NCBI RefSeq assembly: GCF_021568705.1
Contig: NZ_JAKGTH010000006.1
Span: forward strand, 372,001-436,000
Length of the DNA: 64,000 nt
DNA from: Gillisia lutea
Lineage (GTDB): Bacteria; Bacteroidota; Bacteroidia; Flavobacteriales; Flavobacteriaceae
Direction of reading: 5' to 3'
Shown here: one piece after another, positions 1 through 64,000 of the stretch
How positions within the stretch are numbered: the stretch's first letter is position 1
Layout of the letters: the number at the start of each line of letters is the position of its first letter
Notes under the pieces: generated by a model
Told to the model about the DNA's origin: nothing
Database searches by the model: none
What the model saw: only the letters and a program-made list of their open reading frames with translations
Position numbers and translations under genes: made by a program

Positions 1-408
1 GTTTCCAGGAAGACCTTTCACTTTTAAACGACGTAAGTTGTAGCGTAATACCCCACCATTTTTTACCCCACGTGCAGTACCTACAGTATGTACAGGAATT
101 TCCATAGTGATTTCTTTATCATCAAATATTTGATAGAAATCCATGTGAAGGATAGCATCAGTTACAGGGTGAAATTGGATATCCTGAAGAACAGCATTAA
201 ACTTTTCTCCTCCACCCAATTCGATAGATACTGTATGCACATCTGGCGTATAAACCAAATCTTTGAATGCAATTTCGTCTGCTGCAAAGTGTAATGGTTC
301 TCCCCCTCCGTATAATACGCAAGGAACCTGTCCAGCATTACGTAAGGCTTTTGTTGCTTTTTTGCCTACGCTTTCTCTTTTAGATCCGTTGATCGTTATT
401 GATTTCAT
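1..408 (-). CDS. rplY: 50S ribosomal protein L25/general stress protein Ctc (partial, 3' end outside window)
   Basis: Reverse-strand reading from the ATG at 408 runs open to the window edge (136 codons, stop not seen). It opens [20 protein letters not shown] and continues with [16 protein letters not shown], the 5S-rRNA-binding N-terminal domain of the L25/TL5/CTC family, followed by [16 protein letters not shown] from the C-terminal beta domain. Bacteroidota normally carry the long, about 200-residue CTC form, so roughly a third is missing. A promoter-like CACCTTTG (435-428, one base off TAnnTTTG) sits 20 bases before the start. It lies just downstream of prs on the same strand, the usual pairing in this phylum. 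The role as a 5S rRNA-binding protein of the large subunit is family knowledge. Confidence 0.95.
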
Positions 409-574
409 TTTAAAAAATTTTAGGCTGCAAAGGTGCGACTTTTTTTTATTCTTTTAAAACCCTGTTATATAAATATTTGAAGGTTTTTTAATCCCACCTA
501 TTACAAGTATGTAAGTATTATAAAATAAGGCTTATAAGGACCTCTTTTACCCCATTTTTAAACCCCTGCTATTA

Positions 575-1516
575 CTACATGATAAATTTAGAACTGATAG
601 ACCTGTTGTAATGAACGCTTTTCATAACATCTGCAAAAAGTTCGGCACAGCTAACCACTTTAATTTTCTTACTTTCTTTTTTAAGCGGAATAGAATCGGT
701 AACGATCAGTTCCATTAGCTGAGATTTTTCTATACGCTCATAAGCTTCCCCGGACAAGACAGGGTGGGTACAAATTGCTCGAACACTTAAAGCTCCTTTT
801 TCCATCATGACATCGGCTGCTTTTGTTAAGGTTCCAGCGGTATCTACCATATCATCAACCAGGATAACATTCTTTCCGGTTACATCTCCAATTAGCTCCA
901 TATGCGAAATTACGTTAGCCTTGGCTCTTTGCTTATAACAAATAACCACATCGCTTTCTAATGTTTTAGAGTAAGCATAGGCTCGCTTAGACCCACCCAT
1001 ATCTGGTGAGGCAATGGTTAGATTCTCTAAATTCAAACTTCTTAAATAAGGAAGAAAGACTGTTGAAGCAAAAAGATGATCTACCGGTTTTTCGAAAAAC
1101 CCTTGAATTTGATCGGCATGAAGATCCATCGTAATAATTCTTGTGGCTCCTGCGGTTTCCAGGATACTTGCAACCATTTTTGCTGCAATAGGAACTCTGG
1201 GTTTATCTTTTCTATCCTGACGAGCCCACCCAAAATAAGGTAGTACTGCAGTGATATGACGGGCAGAGGCTCTTTTTGCAGCATCAAGCATTAATAACAT
1301 TTCCATAAGGTGATCGGCACCGGGATGTGTAGAACCTATAATAAAAACACGAGAGCCTCGCACAGATTCTTCAAAGGAAGGTTGAAATTCTCCATCGCTA
1401 TACGTACTGGTTATTACATTTCCAAGGGGTATTCCAAATGATTTGGCTATTTTAAGGGCTAGCTCCCTACTTTGTGAACAGGAGAAAATTTTAGCTTCGG
1501 GAATTACATTCGGCAT
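575..1516 (-). CDS. prs: ribose-phosphate pyrophosphokinase
   Basis: The 313-residue product matches the full length of PRPP synthetase, which makes 5-phosphoribosyl-1-pyrophosphate from ribose 5-phosphate and ATP for purine, pyrimidine, NAD, His and Trp synthesis. Visible signatures are the N-terminal FSCSQSRELALKIAKSFG, the catalytic flexible-loop region YFGWARQDRK at about residue 95, the metal-binding ITMDLHADQIQGFF at about 125-138, and the PRPP-binding VILVDDMVDTAGTLTKAA at about 215-232. The start is the ATG at 1516. Transcription probably starts from the TAAATTTG box at 1573-1566. rplY follows downstream on the same strand (166 bp gap), so cotranscription is possible. Confidence 0.97.
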   Translation of the reverse strand: MPNVIPEAKIFSCSQSRELALKIAKSFGIPLGNVITSTYSDGEFQPSFEESVRGSRVFIIGSTHPGADHLMEMLLMLDAAKRASARHITAVLPYFGWARQDRKDKPRVPIAAKMVASILETAGATRIITMDLHADQIQGFFEKPVDHLFASTVFLPYLRSLNLENLTIASPDMGGSKRAYAYSKTLESDVVICYKQRAKANVISHMELIGDVTGKNVILVDDMVDTAGTLTKAADVMMEKGALSVRAICTHPVLSGEAYERIEKSQLMELIVTDSIPLKKESKKIKVVSCAELFADVMKSVHYNRSISSKFIM

Positions 1517-1565
1517 GTTGTGTTGTGTTTTGAGTGTTGTTATTGTGGTTTTGTTAAGTTGCCAG

Positions 1566-1573
1566 CAAATTTA
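1566..1573 (-). promoter_or_regulatory. -7 promoter element for prs
   Basis: The reverse strand reads TAAATTTG, a perfect match to the Bacteroidota -7 consensus TAnnTTTG, about 50 bases upstream of the prs ATG. No convincing TTTG -33 element lies at the right distance, so this is a partial match. Confidence 0.45.
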
Positions 1574-1734
1574 AAAATTAATTCCATCCCTTAGCCTACT
1601 TATATGCACTAAAGTTAAACAAGCTACATGATTTTCAATTTGCTAATTATCAATTAATTGCGCCGTTTTAAAAAGATTAATTAAAATACGCGTATCTCCC
1701 CTAGTCAATAAAGAATAAAAAATAAAAAAATCTC

Positions 1735-1764
1735 TTTGGGAACAAGATATTTTTTATAATTTTG
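1735..1764 (+). promoter_or_regulatory. promoter of tRNA-Leu
   Basis: TTTG at 1735-1738 and TAATTTTG at 1757-1764 are separated by 18 bases, which fits the Bacteroidota primary sigma factor pattern (-33 TTTG, -7 TAnnTTTG). The tRNA begins 13 bases after the -7 box. This is the cleanest promoter in the window. Confidence 0.8.
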
Positions 1765-1776
1765 CGCTCTCCTTAA

Positions 1777-1858
1777 GCTCGAGTGGCGGAATTGGTAGAC
1801 GCGCTGGATTCAAAATCCAGTTCTTTCGGGAGTGCGGGTTCGATTCCCGCCTCGAGTA
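1777..1858 (+). tRNA. tRNA-Leu (anticodon CAA)
   Basis: An 82-base cloverleaf can be folded. The acceptor stem GCTCGAG pairs with CTCGAGT (one G-U at the end). The D arm contains GGAATTGGTAGAC, the anticodon stem-loop is CTGGA-TTCAAAA-TCCAG with CAA at positions 34-36, and a variable arm of the class II type (TTCTTTCGGGAG) precedes the T arm GCGGGTTCGATTCCCGC. The long variable arm and anticodon CAA identify leucine, reading UUG. The CCA end is not encoded, as usual in this phylum. Confidence 0.97.
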
Positions 1859-1877
1859 CATTTTAAATATTAAAATT

Positions 1878-1916
1878 AAACCCTATAAACAAGCTTGTTT
1901 ATAGGGTTTTTTATTT
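1878..1916 (+). terminator. rho-independent terminator after tRNA-Leu
   Basis: A perfect inverted repeat, AAACCCTATAAACAAG paired with CTTGTTTATAGGGTTT, is followed by a T-rich tract (TTTTATTTTATTT), 20 bases after the tRNA. Confidence 0.85.
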
Positions 1917-2011
1917 TATTTGCTTTGAAATTTTTTATGATAAAGCGCAATTTAAAACACATGAAGGCCACATAAACTGTATTAACCTCACACTTTTATA
2001 GGTATAAATTT

Positions 2012-2046
2012 AAAAGGGCTGTCTATTTTAGTGAGATAGCCCTTTT
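2012..2046 (-). terminator. terminator of the hmuY/receptor operon
   Basis: AAAAGGGCT at 2012-2020 pairs with AGCCCTTTT at 2038-2046, just beyond the stop of the HmuY-like gene on the reverse strand. The A-rich flank on the forward strand becomes the T tract of the reverse transcript. Confidence 0.7.
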
Positions 2047-2062
2047 AAGTACAATTCAATCA

Positions 2063-3481
2063 TTAAAGCAATGCATATTCAAACGAGGGATATCCACGCA
2101 TTCCATCTTCATCAAGAAGAGAAGTAAACTTTAATTTATAATTATTTCCAGCCGGATCTTTCACCACAAAATAAATATTCTCTTTTAGAGAAGGCAATGT
2201 TCCCGGCCCTCCGCCGTTTCTCCACTTACTTCCAATAGCGCGCTGATCTTCTTCGAACAAAGACGTATCTACATTTTCCGAAGTGAATTCAGAATAAGCG
2301 ATAGTTTCACTTTCTACCTGATAAGATTTTACTCCATCCAAACGGTTAGTTACTATAAAATCGGCATATCCATAAGAACCGAAGCCCGGGATTTCATTAG
2401 TGAATACCGTAAAGAGAAGATCCCATTCTCCCTGTTTAGGCTGAGCTACCACCTCTTTTTCCTCCACAAGACTGAAATATTGAAAATTATATGTAGCATC
2501 TTTACTAATATTCACCTCACTATGAGAATCTGAATCTAAGGGCGCATATTGTAATGTATAGCCATTGTCTGATCTAAGCACTCTAATTTTCATCCAACCT
2601 CTTGGCTCATCGGTAATATCCACGGCTCCGGTTTCAGCTGTTTCCGTTCCAACTTCATAGCCAAGATTAATCAGGTATACTTTATTTTCTATCTCTTCTG
2701 CAGAAATCTTTTTAATTGCTGTACCCTCTAAGTTTCCATCGGGAGTGTCTACGTACTTAGCATTTGCAGCATCAAAAGTTCCTACAGCAACCTGAGACTG
2801 AAGCTCGGCAACATCGGCTGCGGTTATAAGGTCGATATTAGTTGCTTCAAGTTCGGCAGCAGCCATATAAAGAGACCCGTTAATGATTACTCTAAAATCA
2901 TCACCACTGTAAAATCCAAGATCCCAAGCCTCTCTATTTATAATCATCGATTTCTGTGCACTAAGATCGATGTATACTTGGTTTGGTTGATTTACACCAC
3001 CTACTTCGGGTGCATTGGTCCCTCCAAGCGCTGCAGTCTCTTCAAAGGTTACCTGTACCGTGGTGTTTCCGCTCACATAAGCATCTTCAATGCTTATTGA
3101 CTGAATATTGAATGTGATCATTTTTTCAGTTCCTTCAATAGCATCCTTAAGTTTGGTAAAGTTAAAGCTGGCTCCCTCATCACCTGCAAAAAAATCTATG
3201 AAAATTTCACCATCTACAGCATTTGGAAGTGTGACAAAATCTTCATCTTCTCCATAAATAGCATTGGTAGCGGTGTATCCCACAGTTACCGTTCCGTCCT
3301 GAGAAGCCGGCCTTGAAAATATAAGATTGACATCTTTCGTCTCCTCTTCAGCAGCAAAACTGAGCGAAGGATTTTCAAAAGCGACTACAAAATCTTCTTG
3401 TATTATTGCATTGTCATCTGAACTACAAGCTCCTAAAAGGAACATGGAAATTGCAGTGAATAAGTAGATAGTTTTTTTCAT
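2063..3481 (-). CDS. HmuY-like haem-binding lipoprotein with extra N-terminal domain
   Basis: The product is a surface or periplasmic lipoprotein of 472 residues. A signal peptide ends at a lipobox LLGAC with Cys19, followed by SSDDN. Residues of about 30-150 look like a Calx-beta-type beta sandwich (FSRPASQDGTVTVGYTAT, then GEDEDFVTLP). From about 165 to the end the sequence matches the HmuY family, with QVYIDLSAQKS, REAWDLGFYSGDDFRVIING, GEWDLLFTVF and a closing YKLKFTSLLDEDG. Porphyromonas HmuY is about half this length and captures haem for its partner receptor; that function is transferred from the family. The gene lies 10 bases after the receptor gene, so the two form one operon. Haem ligands cannot be assigned by eye. 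Confidence 0.85.
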   Translation of the reverse strand: MKKTIYLFTAISMFLLGACSSDDNAIIQEDFVVAFENPSLSFAAEEETKDVNLIFSRPASQDGTVTVGYTATNAIYGEDEDFVTLPNAVDGEIFIDFFAGDEGASFNFTKLKDAIEGTEKMITFNIQSISIEDAYVSGNTTVQVTFEETAALGGTNAPEVGGVNQPNQVYIDLSAQKSMIINREAWDLGFYSGDDFRVIINGSLYMAAAELEATNIDLITAADVAELQSQVAVGTFDAANAKYVDTPDGNLEGTAIKKISAEEIENKVYLINLGYEVGTETAETGAVDITDEPRGWMKIRVLRSDNGYTLQYAPLDSDSHSEVNISKDATYNFQYFSLVEEKEVVAQPKQGEWDLLFTVFTNEIPGFGSYGYADFIVTNRLDGVKSYQVESETIAYSEFTSENVDTSLFEEDQRAIGSKWRNGGGPGTLPSLKENIYFVVKDPAGNNYKLKFTSLLDEDGMRGYPSFEYALL

Positions 3482-3491
3482 AATTGATCAA

Positions 3492-5618
3492 TTAAAAATT
3501 AAGGTTGTATAAAAGTTTTAAAAAATAAGATCTTCCATAGCCCAGAATAACGCTGTTAGCCGGGGTTCCTGAATGTACTCCATCAGCACCTGTACTAGTA
3601 TTAGTAACATTTGTGACATTTAAAATATTTCTAGCTCCTAAACTTATCTCTAGGTTTGTATCCTGGAACGTTTTTTTTACCGTGGCATCCATCCAGCTAT
3701 ATGCGCCACGCTTCCCTTTTATAAAGACCACATCGTTATCTTCATTTTGCCCTTGAATGAACTGATATTCCGGACCATTATGCTTAAAAAAGATTGAAAA
3801 TACCGAGCTCCATTTAGGAACAGAATAAGATAAGTTCCCATTAAGCTGGAAGCCATACAGGTAATCGTCATTATAGCCTGTTTGGCTAATCAGCTCTTTA
3901 CTCTCTCCCGAAAAAGAAATTCCCACACCAAGATTCAGGTTGCGTATAGAAATATCATTAGCATAAGACAATCCCCAGTTTTTAAAACTATCTATGTTCA
4001 AATATTTATAGGCGAGCGGACTCTGGTTCACTATGCTCAATTCAATACGGTCGTCTACTGAAAGAAACCATCCAGAAAGTTTACTGTTCATCTTCCAGTT
4101 ATAATCATCGAACCAAAAGGTTTTTTTAAGGTGGAGAAAAGCCGAACTCCCACGTTCTGGGTTGATATTCGGGTTGCCCTGTACATCATGATTCACATCT
4201 ACAAAATAGGTGAATAACTCGTCGTAGTTCGGATTTCTGGGAGAACTTCCTAAGTTTGCTCTTAGTGAATATCCATTCTCAAACCTGTAAACCGAACTAA
4301 GGGTATAAGCGCCTTGTGTATCAAACTTGGAAGAGAACATAGCTCTAAAACCGGGGCGAAGGGAAAATTTATCGCTTATTTTCAATTCAGCAGAAGTAAA
4401 GACATCATAAGATTCGAGCCTTCTTTCAATATTATCTGAATCATAATCCCCCGCGAGAAAAGAGGAATATCCATTAATATTACTAAGCTCGTAACCTATT
4501 TGAGAACTGAACCAGTCATTTTTGAATAGATTATTGAGGCTTCCCCGAGAATAAAGTCCTTGGCGAGATTCATATTCAAAATTCTGATTATTCAGCTCTT
4601 CTCTAGTTTTGATACGATATGTATAAGTTTCTACATTTCGCTTTTGTTCCTGATAAGAGAAAGAAGCCTGATAATTGGCTTTTTTAAATACTTTTCCACT
4701 CAGACTAAGATGATGGTAAAATCGTTCTGAAAAGAATGCCTCGTCACTAGCAGTTGGGTTGGTTGTTTGTGTAGCCGGATTTAGATTAGTTCGAACTTCA
4801 GGGTTGTATTTTTTAGTGAGTTCATCAAAATATTCAAACCGGTAAAACGCTGAAAAACTATTCTTTCGATATCTGAATAGTGTTTTAATATTATTCTGCA
4901 ATTTCGGCAACCATTCATAACCTCTTTCCCCATCATTTAATTGATGGTTTTTTCCTTCCCTATCGGCGAGGAGACCTGTAAATTCATTTCGTGTATATGT
5001 AGCGTTGGCATAAAACTTATTACTAAAGTTATGTCCAATCCTTATAGACTGAATGTGTCGCCCTTTATCAAACCACCCATATTCATTACCAATGGATTCT
5101 TCCTGAAAATAAGGTGTAATTTGCCATTTATGATCTGAAGCTTTTTTGGTGATAATATTTATAATTCCGGAAACCGCATTCGAACCATATTGAACTCCCA
5201 TAGCTCCTTCTACTATCTCAACCTGCTCTATATCGTCTAGATTAATTTGGGTTAAATCGGTGTTATTCCCCAGGCCTTCATCATTAATTAATGGGATACC
5301 ATCTACCAGAATCTTGAAGTATTGAGAATCTAATCCAAAAAGCTCGACCCCGCTTTTTCCTGTAGAAGGGTTGGGCATTATATTGATATTAAGACTTTGA
5401 TTAAGTACATCGGCCAGGTTATTGGCCGCTAGCTGATCTATGGTTTTTCTTGAAATCACTTTGACTTCAAAAACCGATTTATCAATACTTTGTTTATCGT
5501 ACTGGCCCGTTACTACCACTTCATCTAACTGATCGACAATTAGACTGTCTTTTGGCTTTTGCTGAGCCGAAACAACTGTAATACCTAGGAAAAACAAAAG
5601 AGGAGTATAAATTTTCAA
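3492..5618 (-). CDS. TonB-dependent outer-membrane receptor (HmuR-like, haem/iron)
   Basis: The product is a 708-residue gated outer-membrane channel. A signal peptide ends VVSAQQ. A TonB-box-like segment LDEVVVTGQYDKQ comes at about 31-43, then the plug domain (VKVISRKTIDQL, NIMPNPSTGKSGVELFGLDS, GIPLINDEGLGNN, IEQVEIVEGAMGVQYGSNAV at about 130-150, GIINIITKK), then a 22-strand-type barrel ending in FLKLLYNLNF with a terminal Phe. The reading frame starts with TTG (reverse strand, 5618-5616), and the signal peptide begins directly at that codon. Pairing with the HmuY gene suggests haem as the substrate; the sequence alone does not prove it. No carboxypeptidase-like N-terminal extension of the SusC type is present. 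Confidence 0.9.
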   Translation of the reverse strand: MKIYTPLLFFLGITVVSAQQKPKDSLIVDQLDEVVVTGQYDKQSIDKSVFEVKVISRKTIDQLAANNLADVLNQSLNINIMPNPSTGKSGVELFGLDSQYFKILVDGIPLINDEGLGNNTDLTQINLDDIEQVEIVEGAMGVQYGSNAVSGIINIITKKASDHKWQITPYFQEESIGNEYGWFDKGRHIQSIRIGHNFSNKFYANATYTRNEFTGLLADREGKNHQLNDGERGYEWLPKLQNNIKTLFRYRKNSFSAFYRFEYFDELTKKYNPEVRTNLNPATQTTNPTASDEAFFSERFYHHLSLSGKVFKKANYQASFSYQEQKRNVETYTYRIKTREELNNQNFEYESRQGLYSRGSLNNLFKNDWFSSQIGYELSNINGYSSFLAGDYDSDNIERRLESYDVFTSAELKISDKFSLRPGFRAMFSSKFDTQGAYTLSSVYRFENGYSLRANLGSSPRNPNYDELFTYFVDVNHDVQGNPNINPERGSSAFLHLKKTFWFDDYNWKMNSKLSGWFLSVDDRIELSIVNQSPLAYKYLNIDSFKNWGLSYANDISIRNLNLGVGISFSGESKELISQTGYNDDYLYGFQLNGNLSYSVPKWSSVFSIFFKHNGPEYQFIQGQNEDNDVVFIKGKRGAYSWMDATVKKTFQDTNLEISLGARNILNVTNVTNTSTGADGVHSGTPANSVILGYGRSYFLKLLYNLNF

Positions 5619-5655
5619 TACGTTAATTTTATTTAGACTTATTCTTGATAAGGAA

Positions 5656-5705
5656 CAAATATATATATTATTATTATTTAGAATAAATAAAAATAACTAT
5701 TTTTG
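5656..5705. promoter_or_regulatory. divergent promoters flanking a 17-bp palindrome (candidate Fur-type operator)
   Basis: On the reverse strand TATATTTG (5663-5656) and on the forward strand TATTTTTG (5698-5705) both match the TAnnTTTG -7 box, one for each divergent operon. Between them lies TTATTTAGAATAAATAA at 5674-5690, a 7-3-7 perfect inverted repeat that covers the -33 zone of both promoters. Fur regulation is inferred from gene content; the palindrome itself is directly visible. Confidence 0.5.
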
Positions 5706-5728
5706 AAACAAATATTAATTTCTTAAAT

Positions 5729-6631
5729 ATGTCAACAAAATTCTACACGCTACTCATTGCACTTTTAACCACCACATTAATTAGTGCCCAAACCAAAAAA
5801 GAGAAAGATGCAGAAGCCATCAAAAAGATGTGCGGATGTTATGAAGTAAGTTTCAATTTCTCAGAAACCTTCAATTACTCAAAAGATTCATTATATAAGC
5901 CTTCAGATAATAAGATTACAGGAGGACTTGAATGGGCACAGCTTATAACTGATGACGATGAAAATATCTCCATTCAGCATTTACTACAGGTTGGAGACCC
6001 TGCAAAACCATACATTGTAAAACACTGGAGACAGGACTGGCTTTATGAAAATGAAGAGTTTTATATGTATGATGGAGATAATAAATGGGATTATGTGCTA
6101 AAGCCTGAAGAAGAAGTTGAAGGACAATGGACACAAAAGGTATATCAGGTAGATGACAGTCCTAGATACGAAGGATCTGCTACCTGGGTGCATGTAGATG
6201 GAAAGAGCTATTGGGAAAATACTACTCCGGCACCGCTACCAAGAAGAGAATATACAACTCGAAGTGATTATAATGTAACAATTAGAGGAAACCGTCACGA
6301 AATCACGCCTTTTGGTTGGGTTCATGATCAGGATAATAAAAAGGTAATTAGAAAGAATGGAGAGGAAGATTTTGTACTGGCACAAGAAAAGGGGTATAAT
6401 GTTTATAAAAAAGTAGAGGATAGCCGTTGCCAGGCAGCAGCTGACTGGTGGAAGCAAAACGAAGAAAAATGGGCAATGGTTCGCAACAAATGGGAAGATG
6501 TTTTTAGCCGTGACGAAAACCTTATCCTAGAGGAGAAAGTTAATAACTCCCCTCTTTATAAATATCTTTTCGAGGAGGAATATAGTTCCGAAGAAAAGAT
6601 CGAAGAGATAATTAGTTCATTTGTAAAATAA
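5729..6631 (+). CDS. secreted DUF6607 family protein
   Basis: The product is 300 residues with a signal peptide ending ISAQTKK. The mature protein begins with a KKMCGCYEVSFNFSETF motif holding two close cysteines. It continues with Trp-rich beta segments (KHWRQDWLYENEEFYMYDG, NKWDYVLKPEE, SATWVHVDGKSYWENTTPAP) and a conserved NRHEITPFGWVHDQDNKKV stretch. This matches DUF6607, a family of unknown function seen in Bacteroidota and Proteobacteria. It is first in a four-gene run with gaps of 6, 1 and 11 bases, transcribed away from the HmuY/receptor pair, so a periplasmic role in haem or iron handling is likely but inferred. No catalytic motif is recognised. Confidence 0.8.
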   Translation: MSTKFYTLLIALLTTTLISAQTKKEKDAEAIKKMCGCYEVSFNFSETFNYSKDSLYKPSDNKITGGLEWAQLITDDDENISIQHLLQVGDPAKPYIVKHWRQDWLYENEEFYMYDGDNKWDYVLKPEEEVEGQWTQKVYQVDDSPRYEGSATWVHVDGKSYWENTTPAPLPRREYTTRSDYNVTIRGNRHEITPFGWVHDQDNKKVIRKNGEEDFVLAQEKGYNVYKKVEDSRCQAAADWWKQNEEKWAMVRNKWEDVFSRDENLILEEKVNNSPLYKYLFEEEYSSEEKIEEIISSFVK

Positions 6632-6637
6632 TTTAGA

Positions 6638-8128
6638 ATGAAATATTTTACAAATACTGTTTTACAATTAATAGTGTTCCTCTCAGTTACTAGTTTAACT
6701 GCTCAGGAAAACATATTACTCGAGCGCGATTTCTGGCAGAAGCAACCTGATCTTGAAACCGTTCAGACAGAAGTGGAGAAAGGAAACGATCCTACCCAAT
6801 TAAATTCCAACGCTTTCGATCCGGTTGTGTATGCGCTCCTCGAAAACGAAAAAGAAGAAGTGATCGATTATCTGCTTTCTTTTGAAGGAAACAAAGTCGA
6901 AAAACGAACTCATGATGGTAGAACCTACCTGTTCTGGGCTGCTTACGGGAATGATGTAAAAACAATGAAAAAATTGCTTGACAAAGGATCAAAACTTGAT
7001 GTTAAGGATACTCATGGCAATACGCCACTTACTTTCGCGGCTTCAACCGGACAGACCAATAAAGAAATCTATGAGATCTTCGAAGAGTATGGCACTATAA
7101 TTTCTGAAGACACCAATGAAGACGGAGCCAATGCACTTTTACTTATTGCACCCTACTTAAAAGATGCTTCAGAGTTAGATTATTTTCTTTCTAAAGGAAT
7201 AAAACTTAATAGTACCGATAATGCCGGAAACGGAATCTTTAATTACGTAGCCAGAAATGGGAACATTAAATTACTTCAGCAATTAATAGAGAAGGGAGTT
7301 AATTATAAACAACCCAATAATGAAGGAGGAAATGCCTTTTTGTTTGCTGCACAGGGCAGTCGGGGTCATAGCAATTCTATCGAAGTATATAAATTTTTGA
7401 AAGAACATGGTCTTGATGCGGCAGCAGTAACCAATACCGGTTCCACTGCTTTACATCGCGTTGCCTATTCTGGAGACGAAGAAATTCTTAATTTCTTTTT
7501 GAAGAATGGAGCAAGCGCTGTCCAAAAAGATGAAGAAGGAAATACGCCATTTTTAAATGCCGCAACTAGAAACTCTCTAGAAAATGTTCAGCTCCTGGCG
7601 AAATATGTAGATGAAATTGACCATACCAACAATGATGGTCAAACAGCCCTGATGATGGCTATGCGTTATAATGAGCCAAGTGTGGTTAATTTTTTATTTG
7701 AAAAAGGTGCGAATACCCAGCTTACAGATAACTCGGGAAATAACCTGGCCTATTATCTATTCATTTCCGGAAAAGTTTCTAGTGATTTCAATAAAAAGTT
7801 GGCATGGTTGCAGGAACATGATATTCGTTTAAACGCAGCGCAGATGGAGGGAAACAATCTGTACCATATAGCCGCTAAAGCCAATAATTTAGAGCTACTT
7901 AAAGAACTTTCAGGGTTGGATGTAGATATCAATACCAAAAATGATGATGGATTAACCCCATTACACTTAGCAGCAATGAAAACCGAAAATGATGAAATTC
8001 TAAAGTATCTTATATCAGAAGGTGCCGACATTAGTATAAACACCGATTTTGGAGAAAGCGTCTACCAACTGGCCAGCGAAAATGAGATACTGGCGAAAAA
8101 CAAAGTCGAATTAAATTTTTTGAAATAA
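6638..8128 (+). CDS. secreted ankyrin-repeat protein
   Basis: The product is 496 residues. The signal peptide ends TSLTAQ, so the protein is exported. From about residue 65 onwards it consists of ankyrin repeats, with hallmark segments such as DGRTYLFWAAYGNDVKTMKK, HGNTPLTFAASTG, GSTALHRVAYSGDEEILNFF, EGNTPFLNAATRNSLENVQL, DGQTALMMAMRYNEPSVVNF and DGLTPLHLAAMKTENDEILK. About ten to twelve repeats fill the chain. Ankyrin repeats bind proteins; a periplasmic one is uncommon, though a periplasmic ankyrin protein is known beside a catalase gene in Pseudomonas. Its place between DUF6607 and DUF2271 suggests a scaffold for the haem/iron system. The partner is unknown. Confidence 0.9.
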   Translation: MKYFTNTVLQLIVFLSVTSLTAQENILLERDFWQKQPDLETVQTEVEKGNDPTQLNSNAFDPVVYALLENEKEEVIDYLLSFEGNKVEKRTHDGRTYLFWAAYGNDVKTMKKLLDKGSKLDVKDTHGNTPLTFAASTGQTNKEIYEIFEEYGTIISEDTNEDGANALLLIAPYLKDASELDYFLSKGIKLNSTDNAGNGIFNYVARNGNIKLLQQLIEKGVNYKQPNNEGGNAFLFAAQGSRGHSNSIEVYKFLKEHGLDAAAVTNTGSTALHRVAYSGDEEILNFFLKNGASAVQKDEEGNTPFLNAATRNSLENVQLLAKYVDEIDHTNNDGQTALMMAMRYNEPSVVNFLFEKGANTQLTDNSGNNLAYYLFISGKVSSDFNKKLAWLQEHDIRLNAAQMEGNNLYHIAAKANNLELLKELSGLDVDINTKNDDGLTPLHLAAMKTENDEILKYLISEGADISINTDFGESVYQLASENEILAKNKVELNFLK

Positions 8129-8129
8129 G

Positions 8130-8615
8130 ATGAAATCTCTATTGAAATTTATACCCATTGCCACCTTGGTTTTTCTTGGAATAGTTGCTTTTAATAAAGT
8201 TGAAACTACTCCTGTAAAATGTATGGTTCAACTAATCAATTACTCCGGAGAAGGAGCGTACATTATAACCTCCCTTATTAATCCTGAAGGCAAATATGAA
8301 AAAACGCTCTACGTTCAAGGCGAGGATAGTGAATGGTATAGCGATATTCCCGAATGGTGGAAATTTTACGGTAAGTATCGCCCTAATATTGATGCTATTA
8401 CCGGAGAAACGATCGCAGGAGGTGAGCGTAGCATTATACTGCTTCAAATTCCAACTGAAAAGATCGATGCGGGATATAGCATCAGGTTTGAGACTTCAGT
8501 AGAAGATAAGGCATATCATAAACAAGATGTTCAGTTTGAGCTTACTTCAGAAAGTATCAAAAGTAAAGTGGAAGGAAATGGCTTTATTCGATACGTGCGA
8601 ATGATGCCACAATAA
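8130..8615 (+). CDS. DUF2271 domain protein
   Basis: The product is 161 residues with an N-terminal hydrophobic segment (FIPIATLVFLGIVAF) that works as a signal or anchor. The rest resembles DUF2271: KCMVQLINYSGEGAYIITSL, YEKTLYVQGEDSEWYSDIPE, WWKFYGKY and DAITGETIAGGERSIILLQI. DUF2271 proteins are periplasmic, of unknown activity, and are commonly encoded next to PepSY-TM iron-related membrane proteins, as here. The gene starts one base after the ankyrin stop and ends 11 bases before the PepSY gene, so translation is probably coupled. No metal-binding cluster of Cys or His is obvious. Confidence 0.8.
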   Translation: MKSLLKFIPIATLVFLGIVAFNKVETTPVKCMVQLINYSGEGAYIITSLINPEGKYEKTLYVQGEDSEWYSDIPEWWKFYGKYRPNIDAITGETIAGGERSIILLQIPTEKIDAGYSIRFETSVEDKAYHKQDVQFELTSESIKSKVEGNGFIRYVRMMPQ

Positions 8616-8626
8616 ATCAGGGTTTT

Positions 8627-10828
8627 ATGATTAGGTCTATTTGGAGATACAGCCATTTAATACTGGCCGTATCTTCTTCTATATTTTTATTACTTGCTGC
8701 AGTAACAGGAACGATCCTGGCAGTAGAACCTGTCTCAAACGCGACCAAGGATTATAGTATAGAAGGCCTAAATGAGATTTCTATAACCCAAACCATATCC
8801 GGGTTAAAATCGAAGTACATGGAAGTACTGGAATTAGAAATCACTCCTTCAAACTATGTTGTGGCTTCCATTCTTACTGAAGATTTTGAAAGTAAAACTA
8901 TTTATATAGATCCAAACGACCTTTCGGAGTTAGGAACGGTAGAGGACCGGGCTACTTTCTTCAATTTCATGACTAATTTTCACCGTTCTCTTTTTTTAAA
9001 AAGTACAGGTAGAATCTTTGTAGGAATTGTTTCTTTTCTCCTATGCTTAATAGCAATAACAGGCTTAATTTTACTCATCAAGCGACAAGGTGGTTGGTTA
9101 AAGCTTTTCGGTAAAATAAAAGAAAGGAATTTTGAGCAGCGTTATCACGTAATTCTGGGAAGGTGGTTTTTAATGCCAATTATCATTATATCGGCTACAG
9201 GTGTTTTTCTCTCTGCTGAAAAATTTGAATTAACACCTTCTTATTCTATTCAACATACTTGGAAGGAAAATAATTATGATGAATTTGAAGCAGCAGAACT
9301 TTCGGATTTTCCGGGGCTGAAAAAAATACATCTTAATGAGGTTAGAAAAATCGTTTTTCCCTTTTCTGAAGACCCTGAAGATTTTTACCAGATTCAGTTA
9401 GCTAACAGAGAAATTCTTATCCATCAATTCACGGGCGAAATTGTAAGCGAGCAAAAATATCCCTTCGTGCAACTTGCCTCTATGCTAAGTATGCAATTAC
9501 ATACTGGTGAAGGAAATCCAATTTGGGCAATAATCTTATTTATTTCCAGCGGGAGCATTCTTTTTTTTATGTATTCTGGGTTTGCAATGACTTTAAAGTC
9601 GCTGGTCAAAAAGAAACCCAAACTCACCACAACTGCAGATAAAGATGAAGCCGAATACATTATTCTAGTGGGATCAGAAACCGGAAAAACTTTTGATTTT
9701 GCTTACCGTTTTAGTAAAAGCCTGGAAAGCCATGATAAACTTGTACATCTTTCAAGTCTTAATGAATATTCTACTTATAATAACGCTAAACATATAATCA
9801 TTTTCACCGCTACATATGGCGATGGAGATGCTCCGGCTTCGGCAACAAAGTTTTTAAAGAAGTTTAAACAGGTTGAACCTAAAAATCCTGTTGATTGTAC
9901 CGTGGTAGGTTTTGGATCTATGCTCTATCCTAACTATTGTAGTTATGCGGAAGATATTCAGAAAGAACTGAAAGCTCATTCATCTTTTAAGTCGATCATG
10001 GAACTTACAAAGATCAACGAACAATCTTTTGAACAATTTAGAGGCTGGGCAAATAATTGGGGAGCCAAGAATAATATTCCAGTTCATTTAGTGCTGTTAG
10101 ATTCCGATATTATCAGCAGAAAAAGAACCGTAAAATTTAAAGTCCTTGACATATCCGAAGTGAATATTGACAATACTTTTCTTTTAAAATTAAAACCACA
10201 TAAACACACTAAATTTAAATCAGGTGATCTTATAGGGTTCACACCTCCTAATGCCAGACGGGAAAGATTATATTCTATTGCCAAGATTGATGGTTCTATT
10301 TTATTGAGCATAAAAAAACATGAATTTGGTAAATGTTCTAACTATTTGGGATTATTGAAAAAAGGTCAGATCATCGATGGCACCATCGAAAAAAACACAA
10401 AATTCCACTTTCCTTCTAAAGCACCAACAGTTATAATGATAAGTAACGGAACGGGAATTGCCCCCTTTCTGGGAATGATACAAAATAACAAGAATACTTC
10501 CATTCACTTATTTTGGGGTGGAAGGAGTGCGCAGTCTTTCAATATATATAACTCGTATGCTAAAGATGCTCTAACAAAGAAAAAAATTGAAAGTTTTGAA
10601 AATGCTTTTTCCAGGGAAGGAGAACAAATCTATGTGCAGGATCTACTTTTGAAAAATCGGGAATTTTTAGTCAATGCTATTGAAAATGGTGCAGTAATCA
10701 TGATTTGCGGCTCCATTAACATGCAGAATGGCGTAATAAAGGTTATCGACAATATTCTTGAAGAAACTTCAAATCTGACATTGGGCGATCTGGATCTTAA
10801 TAAGCAATTGAAGATAGATTGCTATTAA
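8627..10828 (+). CDS. PepSY-TM / flavodoxin / NAD(P)H reductase fusion (predicted transmembrane ferric reductase)
   Basis: The product is 733 residues in three parts. Residues 1-330 form a PepSY-TM membrane unit with four helices (about 10-32, 128-150, 176-194, 300-325) and conserved histidines near membrane edges (NFHRSLF, RYHVILGRW, MQLHTGEG) suited to haem b. Residues about 342-480 are flavodoxin-like (ILVGSETGKTFDFAYRF, FTATYGDGDAPASA). Residues about 500-733 are a ferredoxin-reductase-like module with FAD motif RERLYSIA near 544, pyridine-nucleotide motif SNGTGIAPFLGM near 605, and a C-terminal Tyr stacking position. This is the layout of sulfite-reductase-flavoprotein-like PepSY proteins. 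Electrons would pass NAD(P)H-FAD-FMN-haem to a periplasmic acceptor, perhaps ferric iron or haem; the acceptor is inferred. Last gene of the operon. Confidence 0.88.
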   Translation: MIRSIWRYSHLILAVSSSIFLLLAAVTGTILAVEPVSNATKDYSIEGLNEISITQTISGLKSKYMEVLELEITPSNYVVASILTEDFESKTIYIDPNDLSELGTVEDRATFFNFMTNFHRSLFLKSTGRIFVGIVSFLLCLIAITGLILLIKRQGGWLKLFGKIKERNFEQRYHVILGRWFLMPIIIISATGVFLSAEKFELTPSYSIQHTWKENNYDEFEAAELSDFPGLKKIHLNEVRKIVFPFSEDPEDFYQIQLANREILIHQFTGEIVSEQKYPFVQLASMLSMQLHTGEGNPIWAIILFISSGSILFFMYSGFAMTLKSLVKKKPKLTTTADKDEAEYIILVGSETGKTFDFAYRFSKSLESHDKLVHLSSLNEYSTYNNAKHIIIFTATYGDGDAPASATKFLKKFKQVEPKNPVDCTVVGFGSMLYPNYCSYAEDIQKELKAHSSFKSIMELTKINEQSFEQFRGWANNWGAKNNIPVHLVLLDSDIISRKRTVKFKVLDISEVNIDNTFLLKLKPHKHTKFKSGDLIGFTPPNARRERLYSIAKIDGSILLSIKKHEFGKCSNYLGLLKKGQIIDGTIEKNTKFHFPSKAPTVIMISNGTGIAPFLGMIQNNKNTSIHLFWGGRSAQSFNIYNSYAKDALTKKKIESFENAFSREGEQIYVQDLLLKNREFLVNAIENGAVIMICGSINMQNGVIKVIDNILEETSNLTLGDLDLNKQLKIDCY

Positions 10829-10938
10829 CTATGATTTGTTATCGCTTCTTTTTGAAATGCTTTTAGCTCAATTATTTTTACTGGATTTTTATTTTCATCT
10901 ATCGCAACAAAGGTAAATCCCTTGAGACCACTCCTTCC
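10825..10938 (-). pseudogene. relic of an acyl-CoA thioesterase (C-terminal fragment)
   Basis: Reverse-strand reading gives 37 codons ending at TAA (10827-10825), including GFTFVAIDENKNPVKIIELK. FTFVAID-E-x-K-P is the end of the hot-dog domain in YciA-type acyl-CoA hydrolases. An in-frame stop at 10941-10939 cuts it off upstream and no hot-dog core is found nearby, so the 5' three quarters of the gene are gone. It overlaps the stop of the PepSY gene tail to tail. The break coincides with the start of the acetate-module segment. Confidence 0.65.
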
Positions 10939-10968
10939 TTAGAGTTAAACCAAAAATTATACATTCAG

Positions 10969-11010
10969 GTAAAGCCTATAAAATGATTAATGTCATTTTA
11001 TAGGCTTTAC
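10969..11010. other. perfect 18-bp hairpin upstream of the E1alpha gene
   Basis: GTAAAGCCTATAAAATGA (10969-10986) and TCATTTTATAGGCTTTAC (10993-11010) are exact reverse complements with the 6-base loop TTAATG. No strong T tract follows in either direction, so it is not a textbook terminator, though it may stop transcripts from the PepSY operon. It ends 35 bases before the E1alpha ATG. A leader structure or a recombination scar are alternatives. Confidence 0.8.
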
Positions 11011-11045
11011 ATCATTATTAGATTTACGTTCTAAAATTTCACGTT

Positions 11046-12035
11046 ATGGATCACATTGATATAAAAGACCTTTTATGGATGTACCGTGCTATGAAAAAGT
11101 CAAGGTATTTCGAAGAGAGAATAGAAAAAGCTTACTTAGAAGGCAAACAACCAATATTTAACATTGGAGCGGGTGCTATCCCTGGAGAAATGCATTTATC
11201 TAATGGACAGGAGCCATCCGCAGCAGGAATTATTGTCCATCTAACAAACAACGATACAGTCACAGCTACGCACCGTCCGCATCATGAGGCCATTGCAAAA
11301 GGGGTAGATTTGAAAAAAATGGCTGCCGAAATCTACGGAAAAAAGACAGGTCTAAGCAAAGGGAAAGGAGGGCATATGCATTTATTTGATCCTAATGTAA
11401 AATTTTCTTGCGGTGGTATTGTTGGTGCTGGAATTCCTCATGCCGTAGGAGCTGCATTAGCGAACAAGAAAAAAGAGACGACCGATATTGCCGTTGCCTT
11501 TATAGGTGAAGGTGCCGCAAATTCGGGAGCTTTTCACGAATCCTTAAATCTGGCTGCCTTATGGAACTTGCCTTTTATATTGGTAGTAGAGGATAATTCT
11601 TGGGGAATTTCGGTTGCGCAAAAAGCTTCTACTAGTATTCCTTCTAACGATTTACGGGCTTCAAGCTATGGCATTAAAGGATATTTGGTAAATGACAATG
11701 ATCCTATTGAAATGTATAAAGTTAGCAAGGAAGCTGTAGCACGAGCAAGAAAAGGCAAAGGCCCATCTATCATAGAGATTAAAACATATCGTTTCCTTGG
11801 CCATTTTCAGGGCGATCCTGAATTATATCGCAATAAGGAAGAAGTTCCAAGTTTAAGGGCGAAAGATCCCATTAACCGGTTAAAGGAATATTTGCTGAAA
11901 GAAGATCTTTCAACTACAGAAGAGATTAAGACACTTGAAAATGAAATTTATACTGAAGTAGATAGTGCTTTTGAATTTGCAATTCAGAGTGAATATCCAA
12001 AGCCAGAAGAAGCCTTAGAGGATGTGTTTTATTAG
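11046..12035 (+). CDS. thiamine-diphosphate-dependent dehydrogenase E1 alpha subunit (pyruvate/acetoin type)
   Basis: The product is 329 residues, the length of AcoA/PdhA-type E1 alpha chains. It shows HLSNGQEPSAAGIIVHL, THRPHHEAIAKG, KGKGGHMHLFD, GIVGAGIPHAVGAALA and the ThDP-Mg motif IGEGAANSGAFHESLNLAAL with VVEDNSWG at about 153-187. The alpha2beta2 E1 decarboxylates pyruvate, or splits acetoin, and acetylates the lipoyl group. Sequence alone does not settle pyruvate versus acetoin. The GGHMHLFD segment and short length resemble the acetoin-dehydrogenase branch. E1 beta follows 33 bases later, then a free lipoyl domain; no E2 or E3 is encoded in the window. Confidence 0.9.
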   Translation: MDHIDIKDLLWMYRAMKKSRYFEERIEKAYLEGKQPIFNIGAGAIPGEMHLSNGQEPSAAGIIVHLTNNDTVTATHRPHHEAIAKGVDLKKMAAEIYGKKTGLSKGKGGHMHLFDPNVKFSCGGIVGAGIPHAVGAALANKKKETTDIAVAFIGEGAANSGAFHESLNLAALWNLPFILVVEDNSWGISVAQKASTSIPSNDLRASSYGIKGYLVNDNDPIEMYKVSKEAVARARKGKGPSIIEIKTYRFLGHFQGDPELYRNKEEVPSLRAKDPINRLKEYLLKEDLSTTEEIKTLENEIYTEVDSAFEFAIQSEYPKPEEALEDVFY

Positions 12036-12068
12036 CTGTACAGAAAGAAAATCTAAAAAAACATTAAA

Positions 12069-13094
12069 ATGGAAACAACTAAAGATAAAATTAAAAAATT
12101 AACTGGAAGTAAAGCTATGATTCAGGCTTTAGACCAGGAAATGGATAGAGATGATAGCATCTTTGTAATGGGTGAAGATGTGGGAAAATATGGTGGAATA
12201 TTTGGCTCAACCACTGGATTATTTGATAAATATGGAGGAGAACGAATTATGGACACCCCCATTTCGGAAACAGGATTTATAGGAGCTGCAGTTGGGGCTG
12301 CTGCCGAAGGCTTACGCCCCATTGTGGAGTTAATGTTTGTAGATTTTCACGGGGTGGTTATGGATCAAATTTATAACCATATTGCCAAAATACCTTATAT
12401 GAGTGGTGGAAATGTAAAATTACCAATCGTTCTTTTAACGGCTGTTGGTGGTGGTTATAGCGATGCTGCGCAACACTCTCAAACCCTGTATGCCAGTTTT
12501 GGGCATTTGCCTGGATTGAAAGTAGTAGCACCTACATTTCCAAACGATATAAAAGGAATGTTGATTGCTGCGATACGCGACGACAATCCTGTGATTTTCA
12601 TGTTTCACAAAACGCTGCAAGGATTAGGATGGATGGATCAAATAGATGCTTCTTTAGGGCCCGTTCCGGAAGAGACCTATACAATTCCTTTAAATAAGGC
12701 TAATGTTGTAAAAACGGGAAAAGATGTGACTATTGTTGGTGTGCAAATGATGACAGTAAAGGCATTGGAAGCAGCTAAGGAATTGACCGATTTAGGAATT
12801 GATGCCGAGGTTATTGATCTCCGCTCAATAAAACCCATTGATAAAGAAACTATTTTAAAATCGGTTGAAAAAACAGGACGTTTAGTTGTGGTTGATGAAG
12901 ATTATTATTCCTACGGAATCACTGCCGAAATAAGTGCAATAGTTGCTTCCGAAGGTTTTCATCATCTTAAAGCCCCAGTAGTACGAATTGCAACTCCTGA
13001 TGTTCCCATTCCTTATAGTCGCGTGATGGAAAAGTTTGTGATTCCCGATGTAAAGGATATTGTCGATACCGTAAAAAATATGCTAATAGTTTAA
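12069..13094 (+). CDS. thiamine-diphosphate-dependent dehydrogenase E1 beta subunit
   Basis: The product is 341 residues and collinear with PdhB/AcoB. It has ALDQEMDRDDSIFVMGEDVG with the ThDP-activating Glu, DTPISETGFIGAAVGAAAEG, EGLRPIVELMFVDF, and the C-terminal transketolase half KDVTIVGVQMM, IDAEVIDLRSIKPIDKETIL, VVVDEDYYSYGITAEI. It pairs with the preceding E1 alpha to form the ThDP sites at the subunit interface. The stop is two bases from the start of the lipoyl-domain gene, so the three genes form one operon. Confidence 0.92.
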   Translation: METTKDKIKKLTGSKAMIQALDQEMDRDDSIFVMGEDVGKYGGIFGSTTGLFDKYGGERIMDTPISETGFIGAAVGAAAEGLRPIVELMFVDFHGVVMDQIYNHIAKIPYMSGGNVKLPIVLLTAVGGGYSDAAQHSQTLYASFGHLPGLKVVAPTFPNDIKGMLIAAIRDDNPVIFMFHKTLQGLGWMDQIDASLGPVPEETYTIPLNKANVVKTGKDVTIVGVQMMTVKALEAAKELTDLGIDAEVIDLRSIKPIDKETILKSVEKTGRLVVVDEDYYSYGITAEISAIVASEGFHHLKAPVVRIATPDVPIPYSRVMEKFVIPDVKDIVDTVKNMLIV

Positions 13095-13096
13095 GT

Positions 13097-13342
13097 ATGC
13101 CTAAATTAAAAGAAATAGTACTTCCTAAAGAATTGGGAGAAGGAACCGAAAGTTCTATAGTCCTCTGGTATAAAGAACCTGGTGATAATTTTGAAAAAGG
13201 AGATACGCTCGTTGAAGTACAGACCGAAAAAGTTGCATTCGAAGTAGAGGCTCCTTTTTCAGGAAAACTTTCAGAAATAAAAGTAAAAAGAGGTGAAACA
13301 GCGAAAGTTGGCGAGGTTATAGCTTTGGCCGAAGCAAGCTAA
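13097..13342 (+). CDS. free-standing lipoyl-domain protein
   Basis: The product is 81 residues and holds a single biotinyl/lipoyl domain. It begins MPKLKEIVLPKELGEGTESS and has the lipoylation hairpin EVQTEKVAFEVEAP with Lys45 as the attachment site, then APFSGKLSEIKVKRGETAKV. A normal E2 of this complex carries the lipoyl domain followed by a peripheral-subunit-binding domain and a roughly 230-residue acyltransferase; all of that is absent and the chain stops cleanly at LAEAS. It may act as a diffusible swinging arm for an E2 encoded elsewhere, or be the remnant of a truncated E2. Confidence 0.85.
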   Translation: MPKLKEIVLPKELGEGTESSIVLWYKEPGDNFEKGDTLVEVQTEKVAFEVEAPFSGKLSEIKVKRGETAKVGEVIALAEAS

Positions 13343-13729
13343 TTTTAATCCAAAAAATAAGCTATTTCAGGCACAGGCCTAAAGATAATTTCATTCCGGA
13401 AGTCAATGGACTGTAAAAGTGAATCAAACCTTTGCATATGGCTAAGCCGAAGGATTAAAAATCCAAGAAATCAATACCCAAAAAAGTTAACAGGAATGTA
13501 AAATGTTGAACGTGTAGACAGGTTAGATCTTGTTGTAGCCAATTTATATAATCAAAAAAACCTATCCCATAAAAACCATTTTGAGCCCTCCATAAATTTT
13601 CTATTCATCTTTGGATAAAAATTATTCCACATAATCCAGAGATTATGAAACAACCTATTGCTTTATGAGGAGATACTACTATCTTAGTAGAACCCCCTCA
13701 AATATTATCAAAATATAGTTATAAAGTTT
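13343..13729. other. 387-bp gap in the acetate module, no intact gene
   Basis: No frame stays open for more than about 50 codons. A forward frame running on past the lipoyl-gene stop gives short protein-like pieces broken by stops (for example QWTVKVNQTFAYG, then AEGLKIQEINTQKS). This is compatible with a decayed gene, but I do not recognise it and it does not look like an E2 acyltransferase core. No hairpin with a T tract is evident. The last 50 bases presumably hold the pta promoter. Confidence 0.4.
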
Positions 13730-15838
13730 ATGAGTAATAAACCAACCAACAAAGCCATCTATATTGCCACAACCCAACCCAATAGTGGTAAGTCGATTAT
13801 CTCTTTAGGACTGATGCAAGCACTATTAGGAAAGGCTGCTAAAGTAGGATATTTTAGACCTATAATTGACGACTTCAAACCGGGAGAAATCGATAATCAT
13901 ATAAACACTGTCTCTACGTATTTCAATTTAGATATAAAGTTTAAAGATGCTTATGCTTTTACCCGAAGCGAAGTTATTAAAATGAAAAATGATAATAAAG
14001 ATGAAGAAATCATCAGCAAAATTATCGAAAAGTATAAAGCTATTGAAGAGCGTTTTGATTTTGTTTTGGTAGAAGGCACCAGTTTTGTTGGTGAAGGCTC
14101 TATTATAGAATTTGACATTAATGTTTTAATAGCCAAAAATTTGAATGTTCCAGCAATTATTTTAGACAGTGGCATTGGCAAAACATTGGACGAACTTGTA
14201 GGGAACTTACAAATGGCTTTTGATTCTTTTAAAGATAAAGGTGTTAAAGTATTAGCTGTTATCGCTAACAAAGTAGAACCAGAAAACCAAGCTTTAGTGG
14301 TTTCCGAATTGGAGGAGCATCTTCCTTCCGCAGTAATTGTAAACGCTATTCCACTAAATCCTGTTTTGGCAACTCCGTCTATTAAGGAAATAGTAGATGC
14401 CTTGGACGCCAAGATACTTTTTGGAGAAGACTATATTAATAATCAAGCCGGTTATTTTAGCGTTGGCGCTATGCAATTACGCAACTATCTTACCCATTTA
14501 AAAGAAAATGGTTTGGTGATTACACCTGGTGACAGGGCTGATATTATCCTTGGGGCCCTACAAGCAAATATTTCAGAAAATTATCCTTCAATATCTGGCA
14601 TTGTACTTACCGGGGGGCTAATGCCGGAAGATTCAATAATTAAACTAATACAAGGCTTATCAGACATTGTTCCAATTATTTCAGTAAAAGGAGGAACATT
14701 TTCGGTGACGAATTGTATTGGAGCCATAAAATCGCAAATTTATGCCGAGAATACACAAAAGATAACTACTTCCATTAACGACTTTGAAAAGTATGTGAAA
14801 GTGGATGCTCTTATAGAACGCCTCATCACGTTCAAAACAAATGGAATTACCCCAAGAATGTTTCAATATAACTTATTGAAACAGGCAAAATCCATAAAAA
14901 AACATATTGTTTTACCTGAAGGGCTGGATGAACGAATTTTACGAGCAACCAAACAGTTAACCGATCTAGATGCAGTAAACATCACACTTCTTGGAGATAA
15001 AGTACAGATCGAAGAAAAAATTGCAGCGCTAGATATAGGTTTGGATTTGAATAATATAAATATCATAAACCCGGTTGAATCTGTTCATTTCGAATCATAT
15101 GCAAAAACCCTCTTTGAGCTTAGGAAACATAAAAATGTTAATCTTGCGATGGCTAAAGATTTAATGGAGGATGTATCCTATTTTGGTACCATGATGGTTT
15201 ATAAGGGTGATGCAGATGGGATGGTTTCTGGAGCCGTTCATACCACTCAGCACACCATTCTTCCAGCGCTTCAATTTATAAAAACCCAACCTGGAGCCTC
15301 TATTGTTTCATCTGTATTTTTTATGCTATTGGAAGATCGTGTTTCTGTGTATGGCGATTGTGCAATTAACCCTAATCCCACAGCAGAGCAACTAGCTGAA
15401 ATAGCTATTTCTTCGGCAGCCACAAGTTTAGCTTTTGGGATTGAACCTAAGATTGCAATGTTATCGTATTCATCAGGAGCTTCGGGCGTAGGAGAAGATG
15501 TCGAGAGAGTTAGAACAGCAACACAATTTGTAAGAAATAAAAGACCTGATCTTAAAGTGGAAGGTCCTATTCAATATGATGCGGCGGTCGATATGAATGT
15601 AGGCAAACTAAAGCTTCCAAATTCAGAAGTTGCAGGACAAGCCAATGTCTTTATTTTTCCCGATCTAAATACCGGAAACAACACCTACAAAGCAGTTCAA
15701 CGAGAAACTAAGGCATTGGCCATTGGCCCTATTATTCAGGGCTTAAAAAAACCCGTAAACGATTTGAGTAGAGGCTGCACCGTAAGTGATATTTTTAATA
15801 CTGTTATAGTTACTGCGATTCAGGCACAAACTATTTAA
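13730..15838 (+). CDS. pta: phosphate acetyltransferase (long form)
   Basis: The product is 702 residues, the long multi-domain Pta. Residues 1-220 form a dethiobiotin-synthetase-like P-loop domain (ATTQPNSGKSIISLGLMQA; Lys21). About 225-340 is a DRTGG-type regulatory domain. About 375-702 is the PTA_PTB catalytic domain, with KHIVLPEGLDERILRA, GDADGMVSGAVHTTQHTI, SSVFFMLLEDRVSVYGDCAI, MLSYSSGASGVGEDVERVRT and GPIQYDAAVDMNVGKLKLPN. It exchanges the acetyl group of acetyl-CoA for phosphate. ackA follows after 14 bases, completing the route to acetate with ATP formation. It probably consumes acetyl-CoA made by the dehydrogenase encoded upstream. Confidence 0.95.
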   Translation: MSNKPTNKAIYIATTQPNSGKSIISLGLMQALLGKAAKVGYFRPIIDDFKPGEIDNHINTVSTYFNLDIKFKDAYAFTRSEVIKMKNDNKDEEIISKIIEKYKAIEERFDFVLVEGTSFVGEGSIIEFDINVLIAKNLNVPAIILDSGIGKTLDELVGNLQMAFDSFKDKGVKVLAVIANKVEPENQALVVSELEEHLPSAVIVNAIPLNPVLATPSIKEIVDALDAKILFGEDYINNQAGYFSVGAMQLRNYLTHLKENGLVITPGDRADIILGALQANISENYPSISGIVLTGGLMPEDSIIKLIQGLSDIVPIISVKGGTFSVTNCIGAIKSQIYAENTQKITTSINDFEKYVKVDALIERLITFKTNGITPRMFQYNLLKQAKSIKKHIVLPEGLDERILRATKQLTDLDAVNITLLGDKVQIEEKIAALDIGLDLNNINIINPVESVHFESYAKTLFELRKHKNVNLAMAKDLMEDVSYFGTMMVYKGDADGMVSGAVHTTQHTILPALQFIKTQPGASIVSSVFFMLLEDRVSVYGDCAINPNPTAEQLAEIAISSAATSLAFGIEPKIAMLSYSSGASGVGEDVERVRTATQFVRNKRPDLKVEGPIQYDAAVDMNVGKLKLPNSEVAGQANVFIFPDLNTGNNTYKAVQRETKALAIGPIIQGLKKPVNDLSRGCTVSDIFNTVIVTAIQAQTI

Positions 15839-15852
15839 ACAAACGAGCATAT

Positions 15853-17037
15853 ATGAATATATTAATACTAAACTCTGGAAGTTCTTCTATAAAATTTCAG
15901 TTAATACAAATGCCTTCTGAAGCGTTAATGTGTAGTGGGTTGGTAGAACGTATTGGTCACGAAGATGCTGTACTTAAATATAAAACGAATCTCTTCGATT
16001 TTCAGCAAACAGAAAGATTAAACACGCATAAAGAAGCATTACAAAAAATTGTTGAACTCCTACTCCACGTAGAGAAAGGAGTGATAAAAAATACAAACGA
16101 GATTGAAGTGGTTGGTCACCGTGTGGTCCATGGTGGAAATTCATTTTCAAATATCACTCTAATTAATTCCAAAGTAAAACAAGAGATACAAGACTGTGCT
16201 GCCCTTGCACCTTTACACAACCCTAATAACCTTATAGGAATTCTTGTGGCCGAACAACTTTTTCCTTCCGCAAAACAAATAGCAGTTTTCGATACCGCCT
16301 TTCATCAAACTCTCCCTGAAAAAGCCAAAAAATATGCTATTCCCAATAATTTCTACAAAGAAAATAATCTTCAGGTTTATGGTTTTCATGGGACAAGTCA
16401 TAAATATGTTTCTGAAAAAGCTATTGATTTTCTGGAATTGAAAAAATCTAAAATAATTTCTATTCATTTAGGTAATGGGTGTAGCATGACAGCTGTATTA
16501 AATGGAAAAAGCATAGACCACAGTATGGGTTTTACGCCTTCTAACGGACTTATAATGGGATCGCGAAGTGGTGATATAGATCATTCAATTATATTCTATT
16601 TAGTGAATAATCTAGGGTATAGTCTGGAAAAAGTTAATAGTATGCTTACTAATGAAAGTGGCATGTTGGGACTTACCGGGTATAGTGATTTAAGAGATAT
16701 AGAGGCCGAAGCTGAAAAAGGAAACACAAAATGTATCCTAGCTTTAGAAATGAATGCATATCGAATTAAAAAATACATTGGGGCTTATATTGCAGCCATG
16801 AACGGTTTAGATGCCATTATTTTTACCGCGGGAATTGGGGAAAATTCCAGTACAATACGAAAACTGGTATGTAGGGAGATGGATACCTTCGGAATTAATC
16901 TTGATGAGGTGAAAAATGATGAAAAATCTAAAGGTTTACGAGAAATCAATACCTCCTCATCTAAAGTAAAAATACTGGTGGTTCCTACCAATGAAGAGCT
17001 GGAAATAGCGAAGCAGGCCTTTAAGTTACTTTCTTAA
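15853..17037 (+). CDS. ackA: acetate kinase
   Basis: The product is 394 residues, normal for AckA. Signatures are the N-terminal ILILNSGSSSIKFQLIQM, GHRVVHGGNSF, VFDTAFHQTLPEKAKKYAIP, YGFHGTSHKYVSEKAI with the catalytic-loop His, IISIHLGNGCSMTAVLNGKS, NESGMLGLTGYSDLRDIE, and IIFTAGIGENSSTIR near the C-terminus. The enzyme makes acetate and ATP from acetyl phosphate, or runs in reverse. The start is ATG at 15853, 14 bases after pta. No terminator is evident; the following gene begins about 110 bases on. Confidence 0.97.
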   Translation: MNILILNSGSSSIKFQLIQMPSEALMCSGLVERIGHEDAVLKYKTNLFDFQQTERLNTHKEALQKIVELLLHVEKGVIKNTNEIEVVGHRVVHGGNSFSNITLINSKVKQEIQDCAALAPLHNPNNLIGILVAEQLFPSAKQIAVFDTAFHQTLPEKAKKYAIPNNFYKENNLQVYGFHGTSHKYVSEKAIDFLELKKSKIISIHLGNGCSMTAVLNGKSIDHSMGFTPSNGLIMGSRSGDIDHSIIFYLVNNLGYSLEKVNSMLTNESGMLGLTGYSDLRDIEAEAEKGNTKCILALEMNAYRIKKYIGAYIAAMNGLDAIIFTAGIGENSSTIRKLVCREMDTFGINLDEVKNDEKSKGLREINTSSSKVKILVVPTNEELEIAKQAFKLLS

Positions 17038-17145
17038 TTTACTCTCTTTCAAATCTTTGAAGTATTAGGTTCACCACGACGACGTTATTAGATATAATTA
17101 ACCTTCAGAACATAAGAATGAAAATTTTTAACAACATGCTACCGA

Positions 17146-17745
17146 ATGGATTATAAAAGCCTAGCTATAAAAATAATTGATTTGAGAAATGCCGACCTAA
17201 AACTGAGGAGCAAACTTATTAATGAGGGAAAACTAGGTGAAGGATATACTAAAGAAATGGAAAAGCTGCATAACCTAAATGCGAAGTTATTGAATGATAT
17301 TATTGAAACCGCAGGCTATCCAACAGTTGATAAAGTTGGTAAAGAAGCAAGTGAAGCAGCCTGGTTTGTAATACAACATTCAATTGCACAGCCTGCTTTT
17401 ATGAAAAAATGTGCTGAACTATTAAAAAAAGCTGTACTTGAAAATAAAGCAGAAGCAACGAATCTAGCTTATCTAACAGATCGAATTGCGGTATTTGAAG
17501 GAAAAAAACAGCTGTATGGAACTCAATTTGACTGGGACAAAACCGGGAAATTAAGTCCGAATGAAATTGACGATCTAGCTAAAGTTAATCAAAGAAGAAA
17601 ATCTCTTGGCCTCAATACCCTTGAAGAACAAACCTTAATTATTAGAAAACGGGCAGAAAATGAAAGTCAATTTCCACCTACCAATCTTAAACAAAGAGAA
17701 CAGGAAATTAATGAGTGGAGGAAATTAGTAGGGTGGATAAAATAA
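17146..17745 (+). CDS. DUF6624 domain protein
   Basis: The product is 199 residues without signal peptide or membrane segments. It has the DUF6624 pattern: the helical N-terminus, GYPTVDKVGKEASEAAWFVI with QHSIAQPAFMKKC at about 58-90, LAYLTDRIAVFEGKKQLYGT with QFDWD, and INQRRKSLGLNTLEEQ-like text near 150. These proteins are common as solitary genes in Bacteroidota and their function is unknown. It stands alone between ackA and a small membrane-protein gene. Confidence 0.75.
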   Translation: MDYKSLAIKIIDLRNADLKLRSKLINEGKLGEGYTKEMEKLHNLNAKLLNDIIETAGYPTVDKVGKEASEAAWFVIQHSIAQPAFMKKCAELLKKAVLENKAEATNLAYLTDRIAVFEGKKQLYGTQFDWDKTGKLSPNEIDDLAKVNQRRKSLGLNTLEEQTLIIRKRAENESQFPPTNLKQREQEINEWRKLVGWIK

Positions 17746-17914
17746 AAATATTCCACAGACATTATCTCACGGAAATCAACTTTATTTTAGTAATTTAAAT
17801 TCTCGATAATTTAACTAATGAAGTCTGATAAATTCCAATCATTATCCTGATACTTGAAGAGACATTATAAACGAACTTGTTTCAAATATGTCATAACTCA
17901 TTCCCCTTTTTAAT

Positions 17915-18199
17915 ATGAAAAAATCCAGGTTAACTATAATTATTTCCGTGATCATCTTCTTACTGCTCATTCCATTAATCGCCATGCAGTTTACGAATGA
18001 AGTTCAATGGTCGCTATTTGATTTTATTGTTGCCGCTATCTTACTTTTTAGCACGGGACTTACTATTCATTTCATGATGAATAAAATAAAAACCACCAAA
18101 TACCGTATCCTCTTATCCATATTCATTCTTTGCATCCTCCTGCTATTATGGGCAGAACTCGCTGTAGGAATATTCGGAAGTCCCATAAGTGGAAGCTAG
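17915..18199 (+). CDS. small three-helix membrane protein
   Basis: The product is 94 residues with three predicted membrane helices (about 7-27, 33-53, 63-83). The conserved-looking tail WAELAVGIFGSPISGS recurs in small unnamed membrane proteins of Bacteroidota. It converges with the LytTR response regulator gene (25 bases between stops). The function is unknown; proximity to a LytTR two-component pair is only suggestive. Confidence 0.65.
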   Translation: MKKSRLTIIISVIIFLLLIPLIAMQFTNEVQWSLFDFIVAAILLFSTGLTIHFMMNKIKTTKYRILLSIFILCILLLLWAELAVGIFGSPISGS

Positions 18200-18224
18200 A
18201 AAATTTACAGCTCATATTGAAAGG

Positions 18225-18926
18225 TTAGGCTTTTAGAAGACTATCTACTTGTGATTTATAAAACTTTCCAATTGGAATATGCCAGTCAGCTACTAAAATT
18301 CTGTTTCCTTCAATACTCAATATGTTCTTCCTGGCAACGATAAATGATTTGTGCACACGTATAAATCGCTCATCGTTTAATTTTTCCACCATATCTGAAA
18401 TTTTCGACCGCACCAATAATTGGTTTCCTTTCAAAATTACTTTTGAATAATTTCCTGCTGCTTCAACATATAGAATGTCATCCAACTTTATCTGGATATG
18501 CTTTTTATCTGAGTAGAGAAAAATGAACCCTAATTTAGGATTGACTTCATGCTCAACAATTGATGTTTGTTTTTGCTCTTCCTGTAATGCTTTATTTACT
18601 GCTCTTAAAAATCGTTCAAAACTAAATGGCTTTAAAAGATAATCTGTGATCTCTAGTTCATATCCTTCCACAGCAAATTCCTTATAGGCCGTTGTCACAA
18701 TGACTTTAGGAGAATTAGGTAAAGACCTTAAAAAATCAAAACCCTTAAGTTTTGGCATATTTAAATCTAAAAAAATCAAATCGACCGAATTCTTTCTTAA
18801 ATATTCCAAGGCTTCTAAGGCATCATAACAACGCTTCGCCAGAACTAAATCTGGGATTAAATCGCAATAATCTTTTATAATTTCATGAGCCATATGCTCA
18901 TCATCTATAATCAGGTATTTGCTCAT
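18225..18926 (-). CDS. LytTR-family response regulator
   Basis: The product is 233 residues. A receiver domain covers 1-120 (YLIIDDEHMAHEII; phosphoacceptor Asp in DLIFLDLNMPKLKGFDFL; VIVTTAYKEFAVEGYELEIT with DYLLKPFSFERFLRAV). A LytTR DNA-binding domain covers about 135-233 (IKLDDILYVEAAGNYSKVIL, ERFIRVHKSFIVARKNILSI). Its start overlaps the kinase stop by four bases (ATGA), so the two are translationally coupled. Such pairs control envelope or quorum-type genes in many bacteria; the target here is not known. Confidence 0.93.
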   Translation of the reverse strand: MSKYLIIDDEHMAHEIIKDYCDLIPDLVLAKRCYDALEALEYLRKNSVDLIFLDLNMPKLKGFDFLRSLPNSPKVIVTTAYKEFAVEGYELEITDYLLKPFSFERFLRAVNKALQEEQKQTSIVEHEVNPKLGFIFLYSDKKHIQIKLDDILYVEAAGNYSKVILKGNQLLVRSKISDMVEKLNDERFIRVHKSFIVARKNILSIEGNRILVADWHIPIGKFYKSQVDSLLKA

Positions 18927-19741
18927 TTCTTTAATTGTAAAAATGCTTTAAAAACCGAATCTTCCTGTGAAAGTTCAAGAGCATGTTTATTAGAATAGAC
19001 TAATTCCAGCCGTCGCTTCAAATTTTTGATCCCAATTCCATTCTTTTCAGGTAGTTCATTTATATCAAAGTTATTACTAATTTCAAAATTGAGTATTTTC
19101 TCATAAGAACTAAGTTTAATATGAATAAACGCATTTTCTGTAAGATTTTCAACACCATGTTTAAAAGCATTTTCCAATAAAATAATAAACATTAAAGGCA
19201 GTACTTTTTCATTTTCATTTTCCACATAGACGTCAAACTGTATATCGATTTGTTTATGATAACGTATTTTATTCAATTCGATAAAGTTCTCTAAATAACT
19301 TATTTCCTCACTCAATGTAACCTGATTTTTTTCACCTTCGTAAATACTATAGCGCATCAAGCCTGATAGTTTTAAAATAAGGCTTTTAGCCGTTTCGGCG
19401 TCTTTTCCTACCATCCCATAAAGGTTGTTTAGCATATTAAAAAAGAAATGTGGGTTTACCTGACTCTGTAGATGCAATAGCTCGTTTCTTTTCTTTTCAT
19501 TTTTTAAGCTTACTATCGACTTTAACTGAACCACAAGCCAGATAAAGCCTAAAATTAATAATAAGAGATAATAGACAATGATGGTGAAACCTAAAGCCGA
19601 AGGGTAGCCTTCGAGAAAAACTATTGATTCTTTGCCTAGAAATACTATTTGATAGGTGGTTATACCAAGTGGTATTACAATAGTTAAAAAAACTATGATC
19701 TTGATAAGTAACCAAATATTACTATTTAATGTAAAATTCAT
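18923..19741 (-). CDS. LytS/YpdA-type sensor histidine kinase
   Basis: The product is 272 residues with two N-terminal membrane helices (about 8-30 and 48-72). A His_kinase domain shows LLHLQSQVNPHFFFNMLNNL with the phospho-accepting His, and a compact ATPase region with LMFIILLENAFKHGVENL (N box) and NGIGIKNLKRRLELVY (G box). No periplasmic sensor domain of any size is present, so the signal is probably sensed in or near the membrane. Partner of the LytTR regulator with a four-base overlap. Confidence 0.92.
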   Translation of the reverse strand: MNFTLNSNIWLLIKIIVFLTIVIPLGITTYQIVFLGKESIVFLEGYPSALGFTIIVYYLLLLILGFIWLVVQLKSIVSLKNEKKRNELLHLQSQVNPHFFFNMLNNLYGMVGKDAETAKSLILKLSGLMRYSIYEGEKNQVTLSEEISYLENFIELNKIRYHKQIDIQFDVYVENENEKVLPLMFIILLENAFKHGVENLTENAFIHIKLSSYEKILNFEISNNFDINELPEKNGIGIKNLKRRLELVYSNKHALELSQEDSVFKAFLQLKK

Positions 19742-19957
19742 ACTGCAAAATACTCAGATTATAAGTAAGCGCTTAAAAATAGTGACCAAGGACTTATAAT
19801 AACGTTTGAATGTCTAATAAATAGGGACGTACTGGCTTTATATACACATTTAGTGTTTACATCTCCAACATTGAACTCTTCATCACAAATATTTAAATAT
19901 CGGTAGTTTGAAGTTAATATTTGCTTTCAGAAGAACATCAACCTAATATAATTCACA

Positions 19958-21130
19958 ATGAAAGCTAGATTTTTCAGATACTTAAAGCATCTAAGTTTAA
20001 CCTTTTTAGTAATACTCTTAATTGCAGTTCCCATTGGACTTTATCATGGGGCACAACTAAGTTATGGGCATAATCCCACACGTCTTAATTTTGACGGCGA
20101 AGGACCTTATGCATTTTATAAAAATGATAGTACTTTACTGGTCAAGTATATTAAAGGAAATAAAGAAGATGGTTTCTACTTAGATGAAAAGGAATACGCT
20201 GCAGAAGAATCTATTCCCGCAAAAGTATTTTTCCCTTTAGACTCAACTTCGTTCGATTTTAATATCGATACCCATTTTGAATCTCCAAAAAGTGTTTATA
20301 ATGATGAAAATAAGATTTTAGCCATTTCTGATATAGAAAGCGGTTTTAAGTCGTTTCGAGATTTTTTAATAAGTAATAAAGTAATCGATAAAAAACTACA
20401 CTGGAGTTTCGGAAAAAACCACCTGGTGCTGGTGGGTGATTTTGTAGACAGAGGCTTTTCTACCACCCAGGTATTATGGTTTATTTACAAATTAGAACAG
20501 GAAGCCAGGAAACAGGGAGGTAATGTTCATTTCATCATAGGGAATCATGAATTAAAGAACATGTATGGCGATTACGAAGCATCTTCTTTAAAATATACTT
20601 TTGTCGCTTCTATGCTAGGCAAAACACAGGCCGGCCTGTATGGTAAAAAATCAGTCCTGGGAAATTGGTTATCAAGTAAAAATACCATCGAATCCATAAA
20701 TGGAAATATATTCGTGCATGGTGGGCTTCATCCCGATATTGCAGAACTAAACATGTCGCTTCAACAAATTAATGATTATTTAAGATCAACGTATTATACG
20801 GCACCATATCCAAAAGTGAATAAGGATGAAAAGGAATTACTAATCTCATCTAAAACAGGTATTAGCTGGTATCGGGGTTATTTTAAAGAAGACCTGAATC
20901 AGGATGAAATTGAGCGACCGTTAAAGAAGTTTAACGCGAAAACAGTCATCGTAGGGCATACCCTGCAATATAAAGTGAAAAAATTCTATAACGGGAAGGT
21001 ATTTGGTATAGATGTTAAACATTCTAATGATTACCATAAGAACTGGCCGGATTATGGTTCTGAAGGACTGTTCATTTCAGGAGATGATTACTATAGAGTT
21101 TTAGATAAGGGAGAAAAATTGAAGTTATAA
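19958..21130 (+). CDS. membrane-anchored calcineurin-like metallophosphoesterase
   Basis: The product is 390 residues. An N-terminal signal-anchor (LSLTFLVILLIAVPIGLYHG) places the catalytic part in the periplasm. Metallophosphoesterase motifs are ISDIESGFKSF near 122, VLVGDFVDRGFSTTQ near 150, IIGNHELKNMYGDYE near 180, VHGGLHPDIAEL near 253 and VIVGHTLQYKV near 332. The first motif reads D-x-E where the common form is D-x-H. It is closest to Shewanella-type/PPP-like phosphatases; the substrate is not known. The gene stands alone. Confidence 0.85.
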   Translation: MKARFFRYLKHLSLTFLVILLIAVPIGLYHGAQLSYGHNPTRLNFDGEGPYAFYKNDSTLLVKYIKGNKEDGFYLDEKEYAAEESIPAKVFFPLDSTSFDFNIDTHFESPKSVYNDENKILAISDIESGFKSFRDFLISNKVIDKKLHWSFGKNHLVLVGDFVDRGFSTTQVLWFIYKLEQEARKQGGNVHFIIGNHELKNMYGDYEASSLKYTFVASMLGKTQAGLYGKKSVLGNWLSSKNTIESINGNIFVHGGLHPDIAELNMSLQQINDYLRSTYYTAPYPKVNKDEKELLISSKTGISWYRGYFKEDLNQDEIERPLKKFNAKTVIVGHTLQYKVKKFYNGKVFGIDVKHSNDYHKNWPDYGSEGLFISGDDYYRVLDKGEKLKL

Positions 21131-21365
21131 TTAATTCAACATAGCATATTCTCACCTGTGGCCATTCAGCTAAAAGAAAATTTGTAGATCAAGCATCAAA
21201 ACCTAAACTAACAAATCCTTATCTTCACTACCAACATTTATGGATATACGAGACTGTAGCCATCATTACTTAGTGAATGATATATTACAATTTAGTAATT
21301 TCAGTTATCAATTAATTAAACAGACTAGTCCAGTAATTATTCAACTGTAATTCATTTAAACAAAC

Positions 21366-21908
21366 ATGAATGAACCCAAAAAAATTGCAATTCTTAGAGG
21401 GATTAACGTTGGAGGAAAAAGAAAGATCTTGATGGCCGACTTAAAAATGTTATGTGAAAAATTAGAACTGCAAGAAGTTAAAACTTATATCCAAAGTGGA
21501 AATCTAATATTTAGCTCACACGAACAGAATTCTGACATAGAAAACAAACTGGAAAAAACAATTTCCGATGAATATGGTTTTGAAGTTCCTGTAATTGTTA
21601 GGACCTCAACAGAACTTCTTAGCCTAGTCAACAAAAACCCTTTTTATAATTCAAAAGCCGATATCAATAAATTACATATTACTTTTTTAAAATTTAGAGC
21701 TGCTAAAGAAGATATTGATCATGTCCTAACATGTACCCATGAACCTGACAGATTTATTATTGATGGCAAAGAGGTTTTTCTTTATTGTGAAGGTAAATAT
21801 CATCAATCGAAACTAACTAACAACTTTTTTGAAAAAAAACTGAAAGTTCCTGCAACAACAAGAAACTGGAAAACCATTTTAAAACTTTTGGAATTAAGCA
21901 AGTATTAA
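21366..21908 (+). CDS. DUF1697 family protein
   Basis: The product is 180 residues and a full-length match to DUF1697: KKIAILRGINVGGKRKILMA, LEKLELQ-like text then VKTYIQSGNLIFSS, FEVPVIVRTSTELLSLVNKN, DRFIIDGKEVFLYCEGKYHQ, and the closing SKLTNNFFEKKLKVPATTRN with WKTILKLLEL. The family is widespread and structurally characterised but without a settled function. It converges with ligD, whose stop lies 10 bases away. Confidence 0.9.
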   Translation: MNEPKKIAILRGINVGGKRKILMADLKMLCEKLELQEVKTYIQSGNLIFSSHEQNSDIENKLEKTISDEYGFEVPVIVRTSTELLSLVNKNPFYNSKADINKLHITFLKFRAAKEDIDHVLTCTHEPDRFIIDGKEVFLYCEGKYHQSKLTNNFFEKKLKVPATTRNWKTILKLLELSKY

Positions 21909-21917
21909 AGGGCCTTA

Positions 21918-24350
21918 CTAGCCTTCCAGTCTTTGAATGGCATCCATCATATCAGTTTCAAGTGATAATACATTTGTAAACAAATCTCCTTTCTCCTGAA
22001 TTCGGCTTTGCATATTTTTGATATTGAAATCTAATATTTTGAGTCCTGACTTAACCTCCTCCCATTTTAACGGAGCAGAGACGGGAGCACCCGGTTTTGG
22101 ACGTAAACAATATGGTCCAGCTATAGTTTGCCCTCGTCTGTTTTGAAGATAATCGAGATAGATCTTTCCCTTTCTATCCTTTACAGCTCTAACCATACTG
22201 GTAAGCTGAGGCACTTTTTGTTCGATAAAATAGCAAATGAGCTTAGTGAAATTCCTGGCTTCTTCATAGGTGTATTTTGCATTCAAAGGGATATAAATGT
22301 GTAGACCACTTGAACCTGATGTCTTACAAAAACCTTTAATTTTCGCATCATCTAAAACCTCCTTTGCAGCTTGAGCCACAGTTATAACTTCTTCAAAAGT
22401 GTTTTCTTTCGACGGATCTAAGTCTATAATTGTATAATCTGGATACTCTAAATTATTTAAGCGAGAGTGCCATGGGTTAATTTCTATACATCCTAAATTA
22501 GCCATATATAAAAGGCTTGCTTCATTTTGGCATAAAAAATAATTTATATCCTTCTTTGAAGATGCTGAAAAGATCTCCTCTGTCTCGATCCACACGGGTA
22601 AATTTTCATTGTCCTTCTGATAAAACCCGGCACTTTTAATACCATCAGGATGCCGATGTAAATTTTGAGGCCTATCTTTTAAGTACGGTAAGATATAGTC
22701 AGAAATATTCAGATAATAATCTATAAGGTCATATTTTGTATAACCACTTTCTGGCCATAGCAGCTTATCTAAATTAGAAATTGGCACCTCAAAACCACCT
22801 ACCTCTAAAGTATTGGTGCCGGAATTAGAAAAATTAGCAGTAGCTACTTTCTTTTTGTCACCTGGAGCTGAAATTTCATGAGGTATTTTATCATTACGTA
22901 AGCCTTTATAAATGGGGTGACGCATAATACCATTTTTTGTCCATTCCGAAAATTTCACTTCACAAATCAATAGCGGACTTACCCAATGTGGAGTGCGGCT
23001 TTGCAGATTTGGCTTTCGCTTAAATGGGTGTTTTTCTACTTCCAATTTTTCCAATTGCGCCAGTAACTCACGCTGATCTTTAACCGAAAAACCCGATCCG
23101 CAATTCCCAATATATTTCAATTCATCCCCCTTATACATTCCAAGTATTAAACTCCCAAAAACAGCTCCCCCACCTACCGAATCGGTATAACCACATATAA
23201 TAGCCTCTTCAGTCTCAACAGCCTTTATCTTTAGCCATTTCTCACTTCGATACCCCGGGGAATATTTTGAATCTATTTTTTTTGCCATTACGCCCTCCAT
23301 CCCGGCATCTACGGCTTTTTTATATAGTGCAGCACCCATTCCCTCCACATGATCACAATAAAGTGTGTAAGTTAAATTTTCAATCACTTCGGGAATTAGG
23401 CTTTTTCTTTCAAGTAAGTTCAGGTCGACCATGCTATGCCCATTAAGATAAAGCATATCAAACACATAGTATCGTAATGCGCCAGAAGTACTTTCATCAT
23501 AATTTTGCAATGCCTGAAACTGGGGCAATCCATCCTCATTCACCACTACTACCTCGCCATCTAAAATAACATCATGGTCCATTAGTTCCAAATCTTTAAC
23601 CAGTGCCTTAAACTTCTCATTATAGTTAATTCCGTTACGAGAATAAAGTTGCACTTTCCCTTCTTTAATTTGAACCATTACCCTGTAACCATCCCATTTT
23701 AACTCATAAACCCATGCTTTATCATTGAAAATCTCCTTTATAGAAGTAGCTAACATAGGTTTTACAAACTCGCCGGGATTAAGCTTCTTTACCGGAGTGT
23801 TTTTATTCCTTGCGGTAGTAGAAGTGTCGGAAAAGACCTCGGCATCATATTCAAGATCTGTAGAATATTTGTCTTTTTTCTTAATAAGTAGCCAGTGGTT
23901 ATTAGCCTCCCGGCGCTTAGTATGTACCAGAGCAAATGCACCTCTTATCTTCTTGCCAAAGAACTCAATTTTGAGATCTCCTTTTTCCAATTGCTCGACG
24001 AGATTCATGTCTTCATATTCCGCAGCAATTCTATAAGTACCTTCATCCCAAATTTTCATAACTCCCGCCCCATAATTACCTTTTGGTATGGTCCCGTGAA
24101 AGCTAAGGTATTTTACCGGGTGATCTTCGGTTTGTATGGCCAGGCGCTTATCATTGGGATTCATCGAGGGACCTTTGGGTACAGCCCAACTTTTTAACAC
24201 CCCTTCCATCTCCAATCGTAAATCATAATGTAGCCTACTGGCATGATGTCTTTGAATTACAAATCTTCCGGCATTATCATCACTTAGTTCTGCCGCGGGC
24301 TCTGGTGTTTTGCTAAAATCTCGCTTTTTATTATAATCCTCGAGTGCCAT
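21918..24350 (-). CDS. ligD: ATP-dependent DNA ligase D (phosphoesterase-ligase-polymerase)
   Basis: The product is 810 residues with three catalytic domains in PE-Lig-Pol order. The 3'-phosphoesterase (about 20-170) has RHHASRLHYDLRLEMEG and WAVPKGPSMNPNDKRLA. The ligase (about 195-500) has the nucleotidyl-Lys motif ELKWDGYRVMVQ near 220 and DGEVVVVNEDGLPQFQALQN. The polymerase/primase (about 525-800) has LHRHPDGIKSAGFYQKD near 565, TIIDLDPSKENTFEEV near 643 and GFCKTSGSSGLHIYIPL. It repairs double-strand breaks with Ku by non-homologous end joining. ku starts 3 bases upstream in the same operon. Domain order varies between phyla; this arrangement is common in Bacteroidota and Proteobacteria. 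Confidence 0.97.
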   Translation of the reverse strand: MALEDYNKKRDFSKTPEPAAELSDDNAGRFVIQRHHASRLHYDLRLEMEGVLKSWAVPKGPSMNPNDKRLAIQTEDHPVKYLSFHGTIPKGNYGAGVMKIWDEGTYRIAAEYEDMNLVEQLEKGDLKIEFFGKKIRGAFALVHTKRREANNHWLLIKKKDKYSTDLEYDAEVFSDTSTTARNKNTPVKKLNPGEFVKPMLATSIKEIFNDKAWVYELKWDGYRVMVQIKEGKVQLYSRNGINYNEKFKALVKDLELMDHDVILDGEVVVVNEDGLPQFQALQNYDESTSGALRYYVFDMLYLNGHSMVDLNLLERKSLIPEVIENLTYTLYCDHVEGMGAALYKKAVDAGMEGVMAKKIDSKYSPGYRSEKWLKIKAVETEEAIICGYTDSVGGGAVFGSLILGMYKGDELKYIGNCGSGFSVKDQRELLAQLEKLEVEKHPFKRKPNLQSRTPHWVSPLLICEVKFSEWTKNGIMRHPIYKGLRNDKIPHEISAPGDKKKVATANFSNSGTNTLEVGGFEVPISNLDKLLWPESGYTKYDLIDYYLNISDYILPYLKDRPQNLHRHPDGIKSAGFYQKDNENLPVWIETEEIFSASSKKDINYFLCQNEASLLYMANLGCIEINPWHSRLNNLEYPDYTIIDLDPSKENTFEEVITVAQAAKEVLDDAKIKGFCKTSGSSGLHIYIPLNAKYTYEEARNFTKLICYFIEQKVPQLTSMVRAVKDRKGKIYLDYLQNRRGQTIAGPYCLRPKPGAPVSAPLKWEEVKSGLKILDFNIKNMQSRIQEKGDLFTNVLSLETDMMDAIQRLEG

Positions 24351-24353
24351 TTA

Positions 24354-25130
24354 CTAAGATGCTTTACTCTTTTTCCTTTTCTCTAAACTGGCTTTTAGTT
24401 GTGCCATTAAATCTTTTGCAGGCGTGGGTTTACTTTCAAATTTTTCAGGTTTCTTTACTTTACCCGTCGATTTAGCATTTATTATTTTCATCAACTGTTC
24501 ATTGTACACATCTTTATATTTCTTAAGATCAAATTTATCAGTGTATTGGTCAATTAAATTGATGGCCATATCTACTTCTTTTTTAGTAATCTTAGTTGAA
24601 GATAATTTCAGTTCGCCCGGGTCTCGAATCTCATCTTCAAATCTTATCACATGAAGCACAAGTGCATTCTTGTAAAGTCCGATAAGGCTCAGGTGTTCCT
24701 TTTGGCGCATCACAAAGGTTGCGACTCCCACTTTTTTGGTCTTTTTTAAAGCATCCCGCAATAGATTGTAAGATTTCCCTCCTTCTTTTTGAGGCTCCAG
24801 AAAATAGGGCTTTTTAAAGAGTACATCAGCCACATCAGCTTCATTTATAAACTCCTCTATATCGATGGTCTTGCTTTTCTTCAAATTGGCCTGCTCAAAA
24901 TCTTCTTTTTCCAAGACTATATAATTATCATCTTTTTTGAATCCCTTTACAATATCTTTCCACTCAACTTCTTTTCCCGTTTCTTCATTGACTCTTTTAT
25001 ATCGAATTCGAGCATTGTCATGCCTATCAAGCATATCCAGATCAAGTTTTCTATCTTCTGATCCTGAATATAACTTAATAGGTATTGACACAAGCCCGAA
25101 ACTGATGGATCCATTCCAAATTGATCTCAT
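24354..25130 (-). CDS. ku: Ku DNA-end-binding protein
   Basis: The product is 258 residues and a typical short bacterial Ku. It begins MRSIWNGSISFGLVSIPIKL, then HDNARIRYKRVNEETGKEVE, KGFKKDDNYIVLEKEDFEQA, FKKPYFLEPQKEGGKSYNLL, FVMRQKEHLSLIGLYKNALV and ELKLSSTKITKKEVDMAINL. The Lys-rich tail (about 228-258) resembles the extension that recruits LigD. It forms a ring homodimer on DNA ends. It lies between the zinc alcohol dehydrogenase gene (29 bases) and ligD (3 bases). Confidence 0.96.
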   Translation of the reverse strand: MRSIWNGSISFGLVSIPIKLYSGSEDRKLDLDMLDRHDNARIRYKRVNEETGKEVEWKDIVKGFKKDDNYIVLEKEDFEQANLKKSKTIDIEEFINEADVADVLFKKPYFLEPQKEGGKSYNLLRDALKKTKKVGVATFVMRQKEHLSLIGLYKNALVLHVIRFEDEIRDPGELKLSSTKITKKEVDMAINLIDQYTDKFDLKKYKDVYNEQLMKIINAKSTGKVKKPEKFESKPTPAKDLMAQLKASLEKRKKSKAS

Positions 25131-25159
25131 GTTTTATTTTTTAAAGTTAGAAAAGTGCA

Positions 25160-26308
25160 TTAAGGAGTTAATACAACTTTTACACAACCATCCTCCTTGT
25201 TTCTAAATTTTTTATATGCCTCAGGTGCATCCTCTAATTTCATGCGGTGAGTTATAATAAAGGATGGATCTATTTTTCCTTCCTCTACTTTTTTAAGAAG
25301 AGGCTCCAAATAATGCTGCATGTGGGTTTGGCCCATCTTCAAATTAAGGGATTTATTCATTGCCATACCAAAAGGTAGTCCATCCACCTTACCAAGATAT
25401 ACCCCAGGGATAGAAACGTTTCCAGCTTTTTTACAGGATTTAAAAATTTGTGCTAAGGCATCTGGTTGGGATGAATTTAAATTCTTTTTAAATCCTTCAG
25501 CCCCGTGAGCTTCAGCACCTACAGCATCAATACAACAATCTGGGCCTTTTCCTTTCGTCATTTCCATTAGTTGAGTATATACTTCATCTGCATCAACTGT
25601 CCTAATTACTTCAGCTTTTCCATGCTTTTCTGCCATATCCAATCGCTCTTTAACCACATCAATAGCGATTACACGTTTCGCCCCCAACATCCAGGCACTT
25701 TGGATGGCAAACTGACCCACTGGACCGCATCCCCATATGGCTACCGTATCACCACTTTTAATGTCAGCATTTTCAGCACCCATATATCCTGTTGGGAAAA
25801 TATCAGACAGAAAAAGAGATTGCTCATCAGTCAGCGAATCTGGAACTTTTATTGGCCCTACATCTGCATAGGGTACACGAACATATTCTGCCTGGCCTCC
25901 GGAAAAACCACCTAGCATATGCGAGAAACCAAAGAGCCCAGATATTGAATGACCTAAATTTTCTTTACAAAGTTCTTCGTTGGGGTTGGAGTTGTCACAA
26001 AGGGAATACAAATCATCGTCACAATACTGGCAATTACCACATGCAATGGTAAAAGGGACAACTACCCGATCCCCTATCTTAAGTGTTTTGACATCTTTAC
26101 CTACTTCTACAACTTCCCCCATAAATTCGTGCCCCAAAACATCACCCTTTTTCATGGTAGGCATTAAATCGCCATATATGTGCAAATCTGATCCGCAAAT
26201 AGCTGTTGATGTAACCTTAATTATAACATCTTGTGGGTCTTCAATCTTAGGATCTGGTACGTTGTCAATTCGTACATCCTCTTTTCCGTGATAACATAAT
26301 GCCTTCAT
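25160..26308 (-). CDS. zinc-dependent alcohol dehydrogenase (formaldehyde-dehydrogenase-like)
   Basis: The product is 382 residues of the medium-chain dehydrogenase superfamily. The catalytic zinc site is [11 protein letters not shown] with [12 protein letters not shown]. The structural zinc lobe is [15 protein letters not shown] at about 91-105. The Rossmann motif is [20 protein letters not shown] near 188. Length and the long insert resemble glutathione-independent formaldehyde dehydrogenase and related enzymes, so an aldehyde or alcohol substrate with NAD is expected; the exact one is unknown. It heads the operon with ku and ligD. The link may be stress-related co-expression rather than a direct repair role. 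Confidence 0.88.
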
Positions 26309-26439
26309 AATAATTGAATTTTAGATTAAAAATTAGTTTTTACTAAATTTAGTTAATCATCATTAATTACAATTATTATTAACAAAAATTTGTTGTGTTA
26401 ACAATTTGTTGTGATTAAATCATAAAATTACATAATTAA

Positions 26440-26541
26440 ATGTGTTATCCCTATATTTGTTTGAGCAGAAACGCACTAGCAATATCTTTGGCTGTAGTAG
26501 TTATTGGCGGAATATTTGTCTCTTTGCAGCAAACCCGATAA
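26440..26541 (+). CDS. possible 33-residue membrane peptide
   Basis: This short frame from ATG 26440 to TAA 26541 encodes a single hydrophobic helix, SRNALAISLAVVVIGGIF followed by VSLQQTR. It lies in the 496-bp space between the adh gene and the envelope operon, and a hairpin plus T tract at 26599 could end its transcript. Against it, a TATATTTG promoter box overlaps the first codons (26452-26459). The alternative is a shorter frame from TTG at 26461. No family is recognised. The remainder of the gap (26309-26439 and 26640-26804) is AT-rich with no further gene. Confidence 0.3.
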   Translation: MCYPYICLSRNALAISLAVVVIGGIFVSLQQTR

Positions 26542-26598
26542 AAGAATAGATTTCACTAGCTATTTTTCAGTAGGAAAGAATACATTATACCAAGCTCT

Positions 26599-26635
26599 AA
26601 AAAAAAGCCTCTGTTTTCAAAGCGGCATTTTTTTT
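26599..26635 (+). terminator. hairpin with T tract between adh and envelope operons
   Basis: A run of eight A and GCC (26599-26609) faces GGC plus A and eight T (26624-26635) across a 14-base interior, the usual shape of terminators in this phylum, though the stem is imperfect. Nothing annotated by standard length limits lies upstream on this strand, which suggests a short transcript. Confidence 0.5.
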
Positions 26636-26804
26636 CCAAATAGTCGTTCCTATTAGGTATTTTAATCGAATCTTCTTACCGCGCTGTTTATCATTTAGTT
26701 ACATTCAAAAAATAAGATATCCTTTTCTTAAAACAGGCTTAATAATTCCTTGACCCTATTTCCGGCACCTCTCCTTAAATTACACTGAATTAATAATTTA
26801 GGTC

Positions 26805-27044
26805 ATGGAAGATCACTCTATCAATAATCTTGAAGCTCCTTTTCAAGGAACAGGAAATAAATATGAAACCTCTCTAAATTCCCACTTTTTAATTACTTTG
26901 AAGAATAGCATTCAAAGTAGCGAGCGTGATCTTCAAGATTTTGTATTAACCCAATTATTTCTGAACAAATTAGCTTCCTTATTCTCTCCGGAACAATATC
27001 GTGGCAACTACATAAAGAGAATTATAAAAAACCTATCCCGTTAA
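26805..27044 (+). CDS. 79-residue protein of unknown function in envelope operon
   Basis: The product is soluble and mostly helical, with no signal peptide. It includes NSHFLITLKNSIQSSERDLQ and a basic tail YRGNYIKRIIKNLSR. I do not recognise a family. Its stop lies three bases before the phosphoesterase ATG, so it is probably cotranscribed with the phosphoesterase and glycosyltransferase genes. The start is the first ATG; codon use is like that of its neighbours. Confidence 0.6.
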   Translation: MEDHSINNLEAPFQGTGNKYETSLNSHFLITLKNSIQSSERDLQDFVLTQLFLNKLASLFSPEQYRGNYIKRIIKNLSR

Positions 27045-27047
27045 AGT

Positions 27048-27896
27048 ATGGAAAAACGCAAAGTTGAAGTAGTAGTAATATCCGACGTTCATCTTGCCAC
27101 TTATGGTTGCCATGCAGCCGAGCTGCTTAGCTATCTTAAAAGTATTCAACCTCAAAAACTTATTTTAAACGGTGACATTATCGATATCTGGCAATTCAAT
27201 AAAAAGTACTGGCCAGAATCGCATATGCAAATAATAAAACACATCATGGGCTTGCTTGCCAAACAAGTGGAAGTAGTATATATAACCGGCAACCACGATG
27301 AAACACTTCGGAAATTCGTAGGCTTCAATATAGGCTCCCTTAAAATAGTGAACAAAGTAGTTTTGAATTTGGGTGGAAAGAAGACATGGATCTTTCATGG
27401 AGATGTTTTTGATGTTACTATGCAAAATTCAAAATGGCTTGCCAAGCTTGGAGCTCAGGGTTATGATGCTTTAATACTAATAAACAGGCTTTTCAATCAT
27501 ATTTCTGAAAAGATGGGAAGAGGAAAATTATCCTTATCTAAAAAAATAAAGAACAGCGTAAAGGGTGCAGTTAAATTCATCAACGATTTCGAACAGGTTG
27601 TGGCAGATATTGCCATTTCAAATGAATACGATTATGTAATATGCGGGCATATTCATCAACCCGTAATTAGAAAGATTACTAACAAAGAGGGGGAAGTCAC
27701 CTATTTGAATTCCGGAGACTGGGTCGAAAATCTAACGGCCTTGGAATATAATGAAGGCGAATGGAATATCTATAATTTTCAGGAAGATCAGCAAAGCTTA
27801 CTGGACATGAAGTTAGAACGTAAAAGAAAACCAGAATTGAGTACTACCGAACTTTTCGAGAATTTGGTTCGTGAATTTAATTTGATCAAAAATTAA
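27048..27896 (+). CDS. UDP-2,3-diacylglucosamine diphosphatase-like metallophosphoesterase
   Basis: The product is 282 residues. Metallophosphoesterase motifs are VVISDVHLATYGCHAAELL (D-x-H), LILNGDIIDIWQF (GDxxD), YITGNHDETLRKF (GNHD), WIFHGDVFDVTM (HGD) and VICGHIHQPVIRK (GHxH). The LpxH/LpxG-like family removes UMP from UDP-diacylglucosamine in lipid A synthesis, but many Bacteroidota paralogues of this size have unknown substrates. The C-terminal 40 residues are charged. It lies 24 bases before a glycosyltransferase gene, which supports a role in envelope lipid or glycan synthesis. Confidence 0.85.
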   Translation: MEKRKVEVVVISDVHLATYGCHAAELLSYLKSIQPQKLILNGDIIDIWQFNKKYWPESHMQIIKHIMGLLAKQVEVVYITGNHDETLRKFVGFNIGSLKIVNKVVLNLGGKKTWIFHGDVFDVTMQNSKWLAKLGAQGYDALILINRLFNHISEKMGRGKLSLSKKIKNSVKGAVKFINDFEQVVADIAISNEYDYVICGHIHQPVIRKITNKEGEVTYLNSGDWVENLTALEYNEGEWNIYNFQEDQQSLLDMKLERKRKPELSTTELFENLVREFNLIKN

Positions 27897-27920
27897 GAAA
27901 ATACTCACCCAAAAGAGGTC

Positions 27921-28973
27921 ATGAAAATACTATATGCTATTCAGGGAACGGGAAATGGTCATTTAAGCAGAGCTAGAGACATTATTCCTCTTTTAAGAAA
28001 AAAAGGAGATTTGGATATTTTAGTGAGCGGAACCCAGGCAGATATTTCACTTCCTTATACCATAAAATATAAGTATAGCGGAATGAGCTTCGTCTTTGGA
28101 AAAAAAGGAGGTGTCGATCTTAAAGCTACCTATATAAAGAACAATATTTCTCGTTTCATTAAAGAGATACGTAGTTTCCCTGTCGAGGACTACGATCTCA
28201 TCATCAACGATTTCGAACCTATCTCGGCCTGGGCGGCCTACTTAAAAGGTAAAAAGTGTATTTCTCTGAGTCATCAATGTGCGGTACTTTCAAAAAATGC
28301 CCCCCTTCCCGATACCAAAGATTGGCTAGGAGAATTAATTCTTAAAAATTACGCTCCTTCCCAATTGCAATACGGATTTCATTTTGCCACATTCAATAAA
28401 AACACCTATACCCCGGTAATACGGCAGGAGATCAGAAATATGGAAGTTAAAAATTATGCTCATTATACCGTATATCTCCCTTCATATTCTGATAAAAAGA
28501 TACTGAAGGTCCTTCATTCTTTTGAAGAAATTCGATGGCATGTGTTCTCCAAACACACCAAGGGAAATGCAATTATTAAAAACGTGTCCTTGCGTCCCAT
28601 TTCTAATAGAAGTTTTATAAAAAGTATGGCCACCAGTGAAGGAGTGCTCTGTGGTGCCGGATTTGAAACTCCTGCAGAAGCTCTTTTTTTAAAGAAAAAG
28701 CTCCTGGTGATTCCTATGAAAAATCAATATGAACAGCATTGTAATGCTGCTGCATTAAAGGCTATTGGAGTTCCTATTTTGAAAAAATTTAAACTAAAGC
28801 AGCGTAATTATATAGAAAAATGGCTTGTTAGCGATAAAATAGTGGAAGTAGCATTTCCAGATATAACTTCAGATATTATAGATATGCTAATACAAGACCA
28901 TCTAGACGCTCTGGCACCAAAACCTTCCCTGGAGCAACATTGTGTTACCCACAGTATAAAACCACTTAATTAA
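27921..28973 (+). CDS. MJ1255/VC2487-family glycosyltransferase
   Basis: The product is 350 residues of the GT-B fold. The N-terminus MKILYAIQGTGNGHLSRARD has the nucleotide-sugar-transferase Gly-rich loop. The acceptor half ends with NDFEPISAWAAYLKGKKCIS. The donor site is GVLCGAGFETPAEALFLKKK with IPMKNQYEQHCNAAAL near 245-280, as in MurG/UGT-like enzymes. No membrane segment is present, so it is probably peripheral on the cytoplasmic face. Substrates are unknown; the phosphoesterase before it and the GH1 gene after it suggest glycolipid or polysaccharide work. Confidence 0.82.
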   Translation: MKILYAIQGTGNGHLSRARDIIPLLRKKGDLDILVSGTQADISLPYTIKYKYSGMSFVFGKKGGVDLKATYIKNNISRFIKEIRSFPVEDYDLIINDFEPISAWAAYLKGKKCISLSHQCAVLSKNAPLPDTKDWLGELILKNYAPSQLQYGFHFATFNKNTYTPVIRQEIRNMEVKNYAHYTVYLPSYSDKKILKVLHSFEEIRWHVFSKHTKGNAIIKNVSLRPISNRSFIKSMATSEGVLCGAGFETPAEALFLKKKLLVIPMKNQYEQHCNAAALKAIGVPILKKFKLKQRNYIEKWLVSDKIVEVAFPDITSDIIDMLIQDHLDALAPKPSLEQHCVTHSIKPLN

Positions 28974-29003
28974 TACTATTTCCAATAACCCTTATAATAG
29001 TAC

Positions 29004-30374
29004 ATGTCCCAACTTTTTACCGGCTCTCAGGAACAATCTAAAATTTTCACAAAATCTGACTTTGGCACTAATTTCAAGTGGGGTGTATCAACCTCGGCAT
29101 ATCAGACCGAAGGGAGCCATCTCTCTTATGGTAAAGGAGCTTCTATCTGGGATGCTTTTGCAAATAAAAAAGGTACGATTTATAAAGGTCAGACCGGGGA
29201 GATTGCCTGTGATTTCTATCAACGATTTGAAACCGATCTAGAGCTAATGCATAATTTGAACATTCCAAATTTCAGATTTTCGCTCTCCTGGCCCCGTTTA
29301 ATCCCTAAGGGAACAGGCACTCGAAATTTGCTAGGAATAGATTTTTATAACCGTCTTATTGATAAATGTCTGAAGTTAGACATAGAACCCTGGGTTACTT
29401 TATACCACTGGGATTTACCTAACGAACTGGAAAAGAAAGGGGGCTGGACAAACCGGGATATAATAGATTGGTTTCGGGAATATGCCGACCTGTGTTCCAG
29501 AAAATTTGGCGACAGAGTATCTAATTGGATGATACTAAATGAACCATTGGTTTTTGTAGGAGCTGGCCATTTTTTAGGGGTGCATGCCCCGGGAAGGCGA
29601 GGAATGAAAAATTTCTTACCAGCAATGCATCACGCAGCAATTTGTCAGGCGGAAGGAGCGAGGATCATTAAAAATAATAGACCAAAAGTAAAGGTGGGCA
29701 CCACTTTTTCCTGTTCACATATAGAAGCTTTTTCCAATCGTGAAAAAGATGTATTGGCGGCTAAAAGAGTTGATGCTCTTGTGAACAGGCTCTTTTTAGA
29801 AGCTTCCTTAGGATTTTCATACCCTATAAAAGAACTACCTTTTTTAAAACGCGTGGAAAAATATTGGCAGCCGGAAGATGATAAACTTCTTTCATATGAT
29901 TTTGACTTTATAGGACTTCAAAATTATACGCGAGAAATTGTTAAACACTCATATTTTGTTCCTTATATAAAAGCCACTAATGTAAAAGCTGTCAAAAGAA
30001 AAGTACCTACAACCCAAATGAAATGGGAAGTCTACCCAGATTCGTTATATTATATGCTGAAAAAGTTTGATGCATATTCAGGAGTTAAGAATATTTCCGT
30101 AACAGAAAATGGAGCAGCCTTCAACGATATTTTGAAAAATGGTGAGATTAACGATTTTGAAAGAACCACTTACATACAACAGTATTTGCAAGCTCTGTTG
30201 AAAGCAAAAAATGAAGGAGTAAACGTAAATGGCTATTTTATATGGAGTTTTACCGATAATTTTGAATGGGCCGAAGGTTTTCATCCTCGTTTTGGTCTGG
30301 TCTATATTAATTTTAAAACCCAGGAGAGAATAGTGAAAGCCTCGGGAAAATGGTATAAAGAATTTCTAAGCTAA
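29004..30374 (+). CDS. GH1 family beta-glucosidase
   Basis: The product is 456 residues, the usual GH1 length, with no signal peptide, so it is cytoplasmic. Signatures are FKWGVSTSAYQTEGS near 25, FRFSLSWPRLIPKG near 92, WVTLYHWDLPNELEKKGGW, the acid/base Glu in MILNEPLVF near 179, the nucleophile Glu in SVTENGAAF near 367, and GYFIWSFTDNFEWAEGFHPR for the aglycone/glucose pocket. It hydrolyses beta-glucosides or related disaccharides. It follows the glycosyltransferase gene by 30 bases and probably ends that operon. Confidence 0.93.
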   Translation: MSQLFTGSQEQSKIFTKSDFGTNFKWGVSTSAYQTEGSHLSYGKGASIWDAFANKKGTIYKGQTGEIACDFYQRFETDLELMHNLNIPNFRFSLSWPRLIPKGTGTRNLLGIDFYNRLIDKCLKLDIEPWVTLYHWDLPNELEKKGGWTNRDIIDWFREYADLCSRKFGDRVSNWMILNEPLVFVGAGHFLGVHAPGRRGMKNFLPAMHHAAICQAEGARIIKNNRPKVKVGTTFSCSHIEAFSNREKDVLAAKRVDALVNRLFLEASLGFSYPIKELPFLKRVEKYWQPEDDKLLSYDFDFIGLQNYTREIVKHSYFVPYIKATNVKAVKRKVPTTQMKWEVYPDSLYYMLKKFDAYSGVKNISVTENGAAFNDILKNGEINDFERTTYIQQYLQALLKAKNEGVNVNGYFIWSFTDNFEWAEGFHPRFGLVYINFKTQERIVKASGKWYKEFLS

Positions 30375-30900
30375 ATCAATTGAAAAGTGTCAGCTTCCTC
30401 AAAATTGCACTTCCCTACAAGTACGCTCTCTTAGTCACCGACACTTATTTATAATCTCTTATAACTACACTTCAAAAATAAGAACCTCAACAAGTCTGCT
30501 TAAGGGTTTTCCGTAATTGGAATTTTGAAGGATATTAAATCTGGAAGTATTAAATTCCTTTTTTCATGTGCCGTCATCCATACTTTTTATAACCGCCCTA
30601 TTTACTCTCAAGAGGATTATTTTTATTGACCATTTCAAGAAAATAAGTCATACTGTCTGCTTATTCCCCGAGGAAAAAAATAGCTCAATTTAAAACATCA
30701 ATACTACTACTTTTTTTAAACATACTAACGTTATAGGCTACAATATTGATCGTTTCTAAACACACAGAATGTAGTAATCTAGACGTCTAAAATATAACCG
30801 ACTGAAAATAATACTTTTAACAAAACTTTACTTTTTGTAGACAGCATTAAAAAACAAATACTCATTAACTTGGTAATTAAATTTGATAAATTATAATCCT
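30375..30900. other. 526-bp gene-free region
   Basis: No frame of useful length, no hairpin with a T tract and no repeat is apparent. The last 70 bases before the metallo-hydrolase gene contain AT-rich sequence with a loose promoter match (TACTTTTTG, one base too long for TAnnTTTG). I see nothing else here. Confidence 0.5.
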
Positions 30901-31698
30901 ATGAAAAAAAGCTTAATATTAATGTTTGTTTTTATTGGCCTAATTAGCTGTAAAAATGATCAAAAGAAGGAAGAAGAAACAAATCTGACCACGCAAAACA
31001 GTATTGATTCTCAAGTAGAAAAGAAGAGTGATTCTTTAGTTGTAATACCTGTTTCTCATGCTTCTTTTGCCATACAACTAAACGGAAAAACGATCTATTT
31101 CGACCCTGTGGGAGGAGCCGCAGCTTATTCCGACTTACCAGAAGCCGACCTAATTGTAATTACCGATATACATGGAGACCACATGGATTCTGCCACGTTA
31201 GACTCTATAGCGCCGGGAACAACCATCGTCGCGCCAAAAGCAGTTAAAGACAAGCTGCCTTCCAACCTACAGGGAGTTACTCAGGCTATGAGCAATGGCG
31301 ATATCAATACATATTTTGATATTCAAATTGAAGCCATTCCTATGTATAACTTAAGGGAGGAAGCTAAAGAAATGCATACCAAGGGAAGAGGAAACGGCTA
31401 CGTTTTAAGTTATAAAGGAAAACGTATCTATGTTTCTGGAGACACCGAAGATATTCCGGAAATGCGATCTCTTAAAGATATAGATATTGCCTTTGTTTGC
31501 ATGAACCTACCCTATACTATGCCGGTAGAGTCGGCTATAGATGCGGTATTAGACTTCAAGCCTAAAAAAGTATATCCTTATCACTATAGAGGAAAAGATG
31601 GGTATAGCGATGTAGCTAAATTTAAGACCGAGGTTGAAAAAGCCAATTCTAATATAGAAGTTGAGCTTTTGAACTGGTACCCTGAAAAAGCAGAATAA
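30901..31698 (+). CDS. MBL-fold metallo-hydrolase lipoprotein (UlaG-like)
   Basis: The start is ATG 30901, giving MKKSLILMFVFIGLISC with the lipobox Cys17, then KNDQKKEEE; a TTG 18 bases earlier would only add a non-signal extension. The metallo-beta-lactamase fold shows PVSHASFAIQLNGKTIYFDP, the metal motif TDIHGDHMDS (D-x-H-x-D-H), GNGYVLSYKGKRIYVSGDTE and VYPYHYRGKDGYSD. This resembles the UlaG-like branch. The substrate is unknown. It is exported to the periplasm as a lipoprotein, which is unusual for cytosolic UlaG lactonases but common for Bacteroidota paralogues. Confidence 0.87.
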   Translation: MKKSLILMFVFIGLISCKNDQKKEEETNLTTQNSIDSQVEKKSDSLVVIPVSHASFAIQLNGKTIYFDPVGGAAAYSDLPEADLIVITDIHGDHMDSATLDSIAPGTTIVAPKAVKDKLPSNLQGVTQAMSNGDINTYFDIQIEAIPMYNLREEAKEMHTKGRGNGYVLSYKGKRIYVSGDTEDIPEMRSLKDIDIAFVCMNLPYTMPVESAIDAVLDFKPKKVYPYHYRGKDGYSDVAKFKTEVEKANSNIEVELLNWYPEKAE

Positions 31699-31717
31699 CA
31701 TTACAATTTTAGTTATT

Positions 31718-31748
31718 AAAAGTTTCCTTAACTTGGAAGCTTTTTTAT
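31718..31748 (+). terminator. terminator after metallo-hydrolase
   Basis: AAAAGTTTCC (31718-31727) pairs with GGAAGCTTTT (31735-31744) with one mismatch, followed by T-rich sequence, 20 bases after the stop. Confidence 0.75.
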
Positions 31749-31821
31749 TTCATGACATTTTTAATGCTTAAGCTATATCCCAAGAAATGTATATTTGAAA
31801 TGTACTTGCAACTATAGCTTT

Positions 31822-32421
31822 ATGATACACCTGGATTTTGAAAAAGATTACATTTTAGAAAATGATCGGGTAAGACTCCGTCCCCTTGTTTTGGATGATA
31901 TAGAGATACTTACCAATTTTTCAATAAACGAACCTGAATTATGGAAGTATTCATTGTTACCGGCAAATGGCATTGAGAATTTACAGATCTATATAAAAGC
32001 AGCTTTGGAAGCACGGGCCTCAAAGACCGCCTATCCATTCATAGTATTCGATAAAGCAACCAGGCAATATGCTGGCAGCACCAGATTTTACGACATACAG
32101 CAGCATCACCAGACCACACAGTTAGGTTTTACGTGGTATGGGAAAAAATTTCAGGGTGCCGGCCTTAATAAGAATTGCAAGTTCCTCTTACTTCAATTTG
32201 CCTTTGAAGAAATGAAGGCGTTTCGGGTTGAATTTAGAGCAGATAACACCAATAAGCGGAGTATTGCCGCCATGAAAAGCATAGGCTGTAAAGAGGAAGG
32301 TGTACTTCGGGATAATTGCGCCAGCCCAACCGGTAGAAGAGATAGTATCGTTCTCAGCATTTTAAAAGATGAATGGTTTGAATACGTGAAAACCGAGTTG
32401 ATGAATAAGATTGTTATATAA
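31822..32421 (+). CDS. GNAT-family N-acetyltransferase (RimJ/RimL type)
   Basis: The start is best placed at ATG 31822 (MIHLDFEKDYILENDRVRLR); a TTG frame nine codons earlier has no family similarity. The 199-residue product has the RimJ/RimL pattern: RLRPLVLDDIEILTNF, QYAGSTRFYDIQ, LGFTWYGKKFQGAGLNKNCK (acetyl-CoA loop Q-x-x-G-x-x), RVEFRADNTNKRSIAAMKSI and GVLRDNCASPTGRRDSIVLS. It acetylates an amine of a protein or small molecule; the target is not predictable. The gene stands alone. Confidence 0.9.
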   Translation: MIHLDFEKDYILENDRVRLRPLVLDDIEILTNFSINEPELWKYSLLPANGIENLQIYIKAALEARASKTAYPFIVFDKATRQYAGSTRFYDIQQHHQTTQLGFTWYGKKFQGAGLNKNCKFLLLQFAFEEMKAFRVEFRADNTNKRSIAAMKSIGCKEEGVLRDNCASPTGRRDSIVLSILKDEWFEYVKTELMNKIVI

Positions 32422-32528
32422 AGTCCTATAGACTTTTAAGGATAAAGATTTACTCCACATATTGGGTAGTAGGCCTTTTTGTAATTTTAGGAATATATCG
32501 TACTTTCGAGGTTTATCACACCACATTT

Positions 32529-33116
32529 ATGTCGCAATTTTGGTTATACTATAAACTAGGCCTGGAACATGTACTAGACTGGCTGGCTTATGATCATATT
32601 TTATTTTTAATTGCTCTGGTAGTCTCCTACTCCTTTTCAAGTTGGAAACGTGTACTTTGGCTAGTAACCATTTTCACAATAGGCCATACTTTAGCACTAT
32701 TCTTATCGGTTTATCAAATCGTTATCGTTAAAAGTAAATGGGTAGAACTACTTATTCCGGTTACCATTTTAATTACGGCCCTATTCAACATATTAACCGC
32801 CAAAAGGAAGGAACATCATAAGAACATAGCCATTCTGTATTTTACAACGGCATTTTTTGGAATTATTCATGGGTTAGGGTTTTCCACCTATTTCAAGATG
32901 ATCGCGGCTAACAGTTCAGCTAAATTTTTTCCGCTATTAGAATTCGCATTGGGAATAGAGTCTGCTCAAATAATAATTGTGTTATCTGTGCTCATTTTAG
33001 CTTTCATATGTCAGGAAATCTTTAAAATCTCCAGAAGAGATTGGATATTGGTTGTATCGGCTATCGTAATTGGAGTTATTCTCCCTATCCTTAGAGATAA
33101 TTTTCTTGCTCTTTGA
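32529..33116 (+). CDS. HupE/UreJ-like membrane protein
   Basis: The product is 195 residues and almost entirely membrane helices (six or seven). Motifs include LEHVLDWLAYDHILFLIALV and FTIGHTLALFLSVYQIV with conserved His and Asp in helices, and FFGIIHGLGFSTYFKM. The HupE/UreJ family is linked to nickel or cobalt transport, and in Bacteroidota this form is often next to no metalloenzyme genes, as here. Metal transport is therefore tentative. The gene is flanked by unrelated genes. Confidence 0.85.
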   Translation: MSQFWLYYKLGLEHVLDWLAYDHILFLIALVVSYSFSSWKRVLWLVTIFTIGHTLALFLSVYQIVIVKSKWVELLIPVTILITALFNILTAKRKEHHKNIAILYFTTAFFGIIHGLGFSTYFKMIAANSSAKFFPLLEFALGIESAQIIIVLSVLILAFICQEIFKISRRDWILVVSAIVIGVILPILRDNFLAL

Positions 33117-33221
33117 TGTGAATATTTATTCAAAAAAATCATATCCTAATTGCAATATTATTGAATGTCAAATATTTATAAATTCACCATCTTCTCATAA
33201 TCGTTAATCAAATTAGCATCT

Positions 33222-33653
33222 ATGCCTAAAGAAAAGCAACTTAAATATGATAAGGCCTATCTTAGAATTGCACGAGAATGGGGAAACCTGTCACACTGTA
33301 AAAGGAAAAAAGTTGGTGCGCTTATTGTGAAAGATAGAATGATAATTTCCGACGGATATAATGGTACCCCCACGGGATTTGAAAATTGCTGTGAAGATGA
33401 AGAAGGATACACCAAATGGTATGTGCTTCACGCAGAAGCCAATGCCATATTAAAAGTTGCTTCCTCAACCCAATCTTGCAAAGGAGCCACGCTTTACATT
33501 ACCATGTCGCCCTGCAAGGAATGTAGCAAACTAATACATCAGGCAGGAATTACGAAGGTTGTATACTATATGGATTACAAAGATAATTCCGGACTGGATT
33601 TCCTACGAAAAGCAGGAATAGAACTATATCAAGTAACAGAACTGGACAATTGA
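33222..33653 (+). CDS. deoxycytidylate (dCMP) deaminase
   Basis: The product is 143 residues. Zinc-site motifs are YVLHAEANAILKV near 70 (His and catalytic Glu) and MSPCKECSKLIHQAG near 100 (two Cys). The N-terminal NLSHCKRKKVGALIVKDRMI and SDGYNGTPTGFENC are typical of ComEB-type dCMP deaminases, which make dUMP for dTMP synthesis. The stop overlaps the TTG start of the S41 protease gene, so the pair is translationally coupled. That pairing is recurrent in Flavobacteriaceae. Confidence 0.93.
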   Translation: MPKEKQLKYDKAYLRIAREWGNLSHCKRKKVGALIVKDRMIISDGYNGTPTGFENCCEDEEGYTKWYVLHAEANAILKVASSTQSCKGATLYITMSPCKECSKLIHQAGITKVVYYMDYKDNSGLDFLRKAGIELYQVTELDN

Positions 33654-35236
33654 AAAACAAATCGAAAATATATCTCCCTTTATTGCTCGGACTGGCTTGC
33701 GCCGCAGGAATTCTGTTAGGTGCGAAGTTAGACTTTTCCAGTACTCAAGGGCTACTCTCCTCTAACCCCAAAAAGGAAAAACTAAGTCGGTTAATCGACT
33801 ATATTGATTACGAATATGTAGATGATGTGAATACCGATAGCATCGTAGATGTTACCGTAAATCGAATTCTGGAAAACTTAGATCCACATTCCGTTTATAT
33901 CCCTCAGCAAGAATATGCTACTGTTACTGAAAATATGCAGGGAGATTTTGTGGGTATAGGTGTTAGTTTTTATAACGTTAATGATACTGTTGTAGTAATT
34001 CAGGCATTAGAAGGTGGTCCCAGTGAAAAATTAGGAATTAAAGGAGGAGACAGAATTTTATATGCGAACGATGAGCAGTTATTCAATAAAAACATAAGTA
34101 ACGACTCTCTTATTTCTCAGCTTAAAGGAAAAGAAGATTCAAAAGTTCATTTAAAAGTATTCAGAAAAGGAGTAAAGAACCTGCTTAATTTTAATGTAAC
34201 CAGGGCAAAAGTGCCTCTTAAAAGTGTAGATGCCTCCTACATGTTATCTAAGAATTTGGGATATGTAAAAATAAATCGATTTTCCGAGACCACTTTTCAG
34301 GAATTCAAAAAAGCACTAAACAAGCTGAAAAAAGAAGGAGCTAAAGAGATTGCTATCGACTTAAGGGACAATCCCGGGGGATACCTTTCCGAAGCCATCA
34401 GTATAGTAGATGAGTTTTTAAAAGACGGGCAACTAATATTATTTACCAAAAATAAAAAAGGAGATATCGAAGAAACCTATTCTAACAGAAAAGGTTCTTT
34501 TGAAGACAGCAAACTATACGTTCTTATAAATGAGAACTCTGCCTCTGCAAGTGAGATTGTAGCAGGTGCGTTTCAGGATAATGACCGAGGGACAATTATT
34601 GGGAGAAGGTCCTACGGAAAAGGTTTGGTACAAAGAGAAATGGGATTGGGAGATGGTAGTGCTGTTAGACTTACAATTGCCCGATACTATACACCTACAG
34701 GCCGATCCATCCAAAAGTCTTACGAAATGGGCAATGAAGCCTATTTTAATGATTATGTGCGAAGGTACAAGAATGGAGAACTAGTACATGCCGATAGTAT
34801 TCATGTAGCTGATTCCTTAAAATACACTACTCCCGGCGGAAAGATCGTATACGGCGGTGGAGGTATTATTCCAGACATCTTTGTTCCCAAGGATACCAAT
34901 ATGGAAAAGGAGAACCTCACTTATATGCTAAAGAGTGGTATTTTCAACCCATTTATCTTTCAGCAACTGGAAAAGGACAGAGCTTTCTACAATGCTTTAG
35001 CATGGGAAGAATTTCAAAAAGAAAAAATTATAACCGATCAGGTTGTCACCGAATTTCTAAGCTTTTTAAGCTCTCAAAATTACCCGGTAAAAATGACTGA
35101 ATATAAGCCGCTTTTAAAAAAATATTTAAAAGCAGTAATGGCACAACAGCTTTTTGGAAATAATGAATTTCAACGAATAATTAATGAAGATGACCGAATT
35201 ATTAAGAAAGTAATTGAATTATCTTCAGATAACTAG
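33650..35236 (+). CDS. S41 family C-terminal processing protease
   Basis: The product is 528 residues and starts at TTG 33650, overlapping the previous stop (TTGA). An N-terminal signal-anchor (IYLPLLLGLACAAGILLG) is followed by a helical N-domain, a PDZ domain (FVGIGVSFYNVNDTVVVIQA, then GPSEKLGIKGGDRILYAN) at about 95-185, and the S41 catalytic core with DLRDNPGGYLSEAISIV, the nucleophile Ser in NENSASASEIVAGAFQDND near 300 and the Lys in RRSYGKGLVQREMGL near 322. It is periplasmic and cleaves C-termini of envelope proteins (CtpA/Prc type). A C-terminal helical extension of about 130 residues follows. Confidence 0.93.
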   Translation: MKNKSKIYLPLLLGLACAAGILLGAKLDFSSTQGLLSSNPKKEKLSRLIDYIDYEYVDDVNTDSIVDVTVNRILENLDPHSVYIPQQEYATVTENMQGDFVGIGVSFYNVNDTVVVIQALEGGPSEKLGIKGGDRILYANDEQLFNKNISNDSLISQLKGKEDSKVHLKVFRKGVKNLLNFNVTRAKVPLKSVDASYMLSKNLGYVKINRFSETTFQEFKKALNKLKKEGAKEIAIDLRDNPGGYLSEAISIVDEFLKDGQLILFTKNKKGDIEETYSNRKGSFEDSKLYVLINENSASASEIVAGAFQDNDRGTIIGRRSYGKGLVQREMGLGDGSAVRLTIARYYTPTGRSIQKSYEMGNEAYFNDYVRRYKNGELVHADSIHVADSLKYTTPGGKIVYGGGGIIPDIFVPKDTNMEKENLTYMLKSGIFNPFIFQQLEKDRAFYNALAWEEFQKEKIITDQVVTEFLSFLSSQNYPVKMTEYKPLLKKYLKAVMAQQLFGNNEFQRIINEDDRIIKKVIELSSDN

Positions 35237-35249
35237 TATATTCGTCATT

Positions 35250-35555
35250 ATGGATTCTTATAACGACTATACCGCCATATTCCTATTGCTCTCACCTCTT
35301 TTTTTTTATATAGTAGCGGTTAGTTTCAGACTTTTAGATAATAGTGCACTGCTGTTTCTTCAAAAAGAAATCCTTGTAGATTCCTCTAATGTTTCACTAA
35401 GAGCCATTAAAGAGCAAATAATCTCCTCAGCCGATTTCAAGTTTAAAAAACAACTAAAAAGAGCACTTCTTTTTAGAAAACTACATCGCGTCTTTATTAT
35501 TTTAATGCTGTCTTCATTACCTATTACAATAACAACCTATTTTTTGCTATTCTAA
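35250..35555 (+). CDS. two-helix membrane protein of unknown function
   Basis: The start at ATG 35250 (MDSYNDYTAIFLLLSPLFFY) gives 101 residues with helices at about 8-28 and 78-100 and a charged middle. A TTG frame starting inside the protease gene is less likely. It lies 13 bases after the protease stop and is probably cotranscribed. Its 3' end overlaps the convergent FAD-protein gene by 9 bases. No family is recognised. Confidence 0.6.
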   Translation: MDSYNDYTAIFLLLSPLFFYIVAVSFRLLDNSALLFLQKEILVDSSNVSLRAIKEQIISSADFKFKKQLKRALLFRKLHRVFIILMLSSLPITITTYFLLF

Positions 35556-36155
35556 CTTATCATGAACCTGTGTTGGTAAGTTATCATTCCAAATACTGAG
35601 TATATCCAGGGCAACATTTGCACCGCTTCCGCTGGCAATTGCAAACTGACTTCTATGTCCGGCTAAGGTACCGGCAACATATAGATTTTCTACAATAAGA
35701 TGATTCTCATTCTTTAGTTGTATTCTGTTCTTAGAAGCAAGGGCTCTTTGATGAGGCATAATATAAGGTTCCAAGCCTTTAATAGATAATAAATCGGTAT
35801 AACCAACGGCCACTACAACCACTGCAGCTGTATAGAAATTCTTGTTTGTTTTTACTAAAAAACCGGTTTCTGCCGGCAGAATTGACAACACTTTTTCCTT
35901 AGCCATTTGCATCACCTCAGGGTATAATTGTTGCAAGTGCAAGGGTCCCTGAGAAAGAATATCCTTCCCTTTTGTACCGGGAGCCAATCCCAATACATTA
36001 TTAAAAACTGCGTTTTGCAGATGAGAAGTTTTCTGATGTAATATAATTCCTACCCTCTTATTTTTCGCGTAGGATTTTTCTGAAGCCGATCCAAGAATAT
36101 AGGCGCAAGACATTCCCGCAGCACCCCCACCAACAATTAATACATCAAAATCCAT
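35547..36155 (-). CDS. short thioredoxin-reductase-like FAD-binding protein
   Basis: The product is 202 residues. The FAD Rossmann motif is FDVLIVGGGAAGMSCAYILG at the N-terminus, and the second FAD motif NLYVAGTLAGHRSQFAIASG is near 165-185. Thioredoxin reductases are about 310 residues with an inserted NADPH domain carrying a CxxC pair; here the insert is missing and no CxxC is present. It resembles the stand-alone FAD half seen in Bacteroidota. It may accept electrons from a partner or be a flavin-dependent sensor. It is third in an operon with MarC and a small membrane protein (TAATG overlap with the latter). Confidence 0.82.
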   Translation of the reverse strand: MDFDVLIVGGGAAGMSCAYILGSASEKSYAKNKRVGIILHQKTSHLQNAVFNNVLGLAPGTKGKDILSQGPLHLQQLYPEVMQMAKEKVLSILPAETGFLVKTNKNFYTAAVVVVAVGYTDLLSIKGLEPYIMPHQRALASKNRIQLKNENHLIVENLYVAGTLAGHRSQFAIASGSGANVALDILSIWNDNLPTQVHDKLE

Positions 36156-36352
36156 TATCGTTTACTTTTTCTTTCAATAGCTTTAGAAGTAAGTAAAATA
36201 AGAAGCAGGACCACAACACATGTAGCTGCCAAAACTCCAATTAATGCAATGGCACTATCACCTTGAAGCAAATTGTCAAAATCTATAACACTCACATTGT
36301 ATACAATTACAACAAGCGAAAGCACAATTAAAAGGTAGATAAATATTTTCAT
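36155..36352 (-). CDS. 65-residue two-helix membrane protein
   Basis: Two membrane helices (about 3-20 and 36-57) are followed by a basic tail KAIERKSKR that predicts a cytoplasmic C-terminus. The start overlaps the MarC stop by four bases (ATGA) and the stop overlaps the FAD-protein start by one base (TAATG), so the three genes are tightly coupled. No family is recognised. Confidence 0.65.
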   Translation of the reverse strand: MKIFIYLLIVLSLVVIVYNVSVIDFDNLLQGDSAIALIGVLAATCVVVLLLILLTSKAIERKSKR

Positions 36353-36924
36353 GTAAATAAATTCTGAATATTAGTAGCAAATAATTTAACCGCAATCGCC
36401 AGTAATATTACTCCGAATATCTTGCGAATTACGTTGATTCCTTGTTTACCAAGAAAATGTTCGATTTTACCTGACGATTTCAGGACAATATATACAAAAA
36501 TGATGTTTACAATAATGGCCACAATAATATTCACCGCTTCATATTCTGCTCTAAGTGACAACAGTGAAGTCATTGTTCCCGCACCGGCAATTAAAGGAAA
36601 TGCTAAGGGTACTACAGCTGCTGTTTCCGGGGCATCGTCTTTATAAAGTGTTATTCCCAAGATCATTTCTAATGCTAAAAAGAAGAGAATGAACGATCCC
36701 GCAACCGCAAAGGAGTTAACATCAATTCCAATAAGGCTCAATATTTCGGCCCCTACAAACAAGAAAAGTATCATGATTATCCCGGCAACTATGGAAGCTT
36801 TTTCACTTTGTATTTTTCCGGCTTTTTTCTTGAGATCGATAATTATCGGGATACTTCCAATAATATCAATTACAGCAAATAAAATCATACTAGCCGTAGC
36901 TATTTCTCTAAAGTTCAACTTCAT
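36349..36924 (-). CDS. MarC family integral membrane protein
   Basis: The start at ATG 36924 (MKLNFREIATASMILFAVID) gives 191 residues with six helices. A longer frame eight codons upstream lacks similarity. MarC/UPF0056 signatures are AVIDIIGSIPIIIDLKKKAG, LIGIDVNSFAVAGSFILFFL, ALEMILGITLYKDD, PLAFPLIAGAGTMTSLLSLR and KIFGVILLAIAVKLFATNI. The name comes from multiple antibiotic resistance, but the family's function is unresolved. First gene of the three-gene reverse-strand operon. Confidence 0.92.
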   Translation of the reverse strand: MKLNFREIATASMILFAVIDIIGSIPIIIDLKKKAGKIQSEKASIVAGIIMILFLFVGAEILSLIGIDVNSFAVAGSFILFFLALEMILGITLYKDDAPETAAVVPLAFPLIAGAGTMTSLLSLRAEYEAVNIIVAIIVNIIFVYIVLKSSGKIEHFLGKQGINVIRKIFGVILLAIAVKLFATNIQNLFT

Positions 36925-37031
36925 AATAAACCCTTTTAACAGCTGCAAAATTAAACTTTATATATAGAAGAAAAATCTTTTATTGGTATAATTTTAATGA
37001 AACTCAACTTCATAAAATAGCTTTTAAAAAC

Positions 37032-37063
37032 TTGTATTAGATTGACTTAATTGGATATATTTG
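37032..37063 (+). promoter_or_regulatory. promoter of the DUF3109 gene, implying a leaderless mRNA
   Basis: TTG (37032-37034) and TATATTTG (37056-37063) are spaced 21 bases. The gene's ATG begins only four bases after the -7 box, so transcription would start at or next to the first codon. No later in-frame Met near the start gives an alternative. Confidence 0.5.
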
Positions 37064-37067
37064 CCGC

Positions 37068-37637
37068 ATGTTTCAAATAGGCAAAACCATCGTTTCTGAA
37101 GATATAATCCAAAAGGATTTTGTGTGCAATCTTTCTGCCTGTAAAGGCGCCTGTTGCATAGATGGAGATGCCGGAGCACCGCTAGATGCTGAAGAAACAA
37201 AGATCCTGGAAGAACTTTACCCCAAGATCAAACCTTTTTTAAGAGAAAAAGGAATTAAAGCTATAGAAGAGCAAGGCACTTTTATTACAACTGAAGATGG
37301 TGAGCTGGAAACTCCTCTTATAGAGGGAGCAGACTGTGCTTATGTAACCTTTGACAATAAAGGGACAGCCCTTTGCGGAATTGAAGAAGCCTATAATCAG
37401 GGGGAAATTTCATGGAAAAAACCTGTTTCCTGTCATTTATACCCTGTGAGAGTTCAAGATTATTCTGAATTTGCAGCAGTTAATTATCATCATTGGCACA
37501 TTTGTGATGACGCCTGTTCTCTAGGAAAAGAACTACAAGTTCCGGTCTATAAATTTGTAAAGGAAGCCCTTATCAGAAAATTTGGTGAAGACTGGTATAT
37601 GGAACTGGAAAAGACAGCAACCGAGATCAACAAATAG
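37068..37637 (+). CDS. DUF3109 family Cys-rich protein
   Basis: The product is 189 residues. The conserved N-terminal DFVCNLSACKGACCIDGDAG holds a four-Cys cluster, joined by EGADCAYVTFDNKGTALCGI, PVSCHLYPVRVQDYSEFAAV and HICDDACSLGKELQVPVYK. The Cys pattern suggests a metal or iron-sulfur site, as in the related YkgJ-like zinc/iron-chelating proteins; the function is unknown. It is essentially universal in Bacteroidota. The start is ATG 37068, next to the promoter. Confidence 0.92.
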   Translation: MFQIGKTIVSEDIIQKDFVCNLSACKGACCIDGDAGAPLDAEETKILEELYPKIKPFLREKGIKAIEEQGTFITTEDGELETPLIEGADCAYVTFDNKGTALCGIEEAYNQGEISWKKPVSCHLYPVRVQDYSEFAAVNYHHWHICDDACSLGKELQVPVYKFVKEALIRKFGEDWYMELEKTATEINK

Positions 37638-37808
37638 CACCTCTACACTAAACAACTGATTTTAAAACAGTTAAACCTCTATTTTAAAATTATTCGTACT
37701 TTTACTATTCCCTCGAAAATTCGAACCGGTAACTTTATCGGTATCCCCACAATTATTAAGAGCCCCAGGAACATTTTGAAGTTTTATTCACCTTTAAAAT
37801 CTTTTATC

Positions 37809-38621
37809 ATGAAAAAGACAATTTTAACAGGGGTTTTAGCAATAGCATTCATCATCCCTTCGCATGCTCAAATTTTAAAAAAACTAAAGAAAAAAGTCCA
37901 AACACAAGTAGAGAGAACTGTAGTCGATAAAGCTGCGGAAGAAACAGACAAATCTCTGGACAAGATAATGCATGTGCAACTCGAAAAAAGCGGATTTCCT
38001 ATTGGAATGGAACAGGTAGATCTCTCGGAAGTTCCTCAGACATATGAATTCGATTGGAAATACGACATGAAGATCACTTCTAAAGACGGAGATGTAACCA
38101 TGAATTATTTCCTAAAAAAAGATCAACCTTATTTTGGAGCTAAATTACCTAATACAGAAGAAATGTTCATGGTGATGGATCCTATCAGAAAAATTACAGT
38201 AATGTACATGGGAAGTGAAGCTAACAAAATGATTATGGCAACAAAAATTCCCGAAGGATCTTTAGAGCAAACCGAAGAGTACATTAAAAATGAAAACAAA
38301 CTACAGGACATCAACATTAAAGAAATTGGCAACAAAACAATTCTTGAATTTAACTGCAAAGGCTACCAGACAGAAAATGAAGATGGCGTCTATACTTTTT
38401 ATGTAACTACAGATGCCAGAATAAGCTTTCAGAATATTTTCAATACTGGCAAAGATAATATGCCGGACTCCTTCAACCCTGAATGGCTTCAAAACGGCGA
38501 GGCTTTAATGCTGCAAATGATCATGGAAGGAAAGAAGAACGCTAAAAAAAATATTACAATGACATGCATAAATCTTGAAAAGACATTTTTCAAAATAAAA
38601 AAAGCAGATTATTCCAATTAG
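37809..38621 (+). CDS. secreted DUF4412 domain protein
   Basis: The start at ATG 37809 opens a clear signal peptide (MKKTILTGVLAIAFIIPSHA, then QILKK); a TTG 33 bases earlier would bury it. The 270-residue product has a basic helical N-terminus and a beta-rich domain including YDMKITSKDGDVTMNYFLKK, ITVMYMGSEANKMIMATKIP, EIGNKTILEFNCKGYQTENE and YVTTDARISF. It matches DUF4412, exported and of unknown role. The gene stands alone. Confidence 0.8.
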   Translation: MKKTILTGVLAIAFIIPSHAQILKKLKKKVQTQVERTVVDKAAEETDKSLDKIMHVQLEKSGFPIGMEQVDLSEVPQTYEFDWKYDMKITSKDGDVTMNYFLKKDQPYFGAKLPNTEEMFMVMDPIRKITVMYMGSEANKMIMATKIPEGSLEQTEEYIKNENKLQDINIKEIGNKTILEFNCKGYQTENEDGVYTFYVTTDARISFQNIFNTGKDNMPDSFNPEWLQNGEALMLQMIMEGKKNAKKNITMTCINLEKTFFKIKKADYSN

Positions 38622-39106
38622 AAAATAAATAATAGTCAACAAGACCTTAAGCTTTGACAAAAAACGCTTTTAAAATCGACAAACTACTATCACATCCTTA
38701 TCTAAATTCCTACAATTTAAATATTAAATTCGGGGATATTAACAAGACAATTTTGTTAATTTTCTTAGCATTGTTTCTAAAACTTCACCCATGGTATTAT
38801 TTTCATAATTTCGCCTAAAAACCCCTCCCATCTGTCAACTAATAAAAGCGCTTCATCTCTTTATTTAAAAGGGCTTAAACCCGTATTAGACATTCCAACA
38901 ACCAGCTCAACAAAACCAATATATTATTTTGATAATCAACCAAGTAAATAACACGTTTAACATTTTACTAAGAATTACTTATCAACTCTCTGTTAAAAAC
39001 TTTGTTGAAAAGCTTTGCTCAAATTCTTTCAAATTCTAATTGATTTTTCAATCTTTGTTATCGATAGCTTTTGAAGCTAAAATTACAACCACAAAACATC
39101 ATTTTC
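38622..39106. other. 485-bp region upstream of nrdB
   Basis: No gene-length frame. It must contain the nrdB promoter; the best -7 candidates are AATCTTTG and TAGCTTTTG in the last 60 bases, both imperfect. I looked for paired NrdR boxes and an adenosylcobalamin riboswitch and saw neither. The region is AT-rich without strong hairpins. Confidence 0.45.
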
Positions 39107-40084
39107 ATGGCACAACTAGAACCCATTTTACAAGAAAACAAAGACCGATTTGTAATCTTTCCAATCAAACACCACGACATATGGGATTGGTATAAAAAAA
39201 TGGAAGCTAGTTTCTGGACGGCAGAAGAAATTGATCTTCATCAAGACCTTACCGACTGGAATAATAAGCTAACTGCAGATGAGCGTTATTTCATAAAACA
39301 CATTCTAGCATTTTTTGCAGCTTCTGATGGAATTGTGAATGAAAACCTTGCCGAAAATTTTGTAAATGAAGTGCAATATGCAGAAGCAAAATTCTTCTAC
39401 GGTTTCCAGATCATGATGGAAAACATCCATTCTGAAACCTATTCACTATTGATAGATACTTATGTGAAAGATGAAGAAGAGAAAAATCAATTATTCAAGG
39501 CAATAGAATATTTCCCGGCGATTCAAAAGAAAGCTAACTGGGCATTAAAATGGATAGAATCCGATTCTTTTGCTGAAAGATTGATAGCTTTTGCAGCGGT
39601 AGAAGGAATTTTCTTTTCCGGTGCATTTTGCTCTATCTTCTGGCTTAAAAAACGTGGATTAATGCCAGGACTTACCTTCTCTAACGAGTTGATTTCTCGT
39701 GACGAGGGAGTTCACTGTGATTTTGCTGTCCACTTACATAACAATCACTTGGTAAACCAAGTATCTAAAGAGCGTATTCGTGAGATCATCGTAGACGCTT
39801 TAAACATTGAAAGAGAATTTGTTACAGAATCTTTACCAGTAAGTCTTATTGGAATGAATGCTAAGTTAATGACAGAATATCTGGAATTTGTAGCAGACAG
39901 ATTACTAGTAGAACTGAACTGTGAAAAAGAATATGGAAGTTCTAATCCATTCGATTTCATGGATATGATCAACCTCCAAGGAAAAACCAATTTCTTCGAA
40001 AAGAGAGTTGGAGAGTACCAAAAAGCAGGTGTAATGAACAAAGATAAAGACACCAATCAAATAAGTTTTGACGCAGACTTTTAG
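39107..40084 (+). CDS. nrdB: ribonucleoside-diphosphate reductase, small subunit (class Ia R2)
   Basis: The start at ATG 39107 ([20 protein letters not shown]) gives 325 residues; a TTG 36 bases upstream opens an unrelated extension. The sequence is strikingly like the eukaryote-type R2: [40 protein letters not shown] with the radical Tyr at about 112, [20 protein letters not shown] and [15 protein letters not shown]. Di-iron ligands (Asp, Glu, His) are present in these motifs, so this is the classical Fe-Tyr form. It generates the radical used by NrdA to make deoxynucleotides. nrdA follows 172 bases on. Confidence 0.97.
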
Positions 40085-40104
40085 TCTAGCGCAATAACCG
40101 GCTG

Positions 40105-40127
40105 CCGCCGTTACCCCAAAACGGCGG
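40105..40127 (+). other. GC-rich hairpin between nrdB and nrdA
   Basis: CCGCCGTT (40105-40112) and AACGGCGG (40120-40127) form a perfect 8-bp stem with the loop ACCCCAA, 20 bases after the nrdB stop. The following sequence is only weakly T-rich (TATTTGGTTA). It may be a partial terminator or mRNA-stabilising structure that sets the NrdB to NrdA ratio; this is inferred. Confidence 0.6.
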
Positions 40128-40256
40128 TATTTGGTTACTAAATTACCCCCTATTACCAATACTCGAAGCAGTATTCACCGCTTCACACTTAAAGTCATTA
40201 AAAATATCTTGTTTATGAGATGCTTCCTTCTCATGAACTCCTAAATATATAAGCCT

Positions 40257-42704
40257 ATGTATGTACACAAAAGAGACGGCCGCAAAGAGCCAGTGATGTT
40301 CGACAAGATCACCGCAAGAATCAGAAAACTTTGTTATGGTTTAAATGAAATAGTAGATCCTCTTAAGGTTGCCATGCGTGTAATTGAAGGTTTATATGAT
40401 GGAGTAACCACAAGTGAACTGGATAATCTGGCTGCAGAAGTTTCTGCTACCATGACTACCTCCCACCCGGATTACGCTCGTTTGGCCGCAAGAATTTCGG
40501 TTTCCAACCTGCACAAGAATACCAAGAAGACCTTTTCTGAGGTAATGACAGATCTTTATGAATATGTAAACCCCAGAACCGGTAAAAAAGCTCCGTTATT
40601 GTCAGACGAAGTTTACAAAGTGATTCAGGAGAATAAAGACCTGTTAGACTCTACCATTATTTACAACCGCGATTTCAATTACGATTACTTCGGGTTCAAA
40701 ACTCTGGAGCGTTCGTATTTATTGAAACTGAACGGTAATATTGCAGAGCGCCCTCAGCATATGTTGATGCGAGTTTCGATAGGTATTCATATAGATGATA
40801 TTGAAGCAGCCATAGAAACCTATGAGCTGATGTCTAAAAAATATTTCACTCACGCCACTCCTACTTTATTCAATTCAGGAACTCCAAAACCACAAATGTC
40901 GTCTTGCTTCCTGTTAACTATGAAGGATGATAGTATCGATGGGATTTACGATACACTAAAGCAAACTGCTAAGATCTCTCAATCTGCAGGAGGAATTGGC
41001 TTATCTATTCATAATGTACGCGCAACAGGATCGTACATATCGGGAACGAACGGAACTTCTAACGGAGTTGTACCTATGCTTCGTGTATTCAACGATACCG
41101 CACGTTATGTAGATCAAGGAGGAGGTAAAAGAAAAGGTTCTTTTGCAATGTATGTAGAGCCTTGGCATGCCGATATTTTCGATTTCCTGGACCTTAAAAA
41201 GAACCATGGAAAAGAAGAAATGCGTGCTCGTGACCTATTTTATGCCATGTGGATCCCGGATCTATTCATGAAACGTGTAGAAGAGGATTCTACCTGGACA
41301 CTTATGTGCCCTAATGAATGCCCTGGACTTTTCAACGTTCACGGAGAAGAATTCGAAGAACTATACCACAAATACGAATCTGAAGGAAAAGGCAGAAAGA
41401 CCATCAAAGCCCGTGAATTATGGGAAAAGATCTTAGAATCTCAAATTGAGACAGGAACGCCTTACATGCTTTATAAGGATTCTGCCAATAGAAAATCAAA
41501 TCAAAAGAATTTAGGGACCATCCGTTCTTCCAATCTTTGTACCGAGATCATGGAATACACGAGTCCCGATGAAGTTGCAGTTTGTAACCTTGCATCCATT
41601 GCTTTGCCAATGTTTGTAAAAGGGAACGAATTCGACCATAAAGAACTTTATAAGATCACCAAAAGGGTTATTAAAAACCTTAACAAGGTGATAGATAGAA
41701 ATTACTATCCGGTAAAAGAAGCTGAAAATTCCAATATGCGCCACCGTCCGGTAGGACTTGGAGTACAAGGACTTGCAGACACTTTTATCAAACTAAGATT
41801 ACCATTTACCTGTGATGAGGCTCAAACCTTGAATCAGGAGATCTTCGAAACCCTTTACTATGCTTCTGTTACGGCCTCTATGGAGCTTGCAAAAGAAGAA
41901 GGACCTTATTCAACTTACGAAGGTTCTCCAATGAGTAAAGGTGAATTCCAGCACAATATGTGGGGAATAAAAGATGATGAATTAAGTGGTCGTTGGGATT
42001 GGGAGAAACTTCGCCAGCAAGTGCTTAAAAATGGAGTTCGTAACTCCTTATTAATGGCACCAATGCCTACAGCTTCCACTTCTCAAATTTTAGGGAACAA
42101 CGAGGCCTTCGAACCTTATACATCTAATATCTATACACGTAGAGTACTTTCAGGAGAGTTTATTGTAGTGAACAAACATCTTTTAGAAGATCTTGTTTCT
42201 CGTAATCTTTGGACAGAAGAAGTGAAAGATGCTATTCTTAGAGCTAATGGATCTGTTCAAAACATCGATATTATCCCACAAGATCTAAAAGAACTTTACA
42301 AGACCGTTTGGGAATTAAGCATGAAAGACATCATCGATATGTCCAGACATCGCGGATATTTCATAGACCAGTCGCAATCGCTTAACCTATTCATGGAAAA
42401 TGCTAATTTCGGAAAACTTACTTCTATGCATTTCTATGCCTGGAAAAGCGGACTGAAAACAGGAATGTATTATCTAAGAACCAAGAGTGCGGTAGATGCT
42501 ATTAAATTCACGCTTAAAAAAGAGGTTAAAAAAGAACAACCGGCTGAAGCCTATGCAGGTGTTGCAGAAGTACAACCAACTCCACAGGCTGCACCAATAA
42601 AAATGGATGCAGAAAGCAGTTCGCTCTCGCCTGAAGAATTGCGCGCCCTAATTGCGCAATCTAAAGAAGCAGAAGGTGACGATTGCCTAATGTGTGGGTC
42701 TTAA
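40257..42704 (+). CDS. nrdA: ribonucleoside-diphosphate reductase, large subunit (class Ia R1)
   Basis: The product is 815 residues. The N-terminal ATP-cone is [20 protein letters not shown], then [20 protein letters not shown]. The catalytic barrel has [20 protein letters not shown] (redox Cys), [40 protein letters not shown] (Asn, Cys and Glu of the active site) and [21 protein letters not shown] roughly 60-residue flexible linker rich in Pro and Ala precedes the C-terminal DDCLMCGS with the CxxC that reduces the active site. Like NrdB it resembles the eukaryotic-type enzyme. The ATP-cone indicates dATP feedback control of overall activity. Confidence 0.98.
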
Positions 42705-42735
42705 AAATTTTATCCCCAACTAATTTTAGTTAACT

Positions 42736-42778
42736 AAAAAAGGAAGTGGCACACAGCTTACTTCCTTTTTTTTATTTT
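42736..42778 (+). terminator. terminator of nrdA
   Basis: AAAAAAGGAAGT (42736-42747) pairs with ACTTCCTTTTTT (42760-42771), followed by further T and TATTTTT, about 30 bases after the stop. Confidence 0.88.
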
Positions 42779-42793
42779 TGAATGATGGATCTA

Positions 42794-42895
42794 TTTTGGG
42801 CGTTCCCCTTTGGGGCGGGCTCTCGCGACTCGCTTTTAAAAACCCCTAAATGGTTTTTAAAGAGCTCAAGCAAATCGCTCCATCCCTAACGCAAG
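42794..42895. repeat. GC-rich structured element resembling a Bacteroidota dispersed repeat
   Basis: About 100 bases between nrdA and dgt are unlike their AT-rich surroundings. The left end reads GGGCGTTCCCCTTTGGGGCG followed by GGCTCTCGCGACTCGC. The middle is a 10-bp perfect stem (TTTAAAAACC / GGTTTTTAAA, 42835-42861). The right end reads GCTCCATCCCTAACGCAAG. From memory, elements with GGGCGTT...CCCTTTGGGG at one end and ATCCCTAACGC at the other are scattered through flavobacterial genomes. No second copy lies in this window, so the repeat status is from memory, not shown. Confidence 0.6.
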
Positions 42896-42904
42896 TAACA
42901 CGAT

Positions 42905-44251
42905 ATGATGAACTGGGAACAACTCCTTTCCTTAAAACGATATGGAGACAAGAATAAACGACTTAGAAAAGAACAAAACGAAACCCGATTAGGCTTTGAA
43001 GTAGATTACGACAGGATTATCTTCTCCTCAGCCTTTAGAAGTCTACAAGATAAAACACAGGTCATCCCGCTTTCAAAAACCGATTTTGTGCATACGCGCC
43101 TTACTCATAGTTTGGAAGTATCGGTGGTGGGAAGGTCGTTAGGAAGACTTGCAGGACAAAAAATCCTTGAAAAGCACCCACATTTAAAAACCATTCACGG
43201 GTATCAAATGAATGATTTTGGAGCCATTGTGGCCGCTGCAGCCCTTGCCCACGATATTGGAAATCCGCCCTTTGGCCATTCGGGAGAAAAAGCTATAGGA
43301 GAGTACTTTAGCATTGGTAATGGGAAACGCTTTAAAGAACAGCTAACCCCTGCCCAATATCAAGATCTCATCAAGTTTGAAGGAAATGCCAATGGCTTCA
43401 AGATTTTAACAGAGAATCGCCCGGGGATTTCCGGCGGACTCCGTTTATCGTTTGCCACCTTAGGCGCTTTCATGAAATATCCAAAAGAATCGCTTCCTCA
43501 CAAACCCACAAGAAATATTGGAGATAAGAAGTTCGGTTTTTTTCAGAATGAAAAAGACATCTTTGAAGATATTGCTGCAGAACTAGGCTTAAAGCAAGTA
43601 CGCTCTGGTGACCATATCGCCTATTCAAGACATCCTTTAGCTTTTCTTGTAGAGGCCGCTGATGATATTTGCTATACCATTATCGATTTTGAAGACGGCA
43701 TCAATCTGGGGCTTATAAATGAAGAATACGCTCTTGAATACCTCATCAAACTGGTAAAGAACAGCATTAATACCGCTAAATATAATTCCCTTACCAATAC
43801 TGCCGACAGGTTAAGCTACTTACGAGCTTTAGCCATAAACACCCTGATTACTGAGGCAGTAGAATTATTCTTACACAATGAAGAAGCTATCCTTGCAGGC
43901 GAGTTCCATGAATCTTTATTCGATAAAAGCAGCTATGAAGCTCAAATAAAAGATATCATAAAAATAAGTGTAGAGCGAATCTACCAAAGTGAAGAGGTTA
44001 TCGATAAAGAGATCGCGGGTTATAAAATGTTGTCACATTTGCTGGACACCTACACCCATGCCTTCCTTCCAGAAGGCGATCTGCCCGATTCCAACTTTAA
44101 CATACTGGTAAAAAGATCGGCTCCTAAACTGAACATTCCCGAAGAACAATCGGTATACCAGACATTGCTTCAAATATGCTCTTACACCGCTTCTCTTACC
44201 GACGGAATTACCGTTGCTTCTTTTGAAAAATATAAAGGACTGAGGTTATAA
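42905..44251 (+). CDS. dgt: dGTP triphosphohydrolase-like HD protein
   Basis: The product is 448 residues. HD-domain motifs are FVHTRLTHSLEVSVVGRSLG (first His), AALAHDIGNPPFGHSGEKAI (His116-Asp117) and a later Asp in VEAADDICYTIIDFEDGINL. The N-terminus has DYDRIIFSSAFRSLQDKTQV, typical of dGTPases, which release triphosphate from dGTP and balance dNTP pools. Two ATG codons in tandem (42905 and 42908) can serve as start. It follows nrdBA, fitting a deoxynucleotide neighbourhood, and is 16 bases ahead of the OsmC gene. Confidence 0.93.
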   Translation: MMNWEQLLSLKRYGDKNKRLRKEQNETRLGFEVDYDRIIFSSAFRSLQDKTQVIPLSKTDFVHTRLTHSLEVSVVGRSLGRLAGQKILEKHPHLKTIHGYQMNDFGAIVAAAALAHDIGNPPFGHSGEKAIGEYFSIGNGKRFKEQLTPAQYQDLIKFEGNANGFKILTENRPGISGGLRLSFATLGAFMKYPKESLPHKPTRNIGDKKFGFFQNEKDIFEDIAAELGLKQVRSGDHIAYSRHPLAFLVEAADDICYTIIDFEDGINLGLINEEYALEYLIKLVKNSINTAKYNSLTNTADRLSYLRALAINTLITEAVELFLHNEEAILAGEFHESLFDKSSYEAQIKDIIKISVERIYQSEEVIDKEIAGYKMLSHLLDTYTHAFLPEGDLPDSNFNILVKRSAPKLNIPEEQSVYQTLLQICSYTASLTDGITVASFEKYKGLRL

Positions 44252-44267
44252 TTCAAAAACGTAGATC

Positions 44268-44741
44268 ATGAAACAACATCGCTATTCTGTAAATATGGAA
44301 TGGACAGGTAATCTGGGAAAAGGCACGGCAGGTTACTCAGAATTTAGTAGAGCTCACAAGATTTCTGCCAGCCACAAATTACACGATATTCTAGGCTCTT
44401 CCGATCCCGCTTTTCGAGGAGAGCCCTCCTGTTATAACCCCGAAGAATTATTGGTTTCTTCAATTTCCTCCTGTCATATGTTATGGTACCTGCATCTTTG
44501 TGCAGTGAACAAAATTATTGTGATCAATTACACCGATTCGGCTACCGGAGTAATGGAAGAGGACATAAATGGAAGTGGAAAATTCAAAGAAGTTAGTTTA
44601 TACCCACTAGTGAAAGTTGAAAAAAGAGAGATGATACAAAAAGCCTATGAGCTGCATGAAGAGGCTAATAAAATGTGTTTTATAGCCAATTCTTGTAATT
44701 TCCAAATTACACACCATCCAGAAATAGATAGTCTGGACTAA
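44268..44741 (+). CDS. OsmC family protein
   Basis: The product is 157 residues, cytoplasmic. It has YSVNMEWTGNLGKGTAGYSE, CYNPEELLVSSISSCHMLWY with the first redox Cys, and EEANKMCFIANSCNFQITHH with the second Cys region. OsmC/Ohr proteins reduce organic hydroperoxides with two Cys. The HMLWYLHLCA form belongs to the OsmC-like branch rather than Ohr proper. Probably cotranscribed with dgt (16 bases). Confidence 0.9.
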   Translation: MKQHRYSVNMEWTGNLGKGTAGYSEFSRAHKISASHKLHDILGSSDPAFRGEPSCYNPEELLVSSISSCHMLWYLHLCAVNKIIVINYTDSATGVMEEDINGSGKFKEVSLYPLVKVEKREMIQKAYELHEEANKMCFIANSCNFQITHHPEIDSLD

Positions 44742-44767
44742 TTAAAGGATAAAATATAAATCTGGTA

Positions 44768-45763
44768 TTAGAACTGATAAACCACACCTACACCCAGCAT
44801 CTGCTTGAACTGCACTTTTGGCCCCAAAGTCTCTAAGGTGCCATCTCCATTGGTATCTTCCTTAAACTTAACATCGTCATCATATTTTAGATGAGAGCCA
44901 ATATTCGCCTTTACAAAGTCGTTAACAACTAGGTTAAGATTCAATTCCCAGTCTACATCTACATTTCCGAACTTGTTCAAATAATCTGAATAGAAGCTCA
45001 ACTGGTTATCAATATTCACATTATCGAAGATTTCTTTAGAAAATCCGCTGGTAACTAAAAATCCAAACTCTGTGCGCACGCTTTCTCCATCTTCAATAAT
45101 AACTCCTTCATCATTCTTTATAGCAGGTGTTACCCCAAACATCCCTTCATTGGCCAAAGTTTGATCTAATACAAAAGTGGACTTTTGGGTAACAGGAGAT
45201 ACATATACTGTAAGATCTTCCTTAGGGTCGGTATATTCAGTTCCAATCCCTAAAAAAGCATAGGCCGGCGCCATGAATTTGGAGATAGGTTTTTTGGTTT
45301 CGGGATATTTATACCCATTTGCAAATTGGGTCTTAAAATTGAATTTTGCCGAATATCTGAAGTTAGAAGTAGAATCTCTTCTATACCCAAATGTAGAATT
45401 GAAAGTTACGGCATCTTCGGTTTTTCTTAATTCCCTTCCCTGTTCGGCATTTAAACCAAACCTTATAGATGCGTCATTTTTCCAGGAAAGCAGTTTCTTT
45501 TTATATTTACGTTCAAAATTTCCATGAAATAATGCAGAAACGGAATTATTTCCTCCTGAATTCCAGTTCACAAAAGCCACCTCATTCAAAGTAACTCCTA
45601 CCGCATTCTTCGATGTCCATAAAATAAGCACTTCCTGGTTTGCCATCATGGTAGTATCAGCCGAAGTGGTATCGGTTACGACTCTATTTATTTTATACTC
45701 TGATGCAGAAACAGAGAAATTGATAATTAAAAAGAGGACGATGAGTAATTTTAAATGCTGCAT
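44768..45763 (-). CDS. secreted DUF3078 protein
   Basis: The product is 331 residues with a signal peptide ending NFSVSASEYK. DUF3078 features are NAVGVTLNEVAFVNWNSGGN, FERKYKKKLLSWKNDASIRF, YRRDSTSNFRYSAKFNFKTQ and a terminal strand pattern MLGVGVVYQF ending in Phe. The alternating strands and final aromatic residue suggest an outer-membrane beta barrel. The function is unknown. It is downstream of dxs by 34 bases on the same strand, so they may share a transcript. Confidence 0.9.
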   Translation of the reverse strand: MQHLKLLIVLFLIINFSVSASEYKINRVVTDTTSADTTMMANQEVLILWTSKNAVGVTLNEVAFVNWNSGGNNSVSALFHGNFERKYKKKLLSWKNDASIRFGLNAEQGRELRKTEDAVTFNSTFGYRRDSTSNFRYSAKFNFKTQFANGYKYPETKKPISKFMAPAYAFLGIGTEYTDPKEDLTVYVSPVTQKSTFVLDQTLANEGMFGVTPAIKNDEGVIIEDGESVRTEFGFLVTSGFSKEIFDNVNIDNQLSFYSDYLNKFGNVDVDWELNLNLVVNDFVKANIGSHLKYDDDVKFKEDTNGDGTLETLGPKVQFKQMLGVGVVYQF

Positions 45764-45797
45764 GTACTTAAAAATATTTGTGGATAGGCAGGAAGAT

Positions 45798-47573
45798 TTA
45801 TTTAAGCTTGTAATTTATTACTTTTAATATACTTTTAACGTCAATTTTTGAAATTTCATATAATTCTTCTAAAGTTCCGTGCTCAATAAAGCTGTCGGGC
45901 ACTCCTAAACATTCAAAATCAGCATGATATTGATGGGAAGCGGCAAATTCCAGCACTGCCGAACCGAATCCTCCGGTTACCACTCCATCTTCAATCGTTA
46001 TAATTTTTTCGAACTTTTTAAAAACTCCGTGAAGCAATTCTTCATCTAAAGGTTTTACGAATATAGCATCATAATGAGCCACCTTTTCAGGCTCTTCAAG
46101 CAATTTAATAGCCTCCTTCACATTTTTAGCAATACTACCAATGCTTATTACGGCAACCTCACTTCCATCTTTCAACTTAGCACCTTTTCCATATTCCACT
46201 TTCTGGAAATTCTGTTTCCAGTCTACTCGTATTCCCCTACCTCTGGGATAACGAATTCCAAGAGGCCCACTTAATTCCAGTTGGGCGGTGTAGAGTAAAT
46301 TTCGAAGTTGAACTTCATCACTCGGGGCTGCGATCATCATATTGGGAATACAACGCAAATAAGCCATATCGAATACCCCATGATGTGTTGCCCCGTCTTC
46401 ACCTACAAGACCGGCTCTGTCTAAACAAAATATCACCGGTAGATTTTGAAGCGCAACATCATGAATAACCTGATCGTAAGCCCGCTGCAGAAAAGTAGAA
46501 TAGATATTACAAAATATCTTAAATCCCTGGGTTGCCATTCCTGCTGAAAGTGTTACAGCATGCTGCTCGGCAATCCCAACATCAAAAGCTCTAGCGGGAA
46601 AGGCTTTCATCATATATTTAAGGGAACTACCTGTGGGCATAGCGGGGGTAATCCCTATGATCCTCTCATTTTTTTCAGCTAACTCTACTAAAGTGAGTCC
46701 GAACACATCCTGATATTTTAAAGGAAGTCCGTCGGTATCATAAGCAAGCAACTCCCCCGTATCTGGTTTGAATTTTCCCGGGGCATGATACTTCACTTGG
46801 TCTTCTTCAGCCTTTTTTAAGCCTTTTCCCTTGGTAGTAATCACATGTAAGAATTTTGGGCCGCTAATCTCCTTCAGCTCTGTGAAGATTTTCAATAGGC
46901 TCTCAATATCATGACCGTCTACCGGGCCAAAATAGTTAAAATTAAGCGCTTCAATAATATTATCCTGCGAAGGCTTGTGGCCTACTTTCGCCTTTGTAAG
47001 ATATTGTTTTAAGGCCCCAACACTAGGGTCGATACCAATGGCGTTGTCATTTAGAACTACCAGCAAGTTTGCATTGGTCACCCCGGCATGGTTCAAACCT
47101 TCAAAAGCCATCCCACTGGCAATGGATGCATCTCCAATTACAGCAATATGTTGTTTCTTAAATTCACCTTTTAAGTTAGAGGCTAATGCCATTCCTAAGG
47201 CAGCCGAGATTGAAGTTGATGAATGCCCAACCCCAAAAGTATCATATTCGCTTTCTTCCCGCTTAGGAAAACCGCTCAAGCCATTAAGCTGCCTGTTGGT
47301 ATCAAATCTATCGCGTCTTCCCGTCAGGATCTTATGCCCGTAGGCTTGATGCCCAACATCCCAAACTAATAAATCATCAGGAGTATTAAAAATATAATGT
47401 AGTGCAATGGTGAGTTCCACCACTCCTAAACTGGCTCCCAGATGTCCTTCTTTAGCCGCTACAATATCAATAATGAATTTGCGTAATTCGACTGCGAGAA
47501 TTGGTAGCTCTTCAATAGAAAGTTTACGTAGATCTTTAGGAGAATCTATTTTATTTAGAATACTTTTTGCCAT
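45798..47573 (-). CDS. dxs: 1-deoxy-D-xylulose-5-phosphate synthase
   Basis: The start at ATG 47573 (MAKSILNKIDSPKDLRKLSI) gives 591 residues; three extra codons upstream are unlikely to be translated. It has GHLGASLGVVELTIALHYIF, WDVGHQAYGHKILTGRRDRF, the ThDP motif GDASIASGMAFEGLNHAG with NDNAIGID near 147-185, VGIAEQHAVTLSAGMA and DRAGLVGEDGATHHGVFDMA. It condenses pyruvate and glyceraldehyde 3-phosphate, the first step of the MEP isoprenoid route. A TACCTTTG promoter box lies six bases before the ATG. Divergent from tadA across 38 bases. Confidence 0.97.
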   Translation of the reverse strand: MAKSILNKIDSPKDLRKLSIEELPILAVELRKFIIDIVAAKEGHLGASLGVVELTIALHYIFNTPDDLLVWDVGHQAYGHKILTGRRDRFDTNRQLNGLSGFPKREESEYDTFGVGHSSTSISAALGMALASNLKGEFKKQHIAVIGDASIASGMAFEGLNHAGVTNANLLVVLNDNAIGIDPSVGALKQYLTKAKVGHKPSQDNIIEALNFNYFGPVDGHDIESLLKIFTELKEISGPKFLHVITTKGKGLKKAEEDQVKYHAPGKFKPDTGELLAYDTDGLPLKYQDVFGLTLVELAEKNERIIGITPAMPTGSSLKYMMKAFPARAFDVGIAEQHAVTLSAGMATQGFKIFCNIYSTFLQRAYDQVIHDVALQNLPVIFCLDRAGLVGEDGATHHGVFDMAYLRCIPNMMIAAPSDEVQLRNLLYTAQLELSGPLGIRYPRGRGIRVDWKQNFQKVEYGKGAKLKDGSEVAVISIGSIAKNVKEAIKLLEEPEKVAHYDAIFVKPLDEELLHGVFKKFEKIITIEDGVVTGGFGSAVLEFAASHQYHADFECLGVPDSFIEHGTLEELYEISKIDVKSILKVINYKLK

Positions 47574-47579
47574 GGAAAG

Positions 47580-47608
47580 CAAAGGTACATTTTGAAATTG
47601 TATTTTTG
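47580..47608. promoter_or_regulatory. back-to-back -7 boxes for dxs and tadA
   Basis: The reverse strand has TACCTTTG at 47587-47580 (six bases before the dxs ATG at 47573) and the forward strand has TATTTTTG at 47601-47608 (three bases before the tadA ATG at 47612). Both match TAnnTTTG exactly, inside a 38-base spacer. Each promoter's -33 region would lie over the other's start, so the two should compete, and both mRNAs would have almost no leader. Confidence 0.5.
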
Positions 47609-47611
47609 AAG

Positions 47612-48061
47612 ATGCAATTAATTTTTGACGACAGCTATTTTATGCGGAAGGCTTTACAGGAAGCTGAACTCGCATTCGAAAAAGGAGAAATTCCGGTAGG
47701 AGTAGTAGTGGTAATTGATAACCGGATTATCGCCCGAGGTCATAATCTTACCGAGATGTTACATGACGTTACTGCACATGCCGAGATGCAGGCAATTACT
47801 GCAGCCGCAAACTTTTTAGGGGGGAAATATTTAAAGGACTGTACAATGTATGTTACCCTCGAACCCTGCCAAATGTGTGCCGGGGCACTTTACTGGAGTC
47901 AGTTATCCAAACTGGTATTTGCAGCGACCGATCATGAGCGTGGCTACAGAAAGATGGGTACGAAGTTGCACCCAAAAACTAAAGTTACCAGCGGCATTAT
48001 GGAAGAAGAAACTTCTTCTTTATTAAAACGCTTCTTTATAGAAAAACGAAACCTGAACTAG
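47612..48061 (+). CDS. tadA: tRNA adenosine(34) deaminase
   Basis: The start at ATG 47612 (MQLIFDDSYFMRKALQEAEL) gives 149 residues; upstream frame would run into the dxs start. It has VTAHAEMQAITAAA near 56 (zinc His and catalytic Glu), TLEPCQMCAGALYWSQLSK near 85 (zinc Cys pair) and AATDHERGYRKMG. It converts A34 to inosine in tRNA-Arg(ACG). Its stop lies within the terminator stem that follows. Confidence 0.94.
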   Translation: MQLIFDDSYFMRKALQEAELAFEKGEIPVGVVVVIDNRIIARGHNLTEMLHDVTAHAEMQAITAAANFLGGKYLKDCTMYVTLEPCQMCAGALYWSQLSKLVFAATDHERGYRKMGTKLHPKTKVTSGIMEEETSSLLKRFFIEKRNLN

Positions 48062-48083
48062 CAACTAATTCAGGTTTCATTTT
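48049..48083. terminator. bidirectional terminator between tadA and the MFS gene
   Basis: AAACCTGAA (48049-48057) pairs with TTCAGGTTT (48069-48077). T-rich flanks lie on both sides (CATTTTAAAT forward; CGTTTTTC reverse). The left arm overlaps the last codons of tadA. Confidence 0.75.
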
Positions 48084-48107
48084 AAATAAGCAAGTGAAAG
48101 TAAATAT

Positions 48108-49508
48108 CTAAACTTCTTTCAAATCCTCAGGAATATCCCACATGTTTTCTAATTCTTCCAATGACTTGCCTTTAGTTTCAGGAATATATTTCATGGTGAA
48201 GAAGATGATCCCGATAATAAAGGCTGAAAAGATGAAATACGGAAGAGAACCGTTCCAGAAATCTCCATTATTCATTTCGCTTTCTGCAACCACAGGAAAA
48301 GATTGGGTTACAACGTAATTCGCCGCCCACTGTGCTGCCACCGCAATAGACATGGCTGCACTTCTAATATTATTAGGGAACATTTCAGATAAGATCACCC
48401 AAACCACAGGCCCCATAGACATTGCAAAAGATGCGATAAATAACAACACACCTATTAACGATAAGATCCCAACAGAATCTGTCATTAAGGTCACCCCTAA
48501 CAAGACAAATCCTACGGTCATCCCCACAGAACCTATATAAAGTAACGGCTTTCTACCCAACCTGTCTACCGTTGCCATAGCCACAAAGGTGAAAATCAGG
48601 TTGATTCCGGCTAATAGCACTTGCTGTTGCAGGATATCATCTTTTCCAAAACCTAGTGCCTGCTCAAAGATATCTGCACCATAATACAATACGGCATTTA
48701 TTCCTGTAAATTGCTGCAATACCGAAAGCACGGTTCCAATCACAATTATCGAGAAGATTCCTTTTGCAAAGATGTTCACTTTTGATTTCGATCTATCTTT
48801 TTCAAGAGATTTTTCGATTTCTTTGAATTCCAATTGGGCAATGTCTTCTCCATGAATTCTAGCCAAAACTCCTAAAGCCTTAGATTTTGAACCTTTCATA
48901 GCCAACCAACGCGGACTCTTAGGCACAAATAACAATAGCACAAGAAAAAGCATGCTTGGCACTAATTCTGACCATAACATATACCTCCATCCATTTTGAA
49001 TGTTTTCAGCCTCGGTGGCACTATTTCCAATAAAATAGGTAACCAGGAACACTAAAAAGAAACCAAGTACGATAGCTAGCTGATAGTAACTCACTAAGGT
49101 TCCTCTAATTTTTGCAGGAGCGATCTCGGCGATATAGGTAGGCGCATTCATAGACGCGATTCCAATTCCTAATCCTCCTAATATTCTAAATACCACCAAT
49201 AATGAAACCGACTGCGGTAAGAACTCCGGCAACCCAGAACCCCAGGCAGATAATGAAAATAAAATAGATGAAATAATAAGAGAGTATTTTCTACCAATAG
49301 CTGAGCTTAAAGGCCCGGCAACAATAGCCCCCACAAAACAACCTAATAATGCGCTTCCTACTACCCATCCTTTCATTCCCGCATCTAAGTCGAAATACTG
49401 ACTAAAATAATATTGGGAACCATTTATTACTCCTGTATCATATCCAAACAACAAGCCCCCGAGAGCGGAAACTATGGTTATAAGAATGAGGTATGTTTTG
49501 TTTTTCAT
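48108..49508 (-). CDS. sugar-porter family MFS transporter (XylE/GLUT type)
   Basis: The product is 466 residues with twelve helices. Sugar-porter signatures are ALGGLLFGYDTGVINGSQYY, SAIGRKYSLIISS, GGLGIGIASMNAPTYIAEIA (P-x-Y-x-x-E), VPKSPRWLAMKGSKSKALGV, QQFTGINAVLYYGADIFEQA (sugar-binding QQxxGxN), VDRLGRKPLLYIGS and IPETKGKSLEELENMW. It is probably a proton-coupled hexose or pentose importer in the inner membrane. A LacI-type palindrome 19 bases upstream suggests sugar-responsive control. No catabolic enzyme gene is adjacent. Confidence 0.93.
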   Translation of the reverse strand: MKNKTYLILITIVSALGGLLFGYDTGVINGSQYYFSQYFDLDAGMKGWVVGSALLGCFVGAIVAGPLSSAIGRKYSLIISSILFSLSAWGSGLPEFLPQSVSLLVVFRILGGLGIGIASMNAPTYIAEIAPAKIRGTLVSYYQLAIVLGFFLVFLVTYFIGNSATEAENIQNGWRYMLWSELVPSMLFLVLLLFVPKSPRWLAMKGSKSKALGVLARIHGEDIAQLEFKEIEKSLEKDRSKSKVNIFAKGIFSIIVIGTVLSVLQQFTGINAVLYYGADIFEQALGFGKDDILQQQVLLAGINLIFTFVAMATVDRLGRKPLLYIGSVGMTVGFVLLGVTLMTDSVGILSLIGVLLFIASFAMSMGPVVWVILSEMFPNNIRSAAMSIAVAAQWAANYVVTQSFPVVAESEMNNGDFWNGSLPYFIFSAFIIGIIFFTMKYIPETKGKSLEELENMWDIPEDLKEV

Positions 49509-49526
49509 ATAAATTAATTAATAGGC

Positions 49527-49540
49527 ATTAAACGTTTAAT
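49527..49540. promoter_or_regulatory. LacI-family-type operator before the sugar transporter gene
   Basis: ATTAAACGTTTAAT is a perfect 14-bp palindrome with a central CG, the hallmark of LacI/GalR-family sites, 19 bases upstream of the transporter ATG (reverse strand). The regulator gene is not in the window, so the assignment is inferred. Confidence 0.5.
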
Positions 49541-49560
49541 CGTATTGGTTAAATAATATA

Positions 49561-50181
49561 TTACTCGGTTGATTCTATTTTCTTCATTTCTCCTGAAGCC
49601 ACCTCCAAAGCGGTATAATCCAGTTTCCACCCAATGGTCTCTACGATCTTTTCAATAAGAAGGATTGTGCTCAAAGCTTCTCCTCTGGCTTTTTCTATAA
49701 GACCACTTTTAGGGATCTTATCTACAATATGCTTTTTAGCATCTCTGTTTATATCGGTAAGATCGGATGTAGTAAAGGGATTTGCCCAGCCTTCCCGCTT
49801 ATCATAATATTTAAAATCGGTTTCTACGGTAAGTAATTCGGGTTCAGGAAAATTGGTTAAAATGATCTTCTTGGCCTCTGTATCGCTATCCATTCTAATC
49901 TTACTTAAGTCGAAACCTATGTGTGCCTTAGCCGTAATTAGAACAATGGCTTTCTTTTTACCAAAGATCAGACTCACATATTTCTCCTTTAGATTCTCGT
50001 AATGATAGATCTCAGAAAAATCACCTTCTACTGTGATGAATTTGCAAACGCTCTTTATTTTATCCATCAGGATCACCGATTGTTCATCGGCCCTACTCTT
50101 ACTACGGCTCTTATTAAACCAAGCAAATATGAAATAAGCCAGAATGGCGCCCGCGGCAAGTCCTATAAAAAGAGTTTCCAT
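49561..50181 (-). CDS. DUF4230 domain protein
   Basis: The product is 206 residues. One N-terminal membrane helix (LFIGLAAGAILAYFIFAWF) is followed by a domain with VCKFITVEGDFSEIYHYEN, GKKKAIVLITAKAHIGFDLS, ILTNFPEPELLTVETDFKYY and KAYEKARGEA-like text near the end (GLIEKARGEALSTILLIEKI). This is DUF4230, a membrane-anchored family of unknown function. It sits 31 bases after leuS on the same strand and 52 bases before the sugar transporter gene. Confidence 0.88.
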   Translation of the reverse strand: METLFIGLAAGAILAYFIFAWFNKSRSKSRADEQSVILMDKIKSVCKFITVEGDFSEIYHYENLKEKYVSLIFGKKKAIVLITAKAHIGFDLSKIRMDSDTEAKKIILTNFPEPELLTVETDFKYYDKREGWANPFTTSDLTDINRDAKKHIVDKIPKSGLIEKARGEALSTILLIEKIVETIGWKLDYTALEVASGEMKKIESTE

Positions 50182-50212
50182 AATTCAAATATAGTTAAAA
50201 GCTTTGCGAATG

Positions 50213-53026
50213 TTAGCCTACAATATTTACGATCTTTCCTGGTACAATGATCACTTTTTTGGGAGTTCTTCCATCTAGCTGCTTTTGAGTTCTTTCATCG
50301 GCCATCACGGTCTTTTCGATCTCTTCCTTGCTCATATCTAGCGGCAGTTCTAACGTAAACCTCATCTTACCATTAAAAGATACCGGATATTGCTTAGTAC
50401 TTTCCACTAAATATTTCTCTTCACATATAGGGTAAGTAGCTGTAGATATAGATTCTTTGTGCCCTAACTTATTCCAAAGCTCTTCTGCAATGTGTGGAGC
50501 ATAAGGCGCTATTAAAACTGCTAAAGGCTCCAATATCTCACGCTGATTGCATTTTTGAGCCCCAAGCTCATTCACACAAATCATGAAGTTAGAAACCGAC
50601 GTATTAAAGCTAAAAGCCTCAATATCTTCTGTCACTTTTTTAATGGTCTTATGTAAAGTTTTTAAGGAATCGGCTGAAGGTTTTTCTTCTGAAACCTCGA
50701 AAACATCCCCATTATGATAGAGTTTCCATAATTTTTTTAGGAAGCTGTGCACCCCGGTGATACCGGCAGTATTCCAGGGCTTAGCCTGTTCTAAAGGCCC
50801 AAGGAACATTTCGTATAAGCGCAAGCTGTCCGACCCATATTGCTGCCCAATCTCATCAGGATTTACCACATTATATTTAGATTTCGACATCTTTTCAACC
50901 TCTCTCCCAACGATGTATTTCCCATTTTCGTCGGTAATAAATTCGGCATCTTTATAATCGGCTCTCCAATTCTTGAAGGCTTCAATATCAAGTTCTTCCG
51001 AAGCATTTACAAAGGAAACATCGGCATGGATAGGCTGCACTTTTTCATTGGTAATAAGATTTTTGGAAATGAATTTATTCTCTCCTTCCAGCCTATATAC
51101 AAATGCGCTGGTCCCTAATATCATCCCCTGATTGATCAGCTTTTTGAAAGGCTCTTCCACATTTACAAATTCACGGTCTTTCAGGAATTTTGTCCAGAAT
51201 CTGGCATATAACAAATGGCCCGTTGCGTGCTCGCTTCCTCCAATGTATAAATCTACATTCTCCCAGTAATCTTGTGCTTCTTTTGAAACAAATACCTCAT
51301 CATTCTGAGAGTCCATATATCTAAAGAAGTACCACGAACTTCCTGCCCATCCAGGCATGGTGTTAAGCTCTAATGGATACACTCCTTCTCCCTGTTCTTC
51401 TTCTCCCACTATCTGGTTGGTTTTAGAGTTCCATAACCAGTTCTTTGCTCTTCCCAACGGTGGTTCTCCTTCTTCGGTTGGCAAGTATTTTTCTACCTCG
51501 GGTAATCTAAGTGGTAGATGTTCTTTGTCTATCATTTGCGGTAAACCATCTACATAATATACCGGGAAAGGTTCTCCCCAATATCGCTGACGAGAGAAAA
51601 CTGCATCCCGCAAACGGTAATTGGTCTTGCCTTTTCCTCTATTTATATTCTCAAGTTCTTCAATAGATTTTCTTAAAGCCTCTTTATATGGAAGTCCGCT
51701 CAAGAAATCGGAATCTGCTATTATAGTTCCATCTTTTCCTGAAAAAGCTTCTTCTGAAATATCTATATTTTCAAAGATGTTCTTAATAGGAATATTAAAA
51801 TGTTTGGCGAAATCGTAATCACGCTGATCTCCGCAAGGCACGGCCATTACAGCTCCTGTCCCGTAACCCGCCAACACATAATCTCCAATCCAAATTGGTA
51901 CAGGCTCCTTAGTAAAAGGATGCTCTGCATACGCTCCTGTAAAAACCCCGCTTATGGTCTTAACATCGGCCATTCGTTCACGCTCACTTCGTTTTGCACT
52001 CTTTTTAATATATGCTTCAACTTCTTCTTTTTGCTGAGGAGTAGTAATTTTTTCTACCAGTTCATGCTCAGGGGCTAGTGTCATGAAAGTAACACCAAAT
52101 ATGGTATCAGGACGCGTGGTAAAAACACTAATGTCTGCGCCGGTACTTTGTTCTTTGAACTTCACCATTGCTCCCACCGATTTCCCGATCCAGTTACGCT
52201 GACTTTCTTTTAAACTCTCACTCCAATCAATCCCTTCAAGACCTTGTAATAACCTTTCGGCATACGCAGAGATTCGCATGCTCCATTGGGTCATTTTCTT
52301 GCGTACTACAGGATAGCCACCACGCTCAGAAACCCCATTCACTATTTCATCATTTGCCAAAACTGTTCCCAACTCCGGGCACCAGTTCACTTCAGTTTCG
52401 GCTAAATAGGTTAGTCTATATTTTAGTAATAGCTGCTGTTTTTCTTCCGCAGAGAAAGAGTTCCACTGTGCTGCGCTAAATATTTCAAGATCATCATCAC
52501 ATGCAACATTCACTTTTTCATTTCCTTCTTTAGAAAAAATGATCTCTAATTCAGAGATAGAGCGAGCTTTATCTGCATCTTTATCATACCAGGATTCAAA
52601 TAGCTGAATAAAGATCCATTGGGTCCATTTATAATATTCAGGGTCGCTTGTGCGTACTTCCCTGCTCCAATCGAATGAAAATCCTATTTGGTCGAGCTGT
52701 TGTCTATAACGCGCAATATTCTCTTCGGTAGTAATAGCAGGATGTTGTCCCGTTTGAATAGCATATTGTTCTGCAGGTAACCCGAAACTATCGTATCCCT
52801 GAGGGTGTAACACATTGAAACCTTTATGACGCTTGAAACGTGCATAAATATCGCTGGCGATATAACCTAAAGGATGCCCCACATGCAGCCCCGCCCCAGA
52901 AGGATAAGGAAACATATCTAATACATAAAATTTAGGTTTATCACTGCTGTTGCTGGCTTTAAAAGTCTGGTTCTCTGCCCAGTACTTTTGCCATTTGGCT
53001 TCAATCTCGTTAAAGTGGTAACTCAT
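50213..53026 (-). CDS. leuS: leucyl-tRNA synthetase
   Basis: The product is 937 residues. The class I motif is MFPYPSGAGLHVGHPLGYIA (HIGH equivalent HVGH) near 38-57. The CP1 editing domain (about 225-430) has VFTTRPDTIFGVTFMTLAPE and the threonine-rich region. The KMSKS loop is EKMSKSKYNVVNPDEI near 711. The C-terminal anticodon-binding region ends with LDGRTPKKVIIVPGKIVNIV. The chain is longer than the E. coli enzyme because of Bacteroidota insertions (for example about 155-200). It charges tRNA-Leu, including the tRNA at 1.8 kb. A structured leader precedes it. Confidence 0.98.
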   Translation of the reverse strand: MSYHFNEIEAKWQKYWAENQTFKASNSSDKPKFYVLDMFPYPSGAGLHVGHPLGYIASDIYARFKRHKGFNVLHPQGYDSFGLPAEQYAIQTGQHPAITTEENIARYRQQLDQIGFSFDWSREVRTSDPEYYKWTQWIFIQLFESWYDKDADKARSISELEIIFSKEGNEKVNVACDDDLEIFSAAQWNSFSAEEKQQLLLKYRLTYLAETEVNWCPELGTVLANDEIVNGVSERGGYPVVRKKMTQWSMRISAYAERLLQGLEGIDWSESLKESQRNWIGKSVGAMVKFKEQSTGADISVFTTRPDTIFGVTFMTLAPEHELVEKITTPQQKEEVEAYIKKSAKRSERERMADVKTISGVFTGAYAEHPFTKEPVPIWIGDYVLAGYGTGAVMAVPCGDQRDYDFAKHFNIPIKNIFENIDISEEAFSGKDGTIIADSDFLSGLPYKEALRKSIEELENINRGKGKTNYRLRDAVFSRQRYWGEPFPVYYVDGLPQMIDKEHLPLRLPEVEKYLPTEEGEPPLGRAKNWLWNSKTNQIVGEEEQGEGVYPLELNTMPGWAGSSWYFFRYMDSQNDEVFVSKEAQDYWENVDLYIGGSEHATGHLLYARFWTKFLKDREFVNVEEPFKKLINQGMILGTSAFVYRLEGENKFISKNLITNEKVQPIHADVSFVNASEELDIEAFKNWRADYKDAEFITDENGKYIVGREVEKMSKSKYNVVNPDEIGQQYGSDSLRLYEMFLGPLEQAKPWNTAGITGVHSFLKKLWKLYHNGDVFEVSEEKPSADSLKTLHKTIKKVTEDIEAFSFNTSVSNFMICVNELGAQKCNQREILEPLAVLIAPYAPHIAEELWNKLGHKESISTATYPICEEKYLVESTKQYPVSFNGKMRFTLELPLDMSKEEIEKTVMADERTQKQLDGRTPKKVIIVPGKIVNIVG

Positions 53027-53083
53027 TTTTTTGTTTTTCTGAAAAAATAGGAATGTGAACCTTCTGTAAAAAAGGCGTACAAT

Positions 53084-53117
53084 TATACCTAAAATAGGTA
53101 TACTGCGCGCAAATTTA
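53084..53117 (-). promoter_or_regulatory. leuS promoter box and leader hairpin
   Basis: On the reverse strand TAAATTTG (53117-53110) matches the -7 consensus. Just downstream, TATACCT / AGGTATA (53102-53084) forms a 7-bp stem with a 5-base loop, inside an approximately 80-base leader before the leuS ATG. It could be an operator or a leader hairpin; no T-box features are seen. Confidence 0.45.
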
Positions 53118-53158
53118 CAATTTTAAACTTCTTATAATAAGCATAAGGCATTAGAATA

Positions 53159-54085
53159 TTAGGCTTTTCTAGCTTCAATTTCCATAGGAAGTAGACACTC
53201 GTAAATAAATGTATTTATTGGGGTTGGAACATTAAGGGACTTACCTTGCCTAACAATGTAACCATTAAAATTTTCTAATTCTGAAGGTTTTCCAGCCATG
53301 ATATCGCGCTGAGTGGAAGCGGTAGTTCCTGCAGGTTGTTTATCTAGTGCTTCGAAAGCCATTTTTAAATGTTCTGTAGATAGATTGATACCCTTAGCAT
53401 CTGCCACGGCAATAATTTCCAATCCTGTTTTTTCCATAAGCCCTCTCAGGTACTCTCTATTTCTAATGATGTCTAGCGAAACTCTGGTTAAACCTCCCAA
53501 GGCACTTATCATGCTTATAAAAAGGAATTTTTTCCAGATCTCCATGTGGATATTATCCGGAATAATGTTTTCGATCTCAGCTTTATTAAACAGTGCTTTT
53601 AAATCCAGTACCCTTTTAGATCTCGAATTGTCCAGTTCCCCAAAAGTAATGCTAGGATTAAAAGAAGGATGTTTTATTTTCCCGGGAGCTTCAACGAAAC
53701 TTACAATGCGACATAGTCCGGCTAACACATTTTGCGAAGGTAAGATCTTCTGTAATTTTTCGGCATTGTCGGCTCCATTTTGCAAGGGAAGGACGATAGA
53801 ATCTTTTTTAAGAATAGGTTTGAGCTTTTTTGCCACCTCTTCTATTTGCCAGGATTTCACTCCTAAAATAACGAGATCGGGTTGTGGTACTTCCTCTATA
53901 TTGCTAGTTACAAGACCGGGATGAACGGTGAAATCACCATTGATACTTTGCACCTGTAATCCATGCTTTTTGATAGCTTCCAAATGTGTCCCTCTGGCGA
54001 TCATACTCACGTTATACCCCACCTTTGCTATACGACCTCCAAAATATCCGCCTATGCCTCCAATTCCGTAAATTAGTATTTGCAT
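53159..54085 (-). CDS. 2-dehydropantoate 2-reductase family protein
   Basis: The start at ATG 54085 (MQILIYGIGGIGGYFGGRIA) gives 308 residues with the NADP Rossmann motif directly at the N-terminus; a second ATG 15 bases earlier is possible. Further motifs are DLVILGVKSWQIEEVAKKLK, IVLPLQNGADNAEKLQKILP, IWKKFLFISMISALGGLTR and KPSELENFNGYIVRQGKSLN, with Lys, Asn and Glu as expected for the active site. PanE makes pantoate for coenzyme A; paralogues act on other ketoacids, so I leave the symbol empty. Divergent from ftsX. Confidence 0.88.
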   Translation of the reverse strand: MQILIYGIGGIGGYFGGRIAKVGYNVSMIARGTHLEAIKKHGLQVQSINGDFTVHPGLVTSNIEEVPQPDLVILGVKSWQIEEVAKKLKPILKKDSIVLPLQNGADNAEKLQKILPSQNVLAGLCRIVSFVEAPGKIKHPSFNPSITFGELDNSRSKRVLDLKALFNKAEIENIIPDNIHMEIWKKFLFISMISALGGLTRVSLDIIRNREYLRGLMEKTGLEIIAVADAKGINLSTEHLKMAFEALDKQPAGTTASTQRDIMAGKPSELENFNGYIVRQGKSLNVPTPINTFIYECLLPMEIEARKA

Positions 54086-54198
54086 CTGTAAAATTTTCAT
54101 CTAAATTAAAGCAATAAGAATAAATTAGAAACTTTGAGCGTTTTAAAGAAACGAAATCATTTACTTTCTTATTTTTACACAAAATCTGAAGCCACTTT

Positions 54199-55077
54199 AT
54201 GAGTACATCTTTTGAAAGGTATCAAAAACGACGACTAATCTCGTCTTATTTTTCTGTAGTCATTAGTATATCTCTTGTCCTATTTCTACTAGGTTTACTG
54301 GGACTTTTAGTACTAAACACAAAAAAAGTAGCCGATCATTTCAAGGAGCAAATAGCTCTTACCGTTTATTTAAAAGATACAGCGAAAGAGGTTGAAATGG
54401 AACAGCTCAAGAAAAGCCTGGCACTTGCCGAATACACTAAATCCAGCACCTTTGTTTCTAAAGAGGAAGCAGCCGAGGAGCACAGTAAAGAAATTGGAGA
54501 GGATTTTATGGAATTTTTGGGATACAACCCTCTGCAAAATTCTATTGATGTATATATGAAGGCCGACTATGTTTCTCCCGACCAAATAGATAAGATCGCG
54601 GAAGAACTAACTTCTAAGAACTTTGTAGATGAAGTGGTTTACGACAAACCTCTAATCTCTTTATTAAATGACAACGTCAAAAAAATAAGCCTTTGGATTC
54701 TTATAATTAGCGGGGTTTTCACTTTTATTGCTGTACTGTTAATTAACAGCTCCATAAGACTGGCTGTGTATTCTAAGCGATTTATTATTAAAACGATGCA
54801 AATGGTTGGCGCTACCAAAACATTTATACGTCGCCCGTTTATCTGGCAAAGCGTAAAACTAGGAATTATCGGGGCTATTCTGGCATTAATTGGAATGGGA
54901 GTAGTACTTTATTACATAAATAATACCTTCCCTGAACTGGAGCTCCTTAAAGATGCTAGTTTATTAATAAGTCTTTTCGTTGGGATCTTTTTAATGGGAA
55001 TCTTTATAACCTGGTTAAGTACATTTTTTGCTACCTCCAGATTCCTAAACCTAAAGACAGACGAGTTATATTATTAA
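54199..55077 (+). CDS. ftsX: cell-division ABC transporter permease FtsX
   Basis: The product is 292 residues with four helices: one N-terminal (about 18-40), then an extracytoplasmic loop (about 45-165) with KVADHFKEQIALTVYLKDTA and KSSTFVSKEEAAEEHSKEIG, then three helices near 168-190, 222-245 and 262-285. The FtsX core VYSKRFIIKTMQMVGATKTF with IRRPFIWQSVKLGIIGA is clear. With FtsE it controls peptidoglycan hydrolases at the septum. ftsE is not next to it, as usual in Bacteroidota. First gene of a run with DUF3098, uppP and truB. Confidence 0.95.
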   Translation: MSTSFERYQKRRLISSYFSVVISISLVLFLLGLLGLLVLNTKKVADHFKEQIALTVYLKDTAKEVEMEQLKKSLALAEYTKSSTFVSKEEAAEEHSKEIGEDFMEFLGYNPLQNSIDVYMKADYVSPDQIDKIAEELTSKNFVDEVVYDKPLISLLNDNVKKISLWILIISGVFTFIAVLLINSSIRLAVYSKRFIIKTMQMVGATKTFIRRPFIWQSVKLGIIGAILALIGMGVVLYYINNTFPELELLKDASLLISLFVGIFLMGIFITWLSTFFATSRFLNLKTDELYY

Positions 55078-55116
55078 ATTGCAAAAGCAATTTGAACCGA
55101 ATGAAAACCAATAGAG

Positions 55117-55374
55117 ATGAGTAAGAACAACAAACCTTTTCACAAACAGGATCTTAATTTTGTTTTCGGAAAGAAAAATTATACAGTAATGTTTATTGGC
55201 CTTGCCGTTATTGCATTAGGTTTTATTCTTATGGCAGGCGGTGGTAGCGACGATCCTACTGTTTTTAACCCAGAGATCTATAATTTTAGAAGAATACGTT
55301 TAGCACCCGCTTTGGTGCTTCTTGGCTTTGGAATAGAAGTATATGCCATTTTACTGAATCCCAATAAAAAATAA
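55117..55374 (+). CDS. DUF3098 family small membrane protein
   Basis: The product is 85 residues with two helices (about 24-43, 63-80) and the conserved pattern FGKKNYTVMFIGLAVIALGF followed by LMAGGGSDDPTVFNPEIYNF and RRIRLAPALVLLGFGIEVYA. DUF3098 is restricted to Bacteroidota, nearly always between ftsX and uppP, so a link to division or cell-wall precursor recycling is likely but unproven. Confidence 0.93.
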   Translation: MSKNNKPFHKQDLNFVFGKKNYTVMFIGLAVIALGFILMAGGGSDDPTVFNPEIYNFRRIRLAPALVLLGFGIEVYAILLNPNKK

Positions 55375-55379
55375 CAAAT

Positions 55380-56174
55380 TTGAACGCATTTGACGCTGTA
55401 GTCCTTGGAATAATTCAGGGCCTAACCGAATTTTTACCTGTTTCCTCAAGCGGGCATCTTGAAATTGGGAAAGCAATATTAGGAGATAACAGTATTCCCA
55501 GCGAATCTCTAATGTTTACTGTAATTCTTCATTTTGCAACTGCACTAAGCACCATTGTGGTGTTTAGAAAAGATGTATGGGAGATCCTTGGAGGGCTCCT
55601 TCAATTCAGGTGGAATGAAGAGACCCAATTTTCAATCAAAATAATAGTATCGATGATCCCCGCAGCTTTCGTTGGGCTATTTTTCGAAGAAGAATTAGAA
55701 TCGCTTTTTGGGGGGAACATCCTCTTTGTAGGTTTCATGTTAATTATTACCGCCCTTTTACTATGGCTTGCAGATAAAGCTAAGTTTACAGGAAAACCTG
55801 TTAGTTACACCAATGCTTTTGTAATTGGAGTTTCTCAGGCAATTGCGATTCTTCCGGGGATATCAAGATCGGGAGCAACTATCTCAACTTCAGTATTACT
55901 TGGAAATGACAAATCCAGAGCTGCAAGATTTTCTTTTTTAATGGTCGTTCCGCTTATTTTAGGAAAAATAGCCAAAGATCTCTTAAGTGGAGATCTTACC
56001 GAAAGCACCACAGCTCCCTCTCTCTTAATAATAGGATTTGTTGCAGCATTTTTAGCAGGCCTAGTAGCCTGCACCTGGATGATCGCCCTGGTTAGAAAAA
56101 GCAAACTTTCATATTTTGCTATTTACTGTTTTATAGTAGGAATCATCGCAATAGGTTTTGGATATGCAAACTAG
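55380..56174 (+). CDS. uppP: undecaprenyl-diphosphate phosphatase
   Basis: The product is 264 residues with about eight helices, and translation begins at TTG 55380, five bases after the DUF3098 stop; the family N-terminus starts exactly there. Active-site motifs are GIIQGLTEFLPVSSSGHLEI near 10-30 and ILPGISRSGATISTSVLLG near 155-173. It recycles undecaprenyl diphosphate for peptidoglycan and O-antigen synthesis and confers bacitracin tolerance. The stop overlaps the truB start by 11 bases. Confidence 0.96.
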   Translation: MNAFDAVVLGIIQGLTEFLPVSSSGHLEIGKAILGDNSIPSESLMFTVILHFATALSTIVVFRKDVWEILGGLLQFRWNEETQFSIKIIVSMIPAAFVGLFFEEELESLFGGNILFVGFMLIITALLLWLADKAKFTGKPVSYTNAFVIGVSQAIAILPGISRSGATISTSVLLGNDKSRAARFSFLMVVPLILGKIAKDLLSGDLTESTTAPSLLIIGFVAAFLAGLVACTWMIALVRKSKLSYFAIYCFIVGIIAIGFGYAN

Positions 56175-56865
56175 AGAATATACTGTAGAAGACTTCAAAG
56201 AAGGTCAAGTCCTGCTTTTTGACAAACCTTTGGGATGGACCTCATTTCAGGTGGTTAATAAGGTAAGATGGCTTATAAGACAAAGTTGCAAGATAAAAAA
56301 GATCAAGGTTGGGCATGCCGGAACTCTAGATCCGTTGGCTACAGGTCTGCTTATAATTTGCACCGGAAAATTCACCAAGACCATTGATGAGCTTCAGGGA
56401 CAAATAAAAGAATATACCGGAACCATAACCTTAGGTGGAACTACTCCATCTTATGATCTGGAAACCGAAATCGATCAGACTTTTGACATTGCGCATATTA
56501 CCGAAGACAAAGTACATGCAGCTACTAAAAATTTTATTGGAGAGATAGAGCAAGTTCCTCCGGTTTTTTCAGCATTGAAGAAAGACGGAAAAAGACTTTA
56601 TGAGTATGCCAGAAGCGGAGAAGAGGTAAAGATCAATTCCAGAAAAATCAAGATTTCGGCTTTCGATATTACCGATATCCGATTTCCTGAAGTAGATTTT
56701 AGAGTGGTTTGTAGTAAGGGCACCTATATTAGAAGCTTGGCGAATGATTTTGGGAAAGCGCTTGAAAGCGGGGCACATCTTTCAACCCTTAGACGTACAA
56801 AAATTGGTAATTACCAGGTTACCGATGCTATAGATATACCTACTTTTGAAAAATTACTACCTTAA
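56164..56865 (+). CDS. truB: tRNA pseudouridine(55) synthase
   Basis: The start at ATG 56164 overlaps the end of uppP. The 233-residue product has VLLFDKPLGWTSFQVVNKVR, KVGHAGTLDPLATGLLIICT with the catalytic Asp near 56, KEYTGTITLGGTTPSYDLET, PPVFSALKKDGKRLYEYARS and CSKGTYIRSLANDFGKAL. It makes the universal pseudouridine 55 in the T loop. It lacks the C-terminal PUA extension of the longer TruB forms. Confidence 0.96.
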   Translation: MQTREYTVEDFKEGQVLLFDKPLGWTSFQVVNKVRWLIRQSCKIKKIKVGHAGTLDPLATGLLIICTGKFTKTIDELQGQIKEYTGTITLGGTTPSYDLETEIDQTFDIAHITEDKVHAATKNFIGEIEQVPPVFSALKKDGKRLYEYARSGEEVKINSRKIKISAFDITDIRFPEVDFRVVCSKGTYIRSLANDFGKALESGAHLSTLRRTKIGNYQVTDAIDIPTFEKLLP

Positions 56866-56903
56866 GCACAGAATAAATACCTGACCCTGGCAGTTTTAAT
56901 TCT

Positions 56904-57614
56904 ATGGATTTTTTTGACAAACACAAAGCTCTTATTATTACCCTTCTGTTCTTTGCAGTATTATTGCTAGGGCTTTATAATTTCAATTTATCGAATAACA
57001 ACCGTAAGACACGGGAACTATTAGTAGACCTTGAAAGTTTTAAAACTGAAGAGCCTATACAGGAAGCACCCAAAGCTGAAGAAAATGTTGCAAAACCTAA
57101 AGCAGTAAAGACACATCAGGCCTTCAATGAAAACCAGGAAACTCGTGAGACCAATTTCGATCAGCAGCTAAATGAAATCTTCGAAAAGAACAGTGCATCA
57201 CAAAGTGAAAGTACACCTTCAGAAAATTCAGGCGCTTCAGGAGATTATACACTTCAAAAAGCTACAAAAAAGCCCCAGCAAAAAAGATCGGACGGAAATA
57301 ATGCTGCTAAAATCACCTCTACTAAATCTGGCGGAATAGATAACAGTTCTATTTCATTCTCCCTGAAAGACAGAACGGCCATAAATATTCCAAATCCTAT
57401 CTATACCTGTGATGTTGCAGGAAAGATAGTTATTAACATAAGCGTTAATGAAGAAGGCCGAGTGATAAAAACAGCCATCAATAAAGGAAGTTCTACATCC
57501 CAGAATGAATGTTTGACCGAACAGGCATTAGAATACGCATCACAAGCCATTTTTAGCAGGTTAGCCGGCCGAAACAACCAACCCGGCACCATTACCTATC
57601 AATTTAAACCTTAA
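56904..57614 (+). CDS. TonB-like membrane-anchored protein
   Basis: The product is 236 residues. An N-terminal helix (about 8-28) is followed by a long low-complexity Lys/Glu/Pro/Ser linker and a C-terminal domain (about 150-236) with DVAGKIVINISVNEEGRVIK, CLTEQALEYASQAIFSRLAG and PGTITYQFKP. This matches the TonB/TolA C-terminal fold used to energise receptors, although no ExbB/ExbD genes are near. It lies between truB (38 bases) and tag (5 bases) and may be cotranscribed with tag. It may serve a TonB-like or structural envelope role. Confidence 0.75.
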   Translation: MDFFDKHKALIITLLFFAVLLLGLYNFNLSNNNRKTRELLVDLESFKTEEPIQEAPKAEENVAKPKAVKTHQAFNENQETRETNFDQQLNEIFEKNSASQSESTPSENSGASGDYTLQKATKKPQQKRSDGNNAAKITSTKSGGIDNSSISFSLKDRTAINIPNPIYTCDVAGKIVINISVNEEGRVIKTAINKGSSTSQNECLTEQALEYASQAIFSRLAGRNNQPGTITYQFKP

Positions 57615-57619
57615 ATATT

Positions 57620-58195
57620 ATGAGTGAATTAAAACGTTGTGGATGGTGTGTGGGAGATCAACTTTATGAAGCTTATCATGATGCTGAATGGGGTGTCCCG
57701 GTATATGATGATGCAACACTATTTGAATTTTTAGTTTTAGAAACTTTTCAAGCAGGTTTAAGCTGGATAACAATCCTTAGAAAAAGAGAGAATTTTAGAG
57801 CTGCTTTTGACGATTTCAACTACCAAAAGATTGCTGAATATTCAGAAGAAAAGATTCAGGAACTACTGCAAGATGCTGGAATTATTCGAAACAAATTAAA
57901 GGTTAGGGCTACTGTTACCAATGCCCAAGCTTTTATGCAGGTGCAGCAAGAATTTGGAACCTTTAGTAAATACATCTGGGAATTTGTAGATAACTCTCCT
58001 ATTCACAATGAAATTACCGACTATAAAAAAGCTCCTCCCACCACCCCGATAAGTGATAAACTTAGCAAAGATCTAAAGAAGAGAGGTTTCAAATTTGTGG
58101 GGTCTACAGTGATTTATGCTCATATGCAGGCAACAGGAATGGTTAACGACCACGAAATAGAGTGTCACCGTTATCATGAAATAAAGAGGCTTTAG
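57620..58195 (+). CDS. tag: DNA-3-methyladenine glycosylase I
   Basis: The product is 191 residues and full length. It begins ELKRCGWCVGDQLYEAYHDA with the zinc Cys, then EWGVPVYDDATLFEFLVLET, FQAGLSWITILRKRENFRAA, DAGIIRNKLKVRATVTNAQA, and FKFVGSTVIYAHMQATGMVN followed by DHEIECHRY with zinc ligands. It removes 3-methyladenine from DNA. Its stop overlaps the convergent aat stop by four bases. Confidence 0.96.
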   Translation: MSELKRCGWCVGDQLYEAYHDAEWGVPVYDDATLFEFLVLETFQAGLSWITILRKRENFRAAFDDFNYQKIAEYSEEKIQELLQDAGIIRNKLKVRATVTNAQAFMQVQQEFGTFSKYIWEFVDNSPIHNEITDYKKAPPTTPISDKLSKDLKKRGFKFVGSTVIYAHMQATGMVNDHEIECHRYHEIKRL

Positions 58196-58833
58196 CTCTT
58201 TAGAAATTTCAAGAATTCTTCTCGAGAAATTTCTTCTGCTCCCAAAGATTCTAAATGCGGGGTATACACCTGACAATCTATAAGTTTTACTCCCTCCTCC
58301 TTAAGCTTTTCTACAAGTTTTATAAAACCGTATTTAGATGCATTGCTCACTTTCGAAAACATGCTCTCACCACAAAAAATCTTTTTTTCTTTTAAGTAAA
58401 CTCCGTACAATCCACCCACCAATCCTCCTTCCAGCCATACTTCTACCGAGAGTACCGAGCCTAACGTATGTAATTTGGAATAAGCTTCCTGCATTTCTGA
58501 AGTGATCCACGTTCCATCCTGATCTTCTCTTTTTATTGTAGCACAATTGGCCGCCACCTCTTTGAAAGCTATATTGTAGGTAACTTTAAAAGTTTCCTTT
58601 TTAAGCAATTGTTTCATGCTCTTGGAAACCTTTAATTTCTTCGGAAAAAGAACCATACGAGGATCCGGGCTCCACCATAAAATAGGTTGTGAAGCATCAT
58701 ACCAAGGAAAAATTCCGTGATTATAGGCATACAACAATCTCCCTGCCGAGAGGTCACCGCCAATAGCAAGTAAACCATCTTCATTGGCCTGGTCTACAGA
58801 AGGAAATTGATATTTTAAAGATTTTTTATGCAC
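58192..58833 (-). CDS. aat: leucyl/phenylalanyl-tRNA-protein transferase
   Basis: The product is 213 residues. It has FPSVDQANEDGLLAIGGDLS, LLYAYNHGIFPWYDASQPIL with WWSPDPRMVLFPKKLKVSKS, QMQEAY-like text (SEMQEAYSKLHTLGSVLSVE), GGLYGVYLKEKKIFCGESMF and LIDCQVYTPHLESLGAEEIS. It adds Leu or Phe to N-terminal Arg or Lys for ClpS/ClpAP degradation (N-end rule). Overlaps the tag stop tail to tail. Confidence 0.96.
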   Translation of the reverse strand: MHKKSLKYQFPSVDQANEDGLLAIGGDLSAGRLLYAYNHGIFPWYDASQPILWWSPDPRMVLFPKKLKVSKSMKQLLKKETFKVTYNIAFKEVAANCATIKREDQDGTWITSEMQEAYSKLHTLGSVLSVEVWLEGGLVGGLYGVYLKEKKIFCGESMFSKVSNASKYGFIKLVEKLKEEGVKLIDCQVYTPHLESLGAEEISREEFLKFLKS

Positions 58834-58862
58834 TATGCAGGACTAATTTTGTCTTCAGTAAA

Positions 58863-58941
58863 TAAAAAAGCTGTTTTAAAAGTTTTTGAGATTTGGGAAT
58901 GAACCATAACAGGTTAACCAATATCAACTTTCAAAACAGCT
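58863..58941 (-). terminator. terminator of the flavin-reductase/DUF3127 operon
   Basis: On the reverse strand AGCTGTTTTGAAAGTT (58941-58926) pairs with AACTTTTAAAACAGCT (58884-58869), 15 of 16 pairs standard or G-U, followed by TTTTTTATTT. The loop is about 40 bases. Confidence 0.75.
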
Positions 58942-58985
58942 CCATTATCCGATCTTCTTACTTAAAATCGGTAAGTCTCTCTTAT

Positions 58986-59360
58986 TTAAAATGGAAGATC
59001 ATCAAAATCTTCGTCATTCAAATCTTTTGCAGGCTCGAATTGATCTGCCGGTGGCGGTACATTTTGTCCTGCAGGTGCTCCTGCCTGTAAGTTTTCAATT
59101 CTCCAACCCTGGATAGAATTAAAATATTTTGTTTCCCCCTGCGGATTCACCCACTCGCGCCCTCTTAGGTTAACACCAATCTTTACCGGCTGCCCGACAT
59201 GGAAATTGTTCAGTAAATCTGTTTTATCCTGAACAAATTCTATCATGATATGTTGAGGATATTGCTCCTCTGTAGTAACTACTACCTCACGCTTTCTAAA
59301 CCCATTGCTTCCAAAAGTTTGGGTTTCTCCTACCATCTTAATTTTACCTTGTACTTCCAT
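58986..59360 (-). CDS. DUF3127 OB-fold protein with SSB-like tail
   Basis: The product is 124 residues. Residues 1-95 match DUF3127 (EVQGKIKMVGETQTFGSNGF, RKREVVVTTEEQYPQHIMIE, GQPVKIGVNLRGREWVNPQG and YFNSIQGWRIENLQ), predicted to be an OB fold. A Gly/Ala/Pro linker leads to a tail ending NDEDFDDLPF. That ending copies the DDDxPF C-terminus by which single-stranded-DNA-binding proteins recruit partners. It lies 4 bases after the flavin reductase gene. Function unknown; a nucleic-acid role is inferred. Confidence 0.88.
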   Translation of the reverse strand: MEVQGKIKMVGETQTFGSNGFRKREVVVTTEEQYPQHIMIEFVQDKTDLLNNFHVGQPVKIGVNLRGREWVNPQGETKYFNSIQGWRIENLQAGAPAGQNVPPPADQFEPAKDLNDEDFDDLPF

Positions 59361-59364
59361 TCTA

Positions 59365-60240
59365 CTATTTATTTGCTAATAATAATTTCCAGGCTTTCGC
59401 CGGTTCGTCGTTCTGTAAATATAATTGTGCTTTTAGATGAATCTTTTCAAGACTGTTTGACTTGATCGTCTCTAAAGCAGCTGCTTCTTCTTTTAAAAAA
59501 AGCTGAATCTCTTCCTGGGATGGCAACTCTTCAACATTCCCTAGTTTCCCTAAGTCATTTCCGGTTAAGACTTTACTGGTTCTTATTTCTTCCGGAATAC
59601 TATCAACTCCTATCCCAAGACTTGCTAATGGTTTAGGAACTTCAAACATTCCCATATTGGCTCTGGTATACCAGTTCCCACCCATTCGGGCAACAAGATC
59701 TATTTTATGCTGATCTATAAAGCCGGTATCATCGAGAATAGCTTCATCAAAATGCATCCGCACCACCTCACATATCACCAAATTCCCTGCACCGCCTTCC
59801 TGACCAAGCTCTACCACTTCATTGATCTTACACTCAAATTGCACCGGAGATTCTGCCACTCTAAATGGCTTTACAACATCCGATTTCAACATGGTCAAGC
59901 CTGCTTTTTCAAATTCATTTACACCTTCTTCATACTCTGTGCTGGAAAGTGACATTTGCTGGACTATATTGTAATTCACAATGTTTATCACAACCTCCTT
60001 CGTGGCCTTAGCATTTAAAAAAGTGTGTTTAACTGTATTGTCTCTACCTCTTCTTGCTGGTGAAAAAACAAGAATTGGTGGGTTAGCACTAAATACATTG
60101 AAAAAACTGAAAGGAGACAAATTTGGCCTTCCTTCCTCGTCTAGAGTACTGGCAAAAGCTATTGGCCTAGGACCAACCGCACCAAGTAAATATTGATGAC
60201 GTTTTCCTGTACTTATTTCAGATGGATCTATTGAGAGCAT
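59365..60240 (-). CDS. flavin reductase family protein
   Basis: The start at ATG 60240 (MLSIDPSEISTGKRHQYLLG) gives 291 residues; the upstream frame adds 17 unrelated codons. A flavin-reductase-like split-barrel covers about 20-190 (AVGPRPIAFASTLDEEGRPN, SPFSFFNVFSANPPILVFSP, KEVVINIVNYNIVQQMSLSS and CKINEVVELGQEGGAGNLVI). The roughly 90-residue C-terminal part is helical and not recognised. It probably binds FMN. First gene of the operon with DUF3127. Confidence 0.88.
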   Translation of the reverse strand: MLSIDPSEISTGKRHQYLLGAVGPRPIAFASTLDEEGRPNLSPFSFFNVFSANPPILVFSPARRGRDNTVKHTFLNAKATKEVVINIVNYNIVQQMSLSSTEYEEGVNEFEKAGLTMLKSDVVKPFRVAESPVQFECKINEVVELGQEGGAGNLVICEVVRMHFDEAILDDTGFIDQHKIDLVARMGGNWYTRANMGMFEVPKPLASLGIGVDSIPEEIRTSKVLTGNDLGKLGNVEELPSQEEIQLFLKEEAAALETIKSNSLEKIHLKAQLYLQNDEPAKAWKLLLANK

Positions 60241-60348
60241 ATACAATTTTCCACAAATATAACGAATAGAGGGAGGAATGAAAAACCTCATCCCAACAAT
60301 AATATTAACACAGATTAGTTATCTTTAAAACCTTCTAAATATGGTTTC

Positions 60349-61497
60349 ATGAACTTTTCTTACGAGAGAAACTTTACACGCTGGTTTATTATTATTTCCT
60401 CCTTATTAATCGTGGGATTAATATTATGGAATACCTCCATTTTCTTTGAAAGGCTAAAACAGGATGAGCGTGACAAAATGAAGATATGGAGTGCCGCACA
60501 GGCTTTTTTAGACAAGGCAACTGAAGATACCGATATAGAGCTCACCCTTCAAATCTTAAATAAGAACACCAGTATTCCAACTATTTGGGAAGATGAAAAA
60601 GGAAATATTATAGATGGTTTAAACTTACCCTTAGAAACCAGGAAAGACCCAGAGAAACTTAAGAATTACGTGGCTCAACTCAAAACCGAGAATGAGCCTA
60701 TTGAAATGTTCCTGAGCAAGAATAGGGTTCATAAAATCTATTACGGAGATTCTCCGTTGCTCACAAAAATCAAATATTACCCTATTTTTCTCCTACTTAT
60801 CATATTTCTTTTCATTGGGGTGGTCTATTTCTTTTACACCACTACTAAATCGAGCGAACAGAATAAGCTATGGGCAGGAATGGCAAAAGAGACCGCTCAT
60901 CAAATAGGAACCCCTTTGTCTTCTTTAATAGGTTGGACAGAAATTCTTAAAGCCGAAGATGTAAATCAGGTTTATATTGAAGAGATTGAAAAAGATGTGG
61001 AACGCCTAAAGACCATCACCGACAGGTTTTCTAAAATTGGCTCTATGCCCAAACTTTCAAAAACGGATATCGTTAAAGCTACCCAGGAAAGTTTCGATTA
61101 TTTAAAAGTGCGTAGTTCTAATTTAATAGATTTTAGCCTTAAGCTTCCAGAAGCTGCCATCTATGTTAATTTGAACGAATCATTATACAGCTGGACCATT
61201 GAGAATCTGGTAAAAAACGCCATAGATGCCATGCGAGGAAAAGGAGAATTACAACTTGAACTTAAACAAGATTCCAACTGGGTCTACATCAATATTAAAG
61301 ATACCGGAAAAGGCATCTCTAAAAGTAAACACCAGCTTATCTTCGAGCCAGGATACACCTCTAAAAAACGCGGTTGGGGCTTAGGACTTTCCTTAGCCAA
61401 AAGAATTATTGAAGAATACCATAATGGCAAAATAAAGGTGCTAAGCAGCGAAATAAATAAAGGAACTACTTTTCAAATCGCTTTGAAAAAGATCTAA
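60349..61497 (+). CDS. sensor histidine kinase
   Basis: The product is 382 residues. Helices at about 12-30 and 145-165 flank a periplasmic sensor of about 115 residues. The cytoplasmic part has the H box MAKETAHQIGTPLSSLIGW with His184, then the ATPase motifs LVKNAIDAMRGKGELQLELK (N box), IKDTGKGISKSKHQLIFEPG (G1/F box) and KRGWGLGLSLAKRIIEEYHN (G2). No HAMP domain is obvious. No response regulator gene is adjacent, so its partner is elsewhere. The stop overlaps the convergent thioesterase stop by four bases. Confidence 0.93.
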   Translation: MNFSYERNFTRWFIIISSLLIVGLILWNTSIFFERLKQDERDKMKIWSAAQAFLDKATEDTDIELTLQILNKNTSIPTIWEDEKGNIIDGLNLPLETRKDPEKLKNYVAQLKTENEPIEMFLSKNRVHKIYYGDSPLLTKIKYYPIFLLLIIFLFIGVVYFFYTTTKSSEQNKLWAGMAKETAHQIGTPLSSLIGWTEILKAEDVNQVYIEEIEKDVERLKTITDRFSKIGSMPKLSKTDIVKATQESFDYLKVRSSNLIDFSLKLPEAAIYVNLNESLYSWTIENLVKNAIDAMRGKGELQLELKQDSNWVYINIKDTGKGISKSKHQLIFEPGYTSKKRGWGLGLSLAKRIIEEYHNGKIKVLSSEINKGTTFQIALKKI

Positions 61498-61904
61498 TAC
61501 CCAGACATTATTTCCCGTAAATCTTCAGGAATTCTATAGGTCTTCTCTAAATTGAAATCGAAACACACCGCCACATCCTTACCCACAGCACACACTTCTT
61601 CCTTATCATTTAGAATTACATGCTCTAAGCAAAAACTGCTATTTTTCATATACAGCAACTTCGTCTTAATGGTTGCCGTTCCCGGGTAGTATAACGATTT
61701 TTTAAAGTCGCAATGAGTAGAAACCAGCATAGGCCCTTTTTTCATTTGGTCATAATCTTTAGCTAAGCCCGTGGCCTCCCAAAAATTGACTCTTCCAGAC
61801 TGCATAATTCGCATAAAAACCAAATTGTTCACATGGCTGTATGTGTCCAGATCACTCCAATCAATTCTTATTTCCAAGCTCAACTTATACTCTTCAAAAC
61901 TCAT
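61494..61904 (-). CDS. hot-dog fold acyl-CoA thioesterase
   Basis: The product is 136 residues of the 4HBT family. It has LEIRIDWSDLDTYSHVNNLV with the conserved D-x-x-x-H-V-N-N motif, FMRIMQSGRVNFWEATGLAK, and FDLEKTYRIPE-like text near the end. Such enzymes hydrolyse acyl-CoA; the chain length is not predictable. Its ATG shares one base with the stop of the HIT gene (TAATG), so the pair is coupled. Confidence 0.9.
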   Translation of the reverse strand: MSFEEYKLSLEIRIDWSDLDTYSHVNNLVFMRIMQSGRVNFWEATGLAKDYDQMKKGPMLVSTHCDFKKSLYYPGTATIKTKLLYMKNSSFCLEHVILNDKEEVCAVGKDVAVCFDFNLEKTYRIPEDLREIMSGY

Positions 61905-62293
61905 TAGAAATTGGCTTTAATGCTTTTGGTAAGATCTTCAAGCTCTTCTTTTGAAACAGCTACCTTGTTTCTAAAATCCATTTCACTCATTTGATTTAAA
62001 GGAATAAGATGAACGTGTACATGCGGCACTTCTAAACCTATTACTGCCATCCCCACGCGTTTACAGGGAACCGTTTTTTCTAAGGCTATCGCCACTTTTC
62101 TAGAGAACTCCATCAACCCTTGATATGTATCTTTCTCCAGATCGAAGATCTTGTTAACTTCTTGCTTAGGTATACACAGCGTATGCCCTTTGGCGTTAGG
62201 GTTGATATCTAAAAACGCTAGAAACTCATCGGTTTCAGCTACTTTATATGCGGGAAGTTCTCCGCTTATAATTTTTGAAAATATAGTTGCCAT
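61904..62293 (-). CDS. HIT family nucleotide-binding protein (HINT type)
   Basis: The product is 129 residues. It starts MATIFSKIISGELPAYKVAE, then FLDINPNAKGHTLCIPKQEV, GVAVIG-like AVIGLEVPHVHVHLIPLNQM with the HxHxH catalytic triad (HVHVH). HINT enzymes cleave nucleoside phosphoramidates. It follows greA on the same strand but is separated from it by a strong terminator. Confidence 0.95.
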   Translation of the reverse strand: MATIFSKIISGELPAYKVAETDEFLAFLDINPNAKGHTLCIPKQEVNKIFDLEKDTYQGLMEFSRKVAIALEKTVPCKRVGMAVIGLEVPHVHVHLIPLNQMSEMDFRNKVAVSKEELEDLTKSIKANF

Positions 62294-62309
62294 AAATGTG
62301 ATTTTGGTT

Positions 62310-62361
62310 AAAAATAAAAAATCCTTTCCAAAGATAATTTACTATTAACTTTAGAAAGGAT
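62310..62361 (-). terminator. terminator of greA
   Basis: On the reverse strand ATCCTTTCTAAAG (62361-62349) pairs with CTTTGGAAAGGAT (62333-62321), followed by TTTTTTATTTTT, just after the greA stop. Confidence 0.88.
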
Positions 62362-62384
62362 GATATTTTAAATTCTTGAAAAAA

Positions 62385-62861
62385 TTACTCTCTCCAGATC
62401 TCTAGAATTTCGAAATTCATGGTTCCATTAGGCACACTAATTTCAGCTATCTCACCTACTTTTTTACCCAACAAACCTTTCCCAATAGGGGAATCTACAG
62501 AAATTTTTCCTGTTTTTAGGTCGGCTTCACTTTGTGCTACCAATTTATAAGTCATCTCCGTTCCATTCGTCTGATTTTTAATCTTCACCAAAGAATGCAC
62601 TAATACTTTAGAGGTATCAAGCTGAGATTCGTCTATCACACGAGCATTTGCAACTATCTCTTCCATTTTAGATATTCTCATTTCTAAAAGTCCCTGTGCT
62701 TCTTTAGCTGCGTCGTACTCTGCATTCTCGCTTAAATCTCCTTTATCTCTAGCTTCTGCAATTGCTTCAGATGCTTTTGGACGTTCCACATCTCTAAGTT
62801 GATTGAGTTCATCTTTCAACTTCTTTAAACCTTCTGCGGTATAATAAGATACTTTACTCAT
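62385..62861 (-). CDS. greA: transcription elongation factor GreA
   Basis: The product is 158 residues and full length. The coiled-coil N-domain has YYTAEGLKKLKDELNQLRDV, KASEAIAEARDKGDLSENAE (acidic tip Asp-Leu-Ser-Glu) and YDAAKEAQGLLEMRISKMEE. The C-domain has LVAQSEADLKTGKISVDSPI and GKGLLGKKVGEIAEISVPNG. It enters the secondary channel of RNA polymerase and triggers cleavage of backtracked RNA. A nested leader hairpin precedes it. Confidence 0.97.
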   Translation of the reverse strand: MSKVSYYTAEGLKKLKDELNQLRDVERPKASEAIAEARDKGDLSENAEYDAAKEAQGLLEMRISKMEEIVANARVIDESQLDTSKVLVHSLVKIKNQTNGTEMTYKLVAQSEADLKTGKISVDSPIGKGLLGKKVGEIAEISVPNGTMNFEILEIWRE

Positions 62862-62879
62862 TGTTTTATCGTTTAACCA

Positions 62880-63056
62880 TTAGCTTTTATAAGGGCCAGA
62901 CCCTTGAATGCTAATTTTGTTATATAATTTTCATGATTTTATAAAACTAAATCCCTTGTCCCGGATTTAGTCAAGCTTTTCAAAGAATAGCGCTTTAAGA
63001 ATGAATTCAGTTTAAAGAGCTACTAAATACAAAAAATCCCATGCTCCATGGGATTT
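62880..63056. promoter_or_regulatory. three hairpins in the divergent greA-lipoprotein spacer
   Basis: From left to right: a nested stem TTAGC...AAGGG-CCAGA-CCCTT...GCTAA (62880-62914), placed in the greA leader; CTAAATCC / GGATTTAG (62947-62970); and AAATCCCATG / CATGGGATTT with a 3-base loop (63034-63056). The third is a strong perfect stem with no gene ending nearby, so it is not explained as a gene terminator. Confidence 0.55.
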
Positions 63057-63123
63057 ATCTAAACAAATATAATAAATTTAAAAATTGAAAACAATTTAAT
63101 TCTTGTTCACAACAATCATCTCC

Positions 63124-63555
63124 ATGATAAAAAAATTGCTTTATATAGTAGTACTTTCTTCTTTCGCTTTCGGATGCTCTTCAGATACCGAATCGGTAAA
63201 GAACCCTTATTTAATAGAGACAAGTTTTACCGCAAAACTGAATCTGAGCTTACCTGAATACAACAGCCTCAACTTTCCGGGAAACACTTATGCCAACTAT
63301 AATTACGGCATAAATGGTTTTGTTGTTTACAATATTAACAACACCCAGTATCTGGCATTTGAGCTAACCGATCCAAATCATGTCGTAAGCGACTGCTCAA
63401 GGCTAAGTGTAAACGGCATTATAGTTTCCTGCAATTGCAACGACGGGAATAAATACAATCTTCTTACAGGGGAGCTAACAGAAGGTTCAGGAGAATATTC
63501 TTTAAAACCATACCGTGTAAGAAAAACCGGCAATATCTTAGAGGTATATAATTAA
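63124..63555 (+). CDS. small lipoprotein of unknown function
   Basis: The start at ATG 63124 (MIKKLLYIVVLSSFAFGCSS) gives 143 residues with the lipobox Cys18; a longer frame seven codons upstream would spoil the signal peptide. The mature part is beta-rich with Tyr and Asn (GNTYANYNYGINGFVVYNIN) and four further Cys near SDCSRLSVNGIIVSCNCNDG, which resembles a small Rieske-like or Cys-cluster segment (C-x-C) but lacks paired Cys-His motifs. No family is assigned. Confidence 0.7.
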   Translation: MIKKLLYIVVLSSFAFGCSSDTESVKNPYLIETSFTAKLNLSLPEYNSLNFPGNTYANYNYGINGFVVYNINNTQYLAFELTDPNHVVSDCSRLSVNGIIVSCNCNDGNKYNLLTGELTEGSGEYSLKPYRVRKTGNILEVYN

Positions 63556-63556
63556 A

Positions 63557-63585
63557 CCTCTCCCCTTATTCTATAAGGAGAGAGG
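63557..63585. terminator. bidirectional hairpin between lipoprotein and receptor genes
   Basis: CCTCTCCCCTTAT (63557-63569) pairs with ATAAGGAGAGAGG (63573-63585) with one mismatch and a 3-base loop, between two convergent stops. No long T tract. Confidence 0.6.
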
Positions 63586-63595
63586 AGTATTAAGC

Positions 63596-64000
63596 TTAAA
63601 ATTTTAATGTTAGCCCCAATAAAAAGTTAGTTCCAGCTTGAGGATAAAATCCCGCGCCTTCTATGGTTGTAATTGTTCCAGGATTTGAATAATCATCGTC
63701 ATAGGTATAGAAATAACCATTAGATTCATATTCCGCATTAAAAATATTGTTTACAAGCCCAGATACTATCACCGATTTAAAAACGGAGAAATCGGGTAAT
63801 TCATAGAATACATTCAGGTCGTTCACAAAGAAACTATCCAAAATTGAAGTTTCGCTATCTATATTTCCCATATACTGCTCTCCCACATATTTAGACAACA
63901 AGCCTATTTGCAGGTTTTTCAGTGGCTGATACGAGATCATATTCGAGGCTACAATCTCTGGTGAGAATGAAATATTGGTCTTTCCTAAGTTTACCAGTTC
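63596..64000 (-). CDS. TonB-dependent receptor (partial, C-terminal end)
   Basis: The reverse-strand frame is open from the window edge to the stop at 63596 (134 codons). It has barrel strands LGKTNISFSPEIVASNMISY, KNLQIGLLSKYVGEQYMGNI, then the plug-distal C-terminal pattern SVIVSGLVNNIFNAEYESNG and a final NFLLGLTLKF with terminal Phe. The N-terminal plug and TonB box lie outside, so the substrate is unknown. Confidence 0.9.
   Translation of the reverse strand, partial: ELVNLGKTNISFSPEIVASNMISYQPLKNLQIGLLSKYVGEQYMGNIDSETSILDSFFVNDLNVFYELPDFSVFKSVIVSGLVNNIFNAEYESNGYFYTYDDDYSNPGTITTIEGAGFYPQAGTNFLLGLTLKF

Follow-up and report, generated by a model that had tools for sequence, protein, structure and literature searches.

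Haem-capture genes back to back with predicted transmembrane electron-chain genes in Gillisia lutea and many marine relatives of Flavobacterium

How imported haem yields iron is an open question in Gillisia lutea and related bacteria. In Bacteroidales, the HmuYRSTUV operon provides the CobN-type protein HmuS and HmuTUV as partners. For Flavobacterium psychrophilum, the proteins still to be identified were said to include a haem oxygenase and a transporter of the inner membrane (PMC9331221). A 64-kb window of the G. lutea genome (the whole stretch of DNA analyzed here) carries haem-capture genes back to back with genes of a predicted transmembrane electron chain, an arrangement that recurs in many marine relatives of Flavobacterium. 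One of its operons joins a putative haemophore to a self-contained transmembrane reductase and thereby names genes and an enzyme, so that the question becomes directly testable. The locus is probably a Fur-repressed haem and iron acquisition locus of two modules, in which haem capture is coupled to a transmembrane ferric reductase.

Six genes in two head-to-head operons had been proposed in the original prediction, and all six open reading frames were found in place. They diverge from a 110-bp gap (5619-5728), with an HmuY-receptor pair on the minus strand and four genes on the plus strand. The minus-strand pair encodes an HmuY-family protein of 472 amino acids (2063-3481; PF14064, 93 bits in two matched stretches), the RhuA/HfpY counterpart, with a putative LGAC lipobox, and a TonB-dependent receptor of 708 amino acids with a TTG start (3492-5618; Plug, 73.9 bits), a RhuR counterpart by position. 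The plus strand encodes a DUF6607 protein of 300 amino acids (5729-6631; 323.9 bits), an ankyrin-repeat protein of 496 amino acids (6638-8128; Ank_2, 170.8 bits), a DUF2271 protein of 161 amino acids (8130-8615; PF10029, 125 bits) and a 733-residue fusion of PepSY_TM, flavodoxin and FAD/NADPH reductase domains (8627-10828; PepSY_TM 118, Flavodoxin_1 60.9 and NAD_binding_1 36.1 bits). The Pfam matches of all six proteins exceed the curated cut-offs (28.8 bits for PepSY_TM); the lipobox and the signal peptides of the DUF6607 and ankyrin proteins were read by eye. A search of the whole genome returned one DUF6607, one DUF2271 and three PepSY_TM genes.

The shared promoter contains a Fur-like box, TATTTAGAATAAATAAAAATA (5675-5695; 21.2 bits), 33 bp ahead of the DUF6607 gene, which is the sole site of at least 12 bits in the window; a weaker second box, TATTTAGACTTATTCTTGATA (5630-5650; 11.7 bits), lies 11 bp ahead of the receptor gene. 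The motif, which fits the Riemerella Fur box ATTTAGAATTATTCTAAAT, was derived from 63 promoters, of which L130, L131 and L133 gave no site, and was tested on independent sequences only in a comparison of regions upstream of ankyrin genes. Here, a box of at least 15 bits was found upstream of 12 of 19 ankyrin genes versus 4 of 484 other upstream regions; 18 of these 19 genes stem from loci without DUF6607, and none had served in motif building. The box predicts, at the level of sequence, an iron response of the locus. In Riemerella, B739_0175-0177 (annotated as ankyrin, predicted periplasmic protein and nitric oxide synthase) are listed as upregulated in low iron; this ankyrin cluster is likened to that of G. 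lutea through annotation names only. In Caulobacter, Fur targets a PepSY/DUF2271/DUF4198 locus whose mutants are less fit under EDTA.

DUF6607 had been regarded as a protein of no known function, a view that was rejected on a match to a solved structure together with the RhuH literature. Its sequence matches PDB 8xjc_A (phmmer E 3.8e-89) and its AF2 model (pLDDT 90.9) matches 8xjc_B (Foldseek E 5.7e-31; VIA Z 35.6, rmsd 2.1 over 274 residues), sequence and fold being matched across nearly the entire chain. RhuH contacts haem through His96, Arg143, Tyr144, Arg170, Arg183 and Gln198 (PMC11967795). In the phmmer alignment to 8xjc, these residues correspond to H99, R146, Y147, R173, R186 and Q201 of DUF6607, H99 standing for the haem ligand His96 and the remaining contacts, including those to the propionates, being kept. 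Every protein in two alignments (18 of 18 and 61 of 61) keeps all six residues. Judged from sequence and predicted structure, DUF6607 is a member of the RhuH haemophore family; a literature search found no mention of the domain name. The original prediction had also made it a periplasmic handler of haem or iron, which does not agree with this family and with the report of RhuH in secreted vesicles of Riemerella anatipestifer (PMC11967795).

Since DUF6607 matches 8xjc and keeps the six haem contacts, the haemophore, the receptor and HmuY can be taken as the counterpart of RhuH-RhuR-RhuA. In Riemerella, haem is taken by the RhuH-type haemophore, held by the RhuA type and imported by RhuR, and there too the haemophore gene faces the receptor and HmuY-like genes across a short Fur-box promoter; the locus is drawn with three genes (PMC11967795), whereas in G. 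lutea the haemophore gene heads an operon with ankyrin, DUF2271 and reductase genes. The Hfp system of F. psychrophilum likewise combines an iron-controlled receptor and an HmuY-like haemophore without HmuSTUV, but has a DoxX gene between receptor and HfpY (PMC9331221). HmuY lies at most four genes from DUF6607 in 22 of 25 loci and a receptor of the same cluster in 24 (one locus comes from G310, of the genus of the window, and the others from 24 of 25 matching genomes in the phylum sample, the fragment in G270 being left out). HmuY, receptor and RhuH-type protein beside a Fur-like box bear out the haem/iron assignment of the locus.

The fusion, predicted as FoxB-like, joins a FoxB-like PepSY membrane part (7abw matched by profile A4, E 0.001) to a flavin module of the P450-reductase type. 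His10, His119, His174 and His292 are kept in at least 97% of 81 aligned rows and are candidate haem ligands. 7abw was absent among the 50 matches listed for the fusion model, a structure search in which the membrane half was barely covered. Residues 337-733 of the model align with the P450 reductase 5urd_A (Z 28.3, rmsd 8.8 over 382) and residues 494-733 with 1f20 (Z 29.3, rmsd 1.9 over 238), and Pfam and model agree on the CPR/CysJ-type order of an FMN flavodoxin domain followed by an FAD/NADPH domain. Like the fusion, the ferrisiderophore reductases FoxB (7abw) and HiuB have a PepSY_TM part and an adjoining TonB receptor, and their haem-ligand histidines may correspond to the candidate ligands (PMC13038864, PMC13001220); the difference is the complete NADPH-FAD-FMN reductase fused on in G. 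lutea, by which the electron donor is built in.

The original prediction left two members without a known function, which is too strong: DUF2271 is a reported substrate of ApbE flavinylation (PMC8238504) and a possible covalent-flavin carrier. The exact [S/T]GA[S/T] motif was not found in the DUF2271 of the window, which has TGET instead; among 87 rows, which include one duplicate because Zobellia was entered twice (L052, L096), the third position is A in 66, E in 18 and S in 3, and the last is T or S in all 87. ApbE was found in none of the 80 named DUF6607 loci (the best 80 of at least 566 confirmed), and two ApbE genes lie elsewhere in the genome, one amid Nqr genes and one near DUF3570. 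A tie between ApbE loss and the Ala-to-Glu change was dropped, as the tree holds just one independent pair. No clear relative of DUF2271 was found among solved structures. PepSY-like/DUF2271 flavinylation clusters, described in a survey where 1077 PepSY-like genes carry an NAD-binding domain, share the PepSY_TM reductase with DUF2271; in G. lutea, ankyrin replaces DUF4198, the locus lacks ApbE and the motif is altered (PMC8238504). The main text of that paper contains no occurrence of ankyrin, and a literature search found no joint mention of PepSY, flavodoxin and ankyrin.

Ankyrin, DUF2271 and the PepSY fusion form a separate, conserved module, and the co-occurrence with DUF6607 foreseen in the original prediction holds in other genomes too. 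The complete inner trio lies within five genes of DUF6607 in 61 of 80 named loci, a fraction biased by the choice of the best matches to the DUF6607 of the window out of at least 566 confirmed. In this set, 60 linked loci are on one strand, the median gaps of the linked loci are 3, 6 and 12 bp, DUF6607 and ankyrin are direct neighbours in a tight operon in 57 loci, and at least two loci (L150, L152) stop within three genes downstream. Since the fusion tree shows only three linkage changes, the 61 loci mostly reflect shared descent and were dropped as independent evidence. DUF6607 and DUF2271 are both present in 16 of 296 genomes (singly counted, in 25 and 22), and just two of the 16 genomes from the genus of the window carry DUF6607, or two of 11 when the good ones alone are counted. 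The whole inner module accompanies 2 of the 25 DUF6607 loci, those of the window and G310. Of 21 DUF2271 loci without DUF6607, 19 remained after exclusion of L068 and L070 (fused DUF2271 proteins, no module), and 18 of them have the ankyrin gene at most four genes from the fusion gene. In Flavobacterium-type genomes the inner module stands apart; ApbE accompanies it in most cases and other receptors in some, and the same box is frequent. As both modules occur apart elsewhere, the six genes cannot be regarded as one indivisible unit.

To one alternative we give somewhat less than an even chance: the inner module would be a general ferric-siderophore or ferric-chelate reductase of the FoxB/HiuB kind that has only the Fur promoter in common with the haem genes, haem iron being no substrate. 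In 8 of the 19 modules without DUF6607 a receptor of another type (TBDT_b or TBDT_c) lies at most four genes off, which points to non-haem substrates, and in L083, L099, L101 and L125 an intervening TBDT_b receptor separates DUF6607 from ankyrin. Siderophores are the substrates of HiuB and FoxB (PMC13038864, PMC13001220), and iron-responsive receptors adjoin Alteromonas DUF2271 genes. The tight operon with the haemophore gene argues against this alternative, as do two distant genomes in which DUF6607 is linked separately to other PepSY genes, HmuY-DUF6607-flavodoxin-DUF6686-PepSY_TM in L029 and receptor-PepSY_TM-DUF6607 in L026.

The two modules of such a coupled locus would work together as follows. 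Judged by homology and position, the DUF6607 haemophore would strip extracellular haemoproteins of their haem, with retention at the surface falling to the HmuY/RhuA-type protein and import to the RhuR-type receptor. The fusion may move electrons from NADPH through FAD, FMN and two b haems across the inner membrane. On the periplasmic side DUF2271, which may bear a covalent flavin attached by an ApbE encoded elsewhere, would pass the electrons on to ferric iron. A role as scaffold or docking partner is proposed for the exported ankyrin protein. Reduced iron would enter through FeoB, of which the genome has one. The gene arrangement suggests that iron from captured haem would undergo reduction before the cell uses it. 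The chances seem about even that the reductase accepts a broad range of ferric substrates and in this locus deals with whatever the haem receptor imports.

The absence of HmuSTUV, stated in the original prediction, was examined with CobN and FecCD searches as proxies: no CobN/HmuS-type gene was found in the whole genome, and one FecCD permease lies on another contig, but such a lack is also reported in F. psychrophilum (PMC9331221). For receptor and permease of the FecCD cluster the highest scores come from vitamin B12 models (211 and 205 bits), under the cut-offs of 599.7 and 334; a plain B12 assignment was therefore withdrawn, and this single system could import haem. The haem oxygenase adjoins a PHY-domain (phytochrome-type) kinase and a response regulator and was rejected as a likely iron route. 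A paper on FeoAB contains no mention of the module terms. The route originally envisaged, in which periplasmic haem is passed along from DUF6607 via ankyrin to DUF2271 and the fusion reduces its iron, draws on the common operon and gene order, and these findings on CobN, FecCD and haem oxygenase leave the fate of haem open; it is nevertheless unlikely, given the reported vesicle location of RhuH, and haem binding by ankyrin or DUF2271 would have to be assumed. The haem/iron assignment and the co-occurrence in that proposal thus stand, and the role given to DUF6607 does not. Quite doubtful, too, is a reductive periplasmic haem-iron route in marine Flavobacteriaceae with neither a haem ABC importer nor a cytosolic haem oxygenase for iron, in which an NADPH-driven diflavin-dihaem PepSY enzyme, partnered by DUF2271 and ankyrin, would free the iron of haemophore-delivered haem at its outer face for uptake of Fe(II) via FeoB. 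Service to another metal such as copper is highly improbable: PepSY_TM proteins are a diverse group, and the copper-controlled CrpH acts in support of haem-copper oxidases, but the Fur-like boxes, the haemophore neighbours and the reported iron response of name-matched counterparts point to iron.

The six genes predicted at positions 2063-10828 were borne out by open reading frames and domain profile matches in the window. The minus strand encodes HmuY and a TonB-dependent receptor; on the other side of a 110-bp gap the plus strand encodes DUF6607, an ankyrin protein, DUF2271 and a fusion of PepSY_TM, flavodoxin and FAD/NADPH domains. The first three products are referred to here as the outer module and the last three as the inner module. 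By eye, the locus is flanked by an apparent ribose-phosphate pyrophosphokinase gene on one side and apparent pyruvate dehydrogenase subunit genes on the other. Searches of the window genome returned one DUF6607, one DUF2271, two ApbE, three PepSY_TM, one FecCD and one FeoB gene, and no CobN-type gene.

The window DUF6607 protein is a predicted haemophore of the RhuH type. It is matched by RhuH of Riemerella anatipestifer (PDB 8xjc, E 3.8e-89), which is also the top Foldseek match (E 5.7e-31, TM 0.85) of an AlphaFold2 model built from 61 sequences (pLDDT 90.9); by VIA, model and 8xjc superimpose with Z 35.6 and rmsd 2.1 over 274 residues, the next row having Z 10.5. Reported properties of RhuH include a Kd for haem of 3.44e-11 M, secretion in vesicles and haem coordination by His96; in a predicted complex the propionates are contacted by Arg143, Tyr144, Arg170, Arg183 and Gln198 (PMC11967795). 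In the window protein these residues align with H99, R146, Y147, R173, R186 and Q201, and all six are invariant in 18/18 DUF6607 proteins drawn from several families within the phylum and in 61/61 from the window and 60 loci of named genomes. The window also shares the design reported for the Riemerella locus, where rhuH, itself controlled by Fur, opposes rhuR-rhuA across a promoter of 122 bp that contains a Fur box (PMC11967795).

From 63 divergent promoters, three of them without a site, a 21-base palindrome (TATTTAGAwTnAwTCTAAATA) was derived. This palindrome agrees with the predicted Riemerella Fur box, ATTTAGAATTATTCTAAAT, and promoter fragments with such boxes, including the hmuR promoter, are reported to be bound by Riemerella Fur (PMC5609570). 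The box at 5675-5695 (21.2 bits) is the sole site of at least 12 bits in the 64 kb window; a weaker one lies at 5630-5650 (11.7 bits). In sequences outside the motif-building set, sites of at least 15 bits precede 12/19 ankyrin genes (18 of the 19 in loci lacking DUF6607), 5/7 and 4/5 genes of two other receptor types (TBDT_b and TBDT_c), 0/21 DUF2271 genes and 4/484 other genes. The outer and inner modules thus look co-regulated even when unlinked. Elsewhere in the window genome, Fur-like boxes of at least 15 bits were also seen before a receptor and PepSY_TM pair (L077:6873-10538) and a lone PepSY_TM gene (L078:9664-10848).

A profile of the membrane half of the fusion retrieved a single PDB hit up to E 1, the ferrisiderophore reductase FoxB (7abw, E 0.001), which is reported to carry two haems, each held by two histidines (PMC13038864). 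H10, H119, H174 and H292 of the fusion, conserved in at least 97% of 81 rows, are candidate counterparts of these ligands. Residues 337-733 model as a diflavin module of the P450-reductase/NOS type (Z ~28), the rmsd being near 9 when both domains are superimposed and 1.9 when the FAD/NADPH domain is taken by itself; the whole-fusion model has a pTM of 0.46. Since a FoxB-related membrane half is joined to a diflavin second half, an NADPH-FAD-FMN-haem-haem chain within one polypeptide is likely.

ApbE is reported to flavinylate DUF2271 at [ST]GA[ST] (PMC8238504). Across 87 aligned rows, 66 have Ala, 18 Glu and 3 Ser as the third motif residue, and all 87 end the motif in Thr or Ser. Glu occurs in 16/80 labelled tree rows, every one linked to DUF6607, with nine changes among A, E and S. 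The window protein has TGET and, judged by the published motif, is therefore outside the flavinylated set; it may be modified by ApbE encoded elsewhere in the genome, where one ApbE gene lies among Nqr genes and the other near DUF3570. An orphan DUF2271 with the motif VGET follows DUF6607 in Zobellia (L052:9088-9576, the same locus as L096), with neither ankyrin nor reductase; a complete inner module occupies a separate locus of that genome (L065).

In a phylum-wide sample of 296 genomes, DUF6607 was present in 25 and DUF2271 above cut-off in 22, with weak sub-cut-off matches in 13 more; both occurred in 16 (Fisher p 1e-15). In the window's family (n=30) 13 genomes had both, two and two a single one and 13 neither (p 1e-4), and in genus g2 (n=17) the counts were 10, two and one, and four (p 0.03); kinship was not removed from any of these tests. 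Two of the 16 genomes of the window's own genus carry DUF6607. Within four genes of DUF6607, the receptor was found in 24/25 loci and HmuY in 22/25; a complete inner module adjoins it in 2/25 only, the window and another genome of its genus. Where the fusion gene occurs without DUF6607 (19 loci), ankyrin lies within four genes in 18 and ApbE in 14.

The linked form was common among the best 80 of 566 confirmed DUF6607 loci in named genomes, which are mainly Flavobacteriales by title (three are titled just 'Bacteroidia bacterium'). Ankyrin was found no more than five genes downstream of DUF6607 in 62 of these 80, DUF2271 in 65 (missing in 15) and the fusion in 65; all three occur there in 61, on the same strand in 60. 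The six-gene set with a directly divergent receptor occurs in 49 of the best 80, and ApbE in none. Median intergenic gaps of just 3, 6 and 12 bp suggest a single transcript. A tree built from 81 fusion proteins shows three changes of linkage, so the counts owe more to common ancestry than to repeated joining; ApbE adjacency changes once. More independent support for linkage comes from distant genomes: HmuY, DUF6607, flavodoxin, DUF6686 and PepSY_TM in L029, from another family of the phylum, with a short minus-strand ORF between HmuY and DUF6607; HmuY, DUF6607 and flavodoxin in L031; and receptor, PepSY_TM and DUF6607 in L026.

Gene content, homology, fold, residues, box and linkage are direct observations; roles come from relatives, namely haem capture by RhuH, RhuA and RhuR (PMC11967795), ferrisiderophore reduction by FoxB-type proteins (PMC13038864) and, for a Caulobacter PepSY/DUF2271 locus, reported Fur control and fitness loss under EDTA (PMC12004947). 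The inner module would reduce iron entering through the haem receptor. Nearly as likely, it is a general ferric-chelate reductase sharing only its control with haem uptake, because 8/19 separate inner modules (without DUF6607) lie no more than four genes from another type of receptor and TBDT_b is inserted between DUF6607 and ankyrin in four loci (L083, L099, L101 and L125). Publications already describe the haemophore system and loci of the PepSY/DUF2271 kind, and electron-transfer genes were noted near the hfp operon in a paper on F. psychrophilum (PMC9331221); searches of open-licence PMC papers found no description of their union with an ankyrin gene and a diflavin fusion.

Other genes accompany these modules in some genomes. 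DUF6686 (~117 aa, with CxxC by eye), absent from the window genome by genome search, lies after the fusion gene at 15 of the best 80 named loci, including L086, once after a 485-base gap; in L029 it lies between flavodoxin and PepSY_TM (10712-11056). Two clusters, c23 and c24, adjoin the inner module near ankyrin in four genomes (L062, L067, L069 and L072), and in L062 they correspond by Pfam to the small and large chains of ribonucleotide reductase.
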